From contig JAFQZB010000295.1 in NCBI GenBank assembly GCA_017406175.1, forward strand, positions 1 to 33,352: a DNA stretch of 33,352 nucleotides, read 5' to 3'. Positions 1 to 33,352 of the stretch are shown piece after piece. The translations under genes and the position numbers were made by a program. Position 1 is the stretch's first letter, and each line of letters opens with the position of its first letter. The notes beneath the pieces are model-generated. The model had not been told where the DNA came from. It made no database searches and saw only the letters and a list, made by a program, of their open reading frames with translations. Source of the DNA: Selenomonadaceae bacterium. Lineage in GTDB: Bacteria; Bacillota; Negativicutes; Selenomonadales; Selenomonadaceae.

Positions 1-348
1 AGCCGCCTCCAGCTTATCAGCCAGGCTCGGCGGGAAAACTTCGCGTAGCGTGTTTAGGTTAAACGGGAGCGGCACGGGCAAACCGTCCACAACCGCCTTA
101 ACCCGATGACGATAAAACGTCCACTCGGTAAACTGCGATAGATACTCCCAAATTTTTTCGTCGTCGGTGTGGAAAAGGTGCGGTCCGTACTTGTGAATCA
201 AAATGCCGCTTAAGTCGACCTCGTCATAACAATTCCCTGCGATGTGCTTGCGCCGTTCAATCACCAAAACTTTCTTGCCGCTCTTAGCAAGCCGTTCTGC
301 TAAGACCGAACCCGCCAGCCCCGCTCCAATAATCACTACGTCAAACAT
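1..348 (-). CDS. glf: UDP-galactopyranose mutase, N-terminal part (runs off the window)
   Basis: Translating leftward from the ATG at 348 gives 116 codons with no stop up to the window edge. The protein opens with a flavin-binding Rossmann start (VVIIGAGLAGSVLAERL), then VIERRKHIAGNCYDE and a KYGPHLFHTDDEKIW stretch, which are hallmarks of UDP-galactopyranose mutase. The family is an FAD enzyme that interconverts UDP-galactopyranose and UDP-galactofuranose in the cytoplasm, supplying galactofuranose for surface glycans. A GGAGGAAT ribosome binding site lies just upstream of the ATG (349-358 region). About 116 of an expected 365-390 residues are visible. It is divergent from the TetR gene at 465. 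Nearby deacetylase and glycosyltransferase genes fit surface polysaccharide synthesis. Confidence 0.93.
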   Translation of the reverse strand, partial: MFDVVIIGAGLAGSVLAERLAKSGKKVLVIERRKHIAGNCYDEVDLSGILIHKYGPHLFHTDDEKIWEYLSQFTEWTFYRHRVKAVVDGLPVPLPFNLNTLREVFPPSLADKLEAA

Positions 349-406
349 TACCATTCCTCCTTTGCCGTCAAGAATATAACCTTCGGCGCGAGGCGTCAAC
401 TTTTTT

Positions 407-435
407 TTGCGGCTAAGTCTTTGGCGTGATATAAT
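407..435 (+). promoter_or_regulatory. Promoter of the tetR-nirJ1 pair
   Basis: TTGCGG (407-412), a 17-base spacer and a perfect TATAAT (430-435) preceded by TGA, an extended -10. An AGGAGG ribosome binding site follows at 451-456, before the ATG at 465. The site lies between divergent genes, so a TetR operator is expected here, but I do not see a clear palindrome. Confidence 0.7.
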
Positions 436-464
436 CGGAAAAAATTTTTTAGGAGGGCGCGGCA

Positions 465-1064
465 ATGGCAGAGAAAATCAGCTTGCGGAAACAGAAAAAA
501 TTTCAGGCGCGTCAGGCAATCTTAACCGCCGCGGCTCAACAGTTTGAACTTAACGGCTTTGCTAACACGTCAATCGCGGGCATAATGCAGGCGGCGCGGC
601 TCGGCGTCGGCACGTTCTACAACTACTTTAGCTCCAAAGAAGAAGTCTTGCTGACCTTAGCTAAGGACATACGCGAACAGGTTGCAAAGAGTCTTTCGGC
701 GGCGAGCGAGGTCAATCAGTCGTCGCCCGAACTTTTGGAGCTGTGTTGCCTGTGCACGGCTAAGCTAATCGACAAGAACAGATTTATTCTGCCGCTGTTC
801 ATAAGCGCGAGCGAGCATTCCGACAAGCCCGAACAGATTCCGCAGAGTTTATCGCCGGGCTTCCGCGAGCTGTTCGAGGAAATAATCTTGCGCGGGCAGG
901 AGCGCGGCGAGTTTCGTTCGGACGTGCCGTCAAACATAATATCGGAGATGGTTCATTCGATTTATCAGACGACGGCTTTTAGCAAGCTGGAGATTTCGTT
1001 TCAAGAGAATATCCGCCTCAAGGTAAAGATACTGCTCGACGGGATAAGGAGAGATAAATTTTGA
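465..1064 (+). CDS. TetR/AcrR family transcriptional regulator
   Basis: This 199-residue protein has a typical TetR N-terminal DNA-binding domain: residues 15-60 contain AILTAAAQQFELNGFANTSI, then a helix-turn-helix ending in VGTFYNYFSSKEE, the family signature. The remainder is a variable, helical ligand-binding domain whose inducer cannot be predicted. The start ATG has a strong AGGAGG site 8 bases upstream. Its stop codon overlaps the TTG start of the nirJ1-like gene (TTGA at 1061-1064), so the two are translationally coupled. The regulator therefore probably controls itself and the radical SAM gene, and possibly the divergent glf. The family assignment is firm; the target and ligand are inference. 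Confidence 0.93.
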   Translation: MAEKISLRKQKKFQARQAILTAAAQQFELNGFANTSIAGIMQAARLGVGTFYNYFSSKEEVLLTLAKDIREQVAKSLSAASEVNQSSPELLELCCLCTAKLIDKNRFILPLFISASEHSDKPEQIPQSLSPGFRELFEEIILRGQERGEFRSDVPSNIISEMVHSIYQTTAFSKLEISFQENIRLKVKILLDGIRRDKF

Positions 1065-2236
1065 TAAGCGTGACGAAGTTGCTTTTTGCTGATGATTACT
1101 TCGGCGACACCCTGCGCTACACCAAAGACGCGCACAAGATGACTAACGGGGCGGCGGCGGGCATGGGACCTGTTGTCGTGTGGAATTCGACGCGCACTTG
1201 CAATTTGAAATGCCGCCATTGCTATATGGATTCGGACTTGCGCAAGTACAAAGACGAGCTGACGACCGACGAGGCTAAAAAGTTCATCGACGACCTTGCC
1301 GAATTCAAAGTTCCTGTGCTGTTATTCTCTGGCGGCGAACCTTTGATTCGTCCAGACTTCTTCGAGCTTGCAGCTTATGCCGCTGAAAAAAAAGTTCGTC
1401 CGACGCTCTCGACTAATGGCACACTGATTACTCGTAAGGTCGCCCGCGAGATTAAAGCTATCGGCGTTGGCTACGTGGGAATATCGCTTGACGGGCTGGA
1501 AGATGTCAACGACAAGTTCCGCGGCGTAAAGGGGGCGTTCAATCTGGCGATGCGCGGCATTGAAAATTGCGTGGTGGTCGGGCAACGGGTCGGCTTGCGT
1601 TTCACGATTAATCATCACAACTTCGAGGAGCTGGACAAAATCTTTGACTTCATCGAAGCGGAAAAGATTAACCGCGTGTGCTTTTATCATCTGGTCTACT
1701 CTGGTCGCGGCAGTCAAATGCTCGCCGAAGACGTGACGCCCGAAGAGTCGCGGCAAGCTATGGATACGATTATCCGCCGCACGAAAGACTTTGCACAGCG
1801 CGGACTGGCTAAGGAGATTCTCACAGTCGATAATCACTGCGACGGCGTCTACATGTACTTGAAGGCTTTGGCTGAAGGTGACGACGCGACCGCCGCGCAG
1901 ATTAAAAAGTTCATCAGCATGAACGGCGGCAATCGTTCGGTCATTGCCTTCGGCGAAGTCGACCCGCTCGGCTATGTGCACCCCGACCAGTTCACTCAGC
2001 ATCACACCTTCGGCAACGTCCGCGAGCGCAAGTTCGGCGACATCTGGACGGACTTAAGCAATCCAATCCTAGCGGGCTTAAAGAATCGCAAGCCGCTCTT
2101 GAAAGGTCGTTGTGCCCGCTGTAAATTCCTCGACAACTGCAACGGCAACTTCCGAACTCGTGCCGAGGCAGTCACCGGAGACTTTTGGGCGTCCGACCCA
2201 TCATGCTATCTGACTGACGCCGAAATTGGTTTATGA
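1061..2236 (+). CDS. nirJ1: NirJ1-type radical SAM protein, heme biosynthesis
   Basis: A 391-residue radical SAM enzyme. The CxxxCxxC cluster motif is C47, C51 and C54 (TCNLKCRHC), followed by the SAM-binding FSGGEPL motif and LSTNGTL. A C-terminal SPASM-like region carries C351, C354, C360 and C382 (CARCKFLDNCNGNF ... DPSC) and would hold a second iron-sulfur cluster. The start MISVTKLL and the HPDQFTQHHTFGNVRER stretch match my memory of Firmicute NirJ1 proteins. This family is related to AhbC/NirJ, which remove side chains from siroheme-derived tetrapyrroles in the anaerobic, siroheme-dependent heme route. The start is a TTG (1061) with AAGGAG about 8 bases upstream, overlapping the tetR stop. 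The expected partner NirJ2/AhbD is not in the window. The exact substrate is inference. Confidence 0.85.
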   Translation: MISVTKLLFADDYFGDTLRYTKDAHKMTNGAAAGMGPVVVWNSTRTCNLKCRHCYMDSDLRKYKDELTTDEAKKFIDDLAEFKVPVLLFSGGEPLIRPDFFELAAYAAEKKVRPTLSTNGTLITRKVAREIKAIGVGYVGISLDGLEDVNDKFRGVKGAFNLAMRGIENCVVVGQRVGLRFTINHHNFEELDKIFDFIEAEKINRVCFYHLVYSGRGSQMLAEDVTPEESRQAMDTIIRRTKDFAQRGLAKEILTVDNHCDGVYMYLKALAEGDDATAAQIKKFISMNGGNRSVIAFGEVDPLGYVHPDQFTQHHTFGNVRERKFGDIWTDLSNPILAGLKNRKPLLKGRCARCKFLDNCNGNFRTRAEAVTGDFWASDPSCYLTDAEIGL

Positions 2237-2238
2237 AC

Positions 2239-2267
2239 TTGCAAGGCTTTCCTAAATTCGCTACAAT
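2239..2267 (+). promoter_or_regulatory. Promoter of hisIE
   Basis: TTGCAA (2239-2244), 17-base spacer, TACAAT (2262-2267), directly after the nirJ1 stop. An AAAGGAGG ribosome binding site sits at 2277-2284, 9 bases before the hisIE ATG. This argues that hisIE starts its own transcript, although read-through from nirJ1 remains possible since I see no terminator between them. Confidence 0.65.
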
Positions 2268-2293
2268 GTGCAAGCTAAAGGAGGCCTTTTAAT

Positions 2294-2992
2294 ATGGAAA
2301 TTGACATTAGCAAGATTAAATTCGATGAGCGCGGACTTGTCCCAGCGATTGTGCAGGAGGAAAGCGGACAGGTTCTCATGCTCGCCTACATGAACGAAGA
2401 ATCACTCAAGAAGACGATTGAGACGGGCTACACGTGGTTTTATAGCCGTAGCCGTCAAGCTCTCTGGCAGAAGGGCGAGCAAAGCGGCAACGTTCAGCAA
2501 GTCAAAGCCCTCTACTACGATTGCGACGGCGACACCCTCCTTGTTAAGGTTCATCAAACGGGCGTGGCGTGTCACACGGGAACATATTCCTGCTTTAGCG
2601 GCCGCCGCCTTGACGAGAACAAAAACCTGCCCGCCGTCGTCGACCAGCCGCCCCAAGATTTGTCGCTTGTCTTGTATGAGCTTTACTCGGTCATCAAAGA
2701 CCGTCAGCGGCACCCCGTCGAAGGCTCCTACACTAATTATCTTTTCAACATGGGGCACGACAAGATTTTAAAGAAGGTCGGCGAGGAGGCTGTCGAAACT
2801 ATCATTGCCTCGAAGAACGGCGACAAGGATAAGATTATCTACGAGATGGGCGACCTGTGGTATCATTGCTTAGTTCTTCTTGCGTGGCATGGTATTAAGC
2901 CCGAAGACCTCTTCGCGGAGCTGATGAAGCGTCGCAAGGGCGGAGCCTATCACAAGTTCACGGGCAAGACCGGTGAACGTCCCGCTGATTGA
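2294..2992 (+). CDS. hisIE: HisIE: phosphoribosyl-AMP cyclohydrolase / phosphoribosyl-ATP pyrophosphatase
   Basis: This 232-residue fusion carries steps two and three of histidine synthesis in one polypeptide. Residues 1-105 are the HisI cyclohydrolase: [15 protein letters not shown], the metal-binding DCDGD (76-80) and the zinc cysteines C93 and C100 ([11 protein letters not shown]). Residues about 125-220 are the HisE pyrophosphohydrolase: [12 protein letters not shown], then [12 protein letters not shown] and a conserved GDLWYH helix. Length and domain order match other bacterial HisIE proteins. No other his gene is in this window, so it lies apart from, or at the end of, the rest of the pathway. 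The polysaccharide deacetylase starts one base after its stop codon. Confidence 0.96.
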
Positions 2993-2993
2993 C

Positions 2994-3788
2994 ATGAGAA
3001 AGATTTTTCTAATCGCCGTGATGATTATCGGGCTAGGCTTTTACCACTCGCAAGCGCAAAACGTCGACGAGATAACCGCCATTGCCGAAGGACCTAAAAT
3101 AATCGTCTTCAACTATCACCAGGTCGATAACAAGGCAAATCCGCTAGCCGTGTCGCCAGCCAATTTCGAGGCGCAGATGAAATTCCTAGTGGACAGCGGC
3201 TGTATCACGATAACGCCCGATGAACTGTACGCGGGACTAAACGGCGAAATTGAACTGCCGCCTAAGCCCGTGCTAATCACCTTCGACGACGGCTACATTG
3301 ACAACTACACGAACGCTTTCCCGATTCTCAAGAAGTACAACCTGCGGGCGACGATTTTTATTATCCCAGCCTTCACGAGCGTTTATCCAGGCTACATGAC
3401 ATGGGAACAGCTAAAGGAGATGGAGTCCAACGGCATAACGATTGAGTCGCACACGCTAACCCACCCGAAGCTTGAGGAGTTGCCCGACGACGAGATTAGG
3501 AACGAGCTTTTGAACTCGAAGACTTTGCTTGAAGAAAATCTCGGTCACCCCGTCGAGTTCCTAGCCTACCCGACCGGCACTTACAACTTGCACATCGCCG
3601 GCATCGCGCAGGACATCAGCTATAAGGGCGCGTTCACGATAAAATATGGCGTCGTCGACAAGGGCAGTAACTTCTTCGCCTTGGAGCGCGTCCCGATTTT
3701 CAACACGGCGCAAAACACTATGAAAGACTTCTACGAACGAATTGCTTGGCGGCAGAGCTTTGAAGAGTTTGGCTGGATAAAAAAATGA
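2994..3788 (+). CDS. Exported polysaccharide deacetylase (NodB/CE4 family)
   Basis: A 264-residue carbohydrate esterase 4 protein. An N-terminal signal peptide or membrane anchor covers residues 1-22 (RKIFLIAVMIIGLGFYHSQA). The NodB homology domain follows: motif 1 TFDDG (D98, D99) and motif 2 SHTLTHP with metal ligands H153 and H157, then AYPTGTY. Members remove acetyl groups from N-acetylated glycans such as peptidoglycan or exopolysaccharide outside the cytoplasm. I prefer the ATG at 2994, which begins the signal peptide; an in-frame GTG at 2973 would bury the signal and overlap hisIE. No strong ribosome binding site is visible, so it may depend on coupling to hisIE. It converges with the glycosyltransferase, 3 bases apart. 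The substrate is unknown. Confidence 0.9.
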   Translation: MRKIFLIAVMIIGLGFYHSQAQNVDEITAIAEGPKIIVFNYHQVDNKANPLAVSPANFEAQMKFLVDSGCITITPDELYAGLNGEIELPPKPVLITFDDGYIDNYTNAFPILKKYNLRATIFIIPAFTSVYPGYMTWEQLKEMESNGITIESHTLTHPKLEELPDDEIRNELLNSKTLLEENLGHPVEFLAYPTGTYNLHIAGIAQDISYKGAFTIKYGVVDKGSNFFALERVPIFNTAQNTMKDFYERIAWRQSFEEFGWIKK

Positions 3789-3791
3789 GGC

Positions 3792-4643
3792 TCAACCGAG
3801 CCTGCCGATACGATAGCCGAGAAACTTAGCGGCGTCCCTGAAGATTGCACCCACACAATCGAGGGGATTTTTTTTTGCTAACAAGGAAAGTTTCATCAAG
3901 ACGAATTTTTTGCCTGCGCCCTCCGCCGAGCCGAACGTTTCCCGAATCCAACTTTCTTGCGCGTGAAACTTTCCAATCTGAACGTAGCGTCGGAACTCCT
4001 GAGCCGCCGTGTAGTTGTGCGAGTGATAAACCTGCGCCGCCGCCGCGTAAAAGATTTTCCAACCGTCAAGCAACATCTTCGCCGCAACGTACATGTCCTC
4101 ACAGAGCGGAACTTTTGACGGGAACCCGCCGACGCTTTGCAGAGCAGAGACGCGATAAGCCGCAAAGGAATTCGACGCAAAGGCAGTCTTCAGCCCGTAA
4201 ACTTTTCTGTCGTCGAAGGAGCGCAACTGATTTTCCGCCGGATAGTTGAACGCCCGCAGGATTGCCGCCTCGTTGGTAGCGTCCGCGTGTGGCAGTTGCC
4301 GCCCGTAGCTCATGCCGACCGTTGAATCATCGCTGAAGATTTCTACCAGCCGTGCAAGTGATTCGCCGTCGTGGAGTAAAACATCTTGCGTCAAGAAAAT
4401 TATCACGTCGAGCGGTAAAATCTTTTCCAAGGCTAGCTGACGTGTCGCCCCGTGATTAAAAGTCTTGCGCGGGATTGACAAGACCTCAAGCCCGAAAGAC
4501 TTTGCAAGCTGTGCTGTGCCGTCAGTTGATTCTGAGTCGACGATTAGTTTTCTTGTCGGCAGAGATTGCGCGGCGAGCTGAGTTAGGAGTGTCCGGAATT
4601 GTTCGCCCGCGTTCAGTGTCGGGATTATCAAGCCGCAATTCAT
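3792..4643 (-). CDS. Family 2 glycosyltransferase, rhamnosyltransferase-like
   Basis: A 283-residue GT2 (GT-A fold) enzyme. It starts with the nucleotide-sugar binding strand CGLIIPTLNAGEQF, continues with IVDSESTDGTAQLA, where the DSxSxDGT acidic motif is typical, and has FLTQDVLLHD in the place of the DxD region. CEDMYVAAKMLLDGWKIFY is the usual ED acceptor or base motif. The closest named relatives by eye are rhamnosyltransferases of surface polysaccharide clusters. No membrane segment is obvious. It lies 4 bases downstream of the diguanylate cyclase on the same strand, and its ribosome binding site (GAAAGGA on the minus strand) falls inside the cyclase coding end, so the two form an operon. 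The acceptor is unknown. Confidence 0.9.
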   Translation of the reverse strand: MNCGLIIPTLNAGEQFRTLLTQLAAQSLPTRKLIVDSESTDGTAQLAKSFGLEVLSIPRKTFNHGATRQLALEKILPLDVIIFLTQDVLLHDGESLARLVEIFSDDSTVGMSYGRQLPHADATNEAAILRAFNYPAENQLRSFDDRKVYGLKTAFASNSFAAYRVSALQSVGGFPSKVPLCEDMYVAAKMLLDGWKIFYAAAAQVYHSHNYTAAQEFRRYVQIGKFHAQESWIRETFGSAEGAGKKFVLMKLSLLAKKNPLDCVGAIFRDAAKFLGYRIGRLG

Positions 4644-4647
4644 TGAG

Positions 4648-6591
4648 TCAATCCTTTCTCGTCGCCTTCATAGCCAATTTGTTTTGGTACATGTCCGCAT
4701 CAGCCCGCTTGAAGACTTCCTCCGCCGCCTTGTCAGTGCCTTCATTGTAGTAAGCTATGCCGACCGCCGCTGAAACTTTTTCCCACGGCTCAAGCTTCGT
4801 ATTGTCCTTGAACTTGTCGACCATGCCTCTAAACTTGGCGACGTTTTCACTGACAAGAGCAAGCTGATTGTCCTTTAACACCACGACGAATTCATCGCCG
4901 CCGATACGATAAACATTTTCCTCGCCGAAGACCGAACAGGCAAGCTTGCCCGCGTTGATAAGATAAATGTTGCCGTACTCGTGCCCGTAAGTGTCGTTGA
5001 CGCGCTTTAGGAAGTTTATATCAATCATGATTATGCAGAACTCCGCACGCCCGGCGGCAATGTCTTTATCAAGCTTAGCGGTCTTCTCGGTGTAGGCAGT
5101 TTTGTTCTTAAGCCCGGTCAAGGCGTCCTTGTGAGCAAGCTCATGCATGACCTCGGCTTGAACTTTTGCCTTCTTGAAGTTTTCAAAGTAGTGCATACCG
5201 TCCATCGTCGTCTTTAGAAACGCGGAGTAAAGGTTTTCTATCTCGTCTTGCGTCTTTATCTCTAAGCTCTTCATGCGATTGACGTTGTGTTTGCGAGCCT
5301 CTTCGCTGTCGTAGGCAAAATTCCTCGCGCAATAGGCCATGGTGTTTACGGGCAAGATAATATTGTTTTCCACGAACGTTAAGACGAGCACGAAAATCAA
5401 AATGACTGCGCCAGAGAAAATCGCGACGACTTTAGCGATAAACATTCTGCCGTTGTCGTAGAGTATCTGCATAGAAAAATCTATTCCCGCGTAGCAGACG
5501 CATTGCCCCACGCTGTTGTAGACGGGCTTATAAATCGTAAGCAAGTGCCCGTATTTTTCATCGCCTATTATCGGCGGAATGGGTCTGCCTGCAAGCAAAT
5601 CGTCGCGGTATTTCTTAAAATACTCGTCGAAGTCTTCAATATCACCAGGCTCAGAGGCTTCCATCTCAACCGTATCCAAATCAAAAACGACGTGGCAACC
5701 GTCCTCCATAATCTTGTAGACGTAAAGATAGATTATATCGGAGTTGCCAGCGCGAATCTTATAAAGCTCCCGCTCCACTTCCTTATAGCCTTCCGCCTGA
5801 TAGCCCTTCTCTATGAACTCGTCGACGCGCTTTGGGTCAATCTCATTGACGACCATTGAAACTATCCCGTCGGCAATCCTCTTGCGGTCTTCTATGATTG
5901 AGTCCTGATACATCGTGTAGCTTATGACGGAAATAAATAAGGCGACAAAGAGAGTTATCGCCATGAGGTTGAAAAGCATCTTCGTGCGCAGTGAGGAAAT
6001 AAATTTGCTACTAGTGTTAATGGCTCGGCGCATTTCGGGCGAAACGGGAGCTTGCATCTTGCCTAAGGTTTTAAAATGTTCTTTGACTTCGGGCGGAACA
6101 AATTTCAGAGCGAGGAAGCTAATAATAATCGCCAAAGATTTATCGGGAAGTTCGTAAGTCAAATGCTGGAAGAAGTTTTCTTGCACTCTTGCTAAACTGT
6201 CCCAAGAACTGGTGACGCGCAACGTTTCCTCGATAATCGTGCCGTCGAGGGTGGTTAGCAGAACCGTCGCGGGGATTGTCAAAATAAGTTTCGGGAGCTT
6301 ATCGTAATAGCCCCTGCCAGCCAAAAAGGCCGTCATTATCGCGAGCAAAATGCTGACATTGCCATAATATATCTCCTCGGAATCGAATAGCGCGCCAATC
6401 AAATTCGTTAGGAACCCGACGGCAATCCCAGGAACGTAGCCGCCCAGAGCCGCGATAAAAACCGTGCCCACCACATCGAGATAAACAGACAGGTTCAATC
6501 CCTTAGTGAAGATTACGCCGATAACATTTAACGTTATTCCCGCCGCGCAGATTGCCGCCAGCTGGATATATGTCTTGTACAACTTAAACAT
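4648..6591 (-). CDS. Membrane diguanylate cyclase with a transporter-like N-terminal membrane domain
   Basis: This 647-residue protein has three parts. Residues 1-165 form about five or six hydrophobic segments rich in glycine (VGTVFIAALGGYVPGIAVGF, then LTNLIGALFD), resembling LytS-type 5TM or ECF S-component membrane domains. A seventh segment (206-228) leads to an extracytoplasmic domain (about 229-382) that looks like a Cache/PAS-type sensor, then another membrane segment (384-408). The cytoplasmic GGDEF domain covers about 485-640, with HKDALTGLKNK, DINFLKRVND and GGDEF at 564-568. Such proteins make cyclic-di-GMP from two GTP. The position of the inhibitory RxxD site reads FGEE, so product inhibition is probably absent. 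The glycosyltransferase follows in the same operon. The signal sensed is unknown. Confidence 0.92.
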   Translation of the reverse strand: MFKLYKTYIQLAAICAAGITLNVIGVIFTKGLNLSVYLDVVGTVFIAALGGYVPGIAVGFLTNLIGALFDSEEIYYGNVSILLAIMTAFLAGRGYYDKLPKLILTIPATVLLTTLDGTIIEETLRVTSSWDSLARVQENFFQHLTYELPDKSLAIIISFLALKFVPPEVKEHFKTLGKMQAPVSPEMRRAINTSSKFISSLRTKMLFNLMAITLFVALFISVISYTMYQDSIIEDRKRIADGIVSMVVNEIDPKRVDEFIEKGYQAEGYKEVERELYKIRAGNSDIIYLYVYKIMEDGCHVVFDLDTVEMEASEPGDIEDFDEYFKKYRDDLLAGRPIPPIIGDEKYGHLLTIYKPVYNSVGQCVCYAGIDFSMQILYDNGRMFIAKVVAIFSGAVILIFVLVLTFVENNIILPVNTMAYCARNFAYDSEEARKHNVNRMKSLEIKTQDEIENLYSAFLKTTMDGMHYFENFKKAKVQAEVMHELAHKDALTGLKNKTAYTEKTAKLDKDIAAGRAEFCIIMIDINFLKRVNDTYGHEYGNIYLINAGKLACSVFGEENVYRIGGDEFVVVLKDNQLALVSENVAKFRGMVDKFKDNTKLEPWEKVSAAVGIAYYNEGTDKAAEEVFKRADADMYQNKLAMKATRKD

Positions 6592-6622
6592 CTTACTGCC
6601 CTTTCAAAAAAAATTTGCGCCG

Positions 6623-6651
6623 ATTATATCATGAAAAATTTTCGTCAACAA
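6623..6651 (-). promoter_or_regulatory. Promoter of the diguanylate cyclase operon
   Basis: On the minus strand: TTGTTG (6651-6646), 17-base spacer, TATAAT (6628-6623) preceded by TGA, an extended -10. A GAAAGGG ribosome binding site lies about 10 bases before the ATG at 6591. It is divergent from the cmk promoter, with only 9 bases between the two -35 boxes. Confidence 0.7.
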
Positions 6652-6660
6652 TTAGCGGCG

Positions 6661-6689
6661 TTGCAAAAATTTTCGTGCGGTGTTATAAG
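6661..6689 (+). promoter_or_regulatory. Promoter of cmk
   Basis: TTGCAA (6661-6666), 17-base spacer, TATAAG (6684-6689) with TG one base upstream of the -10. A ribosome binding site AAAGGGGA lies about 8-10 bases before the cmk ATG at 6714. Confidence 0.65.
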
Positions 6690-6713
6690 TTTTAAGGAAA
6701 GGGGAATCAGCTT

Positions 6714-7346
6714 ATGAAGAAAATAATTGCGGTGGACGGACCAGCGGGCGCGGGCAAAAGTACCGTTTCCAAAATCGTGGCGGCTCGGCTCGGTTATACT
6801 TACATTGATACCGGCGCAATGTATCGGGCAGTCGCGTTGAAGGTTCTTCAGAGCGGCAAGCCCGCCGAGGACGTGATACAAGACATTGACATTAAGTTAG
6901 ACGAGGCGGCGCAAGTCTTTCTCGAGGGCGTGGAAGTCACCAAAGACATAAGAACGCCTGAAGTAAGTCGCGGGGCTTCGGACGTGGCTAAGTTCGGCTT
7001 CGTTCGGCAAAAGCTTACGGAGCTTCAACGAGCAATGGCGACTCAAGGTAAGGTCATAATGGACGGACGAGACATCGGGACGCAGGTCTTGCCGAACGCG
7101 GACTTGAAAATATTTTTGACGGCAACGGTTGAGGAGCGGGCGCGGCGTCGATTCGTGGAGCTTAAGGAAAAAGGATTCGCGGCGAACTTCGACCAGATAA
7201 AGAAGGAAATCACCCTGCGCGACAAACAGGACAGCGAACGGGAGATTGCCCCGCTCGCCCAAGCTCAAGACGCCGTGTTATTGGATTCGACTAGCCTGAC
7301 GATTGAACAGGTAGTCGCGGAAATTTTGCGGCTAGCTCAAGGATAA
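6714..7346 (+). CDS. cmk: Cytidylate kinase
   Basis: A 210-residue nucleoside monophosphate kinase that phosphorylates CMP and dCMP with ATP. The P-loop is GPAGAGKST (residues 9-17), preceded by IIAVD. Also present are the family motifs YIDTGAMYRA, IMDGRDIGTQVLPNADLKIF and a lid region RARRRFVELKEKG followed by RDKQDSERE. The length is typical for the short Cmk form found in Firmicutes. The start is an ATG with a good ribosome binding site. The downstream fruK has its own promoter, so cmk is probably a single-gene transcript; I see no terminator hairpin between them. Confidence 0.97.
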   Translation: MKKIIAVDGPAGAGKSTVSKIVAARLGYTYIDTGAMYRAVALKVLQSGKPAEDVIQDIDIKLDEAAQVFLEGVEVTKDIRTPEVSRGASDVAKFGFVRQKLTELQRAMATQGKVIMDGRDIGTQVLPNADLKIFLTATVEERARRRFVELKEKGFAANFDQIKKEITLRDKQDSEREIAPLAQAQDAVLLDSTSLTIEQVVAEILRLAQG

Positions 7347-7364
7347 AAAAGCCGCGCCGTTGCC

Positions 7365-7393
7365 TTGAAATGCTTAAAGACGTGTTGTATAAT
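7365..7393 (+). promoter_or_regulatory. Promoter of the fructose operon
   Basis: TTGAAA (7365-7370), 17-base spacer, perfect TATAAT (7388-7393). It lies between cmk and the fruK start at 7440 and rules out the longer reading of fruK that would begin at the TTG of the -35 box. I could not identify a convincing repressor site, and no FruR-type regulator gene is adjacent. Confidence 0.75.
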
Positions 7394-7439
7394 CGCAACG
7401 GTTTTTTTAATCAAATTTTTGCAAGGGGGAAACAGTAAA

Positions 7440-8351
7440 ATGATTTACACCGTAACTTTTAACCCAGCGATTGATTATATCATTCGGCTCGACAAGCTCA
7501 CCACCGGCGCGATTAACCGCGTGACTTATGAACAAGTTCTCGGCGGCGGCAAGGGCGTCAACGTTTCAATCGTGTTGGGCAACCTCGGACACAAGTCGAC
7601 GGCTACGGGATTCTTGGCGGGCTTCACGGGCGATGAAATTGTTCGCCAGCTGCGCGCCTTCAATGCCGCTGATGACTTCGTTAAACTCGATGACGGTTTC
7701 TCCCGCATTAACGTAAAAATCAAAGCGGACGTTGAGACGGAGATTAACGGTCAAGGTCCGAAGATTAGCGAGGCTAAGCGCGAAGAACTCTTCCAAATAC
7801 TCGGCAAGCTCGGCGAAGGCGATACGTTGATTCTTTCCGGCTCAATCCCCAACACCTTGCCCGATGACATGTACGAACAAACGCTCGGTCGCCTGCAAGG
7901 TAAAGGCATTCGGTTCGTCGTAGACGCGGAAAAGGGTCTTCTGCTCAAAGTCTTGAAGTTCAATCCGTGGCTTATCAAACCCAACAACCATGAACTCGGC
8001 GATATGTTCGGCGTCAAGCTCAAGACCGATGAGGAGATTGTTGAACACGCTAAGAAACTTCAGGACAAAGGCGCACGCAACGTCTTGATTTCAATGGCGG
8101 GCGACGGTGCAATCTTTGTTCCCGAAGGCGGCACGACTTACTTTAAATCCCCCGCCCCCAAAGGCAAGCTCGTCAATTCGGTTGGCGCGGGCGATTCAAT
8201 GGTTGCGGGCTTCGTCGCGGGCTACATTGAAAGCAATGGCGATTATGAGTGCGCCTTCAAAATGGGACTGTGCACCGGCTCGGCGTCGGCGTTCTCGGAA
8301 AATCTTGCCACGCGTCCTGAGGTAGAAGCTCTGCTTAAATCTCTCGAATAA
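7440..8351 (+). CDS. fruK: 1-phosphofructokinase (PfkB family)
   Basis: A 303-residue PfkB-family sugar kinase that phosphorylates fructose 1-phosphate to fructose 1,6-bisphosphate. It starts MIYTVTFNPAIDYII, carries the substrate loop GGGKGVNVS, the central LSGSIPNTLP and the C-terminal ATP and catalytic motif NSVGAGDSMVAGF with catalytic D252. Adjacent PTS fructose components make the 1-phosphofructokinase assignment much better than tagatose 6-phosphate kinase or ribokinase. The chosen ATG at 7440 has an AAGGGGG site about 10 bases upstream and matches where homologues begin. The first of two PTS genes follows after 36 bases in the same direction. Confidence 0.95.
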   Translation: MIYTVTFNPAIDYIIRLDKLTTGAINRVTYEQVLGGGKGVNVSIVLGNLGHKSTATGFLAGFTGDEIVRQLRAFNAADDFVKLDDGFSRINVKIKADVETEINGQGPKISEAKREELFQILGKLGEGDTLILSGSIPNTLPDDMYEQTLGRLQGKGIRFVVDAEKGLLLKVLKFNPWLIKPNNHELGDMFGVKLKTDEEIVEHAKKLQDKGARNVLISMAGDGAIFVPEGGTTYFKSPAPKGKLVNSVGAGDSMVAGFVAGYIESNGDYECAFKMGLCTGSASAFSENLATRPEVEALLKSLE

Positions 8352-8387
8352 TTACCCCTTGCCAAATTCGACAAAGGCGGTGTTCCA

Positions 8388-9266
8388 ATGAAAATCACAA
8401 ACTTTATCTCAAAGAAATCAATCGCGCTGAACGTGCACCCGACCGACAAGAACGAAGCTATCGACATGCTGATTGATTTGCTGATGACGGCGGGCACGAT
8501 AAAGGATAAGGCGACTGTCAAACGCGATGTTCTGAGGCGTGAGGCTCAAGGTTCGACGGGACTGGCGAACGGTTTAGCGACTCCACACGCGCAAAATAAT
8601 GCTGTCAAGCGTCCGGCAATCTCGATAATCACAGTGCCTGAAGGCGTCGACTTTCACTCACTGGACGAAAAACCGGCTCGGTTGCTGATTCTGTTCGCGG
8701 CACCCGAAAAGGCGGACGATACCGCAATGACTAATATGGGGCGACTGGCTGTCTTGCTAATGGACGACGAGTTCAAAGAAAATTTAATCAAGGCAAGCTC
8801 GCCCGCAGAAGTCATACAAATTATCGACCGCAAAGAGGCTGAACGCTCCAAGAATGAAACGCCCGAACCAGACGTTTCCGCGAACACTAAGATAATCGCA
8901 GTCACGGCTTGCCCAACGGGTATATCGTCTTCGTTCATGGCTCGCGAATCCCTTAAGCAGTGCGCCGAGAAAATGGGCTTGAGTATCCGCGTTGAGGTTC
9001 ACGGGGCGGCGGGCGTTTATCACGCATTAACCGACGAAGAGATTAAAAACGCGGATTACGTCATCATAGCGGCGAGCAAGAAAATCCCTATGAAACGTTT
9101 CGACGGCAAGATGATGATTCAAACGGCAGTCAATACCGGTATCCGCAAGCCCGAACAGCTCTTTAAGCGCATTGAGGCGGGGCAAGCTCAACCCTTCCAA
9201 GCCACAGAAGACGACGAGACTTTAGGCGAAAAGCTCTTCAACAAAATCAAAAGTATCTTCTCATAA
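8388..9266 (+). CDS. Free-standing PTS fructose EIIA-EIIB protein, no EIIC
   Basis: This 292-residue protein holds EIIA-Fru (residues 1-150), with phospho-accepting H67 in GLATPHAQN, and EIIB-Fru (about 167-265), with phospho-accepting C175 in TACPTGISSSFMA. Such domains relay phosphate from HPr to the sugar at the EIIC membrane channel. There is no EIIC; the C-terminus (ETLGEKLFNKIKSIFS) ends where the neighbouring complete protein passes from linker to membrane domain. This suggests a truncated duplicate of that gene. The usual AHT after the EIIB active site is SSS here, so specificity or partner may have shifted. It could feed phosphate to the downstream EIIC or regulate it. A weak AAAGGCGG site precedes the ATG. 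Confidence 0.92.
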   Translation: MKITNFISKKSIALNVHPTDKNEAIDMLIDLLMTAGTIKDKATVKRDVLRREAQGSTGLANGLATPHAQNNAVKRPAISIITVPEGVDFHSLDEKPARLLILFAAPEKADDTAMTNMGRLAVLLMDDEFKENLIKASSPAEVIQIIDRKEAERSKNETPEPDVSANTKIIAVTACPTGISSSFMARESLKQCAEKMGLSIRVEVHGAAGVYHALTDEEIKNADYVIIAASKKIPMKRFDGKMMIQTAVNTGIRKPEQLFKRIEAGQAQPFQATEDDETLGEKLFNKIKSIFS

Positions 9267-9267
9267 G

Positions 9268-9298
9268 TTAACAGTCGGCTAAGTCCGATTGATATAAC
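9268..9298 (+). promoter_or_regulatory. Possible internal promoter before fruA
   Basis: TTAACA (9268-9273), a long 19-base spacer and TATAAC (9293-9298) preceded by TGA, in the 92-base gap between the two PTS genes. The -10 is good but the spacing is unusual, so this is tentative. AAGGAGA precedes the fruA ATG. Confidence 0.4.
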
Positions 9299-9358
9299 CC
9301 GTCGGCTACGGTCGGCGGCAGAAATTATTCATTCATTAGTAGTAAGGAGAAGTGCACT

Positions 9359-11284
9359 ATGAGAGTTACAGATCTGCTCAAAAATGCGAGCATTGATCTC
9401 GGTGCCAAAGTCAAGGACAAACCCGATGCAATATCGCATTTGGTTGACTTGATGGAAAAGGGCGGCAACCTCAAGAACAAAGAACAGTACAAAAAAGATG
9501 TCTTTGCTCGTGAGGCGTCCGGCACCACAGGTCTAGGCGACGGCATAGCAACGCCGCACGCCAAATCAGCGGGCGTCAAGGCTCCGGGTCTGGCGGCGAT
9601 GACCATTCCCGACGGCATTGACTTTGAGTCAATGGACGGCAACCCCGCAAGATTATTCTTCGCAATCGCGGCACCCGACACCGGCGCAGACGAACACTTA
9701 CAGATTTTGTCTAAGCTCGCGACTATGGTTATGGATCCCGACTTCAAAGAGGCTCTGGTTAAGGCTAAGACTAAAGAAGAGTTCTTGAAGATCATCGACG
9801 ACAAGGAAGACGGCAAGTTCCAGGCTCCTGAAAGTGCAAGCGCGGCTCCGGCTCCTGTTGCCGACCATATCCAAATCCTAGCAGTCACGGCTTGCCCGAC
9901 GGGTATCGCGCACACGTTCATGGCGGCTGAAAGTCTCGAACAGCATGCTAAGAAACGCGGCATTTCAATCAAGGTCGAGACGAACGGCTCCGGCGGCGCA
10001 AAGAACGTTTTGACGGCTGACGAAATCGCTAAGGCAGACGGAATCATCGTTGCGGCTGATAAGAACGTCGCAATGGCTCGTTTCGACGGCAAGCACGTTG
10101 TCATCACCAAAGTCGCCGACGGTATCAACAAGGCTGACGAACTCATTGACAAGGCGCTTGGCGGCAATGCCCCGATTTATCACGCTAAAGCGGGCGAATC
10201 TGCTGGCGATGCTGGCGGTGGCGGCGGCGAAAATGAAAGCATCGGTCGTCAAGTCTACAAGCACCTGATGAACGGCGTATCGCATATGCTCCCGTTCGTT
10301 ATCGGCGGCGGTATCTTAATCGCGCTTGCCTTCTTGGTTGACGGTTTCTCTGTTGACTTGAACAGCTTGCCCGCTGAAGAGCGCGGAAAGTTCGGTTCGA
10401 TAACTCCAGTCGCCGCAACGTTCATGGGCATTGGCGGCGCGTCATTCGGATTCATGCTACCAGTTCTCGCAGGATTTATTGCTATGTCAATCGCTGACCG
10501 TCCTGGACTTGCGGCGGGCTTCGTCGGTGGTGCGCTCAGTGCCTCGAACGGCTCCGGCTTCTTAGGCGCGTTGCTCGCGGGTTTCCTTGCTGGTTTTATC
10601 GTCAACTGGCTCAAAAAGGCTCTCGGATTCCTCCCGCCCTCATTGGAAGGTACAAAGCCGATTCTCTTCTATCCCTTGCTCGGCGTCTTGATTATCGGTC
10701 TTATCTGCAACTTCGTTATTGGTCCTCCGGTCTCTGGTATCAACGAGGCTCTCAAGGATACTCTCGCTAACATGGATCCCAATGCTAAGCTCGTCATGGG
10801 TGCGGTTATCGGCGGCATGATGGCTGTTGATATGGGCGGTCCTTTGAACAAGGCGGCTTACGTTACTGGCGTCGGTCTCTTGGCTGACGGCAACTATTAC
10901 GTTATCGCGGCGGCTATGGCTGGCGGCATGGTTCCCCCGATTGCCATTGCCCTTGCTACGATTTTCTTCAAGAACAAGTTCACCAAGAGCGAACAGAAGA
11001 CTACCGCAACGAATATCATCATGGGATTATCGTTCATCACTGAAGGCGCGATACCGTTTGCGGCAGGCGACCCGCTCCACGTCATTCCAGCTTGCGTAGT
11101 CGGCTCGGCTATCGCGGGTGCTGGCGTCATGATGTTTGGTTGCACGCTCATGGCTCCTCACGGCGGAATATTCGTTGTCCCGACTATCGGCAACCCGATG
11201 ATGTATCTGGCGTCGATTATCGTTGGTTCGATTGTCGGTTGCGTGATTCTCGGCTTTATCCGCAAGCCTAGACCTCAAGACTGA
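9359..11284 (+). CDS. fruA: PTS fructose-specific EIIABC permease
   Basis: A 641-residue single-chain fructose transporter of the PTS. EIIA covers residues 1-150, with H67 in [14 protein letters not shown] about 170-270, with C179 in [21 protein letters not shown] about 295-640, with many membrane segments ([52 protein letters not shown]). A glycine-rich linker ([12 protein letters not shown]) joins EIIB and EIIC. It imports fructose and releases fructose 1-phosphate, which FruK then phosphorylates. The order kinase then transporter is a standard fructose operon except for the extra EIIAB gene between them. A hairpin follows the stop. Confidence 0.96.
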
Positions 11285-11306
11285 TAAACCAATTCTCGCA
11301 TAAAGG

Positions 11307-11339
11307 GAAGCGGCAGGCTCCAAAGTCTGTCGCTTCTTT
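11307..11339 (+). terminator. Hairpin after the fructose operon, probable terminator
   Basis: A 10-base-pair stem (11307-11316 with 11327-11336, one G-U pair) and a 10-base loop. The following U-tract is only TTT then GATT, so termination may be partial and uvrA could receive read-through. Confidence 0.55.
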
Positions 11340-11360
11340 GATTCTATGGAGGTAATGCTT

Positions 11361-13853
11361 TTGGATTCGATAAAGATTCGCGGCGCACGCGTCCACAACT
11401 TGAAAAACATCAGCGTTGAGATTCCCCGCGATAAGCTCGTAGTGATAACGGGCGTCTCTGGCTCTGGGAAGAGTTCGCTGGCGTTCGATACGATTTATGC
11501 TGAAGGTCAACGCCGTTATATGGAGTCGCTGTCTAGCTATGCGCGGCAATTCCTCGGCTTGCCCGATAAACCCGACGTCGAGTTGATTGAGGGCTTGAGT
11601 CCGGCGATTGCCATTAATCAAAAGACGACCAATAACAATCCGCGTTCGACAGTCGGAACCGTCACGGAGATTTATGATTACCTGCGCCTGCTCTTTGCTA
11701 GGATTGGTAAGCCGCATTGCCCGAAGTGCGGCAAGCCCGTCAAAAGTCAGAGCGTCGACCAAATCTTAGCGCAAATTCTTTCCTTGCCCGAAGGCACGCG
11801 GCTAACCTTGCTGGCTCCGATTGTCAATCAGCAGAAGGGCACGCACAAAAATATTTTCGACAAGCTGAGCAGTGCGGGCTTCGTGCGCGTGAAGGTCGAC
11901 GGCGAACTGCGCGAACTCGGCGAGACAATCTCCTTAGCCAAGACAAAGAAGCATTCGATTGAACTTGTCGTCGATAGGTTAGCTAATCGTTCGGGCGTGC
12001 GTTCGAGGCTTGCTGATTCGTTGGAGACTGCGCTAAAGTTCGGAGGCGGGATTGTCTTCGTGGAGACGGACGCGGGGCTTTTGACTTTCAGCGAAAAGAA
12101 TGCTTGCGTTGATTGCGGGATAAGCTTGCCCGACATCACGCCGCAACTTTTTTCCTTTAACAGTCCTAAGGGCGCGTGCCCGACGTGTAATGGTCTAGGA
12201 AAAGTTTTTGACGTTCGCGAATGGTCGACTATGTATGAATGGATGCTTGCCGTTCACGACTTCAAGACGACGGACTTGCCCGAAGACGCTTGCCCCGCCT
12301 GCCACGGTCACCGCCTCAAGCCCGAAGCCCTAAGCGTCACCGTCGGCGACAAGAATATTGCGCAAGTCGTCGATATGTCCGTTGACGCCTGCAGGACGTT
12401 CTTTAATGCCCTTGCCCTAGACGACACCGACAAGAAGATTTCCGCACAAGTCCTCAAGGAGATTAACTCGCGGCTGAAGTTCCTATGCGACGTGGGATTA
12501 GATTATCTTAGCTTGTCGAGGAAGTCGGCGACGCTCTCCGGCGGTGAATCTCAGCGAATCAGATTGGCGACGCAAATTGGCTCGGCGTTGACGGGCGTCC
12601 TTTACGTCCTAGATGAGCCGTCAATCGGTCTTCACCAGCACGACAACCAGAAACTGCTAGCGACGCTTAAAAGTCTTCGCGACTTGGGCAATACGTTAAT
12701 TGTTGTCGAACACGACGAGGAGACGATTAGGGCGGCTGATAACATTGTTGACATTGGACGCGGCGCGGGCAAGGCTGGCGGCTCCGTTATTGCGCAAGGG
12801 ACTGCCGATGAAATTGCCCGCGTCGAGAACTCTTTGACGGGCGACTACCTAAGCGGTAGGAAGATTATCCCTGTGCCCACGACGCGCCGGGACGTTTCAC
12901 AAACGCTGACATTCAACAACGCCTGCAAGAACAACCTTAAAAATATCTCCGTGAAGATTCCGCTTAGGGCGTTGACGCTGATAACGGGCGTCTCTGGTTC
13001 GGGCAAGTCGACGCTGGTCGAGGAAATCATTTATCCGCGCCTAAAGGAAATGGAGCTTGAAACCTTCGGCATAAGCAAGGTAACGATGATTGACCAAGAC
13101 CCGATAGGCAGGACGCCGCGTTCAAACATTGCGACTTATACGGGCGTAGCCGACCACATAAGGAAACTTTTTGCCGCGACGAACGGCGCGAAACTCCGAG
13201 GCTACAGGGCGGGGCGATTTAGCTTTAACGTCAAGGGCGGGCGTTGCGAGAGTTGCGGCGGCAATGGCGTCCTCAAAATCCCGATGAACTTCCTGCCCGA
13301 TGTCTACGTTACCTGCGACGTATGCAAGGGCGCGAGGTTCAATGCCGAGACTTTGGAAGTCACCTACAAGGGCAAGAATATTTCCGACGTGCTGAACATG
13401 CCCGTTGACGAGGCGTTAGCTTTCTTCGAGAACGTCCCGACGATTAAACGTATGCTACAAGTCCTCCACGACGTCGGCTTAGGTTATATCGAACTCGGAC
13501 AGCCCGCGAACACCTTCAGCGGCGGCGAGGCTCAACGCGTCAAGCTTGCCTACGAATTGGCGCGACCACTCGGCAGGGCGGCGAATATTTACATCATGGA
13601 CGAGCCGACGACCGGTTTGCACTTCGACGACGTTAAGAAGTTAATCGACGTGATTCAGCGGCTAGTCGAACGCGGCGACACCGTCATAATCATTGAACAC
13701 AATCTCGACGTGATTAAGTGCGCGGATTACATTATCGACCTTGGACCCGACGGCGGCTTGAAAGGCGGCGAAGTTGTAGCCTGTGGCACGCCTGAAGAAG
13801 TTGCCCGCGTCGAAGGCTCTTACACTGGTCAAGCACTGCAGAAGGTCTTATAA
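11361..13853 (+). CDS. uvrA: Excinuclease ABC subunit A, short form
   Basis: An 830-residue UvrA, the damage-recognising ATPase of nucleotide excision repair. Two ABC modules are present, each with Walker A ([18 protein letters not shown]), signature ([16 protein letters not shown]) and Walker B ([22 protein letters not shown]). The UvrB-binding domain follows the first CPKCGKP, and zinc-binding cysteine pairs are kept. The usual length is about 940. The missing stretch lies at residues about 281-308, where only some 28 residues join CNGLGKV to EDACPAC; in standard UvrA this holds the DNA-contacting insertion domain of about 110 residues. I chose the TTG at 11361: GGAGGT lies 7-8 bases upstream, and homologues begin xDSIxIRGAR. 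ATGs at 11346 and 11355 are placed badly. It could be a second UvrA paralogue. Confidence 0.94.
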
Positions 13854-13860
13854 AAAAATT

Positions 13861-13889
13861 TCCCCCTCCAAAGTCGGAAGGGGATTTTT
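13861..13889. terminator. Two-way terminator between uvrA and the cupin-ferritin gene
   Basis: A 9-base stem with one mismatch (13861-13869 with 13876-13884), a 6-base loop and TTTTT to the right. On the other strand the hairpin is followed by AAATTTTTTT, so it can end both the rightward uvrA transcript and the leftward operon. Confidence 0.85.
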
Positions 13890-13906
13890 CATTTGGTTAA
13901 GGAGTT

Positions 13907-14683
13907 TCAGAGCTGTTTAGCGAACCAATTCTGCTTGCCGATAAGGTCGACGAGCGCGAGCTGCTGTTCGGCCCAATACATGTCGCCTTCCTCGTCCTGA
14001 TAGTAATCCTTCAAGATGTCGTAAGTGGTCGGGTCGTCCTGCGCGGCGATGAGAATTTCCTTGAGCCACGCTAAGCCGTCCTTTGAAACCTGCAAATCGT
14101 GCTTGAGATACTCGACGGCGTCGCAGATAATCGGCGCACACTTTTTATCCTCAAGCTTGACTTCAACGCCCAAATCAATCAAGCGGTCAATGCACTTGAC
14201 GACGTAACCTCTTTCCTCGGCGGCGTGCTCCTCGTATTGCTTAGCTAGTTTGCTCAAGCATTGACTAGCGAAAAGCCGCGAATGAATCAAATGCCCGTCC
14301 GCCTGCTGAGCAAGCTCCGTTACAATCGTCTGCAAGCCCGCGATAACTTTGTTGTCCATTTTAATATCCTCTCCGTCAAGCGGGTCGTCCACGTAATCAA
14401 CCTCGGAATAGCCCGCGTGCAACGTGATTTGATGACGCAAGCCCGCCGGTATGAAATACGTTTCGCCCGCCGAATAAACTTTGCTCTCTCCGTCAGCCGT
14501 GAAGGTGCATGAGCCGCTAACGACAATCGTCCATTGGGCGGCGTGTGCGTGTTCAGGGAAGGCAACTTCCTTAGCCGCGCTGACGAAATAAACCGTGCCC
14601 GTCGACGTGTGGTCAACGTGAACCTCCAAACCGTCAATGCCATAGTCGCGGCTCGGAACCTTCTTGATTATGTCCGCAAACAT
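13907..14683 (-). CDS. Cupin domain fused to a bacterioferritin-like domain
   Basis: A 258-residue two-domain protein. Residues 30-100 are a cupin barrel: motif 1 with H45, H47 and Q50 (glutamine in place of the usual glutamate) and a perfect motif 2 (G73, P79, G81, H84). Residues 110-258 align by eye with bacterioferritin, including a start like its first helix and an end like DLIEKIGLENYLQ. Of the ferroxidase ligands, E51 and E127 equivalents are kept (E157, E231), but H54, E94 and H130 equivalents read Y160, S200 and D234. Iron oxidation in the ferritin way is therefore unlikely. It abuts the oxidoreductase gene directly (TAA then ATG). Function is unknown; a redox or metal-responsive role is inference. 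Confidence 0.8.
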   Translation of the reverse strand: MFADIIKKVPSRDYGIDGLEVHVDHTSTGTVYFVSAAKEVAFPEHAHAAQWTIVVSGSCTFTADGESKVYSAGETYFIPAGLRHQITLHAGYSEVDYVDDPLDGEDIKMDNKVIAGLQTIVTELAQQADGHLIHSRLFASQCLSKLAKQYEEHAAEERGYVVKCIDRLIDLGVEVKLEDKKCAPIICDAVEYLKHDLQVSKDGLAWLKEILIAAQDDPTTYDILKDYYQDEEGDMYWAEQQLALVDLIGKQNWFAKQL

Positions 14684-15244
14684 TTATAAAGCCCTCAAGC
14701 ACTCGACGACGTCCGCCGCGTGTTTCTTTGCTTTGTCAATCAGAGCCGCCTTTTGCTCGTCGGTGGTGACGCCGGGGACGCACATCATGCCGCAGCTATA
14801 GAAAATCTTCTTGCAGTCCATCTTAGCCATCTCCGCGAACTTCGCAACGGGGAAGGTCAGCTCTTCGACCGTGTGCCCGACGAAACCTTTAGCCGAAAAT
14901 CCCGCCTCAGGAACGCCCGTCGTCAACGAGATAAGGAAAGTCTTGCCAGTCAACGCCGTGCCCTGCGAACCATAAGCCCAGCCGTGCTCCATAACTTTAT
15001 CAATGTAAAGCTTGAGCAGACCCGGCACGCCGTACCAGTTCATCGGGTATTGGAAAATGATTACGTCCGCTTTCTCCAATGCCGCTTGCTCCGCCTTAAT
15101 GTCGAACTGATAATCCGGATAAAGTTCACAGAGCTTGCGAACCTCAGCCTGCGGACATTGCGCGGCGATTTCCTCCAAGATAGTTTTGTTGGCGACCGAC
15201 GCTTTCAAGTCGGGGTGCCCGCATACGATAACAACGTTTTTCAT
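14684..15244 (-). CDS. NAD(P)H oxidoreductase, KefF/MdaB-like flavodoxin fold
   Basis: A 186-residue flavodoxin-like quinone reductase. It opens with the FMN phosphate-binding region [17 protein letters not shown] and has the family stretch [21 protein letters not shown], then VMEHGWAYG and [13 protein letters not shown]. Members transfer two electrons from NAD(P)H through a flavin to quinones or similar electrophiles in the cytoplasm. A run of cysteines near residue 143-155 ([17 protein letters not shown]) is common in this subgroup. Its ATG overlaps the aldolase stop (ATGA) and its stop abuts the cupin-ferritin start, so the three genes form one operon. The natural substrate is not known. 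Confidence 0.9.
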
Positions 15245-16032
15245 TTCTCGATAGCCTCCTTGTAAGTGTTAAGGGTGTTGTCCGCCGCCGTCGTCAAAAA
15301 GGCAGTGTCGCCGCCGAGGACGATAAAGCTTATTCCCAAGTCGACGAAACGTTTAGCCTGTTCAGTGGTAAGGGCGATTGTGCCGACGGGCTTGCCGAGG
15401 GCGTGAATGCGTTTAATCATGTCGTCCATAGCCGCTTCAACTTCGGGGTGGAAAATGTTAATGCCGTGCCCCATGTCGACAGCCAAATCAATCGGACCAA
15501 GGAAGACTGCGCCGACGCCCGGAGTATTGGTTATGGCGTCGAGGTTTTCCCAGCCGCGAACGCTTTCAATCTGCGGCAGGATACAAATTTCGTCGACGTT
15601 GCGTTCCAAATAATCGGGGTGACGATTGAAACGCCCTGCGCGGACTGCAGACGCTCCGAAGCCGCGATTGCCTCTTGGGGCGTAGCTCGCCCAATACATG
15701 ATGTCTTCGGTCTCTTCGCCCGTCTCGACTTTGGGAATAATGATGTTTTGTATGCCGCCGTCGAGGAGCTGTTTGATAATGCCCGTGCCCGCCTGCGGAA
15801 TTCTAACAACGGGCGTCATGTCGTAAGCTGCGATTGCCCTGGCAATGTCCAAAATCGTCGTGACGGTGTGACCGCCGTGCTCGCCGTCGACGAACAGCCA
15901 ATCAAAGTTGCTCGTCGCTAAAATCTCCGCGACTTCCGCCGAAGTCGTCTCTTGCCCGACGCCGTATTGAAGCTTGCCCGCCTCGATGCCGTGCTTGAAC
16001 TTGTTGTACAGATAATCTTTGACCATTGGCAT
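15241..16032 (-). CDS. HpcH/HpaI family aldolase
   Basis: A 263-residue class II, metal-dependent aldolase. Visible family features are [14 protein letters not shown] with the catalytic acid and histidine region, [28 protein letters not shown], the metal-binding [14 protein letters not shown] and [11 protein letters not shown]. Relatives cleave 4-hydroxy-2-oxoheptanedioate or 2-dehydro-3-deoxyglucarate to pyruvate or a related oxoacid plus an aldehyde; the direction and substrate here are unknown. GGAGGCGA lies on the minus strand before the ATG at 16032. It is first in a three-gene operon and lies downstream of the TetR gene on the same strand. Pairing with a quinone reductase would fit reactive aldehyde or electrophile metabolism, an inference. 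Confidence 0.9.
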
Positions 16033-16127
16033 TTATATCGCCTCCAAAATTTTTTATCAGTTTATAACGGCGGCGCGTCGAATTCAACTTTCAAAGCGTT
16101 GGATTAATTAATAAGCTTTACGGGACG
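16033..16127 (-). promoter_or_regulatory. Intergenic region upstream of the aldolase operon; possible operator
   Basis: On the minus strand a TTGAAT box is followed after only 15 bases by TATAAA, a weak promoter candidate. A perfect 10-base palindrome ATTAATTAAT lies at 16103-16112 and could be half of a TetR operator. Neither is strong enough to be sure. Confidence 0.35.
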
Positions 16128-16682
16128 TTAGATTTGTAAAAGCAGAGGCTTAAGCGGCTGTGGCATTGCCTCGACGAAAAACTTTGCCATATCTCGCGGC
16201 GGACATTCCCACTTGCCCAAAGCCCAATCGTTGACAAGCTCCGAGACCGCCCGCATAAAAAACTTAACGCAAAAGAAAATCGTCGGCGGCAACTCCTCCA
16301 GCCCATGCCGCGCCTTTATCCAGTCAGCCAGAAGGTTAATCGCGTGGTCGTTGGTTGCGTAGCGGAAGGAATTTTGCCCAACGGAATTCTTAAGCAAGTT
16401 CACGTAGAAGGCTTTGTCCTCCAAAATGATTTCCAACCAGCGGCAGATAACGTCCTCGATAGAATCAGTGCCGCCGAAATTTTTAAGCGACGCCTCGACT
16501 TTCTGATTGTAAATCCACGCCATCAGCTCGTACTTGTCGTGGAAGTGATTATAAAACGTCGGCGGAGTCAGCCCGCAATTTTTTGTCAGCTCCCTAATCG
16601 TGATTTTGTCTACGGCTTTGGTCTTCGACAGTTCCTTTAGGGATTCGGCGAGCAAAGCCTTTGTCGTTTGTCGTTCAATCAT
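16128..16682 (-). CDS. TetR/AcrR family transcriptional regulator
   Basis: A 184-residue TetR protein. The helix-turn-helix lies at about residues 25-48 (KITIRELTKNCGLTPPTFYN followed by HFHDKYEL), with the typical TFYNHFxxK signature. The C-terminal part resembles the DhaS-like group of TetR proteins, with several aromatic residues that could line a ligand pocket. An AGGGTGATTAA site precedes the ATG. It reads toward the aldolase operon, 95 bases away, and is cut off from pfkA by a terminator. It is the obvious candidate regulator of the aldolase, oxidoreductase and cupin-ferritin genes, but that is inferred from position only. Confidence 0.92.
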   Translation of the reverse strand: MIERQTTKALLAESLKELSKTKAVDKITIRELTKNCGLTPPTFYNHFHDKYELMAWIYNQKVEASLKNFGGTDSIEDVICRWLEIILEDKAFYVNLLKNSVGQNSFRYATNDHAINLLADWIKARHGLEELPPTIFFCVKFFMRAVSELVNDWALGKWECPPRDMAKFFVEAMPQPLKPLLLQI

Positions 16683-16695
16683 TTAATCACCCTGC

Positions 16696-16727
16696 AAAAA
16701 ATTATCCCTCCCGACAATCGAGAGGGA
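16696..16727 (-). terminator. Intrinsic terminator of pfkA
   Basis: On the minus strand a 10-base-pair stem with one G-U pair (16727-16718 with 16714-16705), a 3-base loop and a TAATTTTTT tail. It separates pfkA from the following tetR gene. Confidence 0.88.
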
Positions 16728-16748
16728 CTTTTCGTCAAGCAATAGATT

Positions 16749-17711
16749 TTACGCAAGCACACGAGCCAAGCGCATGAATTCGGGATTAAGAGCCTTCTTG
16801 TTATTAACGGCGTCATGCAGGTTAATCGATACGACGTGCCCGCGATTGAAGCCGAAGACAATATCGCTCAAGCCAGAGATGATAGCAAGGGCAGCATGTT
16901 CACCGAGACGACTTGCATTAACGCGGTCGATAACTGTCGGGGAGCCGCCGCGCTGAATGTGTCCGAGTTTGGAAACGCGGGTATCAAGTCCAGTCTTCTC
17001 AGCGATAATCTTGCCGATTTCGTGACCTTTGCCAGCACCCTCCGCCACGACGACGAGGATATAACGTTTGCCAGCGTCGTAGGCTTCCTTCATCTCTTCG
17101 CAAATCTCGTCGAGGTCGTATTCTTCTTCGGGAACGAGAATATATTCCGCGCCGCCAGAGATACCCGCGACCATAGCCAGCCAGCCGGAGTTGCGACCCA
17201 TGACCTCAAGGACGATTGTTCTGCGGTGAGCCGAGGCAGTGTCACGGAGCTTGTTAATCGCGTCGATGATTGTGTTAGCCGCCGTGTCGCAACCGATTGT
17301 ATATTCAGAGCCCCAAACGTCGTTATCAATCGTGCCAGGCAAGCCGACAATCGGGATACCAGTTTCTTGACTCAGGATAGACGCGCCGCGCAGAGAACCA
17401 TCGCCGCCGACTACGACTAAGCCTTGAATGCCTCTGTCGACCAAATTTTTATAACCGAGCATGCGACCTTCGGGCGTGGCGAACCTTTTGCAACGAGCCG
17501 TCCCCAAGAACGTGCCGCCGCGTTGAATGATGTCGCTAACGTCTTTGGACTGCATCTCGAAAATGTCTTCGTCAAGCATACCGTGATAGCCGCCGCGAAT
17601 CCCCCAGACCCTAACGCCGTGATGAAGAGCCGTACGAGTGACCGCACGCACCGCCGCATTCATGCCAGGGCTGTCGCCGCCGCTTGTCATTACCGCGATA
17701 CTTTTTAGCAT
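16749..17711 (-). CDS. pfkA: ATP-dependent 6-phosphofructokinase
   Basis: A 320-residue glycolytic kinase that makes fructose 1,6-bisphosphate from fructose 6-phosphate. Motifs are MTSGGDSPGMNAAVR, GGDGS (102-106), which marks ATP use rather than pyrophosphate, PGTIDND with catalytic D129, MGRNSGW (171-177), E224 and the substrate-binding GHIQRGGSP (H251, R254). The length is exactly that of bacterial PfkA. The ATG at 17711 is preceded by GGGAGGG at the correct spacing; a TTG 21 bases upstream is in frame but would put that site inside the gene. It has its own promoter and terminator, so it is a single-gene transcript. Confidence 0.97.
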   Translation of the reverse strand: MLKSIAVMTSGGDSPGMNAAVRAVTRTALHHGVRVWGIRGGYHGMLDEDIFEMQSKDVSDIIQRGGTFLGTARCKRFATPEGRMLGYKNLVDRGIQGLVVVGGDGSLRGASILSQETGIPIVGLPGTIDNDVWGSEYTIGCDTAANTIIDAINKLRDTASAHRRTIVLEVMGRNSGWLAMVAGISGGAEYILVPEEEYDLDEICEEMKEAYDAGKRYILVVVAEGAGKGHEIGKIIAEKTGLDTRVSKLGHIQRGGSPTVIDRVNASRLGEHAALAIISGLSDIVFGFNRGHVVSINLHDAVNNKKALNPEFMRLARVLA

Positions 17712-17757
17712 AATCGATTCCCTCCCACTCAACCTTCTAAAGAATTTTTACGCGCCA

Positions 17758-17785
17758 ATGATAGCATAAATTTTACGATTTGCAA
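17758..17785 (-). promoter_or_regulatory. Promoter of pfkA
   Basis: On the minus strand: TTGCAA (17785-17780), 16-base spacer, TATCAT (17763-17758) preceded by TGC, an extended -10. It is divergent from the promoter at 17818. Confidence 0.7.
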
Positions 17786-17817
17786 ATATAACGGGCGGCG
17801 CGGCAGAAAAAATTTTC

Positions 17818-17846
17818 TTGATTGACGATAAGGAATTTGATATTAT
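17818..17846 (+). promoter_or_regulatory. Promoter of the HAD-purE-purA operon
   Basis: TTGATT (17818-17823), 17-base spacer, TATTAT (17841-17846) preceded by TGA. The HAD start follows at 17868 with GAGGTGA before it. The short leader (about 15 bases) leaves no room for a purine riboswitch. Confidence 0.6.
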
Positions 17847-17867
17847 TCGTTCGAGGTGATTTGCTTT

Positions 17868-18521
17868 ATGAAACGCGGAGCAATCTTCGATATGGACGGG
17901 ACGCTCTTTGATACGGAGAAACTTTATCGGCAGGCATGGTTGGACGTGGCGGAGGAATTCGGCGAGGAAAGAAACTACGAACTGCCGACGGCGATTAGCG
18001 GCACGAACATAGGCGCGGAATCTCATGCCGTCATAAAAAGATTTTATCCGAACATCGACGCTGAAGCTTATCTAGCCCGCGTGCTTGAAGAGGTTCAAGC
18101 TTGCGCGGAACGGAATCTTGAGCTGATGACGGGCGTTAAAGAAATTCTAGCGTTCTTCAAGGCGGCGGGCGTTCGTATGGCGGTGGCTAGTTCGGCGCCT
18201 GTTGAAGTCATCAAAAAGAACGTGACGCGTTCAAACTTGAGCGGCTACTTTGAAGTTCTGATTGGCGGCGATAAGGTTACGAACGGCAAGCCCGCGCCCG
18301 ATATATTCTTGCTTGCCGCCGAGAAGTTGAATCTTCCCGCGAGTGATTGCTACATCTTCGAGGACAGCTTTAACGGGATAAGGGCGGCTCAAGCCTCTTG
18401 CGGCGTGGCGATTATGATTCCAGACCAAGTGCAGCCCACGGACGAGATTAAGAAGCTCTGCGCGGCAATCTTTCCAAACTTAAACGAAGCAATGTTAGCA
18501 ATAAAGGAGGCTCGCTTATGA
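17868..18521 (+). CDS. HAD-superfamily phosphatase, beta-phosphoglucomutase-like
   Basis: A 217-residue haloacid dehalogenase-family hydrolase with an alpha-helical cap. Motif I is FDMDGTLFDTE with the nucleophile and acid aspartates, motif II is VASSAP, motif III the lysine in GKPAPDIF and motif IV FEDSFNGIRAA. The cap between motifs I and II fits the beta-phosphoglucomutase or phosphatase subgroup. The substrate is unknown; position in a purine operon hints at a sugar phosphate or nucleotide but is not proof. The ATG at 17868 has GAGGTGA 8 bases upstream; a GTG 12 bases earlier lies inside that site. Its stop overlaps the purE start (ATGA). Confidence 0.92.
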   Translation: MKRGAIFDMDGTLFDTEKLYRQAWLDVAEEFGEERNYELPTAISGTNIGAESHAVIKRFYPNIDAEAYLARVLEEVQACAERNLELMTGVKEILAFFKAAGVRMAVASSAPVEVIKKNVTRSNLSGYFEVLIGGDKVTNGKPAPDIFLLAAEKLNLPASDCYIFEDSFNGIRAAQASCGVAIMIPDQVQPTDEIKKLCAAIFPNLNEAMLAIKEARL

Positions 18522-18997
18522 AGGTTGCCATAATCTTAGGCAGTGCAAGCGATTGGGGCGTCATGAAGTCGGCGGTTGATACGCTAGAAAAGTTCGGCGT
18601 CGACGTGGAATGGATAGTTGCCTCGGCGCACCGCACGCCGCAGAGGGTTCAAGACTTTGTTAAGAACTCGTCCGCGCAAATCTTCATAGCGGCGGCGGGC
18701 ATGGCAGCACACTTAGCGGGCGTCGTGGCGAGCTTGACGGTTAAACCTGTCATAGGCGTTCCGATTAGTTCCGAGCCGTTCAAGGGGCTGGATTCGTTGC
18801 TTAGTACAGTTCAAATGCCTGGCGGCGTCCCGGTAGCAACTCTAGCGGTCAACGGCGCAAAGAACGCGGCACTATTCGCCGTGGAAATCCTAGCACTTCA
18901 GGACGGCGAACTTGCAAAGAAACTAATCTCCTATCGCGAGCAAATGGCGGCGGAGGTTGAGCTTAACGATAAACGACTTAGGGAGGCTTTATTATGA
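18518..18997 (+). CDS. purE: N5-carboxyaminoimidazole ribonucleotide mutase
   Basis: A 159-residue class I PurE. It has the substrate-binding GSASDWGVM start, the SAHRTPQRV loop with the catalytic histidine, and the conserved AAAGMAAHLAGVVASLTVKP and GVPI stretches, with GLDSLLSTVQMPGGVPVAT further on. It moves the carboxyl group of N5-CAIR to carbon 4 in purine synthesis. It needs PurK, which is not in this window. AAAGGAGG precedes the ATG inside the HAD gene, and its stop overlaps the start of the next gene by 4 bases, so the order is co-translated. Confidence 0.97.
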   Translation: MKVAIILGSASDWGVMKSAVDTLEKFGVDVEWIVASAHRTPQRVQDFVKNSSAQIFIAAAGMAAHLAGVVASLTVKPVIGVPISSEPFKGLDSLLSTVQMPGGVPVATLAVNGAKNAALFAVEILALQDGELAKKLISYREQMAAEVELNDKRLREALL

Positions 18998-19350
18998 ATA
19001 CTAGGACACATGAAATCATTCGCGAGTATATCGGCGTTCTGACTCATCAGGCACTTAACCGCGAGCTGACTTGGACGACGGCAGTTGGTGACATGGAATA
19101 TCGCTACATTATCAAGGAGCTATTGCCCGACGGTACGGAAGGTAAAGACTTGCTGGGCGTTTCCTATCGTATGCGTTCGGTGGATAGCGTCGACCTGACG
19201 ATTAACGGCGAGACCTTCCGCACCCGCAACAAGCCCATTATCGAACGCGTCGGCATGCTTTTTAGAATCATCAACTACGAGAAGAAGGATAACGTTATCA
19301 GCGACAATACGATTCAGTTCATGCGCAAGTACGTCAACGAGAATCGCTAA
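18994..19350 (+). CDS. Unrecognised 118-residue protein between purE and purA
   Basis: I do not recognise this protein. It is real by context: ATG overlapping the purE stop (ATGA), a ribosome binding site GGGAGG in the purE end, and purA only a few bases after its stop. It appears soluble, with no signal peptide or membrane segment, no cysteine, and many charged residues. A predicted beta-rich middle (YRYIIKELLPDG, then VSYRMRSVDSVDLTINGETF) sits between helical ends. It could be a small regulator or stabilising partner of purine enzymes, but nothing in the sequence proves that. Codon use looks like that of its neighbours. Confidence 0.85.
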   Translation: MNTRTHEIIREYIGVLTHQALNRELTWTTAVGDMEYRYIIKELLPDGTEGKDLLGVSYRMRSVDSVDLTINGETFRTRNKPIIERVGMLFRIINYEKKDNVISDNTIQFMRKYVNENR

Positions 19351-19362
19351 GGAGTGATTAAA

Positions 19363-20646
19363 TTGTCAACGGTGGTTATAAGCGGTGCGCAATGGGGCGA
19401 CGAGGGCAAAGGCAAGATTGTCGACTACTTGGCACAGCAGGCGGACACGGTTGTCAGGTTCCAGGGCGGTAGCAATGCTGGACATACCGTTTCGGTCGGC
19501 GGCGAGGAGTATAAGCTTCGTCTTCTGCCGTCGGGGATTCTGTATAAAGGCACGCTTTGCGTTATCGGCAATGGCGTCGTCGTCGACCCGCAATGTTTGC
19601 TTGAGGAAATTGACAACATGCAAGCTCGCGGCGTCGATACGTCTGGGATTCGTCTTTCAAATCGTGCGCATGTCGTCATGCCGTGGCATAAACTTATCGA
19701 CGAACTCGGCGAGGCTCTTCGCGGAGCAAAAAAAATCGGCACGACCAAACGCGGTATCGGTCCATGCTACATCGACAAGGCGGACAGGATTGGGATTCGC
19801 GTCTGCGACTTGATTGACCGTGACGAATTCGCCGCTAAGGTTCGGGGCGTGCTTGAGGCTAAGAACTTGCTCTTGCAGAAGGTTTATAATCACGCGCCGC
19901 TTGACGCCGAAGAAATTATCCGCGAGTATGAAGGCTACGCCGAGCGGCTCCGCCCGTTCGTGTGCGATACGATTACCCTGCTAAATGAGGAAGTCGACGC
20001 GGGCAAAAAGATTTTATTCGAGGGCGCACAGGCTACGATGCTCGACATTGATTACGGCACTTATCCTTACGTCACGAGCAGTCATCCGATTTCGGGCGGC
20101 GTGGGAATAGGCGCGGGCATTGCTCCAAAGAAGATTGATAAGGTCGTGGGCGTGGTCAAGGCTTACTGCACACGTGTCGGTGAAGGTCCTTTCCCGACTG
20201 AACAGCTTAACGCAATCGGCGATAAACTCCGCACTGCAGGTCACGAGTTCGGAACGGTCACGGGGCGTCCGCGGCGCACGGGTTGGCTTGATGCTTGCGT
20301 CGTGAAATACGCCGGACAACTTAGCGGCACCGATTACATGGCAGTCACGCGCCTTGACATTCTCGACGGCTTCGATGAAATCAAAATGTGCACGGCTTAT
20401 AAAATCGGCGACGAGATTATCAACGAGATTCCCGCTAGCTTGAAAGTCTTGGCTAAGGTCGAGCCTGTCTACGAGACATTCGCGGGTTGGAAAACAGATA
20501 TTAGCAACGTCCGCTTCTACGAAGACTTGCCGATAAACGCCCGCCGCTATCTTGAGCGCATGGCAGAGGTTACGGGCATTGCGCTTGGGATTGTCAGTGT
20601 CGGTCCGAACAGAGACCAAACGATTGTCCTTGAAAACATTTTCTGA
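19363..20646 (+). CDS. purA: Adenylosuccinate synthetase
   Basis: A 427-residue enzyme that joins aspartate to IMP using GTP, the first step from IMP to AMP. The GTP-binding and catalytic start GAQWGDEGKGKIVDYLA and the NAGHTV motif are intact, as are GTTKRGIGPCYIDKA, the FEGAQATMLDIDYGTYPYVT segment and TGRPRRTGWLD. Length is standard. I place the start at the TTG at 19363, with AAGGAG 8 bases upstream (19349-19354); an in-frame GTG at 19354 overlaps that site. It closes the HAD-purE-unknown-purA operon; lysS has a separate promoter directly after the stop. Confidence 0.96.
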   Translation: MSTVVISGAQWGDEGKGKIVDYLAQQADTVVRFQGGSNAGHTVSVGGEEYKLRLLPSGILYKGTLCVIGNGVVVDPQCLLEEIDNMQARGVDTSGIRLSNRAHVVMPWHKLIDELGEALRGAKKIGTTKRGIGPCYIDKADRIGIRVCDLIDRDEFAAKVRGVLEAKNLLLQKVYNHAPLDAEEIIREYEGYAERLRPFVCDTITLLNEEVDAGKKILFEGAQATMLDIDYGTYPYVTSSHPISGGVGIGAGIAPKKIDKVVGVVKAYCTRVGEGPFPTEQLNAIGDKLRTAGHEFGTVTGRPRRTGWLDACVVKYAGQLSGTDYMAVTRLDILDGFDEIKMCTAYKIGDEIINEIPASLKVLAKVEPVYETFAGWKTDISNVRFYEDLPINARRYLERMAEVTGIALGIVSVGPNRDQTIVLENIF

Positions 20647-20675
20647 TTGAGCAAACGAATCTTTTCTGATACAAT
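20647..20675 (+). promoter_or_regulatory. Promoter of lysS
   Basis: TTGAGC (20647-20652), 17-base spacer, TACAAT (20670-20675) with TGA just before the -10. It starts immediately after the purA stop. Transcription would start near 20682, giving a very short leader of about 19 bases. Confidence 0.7.
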
Positions 20676-20676
20676 G

Positions 20677-22197
<1,521 letters not shown>

Positions 22198-22212
22198 TGA
22201 GCAATAAAAAAT

Positions 22213-22242
22213 GTCACCTAGAAAAATCTGGGTGACGTTTTT
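22213..22242. terminator. Two-way terminator between lysS and addB
   Basis: A perfect 10-base-pair stem with one G-U pair (22213-22222 with 22227-22236), an AAAA loop, and GTTTTT on the right. On the minus strand the hairpin is followed by ATTTTTTATT, so it can also end the leftward addB transcript, whose stop codon is 4 bases away. Confidence 0.9.
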
Positions 22243-22246
22243 AGTT

Positions 22247-25200
22247 TCAAGTTTCGTTAGTGAAGTTTTCCATTGCTGAAATAATTTCGGCGGGCTTGCC
22301 GTCAATGGGCGTTAAGGTCTTGTTAATCGCCTTGTCGAAGTTGCACAGCGCGGAGTAAACACAATTCCTGCAAGCGTCATCAGCCTCAGAGAATTTCGCG
22401 GGCTTAACCTCAATATCGCCGTTCAATATCCGCTCGGAAGTCTGTTCCAAAATTTTTTCCGCGTAATCGATTATTATCTGCAAGTCCGCACGGCTAACGA
22501 GATTATCTTTCTTGAAGGCGACAAAATCGCTCGTGCTATCGATTGCGTTCTTTATCTCCTCGTCAACGCGAATCATTCCATGCAACTTTAAATCGTCGTT
22601 CGCCTTAATCCAAACGTCTTTATCGTCTCTGCCCGTCTTATTCGACAGCCTTAAGAGGCAATAGAGCATTGCGCCCGCGTCCCGTCCGCCGACTTCAGCA
22701 AGGTTTTTCGCCGCGTCGAGATAGATAACCAGTTGCAAGCTCAAGCCGCTGAAGATTTTCTTCAAACTAAGGCTAGTCTTGCCCGTCTTGTAGTCGATAA
22801 TCAGGAAATACTTGCCGTCGTCGCTCAAATCAATCCTATCAATGCGCCCGCTCAAATTTATGTTCACGTCGTCGATTTCTTTATCCTCGAAGAAGTTTTC
22901 CTCAAAAATATTCGGGTGGAACTCGCTGACCTTATCCAATTCAATCAAGCGGCTTAGGCTCTCGACGGCAACTTTTTTAATTCGTTCGCGGCGGTGCTCC
23001 AAAGTCTTCGTGCTAAGCAAAATTTTATTGTGAACGTTCGGAGTCAGCTCATCTATAATTTTCTCGACGCGGTTATTTAACTCCGCCGCATTAACCGTCG
23101 CCCAAAGTCGATTCTCCTGCTTCAAGTCGCGACCAAAGCGACTCATGACGGCATGAAGAATATTTCCGATGTCGGGCACCTGAATTTTATATTCGGCGCG
23201 CTCTTCCAAGCCCAAGCCGTATTTAGAAAAATATTTGAAGGGGCATTCGTTAAAGCTCTCAAGGCGTGTGACACTGGCACGCATTTTTTTATTTGGCGCG
23301 TAGAGTTTCTTAGCCGTTTCAGCCGATAAAGTCTTTTCTCCCGTCGCGAATTCAATTTCACTGCCCAGATTCTGTAAAATATCTAACTCCACGCGTTTAA
23401 TAGCTACGGTTGGGAAGATTTTCTTTATCTTATCAAGCAACGATGACGCCGAGATTTTCTTTCCTTCCGCGTCGGCTATCGAATACGACAGATATAAACG
23501 CTCCCGCGCCTCCGTCAGCCCGCGATAGGTTAAAAATTTCTCCGATAACGAACTTTCCTTGCTGCCGAGCGATATTTCAAAGCCCGAATCATTGAGCTTT
23601 ACTCTGTCCGCGTCACTTAGTAATTTCTTTTCTGCTGAACGCTGCGGGAAGTTTTCATCGTCAAAGCCCAAGATAAATATCGCCCGCGAATTTTGCAAAG
23701 AGTTCTGATCGAACTGCGCGACCGTCACTTCATCAAGCCCCGGCGGGATAAGCGACATTTCCAAAGCGTCGAGACCTTCGCCGATTATCGATTCAAATTC
23801 CGTCCGCGTGATTGTCTCCTCGCCCAATGCGTCAACGATTTGTTCAAACAGATTTATCACGTCGTCCCAAATCTTTAGATGCTCCCGCGACAGTGCCAAA
23901 TTCCCGCGAACCTCTTCCGTCTGCGCCCAGTCAGAAAGTTTTTCGTAGACGTTGAGCTCCTCAAGCAGTTTGAACAGTGCCGTTGTTAGCTCGACGACTT
24001 CCCGATTGTTTTTCACGCGCTCGGCGAAATTTATCAGCGGAGCCACGCAAGCTTTCCTTATGGCGTTGACTCGTTCGAGGTAATCAATCTCGTCGGCGGC
24101 GACGGGGCGGGCGGGCGCGTCCAAAGACTTCACGCGGCGATAATCCCAATCTCGTTGCCAATTACTCGCACCCTTTATCCCGAACTCAATAACGTAATTC
24201 TCCAGTAAGTCAATATCCTCTTGCGGCACATCAAAGAAACCTGTTCGCAGGCAACGGAATATTGCTTCACGCCTCCAACCCCTTAGCACTTCTAAAGCCG
24301 ACCGAATCAGCTCTGCTAGCGGGTGATTCGCCGCCGCCCGTTTCAAGTCGACAAAGTACGGTATCGCGTGAATCTCGAATATCGGCTTGATGAGCGAGAA
24401 ATAATTTTCGTCGCGGGCAAGGATTCCGATTTCCCGTAGCCGATACCCTTCCTTGACGAGCCGCAAAATTTCTCTGGCGACCGCTTCGACCTCCGCACGC
24501 TTATTGACTGCCTCGACGACCTTTAAGCCCGTCGCGTCATCAAAACTCCGTGGCTTGTATTCAAAGAGCCGTCGTTCAAAAATTTTCAGCGGCTCATGCT
24601 TGAACCTCTGCGGGGTGTCGAGGCGCGTGATTTTGAATTCAACGCCGACCTCCTCTGAAAAAGTCCTCAGCGTCCTAAACGTCTTGAACGACCGGTTAAA
24701 CAATCCAAGCTCGGAAGTGTTTTCGCGGCTGTTTAGGTTCGTATCCATCGGCAAAGTTATATGGACGTTGCGGGCGCAGGTAAAGAGTTTGTGCAAAAAA
24801 TTTCTCTGTTGCGGGTCGAAGAATATAAACCCGTCGATAAAAATTTCCGCGTCGCCAATCGTCGGCGATTGCTCCATGAATTCCGTTGCCCGCTCCAATA
24901 AATTTTCGTCGTCGGTGAGCTTGTCAGCCATTGCCGCCTTAAAGTCGTCCGTCAACAGTTCCAAATCGTGAAGCTTATCTCGCAGTTCGTCATCAGCAAC
25001 ATTATCTGCCGCCCGATTGAGCTTGTCCGCGTCGATTGAATAAGTCCTTAGCTCCTTTAGCTCGTCGGCTAGAAGTTCGGCGAATTCGTGTTGCTTAGCG
25101 GCTCGCACGAAATATTTTAAGTCGCCCGCCTTATCGCGTCGTAGGAGAATTTTTCTAAGCAACAGTCGCCGCCCGATTTCAGAGATACGAGGAGTCAAGC

Positions 25201-25435
25201 CGCCGCCAATCTCGTCGAGTATTTGCCTTGCGAACCGATTAAAGCTATTCATGCGCGTATTGAATGCGCCGCCTGTCAAAGAGGCAAGCTCCAGCTCCGC
25301 CCGATACGTTTGATACGCCGGCAATAGGAAGATTATTTCGGTCTTGAGCGGCTCGCGTTCCAGAAGTTCCTTAGCGCGTTGCAGGCAAGCAAACGTTTTG
25401 CCCGCACCCGCCCTGCCGATTATCAGTTCAATCAT
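22247..25435 (-). CDS. addB: ATP-dependent helicase/nuclease subunit B
   Basis: A 1062-residue AddB, the subunit that recognises the Chi site and cuts the 5' strand in the AddAB recombination enzyme. Visible are a Walker A near the start (GRAGAGKT, residues 7-14), a central helicase-like region without clear further ATPase motifs, and a C-terminal RecB-type nuclease with GRIDRIDL and the catalytic IDYKTG. Four cysteines for an iron-sulfur cluster are present: C731, C1022, C1025 and C1031. Length is slightly below the usual 1160. I choose the ATG at 25435, with AAGGAG 8 bases upstream; a GTG 9 bases earlier is in frame but overlaps that site. The partner addA is not adjacent downstream or upstream. 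Confidence 0.93.
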   Translation of the reverse strand: MIELIIGRAGAGKTFACLQRAKELLEREPLKTEIIFLLPAYQTYRAELELASLTGGAFNTRMNSFNRFARQILDEIGGGLTPRISEIGRRLLLRKILLRRDKAGDLKYFVRAAKQHEFAELLADELKELRTYSIDADKLNRAADNVADDELRDKLHDLELLTDDFKAAMADKLTDDENLLERATEFMEQSPTIGDAEIFIDGFIFFDPQQRNFLHKLFTCARNVHITLPMDTNLNSRENTSELGLFNRSFKTFRTLRTFSEEVGVEFKITRLDTPQRFKHEPLKIFERRLFEYKPRSFDDATGLKVVEAVNKRAEVEAVAREILRLVKEGYRLREIGILARDENYFSLIKPIFEIHAIPYFVDLKRAAANHPLAELIRSALEVLRGWRREAIFRCLRTGFFDVPQEDIDLLENYVIEFGIKGASNWQRDWDYRRVKSLDAPARPVAADEIDYLERVNAIRKACVAPLINFAERVKNNREVVELTTALFKLLEELNVYEKLSDWAQTEEVRGNLALSREHLKIWDDVINLFEQIVDALGEETITRTEFESIIGEGLDALEMSLIPPGLDEVTVAQFDQNSLQNSRAIFILGFDDENFPQRSAEKKLLSDADRVKLNDSGFEISLGSKESSLSEKFLTYRGLTEARERLYLSYSIADAEGKKISASSLLDKIKKIFPTVAIKRVELDILQNLGSEIEFATGEKTLSAETAKKLYAPNKKMRASVTRLESFNECPFKYFSKYGLGLEERAEYKIQVPDIGNILHAVMSRFGRDLKQENRLWATVNAAELNNRVEKIIDELTPNVHNKILLSTKTLEHRRERIKKVAVESLSRLIELDKVSEFHPNIFEENFFEDKEIDDVNINLSGRIDRIDLSDDGKYFLIIDYKTGKTSLSLKKIFSGLSLQLVIYLDAAKNLAEVGGRDAGAMLYCLLRLSNKTGRDDKDVWIKANDDLKLHGMIRVDEEIKNAIDSTSDFVAFKKDNLVSRADLQIIIDYAEKILEQTSERILNGDIEVKPAKFSEADDACRNCVYSALCNFDKAINKTLTPIDGKPAEIISAMENFTNET

Positions 25436-25456
25436 CTGAATCACTCCTTGCCGAGT

Positions 25457-25485
25457 ATCTTAGCACGGGCGGCAAATTTTATCAA
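25457..25485 (-). promoter_or_regulatory. Promoter of addB
   Basis: On the minus strand: TTGATA (25485-25480), 17-base spacer, TAAGAT (25462-25457) preceded by TGC. It is divergent from the penicillin-binding protein promoter. Confidence 0.6.
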
Positions 25486-25492
25486 AGCTTTA

Positions 25493-25522
25493 TAGACGCG
25501 GCTAATCTGTTTATGGTAAGAT
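25493..25522 (+). promoter_or_regulatory. Possible promoter of the PBP1A-pil operon
   Basis: TAGACG (25493-25498), 18-base spacer, TAAGAT (25517-25522) with TGG before the -10. Both boxes match only four of six positions, so this is weak. AGGAGGGG follows before the ATG at 25547. Confidence 0.4.
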
Positions 25523-25546
25523 AGGCGGCGTTTAGGAGGGGTACTA

Positions 25547-27808
25547 ATGAGCAGGACAGATTTGGGACGCGACGACGTGCAAAGTCAGCCGCACGCGCCG
25601 AAGAAAAAGTCTTCAACGTTCCTGAAAATTTTTATCGGGCTTATCATCTTTGTAATCGTGATGGCGGTCGGTGTGGGCATCGGATTCGTTACGGCGAACA
25701 TGAACGTTAAGGCTGACTTGTCGAAGGATATTCTGCCGCCGGCGTCAAGTCACATGTACGATTCGGCAGGCAACGAGATTGCAATCATTCACGCCACAGA
25801 AAACCGCGTGCCCGTCAAGATTGAGCAGATACCGCTGAACTTGCAGAACGCCTTCGTTGCAATCGAGGACAACCGCTTTTATGAGCACAAGGGCGTTGAC
25901 TTCCGAGGGCTTGCTCGTGCCGCTTACACGAACATAATCCGCGGCGAAATTGCGGAGGGCGGCTCGACGATTACTCAACAGCTCGCTAAGAACGCTTATC
26001 TAACGCAGGACAGAACTTATAAGCGCAAGATTCAAGAGATATTCCTCGCGCTCCAACTCGAAAAGCAATACACCAAGCAAGAAATCTTAGAACTCTACCT
26101 TAATCAGATTTATTTCGGGCAAGGGGCTTACGGTGTGCAGGCGGCGTCAAAGACTTACTTTGGCAAGAACGTCGAGGATTTGACTTTAGGGGAATGCGCA
26201 ATGCTCGCGGGCATTCCGAAGAGTCCAAACTATTACTCGCCGTTCAACAACATCAACGCCGCGATTGAACGCCGCAACACCGTCCTTGACCAAATGGTTC
26301 ATTACGGTTATATCAGCTTCAACGAGTCTCAAGCCGCTAAGAACGCTGAAGTCATCCTTGCGCCGCCGAACGTCCCAGAAAAGCATAAGGACGCAATGTA
26401 TTTTATCGAGTACGTCACGCAACTTTTGGTCGACAGGTACGGAGCCGACGCGGTCTACAAGGAAGGCTTGAAAGTCTACACGACGATTGATTTGGATATG
26501 CAACGCATGGCGGAAGAGGCTTTGCTGACTTACCTGCCGCAAGATTACACCGACGTAAACGGGATTGTTCAGCCGCAAGGGGCAATCGTGGCAATCGAAC
26601 CCAAGACGGGATATATCCGCGCTATGGTCGGCGGGCGCGGCACTGACCAATTCAACCGCGCGACTATGGCGGAACGTCAGCCAGGCTCCTCGTTTAAGCC
26701 ATTCGTGTTCGTGGCGGGTCTCGAAAATGGTTACACGCCTGACACCGTCATTGAGGACAGCCCGATTAATATTGACGGCTGGCGACCGCAGAACGATAGC
26801 CGACGCTTTAGCGGCAATGTAAGCCTCCGAACGGTTGCAACCTTCTCTATGAACGTCCCGACCGTCAAGATTGCTCAAGCCCTCGGAATCGATAAAGCTA
26901 TCTTCTACGCACAGGAAATGGGCATTTCAACTTTCGTCCTTGAAGGTCCCGTCAACGATACGAATCTTGCTGTAGCCCTTGGCGGCTTGACGCGTGGAGT
27001 TACTCCGCTGGAAATCGCTTCGGCTTATGGAACCTTCGCTAATAGCGGCGTCTACATTCCGCACGTCGCGATAACCAAAGTCCTCGACCGCAACGGCAAT
27101 ATAATTCATGAAGTCTTCCCCGAAGGACGGCAAGTCATCAGCCCCGAAAGCGCAGCCGATTTAACGAGCATGTTAGAAGACGTTATCGCTAAGGGCACGG
27201 GCAAGGGCGCGGCAATCGGTCGACCTGCGGCGGGCAAGACGGGCACGACTAGCGATTACAAGGACGCGTGGTTTGTAGGGTATACGCCTGACCTCGTCGC
27301 GAGCGTGTGGATTGGCAACGACGACAACACCAGCCTTGATGGGGTAATGGGCGGCGGACTTCCCGCGACGATTTGGAGTCATTTTATGCAGAACGCTTTG
27401 CTGAACGTCCCCGCGCACGACTTCGATACTTTGGTTGTTGATAGACGTTCAAGGGGCAATGTCGTCACTGAAGTCCGCGATAACAATCGTCCGCGCCGCC
27501 GCGATTATGACGATGACGAGCCGCGCAGGGATTATTCCGAACCAGAGCCCGATTATCGTTACAGAGAATCGGAACCTGCTACGACTTATCATGAACCTGA
27601 ACCAGATTACACGCAAAAGCCCGAAGGCGTCCCCGATTACACGGAGCCAGAACCCGTTCGCGAGCCTGAACCCGTTCGCGAACCCGAAACCGTCTATCAT
27701 GAGCCGGAACCAGTCTACGTGCCCGAACCAGAACCCGTTCGCGAGCCTGAGCCTGTGATTGACAATGCGCCTTCGTTTGATGATGACCTATCTAAAGGAC
27801 AGAACTAA
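25547..27808 (+). CDS. ponA: Penicillin-binding protein 1A, class A
   Basis: A 753-residue bifunctional peptidoglycan synthase anchored by one membrane segment (residues 27-50). The glycosyltransferase (GT51) domain at about 65-240 has catalytic E107 in EDNRFYEHKG and the GGSTITQQLAKN motif. The transpeptidase domain at about 340-620 has S381-x-x-K384 in QPGSSFKPF, S434-M-N436 and KTGT (564-567). Both activities look intact. The tail from residue 640 is basic, then rich in Pro, Glu, Tyr and Arg with EPEPVR repeats, and probably disordered in the periplasm. The stop overlaps the pilT start by one base, coupling wall synthesis to the pilus genes. AGGAGGGG precedes the start. Confidence 0.95.
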   Translation: MSRTDLGRDDVQSQPHAPKKKSSTFLKIFIGLIIFVIVMAVGVGIGFVTANMNVKADLSKDILPPASSHMYDSAGNEIAIIHATENRVPVKIEQIPLNLQNAFVAIEDNRFYEHKGVDFRGLARAAYTNIIRGEIAEGGSTITQQLAKNAYLTQDRTYKRKIQEIFLALQLEKQYTKQEILELYLNQIYFGQGAYGVQAASKTYFGKNVEDLTLGECAMLAGIPKSPNYYSPFNNINAAIERRNTVLDQMVHYGYISFNESQAAKNAEVILAPPNVPEKHKDAMYFIEYVTQLLVDRYGADAVYKEGLKVYTTIDLDMQRMAEEALLTYLPQDYTDVNGIVQPQGAIVAIEPKTGYIRAMVGGRGTDQFNRATMAERQPGSSFKPFVFVAGLENGYTPDTVIEDSPINIDGWRPQNDSRRFSGNVSLRTVATFSMNVPTVKIAQALGIDKAIFYAQEMGISTFVLEGPVNDTNLAVALGGLTRGVTPLEIASAYGTFANSGVYIPHVAITKVLDRNGNIIHEVFPEGRQVISPESAADLTSMLEDVIAKGTGKGAAIGRPAAGKTGTTSDYKDAWFVGYTPDLVASVWIGNDDNTSLDGVMGGGLPATIWSHFMQNALLNVPAHDFDTLVVDRRSRGNVVTEVRDNNRPRRRDYDDDEPRRDYSEPEPDYRYRESEPATTYHEPEPDYTQKPEGVPDYTEPEPVREPEPVREPETVYHEPEPVYVPEPEPVREPEPVIDNAPSFDDDLSKGQN
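27650..27744 (+). repeat. Tandem coding repeats in the PBP1A tail
   Basis: The 14-base unit GAACCCGTTCGCGA occurs at 27650-27663, 27668-27681 and 27731-27744, within a wider degenerate GAxCC(A/T)GAxCC pattern encoding EPEP and VREP. It can expand or contract in frame in steps of 6 or 18 bases, so tail length may vary between strains. Confidence 0.8.
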
Positions 27809-28779
27809 TGTTAGAAAAAATTTTGGAAGAAGCGGTACGCCTCGACGCCTCGGACGTTCATCTGACGGTGGGGCAACCGCCTTTTTTTCGTGTAGGCGGC
27901 GAACTCTTCCAAGCGGGCGCAGCGTTGACGGTTAAGGCGGTTGAAGACTTCTTAGACGTGCTGTTATCGTCGAGACTTCGCAGGGAGCTTGAAAATCACT
28001 TGGTGGTTGACTTCTCTTACGTCGCAGAAAATTTATCGCGTCGCTTCCGCGTGAACGTCTACTATCAGCGAAAAGTTCCCGCGCTTGCCCTGAGACTAAT
28101 CGCCAAAGAAATCCCGACGCTTGACGAATTGGGCGCACCGCCCGCGCTAAAGAATTTCTTCCACGCCGCGCAAGGTTTAATCCTCGTGACGGGGCGGACG
28201 GGTTCCGGCAAATCAACGACGCTTGCCGCCTTCCTAAACGAGCTTTGCAAAGTGCGCCCGTGTCACTTGCTGACGTTGGAAGACCCAATCGAATTCGAGT
28301 ACGCGGCGGAGGGTTCTTTCATCAGCCAAAGGGAACTCGGACAAGACTTTTTGAACTTCGCGGCGGCAGTGCGGACGGCTATGCGCGAAATGCCCGACGT
28401 GTTGTTAATCGGAGAGATTCGCGACGCCGAAACCATGCACGCGGCACTTGAGGCATCAGCGGCGGGCGTCTTGGTCTTAGCGACGTTGCACACGCGGTCG
28501 GCGGCTGAAACGGCAATGCGTGTCGAGACGATGTTCCCGCTCGTGCAACGCGACGCAATCCGCGACCTATTCGCCGACGAGTTCAGCGCGATAATATCTC
28601 AACAGCTCGTCAAGACCTCAAGCGGGCGGCGTTGTGCGGCAGAAGTCCTAATCGCTAATCCGGCGGCTCGTTCACTGATTCGGCAGGGCAAGTACGTCCA
28701 ACTGCCAAACGTTATGATGAGCGGGCGGGCACAAGGTATGCAGACAATGGACGCGGCATTAAAGGCGGTCGGCTTATGA
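27808..28779 (+). CDS. pilT: PilT-like pilus retraction ATPase
   Basis: A 323-residue secretion ATPase. The N-terminal PAS-like part has DASDVHLTVGQPPFFRVGG. The core has Walker A GRTGSGKS (129-136), the Asp box TLEDPIEF, an atypical Walker B IGEIRD (201-206) and the His box LATLHT (H228). The C-terminal AARSLIRQGKYVQLP resembles the PilT AIRNLIRE motif and GMQTMD follows, so PilT fits better than the extension ATPase PilB or GspE, which are longer. It drives fibre disassembly at the inner membrane. Its ATG overlaps the PBP1A stop by one base; its stop overlaps pilC by four. No PilB is in the window. Confidence 0.88.
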   Translation: MLEKILEEAVRLDASDVHLTVGQPPFFRVGGELFQAGAALTVKAVEDFLDVLLSSRLRRELENHLVVDFSYVAENLSRRFRVNVYYQRKVPALALRLIAKEIPTLDELGAPPALKNFFHAAQGLILVTGRTGSGKSTTLAAFLNELCKVRPCHLLTLEDPIEFEYAAEGSFISQRELGQDFLNFAAAVRTAMREMPDVLLIGEIRDAETMHAALEASAAGVLVLATLHTRSAAETAMRVETMFPLVQRDAIRDLFADEFSAIISQQLVKTSSGRRCAAEVLIANPAARSLIRQGKYVQLPNVMMSGRAQGMQTMDAALKAVGL

Positions 28780-29969
28780 AATTCAAGTACAAAGGCTACG
28801 ACGCGACGGCGACTGAACAGAGAGGCACCCTTGAGGCGGACAACTACGCAGAAGCCTACGCCGCATTGAGTTATCAGGGCGTCAAAGTCGTCAAGCTCGA
28901 ACAGACGCAAGCAAACTTCCTGCAGACGGCGGAGAACTTTTACCTTAAGCTCAAACTCGGCGGACAATGGCGGGCTGTCTTCTTCCGTGAACTAAGCGTA
29001 ATGCTCGGCGTGATGACTTTGCACGACTCGTTGAGGACTTTGGCGGGCGCGGCGAAGAATCATCCTTCCGAAAAGATTTTAAATGACCTCGTGGCGGCTG
29101 TCGGCGAAGGACAAAACTTTTACGAATCCCTCGGACGCTATGAATCAATCTTCGGCGGCGATGAGATTCAATCAGTCGAAATCGGTGAGACCAGCGGCAA
29201 CCTCCAGGACGTGACAGCACGGCTTGCCAACCAACTCGAACGCAACTATTCAACGCAAAAGAAAGTTCGCGGCGCAATGTATTATCCAGTGTTCGTGCTA
29301 ATGGCAGCATTCGTGGCGGCGGTCGTCTTAGTCAACGTAACCTTGCCTGTTTTTGAAAATTTCTTCGCTCAGCAGGGCGGCGAACTCCCGCTGATAACGC
29401 TGATACTTCTACACGGCGGAAAGTTCTTAGCGGAGCATTGGCTAATAATCGTCGTGGCATTGGCGTTAGGCGGCGTGATGGGCGTATGGATTGTTCAGCG
29501 CGTCGAAGGTGTCCGATTTCTCCTCGACGGTCTCAAATTGAAGTTCCGTCTCCTGCGCGAAGTCGAGCTTAGGAATTTCTTCGGGCGGTTGAGTTTCCTA
29601 CTGGAAAGCGGCGTGACGCTAGACGAGGCAATCAAGCTGTGCGCGGCGGCGAGTAATAATCTTGTCGTGCGGAAGGTCTTGACTGAGATAAAATTTTCGG
29701 TGGAGCGCGGCGGAAGCTTTGCGGCACTGGTCGCCAAGGAAAAGTTCCCACCGCTGTACGTCGGCTTAATCGTAACTGGCGAGGCGGGCGGCGAACTTGT
29801 CAACATGCTCCGTCAATGCGAGTCGATGGCTGACTTTGAAGTCGAAGAGATATTGCGCACCCTTCCCGCCAAAGCAGAAATTTTCGGAACGCTAATCGCC
29901 GGATTAATCGTGGCGACTCTGGTCTTTGCCGTCATGCTACCGATATTGGACACGACAAACCTACTTTAA
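28776..29969 (+). CDS. pilC: PilC/GspF inner membrane platform protein
   Basis: A 397-residue polytopic protein with two repeated T2SSF domains: FFRELSVMLGVMTLHDSLRTL in the first and FFGRLSFLLESGVTLDEAIKL in the second. Membrane segments lie at about 168-192, 216-240 and 368-392. The first domain is followed by IGETSGNLQDVTARLANQLE and the second by IVTGEAGGELVNMLRQCESM, the paired signature of this family. It couples the cytoplasmic ATPase to pilin assembly or removal. Translation is coupled to pilT through ATGA. A noncoding multi-hairpin element of about 180 bases separates it from ftsE. Confidence 0.93.
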   Translation: MKFKYKGYDATATEQRGTLEADNYAEAYAALSYQGVKVVKLEQTQANFLQTAENFYLKLKLGGQWRAVFFRELSVMLGVMTLHDSLRTLAGAAKNHPSEKILNDLVAAVGEGQNFYESLGRYESIFGGDEIQSVEIGETSGNLQDVTARLANQLERNYSTQKKVRGAMYYPVFVLMAAFVAAVVLVNVTLPVFENFFAQQGGELPLITLILLHGGKFLAEHWLIIVVALALGGVMGVWIVQRVEGVRFLLDGLKLKFRLLREVELRNFFGRLSFLLESGVTLDEAIKLCAAASNNLVVRKVLTEIKFSVERGGSFAALVAKEKFPPLYVGLIVTGEAGGELVNMLRQCESMADFEVEEILRTLPAKAEIFGTLIAGLIVATLVFAVMLPILDTTNLL

Positions 29970-29989
29970 CAAATTGCCCCGTATGCTTT

Positions 29990-30126
29990 TACGCCCGCGA
30001 AGAAGACGACCGGCTCGCATGGACGCGAGCCGCGCCGCGTTTGAAACATGGATGTTTCATAGCGGCGTCTACGCCCCTGCGAGGCGAATTTCTTTGCTAC
30101 TTTCTTTCTTCGCTGAAAGAAAGTAG
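29990..30126. repeat. Noncoding element with three consecutive hairpins
   Basis: The 184-base gap between pilC and ftsE contains three inverted repeats: 30011-30018 with 30025-30032 (8 of 8), 30042-30049 with 30052-30059 (8 of 8, 2-base loop) flanked by CGCCGC and GCGGCG that pair outside it, and 30097-30108 with 30115-30126 (12 of 12, 6-base loop TTCGCT). No credible gene is present. The last hairpin lacks a T-run, so it is not a normal terminator. The look is that of an interspersed palindromic repeat (REP/BIME-like); similar TTTCTTTC ... GAAAGAAA palindromes recur in other genomes as I recall. It may stabilise the pilC mRNA end or have a replicative origin. Confidence 0.7.
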
Positions 30127-30153
30127 ACCACAAAAAATTTAGGAGAAAACGTG

Positions 30154-30888
30154 ATGATTCACTTAAAAGACGTGACGAAACTTTACAAATCAAATGGCGT
30201 GGTTGCCCTAGACAAGGTGACACTCGACATTGAGCGCGGCGAGTTCGTGTTTATCGTCGGGACAAGTGGCTCTGGCAAGTCTACGCTGATGAAACTTCTA
30301 ATGCATGAGGAGGTTGCAACTTCCGGAAGTATAATCGTAAACGGCAAGGACGTAACCCACCTCAAGCAAAAGGAAGTCCCTTACCTGCGGCGGTCGCTGG
30401 GCGTCATATTCCAAGATTATCGACTGCTTGAGGATAAGACGGTTTATGAGAACGTCGCCTTCGCTATGCAAGTTATCGAGGCTCCGCGCAGGATTATGCA
30501 ACGCTCCGTCAATACCGTGCTGGACATCGTCGGCTTGCGTGACAAGTTCAAAAGCTTTCCCGCACAATTAAGCGGCGGCGAGCAACAACGCGTCGCGATT
30601 GCCCGTGCGATTGTCAACGACCCGCGAATAGTCATCGCCGACGAGCCGACTGGCAACCTCGACCCAGAAACCAGTTGGGACATTATGGACATATTTCAGC
30701 GAATCAACGCGGCGGGCACGACCATTGTTATGGCGACGCACGATAAAACTATCGTCGACCAAATGCAACGGCGCGTTATCGCTATCGAAGGCGGCAAGAT
30801 TACTCGTGACGAAGCCCGCGGCGTTTACTCCGAGAATCAGCCAGAGCCGCCGACGCCTTACAATAAATTCTTCCCGTTCAAGAGGTAG
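30154..30888 (+). CDS. ftsE: Cell-division ABC ATPase FtsE
   Basis: A 244-residue ABC ATPase. Walker A is GTSGSGKST, the Q-loop area [21 protein letters not shown] is typical of FtsE, the signature is [14 protein letters not shown] and Walker [13 protein letters not shown], with H-loop ATHD. FtsE with the membrane protein FtsX controls peptidoglycan hydrolases and division. Here no ftsX follows; the next gene is a pseudopilin 6 bases downstream. The ATG at 30154 has AGGAG 8 bases before it; a GTG at 30151 is also possible. The C-terminal stretch ([13 protein letters not shown]) is an extra tail. Lying among pilus and wall genes, it may also serve envelope remodelling for the fibre, an inference. 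Confidence 0.9.
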
Positions 30889-30894
30889 GCTATC

Positions 30895-31368
30895 ATGCAA
30901 AAGGGAATCACGACGCTTGAAGTTGTCCTCGCGGCACTGATAATCGCCTTGCTAATGAAAGTCGCCATTCCGAACGCCACACGCCTTGTCGACAGAGCCG
31001 CCCTAGACTACGAGACCAAACGACTTTACAGCGAGCTTAGGTTTTTGCAGACAGTGAACAGGTCAGCGAAATTTGACGCTACGGGCACGGGGTCTAGCGG
31101 CGTCGGCGATGTGCTTTCGATAAAGTTCACGACCGAGCCGCCGAGCTATCAAGTTGTGCGCGGCTTAGGTTATACAGGCAAGCCCGTCCGCGAGGTGCAT
31201 TATCTTTCCTACGGCGTGAAATTCTCTTCGCCAAGCTCAAGCGTCCATTTCGATTCGCAAGGCAAAGCCAGCATCACTAGCAATCACATAACGCTGACAT
31301 CGCGGCTCGGCAAGACAAAGAAAATCTCCTTCGATAGCGTTGGACGTATGCAAGGTGCTAACCAATGA
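30895..31368 (+). CDS. GspH/FimT-like minor pseudopilin
   Basis: A 157-residue protein with a short leader (MQKG) and a prepilin-type start: cleavage after G4, then ITTLEVVLAALIIALLMKVAI with E at position 5 of the mature form. The first mature residue is Ile, not the usual Phe or Met, so processing could be slower. The rest is a soluble beta-rich region with GVGDVLSIKF and VHFDSQGKASI, the GspH/FimT-like pattern. It would be processed by a prepilin peptidase, which is not in the window. It follows ftsE by 6 bases, has a ribosome binding site (AGAGGTAG) in the ftsE end, and its stop overlaps the next start (ATGA). Family by context is good; the specific subtype is moderate. Confidence 0.82.
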   Translation: MQKGITTLEVVLAALIIALLMKVAIPNATRLVDRAALDYETKRLYSELRFLQTVNRSAKFDATGTGSSGVGDVLSIKFTTEPPSYQVVRGLGYTGKPVREVHYLSYGVKFSSPSSSVHFDSQGKASITSNHITLTSRLGKTKKISFDSVGRMQGANQ

Positions 31369-31769
31369 GCCGGCTAAAGTCTGTCCTCGGCAACGAACGC
31401 GGCTTTATGTTACTTAACGTCGTCTTCTTGACGGTGATAACCTCCCTTGCCGCGATGATTTTAATGAACGCTGCCCCGCGTGCACGCAATCATCAATCGA
31501 CGCTGAGACTAACTGCAATCTGCTTGGCGAACGAACAATTTGCCGAGCTTGAGAGCTTAGCGGCACACGGAGACATCAGCGGCAGTCAACCGTTCCTCGG
31601 CAACAAGGACGACTTGACGAGCAACAACCTAGGCGAGGATAATCCGATTGAGTTCAAGGTCACGACGACTGTTAGCGGCGGACGTGCTAAAGTCAAGGTC
31701 ACATGGCAGGTCGGCGAAGATGAATTCCAGATTGAGATGGAAAGGACGATTGGCATTGTTCAGGAATAA
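31365..31769 (+). CDS. GspI/PilV-like minor pseudopilin
   Basis: A 134-residue protein with a 13-residue basic leader ending in ERG, then FMLLNVVFLTVITSLAAMIL. Cleavage between G13 and F14 is expected. Position 5 is Asn instead of the conserved Glu, which in pilins contacts the neighbouring subunit; this may indicate a tip position or altered assembly. The rest has TAICLANEQFAELESLA, typical of GspI/PilV-type minor subunits, and a small beta domain. Start overlaps the previous stop by 4 bases. Second in the run of four pseudopilin-like genes. Confidence 0.78.
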   Translation: MSRLKSVLGNERGFMLLNVVFLTVITSLAAMILMNAAPRARNHQSTLRLTAICLANEQFAELESLAAHGDISGSQPFLGNKDDLTSNNLGEDNPIEFKVTTTVSGGRAKVKVTWQVGEDEFQIEMERTIGIVQE

Positions 31770-32379
31770 CGGCGGCGGGTTCGTGGTCGCGGAGTTCGCG
31801 ATAGCCCTGCCGCTTTTGATTTTGCTCATGTACGGCTTGGCGACTATCAGCGTACAAAGTTTTATAGTGGGAAGAGAGCAGCTAGCCGATTACGTCTTGG
31901 AGGCGGAAGCGCAATACGTCATGGAGCAGATAAGTCAAGTCGCCCGCACCGCCCGCGAAGTCGAAATCGCCCCCGGCGGCGGTTATGTCAAGTTCGTCTA
32001 TCACGTCGTCAAGGACAAGCCCCAAAGCGGAGGCACCTCGCTGAATGGGCACTATCTCTTCATAAACAACGACGTGCTGGAGACGCAATATTTTATGCTG
32101 TACGCTAGGAACGGAAGAGATGCGCCGAACCTCTACGCCAAACGGCAAGACGACGGACGCTACAACAATCCGATAACGGGCGAGAACTATTTCGGGGACA
32201 CGAAGGTTAATTATCTCAAGTGCGAAGTCGACGAGGCTAAAAAGGTTTTGCATGTCTCTTTAGAGATGGAAAAACTGGTTACTGAGCAGGAAATAGAAAG
32301 CCCATTTACGGAGCGCAAGAAACGCAAAATAAAACTCGACACGGCGGTTTACATGCCGAATTACAAGGCGGGAGGTTGA
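31750..32379 (+). CDS. GspJ/PilW-like minor pseudopilin
   Basis: A 209-residue protein with leader ...NNGGG and then FVVAEFAIALPLLILLMYGL; mature residue 1 is Phe and residue 5 Glu, as in processed pilins. It continues with QYVMEQISQVARTAREVEIA, as in GspJ/PilW proteins. I place the start at a TTG at 31750, preceded by AAAGGA in the end of the previous gene (TTG at 31756 is nearly as good), giving a 20-base overlap. An in-frame ATG at 31648 would add an arginine-rich stretch lying wholly over the previous gene and is unlikely. The IALPLL stretch also recalls TadE-type pseudopilins, the main alternative. Confidence 0.75.
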   Translation: MALFRNNGGGFVVAEFAIALPLLILLMYGLATISVQSFIVGREQLADYVLEAEAQYVMEQISQVARTAREVEIAPGGGYVKFVYHVVKDKPQSGGTSLNGHYLFINNDVLETQYFMLYARNGRDAPNLYAKRQDDGRYNNPITGENYFGDTKVNYLKCEVDEAKKVLHVSLEMEKLVTEQEIESPFTERKKRKIKLDTAVYMPNYKAGG

Positions 32380-32382
32380 CGC

Positions 32383-32949
32383 ATGAACCAGAAAGGCTTC
32401 GCGACAATCTTTGGGCTGTGCTTGATTCTGGTTATTGCTCTGGTCGTCAAGGGCATTGAGGAATCGGCAATGAATCACGCATACGAGGCAACGGACATTC
32501 AAGCGGAAGTGGAACTGCAGAACGCGGCGGACAGCGGCATATATGCGGCGGCGAAGATTGCCTTAGCTGACCCCGAAGGAACTTTGCCGACGAACCCCGG
32601 CTACCCGAACAAGCGGAAAGAGTATCAGCACAAGTTCGATAACCTAACGATTAAATCGGAGAGCCTCGGCACGATTACGGTTGAGACTTGGGGCGAGCGT
32701 ACAGCGTTCCACCCCTACAAAGTAAACTACACGACGAACAAAGCCGCGGAGGATAAGAACCGGCTCATCAAGAACGCTAAGGGCAAGACGGTTTATCAAG
32801 AGGCATATGTCTTCTTCAGTCGGGCGTCTGCGGATAGCAATCGCATGAGCGGAAAAATATATCGCCGCGCCTATGCTTACGTTCTTGCAGACGGAGACGC
32901 GACGATTTATTTTATGGGCTTGCCGACGAGTACTTACACGTTCAAATAA
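32383..32949 (+). CDS. GspK/PilX-like minor pseudopilin
   Basis: A 188-residue protein with a four-residue leader (MNQKG) and then FATIFGLCLILVIALVVKGI. Mature residue 5 is Phe, not Glu, as in GspK, which caps the tip. The stretch VELQNAADSGIYAAAKIALA matches the helix after the stalk in PilX/GspK proteins. A large soluble part follows with tyrosine-rich strands. GGGAGG lies before the ATG, 3 bases after the previous stop. It is the fourth and last of the run, and its stop touches the stop of the convergent permease gene. Confidence 0.78.
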   Translation: MNQKGFATIFGLCLILVIALVVKGIEESAMNHAYEATDIQAEVELQNAADSGIYAAAKIALADPEGTLPTNPGYPNKRKEYQHKFDNLTIKSESLGTITVETWGERTAFHPYKVNYTTNKAAEDKNRLIKNAKGKTVYQEAYVFFSRASADSNRMSGKIYRRAYAYVLADGDATIYFMGLPTSTYTFK

Positions 32950-33352
32950 TCATTCATAGCGCAAAGCCTCAATCGGGTCGAGACGCGCCGCCTTCCTTGC
33001 AGGCAACATTCCGAAGAAAATTCCCACGAACAACGCAAAACCAAAGCTCGCGATAATGCTAACACTACTTATAACCGTCGTGAAGGCTCCGAACTTCGAG
33101 ATTGCTTGAGCCGCCACGACGCCGATAAGGATTCCGATAATCCCGCCGATAATACTAATCATCGTCGATTCAATCAGAAATTGCAGCATGATATTGGAGT
33201 ACGTCGCCCCGATTGCCTTGCGAATTCCAATTTCCCGCGTGCGTTCCGTGACACTAGCTAAGGTGATGTTCATAATGCCGACGCCGCCGACGATTAACGA
33301 AATTCCCGCGATTGCTCCGAGCAGAAGCGTTATCATCGTCGTTGTTGAAGTC
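32950..33352 (-). CDS. macB: MacB/FtsX-type ABC permease, C-terminal end (runs off the window)
   Basis: The leftward reading frame is open to the window edge, so this is the last 133 residues or so of a longer protein; the inner ATG at 33336 is not its start. It has the MacB-type permease ending: LLLGAIAGISLIVGGVGIMN, TLASVTERTREIGIRKAIGA and a final GMLPARKAARLDPIEALRYE, with about three membrane segments. Such permeases export macrolides, peptides or lipoproteins with an ATPase partner. It converges with the GspK-like gene. It is unlikely to be the FtsX for the orphan ftsE because FtsX lacks this signature. Confidence 0.88.
   Translation of the reverse strand, partial: TSTTTMITLLLGAIAGISLIVGGVGIMNITLASVTERTREIGIRKAIGATYSNIMLQFLIESTMISIIGGIIGILIGVVAAQAISKFGAFTTVISSVSIIASFGFALFVGIFFGMLPARKAARLDPIEALRYE

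Follow-up and report, generated by a model that had tools for sequence, protein, structure and literature searches.

Among the systems already described, short, modular, palindromic repeats that fill intergenic regions in many copies are represented by the REP/BIME and BOX elements, which the element described here resembles in these respects. Its own genome, however, lacks a RAYT and, to our knowledge, neither its loop sequences nor its predicted triplex tail are features of REP/BIME or BOX elements.

Another comparable molecule is TwoAYGGAY (RF01731), listed as a probable RNA of the human gut, gamma-Proteobacteria, and Clostridiales in the relevant part of one survey (PMC2864571) and proposed in a passage of another article to sequester CsrA (PMC4333381). 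It shares with the element two adjacent hairpins with AYGGAY loops. Unlike TwoAYGGAY, the element stays below the gathering score of that family, has no long closing stem of the kind found in Marinobacter relatives, and occurs in many dispersed copies with an attached tail.

Intrastrand triplex motifs (ITxF; TMECO/BoxC/PIT) provide a parallel for that tail. In the portion of Holder et al. (PMC4666352) used here, they are presented as dispersed, intergenic, single-strand motifs without a link to gene orientation; class IV is defined by the order of its tracts, an order that the tail also has, and pyrimidine-type intrastrand triplexes are said to occur in RNA too. TMECO is described there as a G/C-rich repeat with a purine motif, whereas the tail is an A/T-rich pyrimidine motif. 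It also differs from TMECO in carrying a pairing clamp (S1), which would turn it into a pseudoknot, and in riding on a two-hairpin module. The SAM-V riboswitch, in the section of its description drawn on here, likewise has a loop 1 that leaves the stem junction and follows the purine strand of stem 2 in parallel, but the element is a repeat, its structure is only predicted, and it has no known ligand or protein. In the open literature, which leaves most subscription journals outside the search, neither a dispersed form of TwoAYGGAY nor a triplex repeat in Quinella or Selenomonas was found described. The kinds of parts are known; their combination was not found in print.

The insertion between pilC and ftsE

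The element is a dispersed, probably mobile, non-coding repeat found in a rumen bacterium and in related genomes. The copy in the window (the whole stretch of 33,352 nucleotides that was analysed), from a genus that is probably Quinella (Selenomonadaceae) on sequence grounds, lies between a pilC/gspF-type ORF (28776-29969) and ftsE, whose ORF runs from 30151 with a conserved ATG at 30154. An inverted-repeat scan of the window placed hairpin H1 at 30011-30032 (8 bp, loop ATGGAC) and a second inverted repeat at 30042-30059 (8 bp around GG), which, read as RNA, has 6 bp, the loop ATGGAT, and an additional outer CGCCGC/GCGGCG stem. The third repeat, at 30097-30126, is a perfect 12-bp stem with a 6-nt loop, a pattern with a chance expectation of 0.00 occurrences in the window. 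All 200 dinucleotide shuffles of the three-hairpin stretch fold less well than the stretch itself (z -4.6).

An earlier note on this DNA had described three hairpins here, the last a perfect 12-bp stem, in a gap with no gene and no T-run, and the scans agree with it on each point. The sole ORF across the element is an 85-aa antisense frame, taken as spurious, and a coding gene was rejected. No T-run follows the hairpins on their 3' side, and a terminator scan of 28700-31000 returned 3 matches against 3.8 expected, with one weak match inside the element; an intrinsic terminator, which would consist of a GC-rich hairpin and a U-run, was dismissed accordingly. An ordinary Rfam family was also discarded, with no family matched anywhere in the window at curated cut-offs. 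The note's length of about 120 bases understates the element, as the insertion measured against the empty site covers 29969-30141, with TTTA at each flank.

This empty site is found in a close relative (G169) whose FtsE is 97% identical. There, the pilC stop overlaps the ftsE ribosome-binding site (TTTACTTTAGGAGATAACGTGATG); in the window, the order is TTTA, 169 nt, TTTA, GGAG, and the pilC stop is separated from the ribosome-binding site because of the insertion. The features of the window copy, all on the plus strand, are as follows.

29965..29968, plus strand: TTTA, left copy of a direct repeat and candidate target-site duplication; the empty site in G169 (locus L220) reads ..TTTACTTTAGGAGATAACGTGATG, and TTTA stands on both sides of the window insert
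29969..30137, plus strand: the inserted element, delimited by comparison with relatives' empty pilC-ftsE junctions
29969-29998, plus strand: non-consensus 5' part of the insert, about 30 nt; the family 5' end lies at about 29999 by comparison of copies
30011..30032, plus strand: hairpin H1 with a CsrA-site-like GGA loop, AUGGAC (30019-30024); covariation in 17 own copies and the TwoAYGGAY core match
30033..30067, plus strand: hairpin H2, outer stem 30033-30038/30062-30067, inner stem 30042-30047/30054-30059, loop AUGGAU (30048-30053); covariation and GGA retention
30068..30083, plus strand: linker, by copy comparison; many copies have CGCCCCTGCGAGG here, others a longer linker or none
30084..30088, plus strand: S1a, GCGAA, 5' strand of predicted pseudoknot stem 1; pairs with 30109-30113, and S1 covaries across copies
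30089..30096, plus strand: L1, pyrimidine tract TTTCTTTG, proposed third strand parallel to 30116-30122; family-wide mirror relation to S2a
30097..30108, plus strand: S2a, CTACTTTCTTTC, 5' strand of stem 2; pairs with 30115-30126 over 12 bp without a mismatch
30109..30113, plus strand: S1b, TTCGC, 3' strand of stem 1; S1 pairing and covariation
30114, plus strand: L3, one base
30115..30126, plus strand: S2b, GAAAGAAAGTAG, purine strand of stem 2; complement of S2a
30138..30141, plus strand: TTTA, right copy, running into the ftsE ribosome-binding site TAGGAG (30140-30145); empty-site comparison

The window copy has no terminal inverted repeats of the MITE kind, since its two ends (about GAAG and AAAGTAG) do not mirror one another as reverse complements. 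Part of 29969-29998 resembles the sequence 3' of H2 (direct repeat D1).

Copies and empty sites in related genomes

In the genome of origin (3.5 Mb in 410 contigs), a nucleotide search with a limit of E=10 matched 48 places, of which about 20 are clear. With a covariance model of H1 and H2 trained on 17 own copies, there are 27 places at E<=1, including 24 at E<=0.01, and the true number may be higher since several copies lie at contig ends. The earlier note had suspected a dispersed palindromic repeat, proposed a genome-wide count, and named a single copy as evidence to the contrary; the 24 places, together with many copies in sister species and empty sites in relatives, uphold its suspicion. 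Under strict filters, the same model gave matches at E<=0.01 in 28 of 151 genomes of the family and none in the other 123. The same genus, with the own genome included, accounts for 19 of these 28, with up to at least 35 matches per genome; the other nine belong to four other genera and have 1 to 4 weak matches each.

Several subgroups of copies are visible. In an own subfamily (L060, L062, L064, L066-L068), about 40 to 60 extra nucleotides separate H2 from the tail, and in L066-L068 the H2 loop has GTGAT in place of GGA. One copy is common to L047 (G000), L249 (G136), and L130 (Quinella sp. 1Q5), and it has undergone a double compensatory change in H2 between species (GAATC..GATTC versus GAAAC..GTTTC). 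L130 was returned by an exact-pattern scan of named genomes and shares its flanks with the own copy L047, on which the probable assignment to Quinella is based. In G165, the tail pattern was counted at 26 places, and all 21 of those listed are identical, which suggests a recent expansion in one species.

Among 29 ftsE loci of relatives, the end of pilC leads to ftsE without an insert in seven (L220, L221, L224, L225, L230, L231, and L240), and most of the remaining relatives have a different gene or spacer upstream of ftsE. At the pilC-ftsE junction of a sister species (L226 in G147), an independent insert belongs to another subfamily of the element. For eight other own sites, the joined flanks were searched in four relatives. 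At four of these (L051, L054, L055, and L059), one or more relatives had the flanks joined in a single match; the gap size suggested occupied sites for L048, L058, and L061, and L056 gave neither result. The empty-site alignments cover three of the sites, L051, L054, and L055, the last in two relatives. The short duplication is clear at the window site alone (TTTA), the other empty sites having diverged. The mobility of the element is supported by its empty sites. No mobilising gene for it was identified, which counts against the explanation preferred below.

The hairpin pair and the tail

The 5' half resembles the two-hairpin core of TwoAYGGAY but fails the curated test. Positions 30011-30067 align with model positions 49-108 at 31.4 bits, with a gathering score of 43 that is reached by none of the own copies (the best has 40.3). 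TwoAYGGAY was nevertheless the best Rfam match, under an E-value threshold, for all five loci tried. The pairing of H1 and H2 is borne out by covariation in 17 own copies, in which 99.1% of cells are paired and the covariation value is 0.396 versus 0.118 after shuffling, with none of 500 shuffles as high. In a survey of 106 copies from ten genomes, GGA is retained in 105 of 106 H1 loops and in 105 of 106 H2 loops; the search model was trained on GGA and favours its retention, but the stems vary far more. The base preceding GG may be T, A, C, G, or missing.

ANGGA is the consensus of CsrA sites. The own genome encodes csrA, next to an ORF that we take to be FliW-like, and csrA is present in 36 of the 41 genomes of the genus search. 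Its presence gives no correlation with the element, because csrA also occurs in genomes where the strict-filter search found no copies (G040, G092, G098, G117, G128, and G146). From their sequence, the H1 and H2 loops look like docking sites for CsrA and may bind this protein.

TwoAYGGAY-like cores are also dispersed in several genomes of Marinobacter and its relatives (L101-L214, e.g., L106, L129, L150, and L151). Each is enclosed by a closing stem of at least 15 near-perfect pairs, and the sequence of this stem changes between copies, as if every core sat in a different palindrome. In the closing stems of 49 distinct copies from named, mostly gamma-proteobacterial relatives, 9 G:T mismatches were counted versus 1 A:C (p=0.02), an excess that hints at action as RNA there; a looser closing-helix count of 129 to 38 may repeat shared positions and was set aside in favour of the stricter one.

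The 3' half contains more than the perfect 12-bp hairpin of the earlier description, which is predicted to be part of an H-type pseudoknot. In the window copy, S1 and S2 interleave in the corresponding arrangement, and each of the two stems has its own covariation. A script delimited 125 modules in the loci examined, of which 121 remained after a spacer filter, with a few wrong-strand reads left in. S1 has at least 4 contiguous pairs in 98 of the 121, compared with a mean of 42 and a maximum of 57 after loop shuffling; in the other 23, a 4-pair S1 is missing, which speaks against the preferred explanation. In 16 modules of equal length, 97.3% of S1 and S2 cells are paired, with a covariation of 0.217 versus 0.081 in shuffles (0 of 500 as high). 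In this set, 4 of 5 S1 pairs have changed on both sides, and S2 has 1 of 11 pairs so changed, plus length changes among copies. The S1 pairs observed include CGTCC/GGACG, CGCCC/GGGCG, TGTCC/GGACA, TGCCC/GGGCA, CACCC/GGGTG, and GCGAA/TTCGC.

A further regularity links L1 to S2a, both of which consist of a T-run, a C, and a T-run. A direct copy of S2a is what Watson-Crick competition for the purine strand would require of L1; as a parallel Hoogsteen strand, L1 would have to be the mirror image, the relation that governs parallel Y.R-Y triple helices. The two cases can be told apart only where the runs are unequal, and the window copy, being symmetric (3-3), is uninformative by itself. Across 120 distinct modules, with counts that are non-independent since copies within a genome are related, 62 fit the mirror order only, none the direct order only, 5 both, and 4 neither, and 49 are symmetric. 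The mirror-only modules come from 18 genomes and include the forms 3-4/4-3, 4-3/3-4, 3-5/5-3, and 4-5/5-3. In a model-free pattern test of the order, whose 189 genomes belong to a single family, the 3-4/4-3 mirror form occurs at 424 places in 58 genomes (36 of the same genus, own included, and 22 of other genera); the corresponding direct form occurs in none of the 189.

Ordinary covariation can be mimicked by replication-template correction of inverted repeats, which should not give mirror order. Nor should Watson-Crick pairing yield it, and mirror-order covariation is in effect a signature of third-strand pairing. The topology agrees with a triplex, as L1 departs from S1 where S1 meets S2 and is bound to follow S2b in the 5'-3' direction. 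Hoogsteen, pyrimidine, and purine tracts follow one another 5'-3' as in class IV, with a parallel third-strand match of 7 triplets in the window copy. The sequence changes of the tail thus fit a three-stranded helix, which is predicted on this basis. The third hairpin was rejected as a simple hairpin, given that S1 pairing and the mirror rule show more.

Interpretation and significance

The anatomy, dispersal, and mirror rule of the element are well supported. The explanation preferred here, with a probability of roughly 0.6, is that of a non-autonomous mobile intergenic repeat which joins a TwoAYGGAY-type hairpin pair to a class IV triplex motif in an H-type pseudoknot and folds as a single strand. 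Its family core would measure about 130 to 185 nt and be spread through the window's genus, with ANGGA loops in the 5' hairpin pair and, in the 3' half, an intrastrand triplex motif clamped by the short S1. We infer that selection acts on the folded single strand, which may be ssDNA in replication or transfer, or RNA, and that an enzyme outside the Y1/RAYT family would move the element. Less surely, the two GGA loops of sense-transcribed copies may bind the genome's own CsrA, in which case the copies together could act as scattered CsrA binding sites. The uncoupling of pilC and ftsE translation by the window insertion would be a by-product. Besides the missing mobilising gene and the modules without a 4-pair S1, several observations tell against this explanation: Rfam scores below the cut-off in every Quinella copy, no surplus of sense copies, no RNA-strand bias in the Quinella stem mismatches, csrA in genomes where the strict-filter search had no match, and a short duplication that is clear at a single site.

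Whether copies respect the direction of their neighbours bears on the other explanations as well. Neighbours were called by a simple codon model for 87 of the 106 copies, with 19 dropped for a missing neighbour. The usable copies comprise 26 sense co-directional, 32 antisense, 19 convergent, and 10 divergent cases, without an excess of sense over antisense (p=0.51). The copies ignore gene direction, and the element therefore does not depend on sense reading by a neighbour, nor is regulation of host genes the common purpose of its copies. This strand neutrality speaks against a tuning function for neighbouring genes that all copies would share, and it weighs on the very unlikely view that the element is a cis-acting attenuator, processing, or stabilising element setting pilC and ftsE to different levels, a split of the operon that the earlier note had also supposed. 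Such a role would suit its strong fold, its place between two co-directional genes, and the overlapping stop and ribosome-binding site at the relatives' junction, but the insertion is absent in relatives, the family is found in unrelated contexts and in both directions, and no terminator was found above chance. The least probable of the explanations is a palindromic repeat of the REP/BIME type that depends on a RAYT (Y1 transposase) for its movement. Dispersed, intergenic, palindromic, multi-module copies in either orientation would be expected of it, but the RAYT-type transposase that the earlier note had proposed to look for did not appear: Y1_Tnp (PF01797) is without a match in the own genome, is matched in 6 of the 41 genus-search genomes, and, among the many-copy genomes (G000, G134, G140, G113, G147, and G148), is present in G113 only. 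This explanation was rejected.

The same neutrality favours a purely DNA-level structural repeat, comparable to the TMECO/BoxC triplex motif of E. coli, that folds as a single strand, stalls replication, and promotes local change; its GGA loops would be retained merely through the descent of copies from a few masters. This is an unlikely account. The Quinella stems are almost perfect, and their few mismatches have no RNA-strand bias (G:T to A:C of 4:4 in H1 and 1:3 in S2). TMECO/PIT motifs, too, are reported without correlation to orientation or gene function in the pages consulted (PMC4666352). Against it stand the retention of GGA in both loops next to a variable preceding base, the two-loop design that recurs, enclosed by unrelated closing stems, in Marinobacter, Haliea, and Lachnospiraceae, and the 9 to 1 preponderance of G:T over A:C in those stems. 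An improbable further idea is a SINE-like element of bacteria with RNA as its moving form, in which the 5' CsrA-site hairpins and a 3' exonuclease-blocking triple-helix pseudoknot would be kept for that reason. If true, this would account for the preservation of the loops and of the triplex rule in spite of insertions that take no heed of the orientation of adjacent genes.

The preferred explanation of a mobile, single-strand-folding repeat also has wider implications. The hundreds of copies in sister species offer a chance to ask what a natural triplex does, and a proposed CsrA-binding motif carried on a mobile repeat may be a route by which a global regulator gains and loses its sites.
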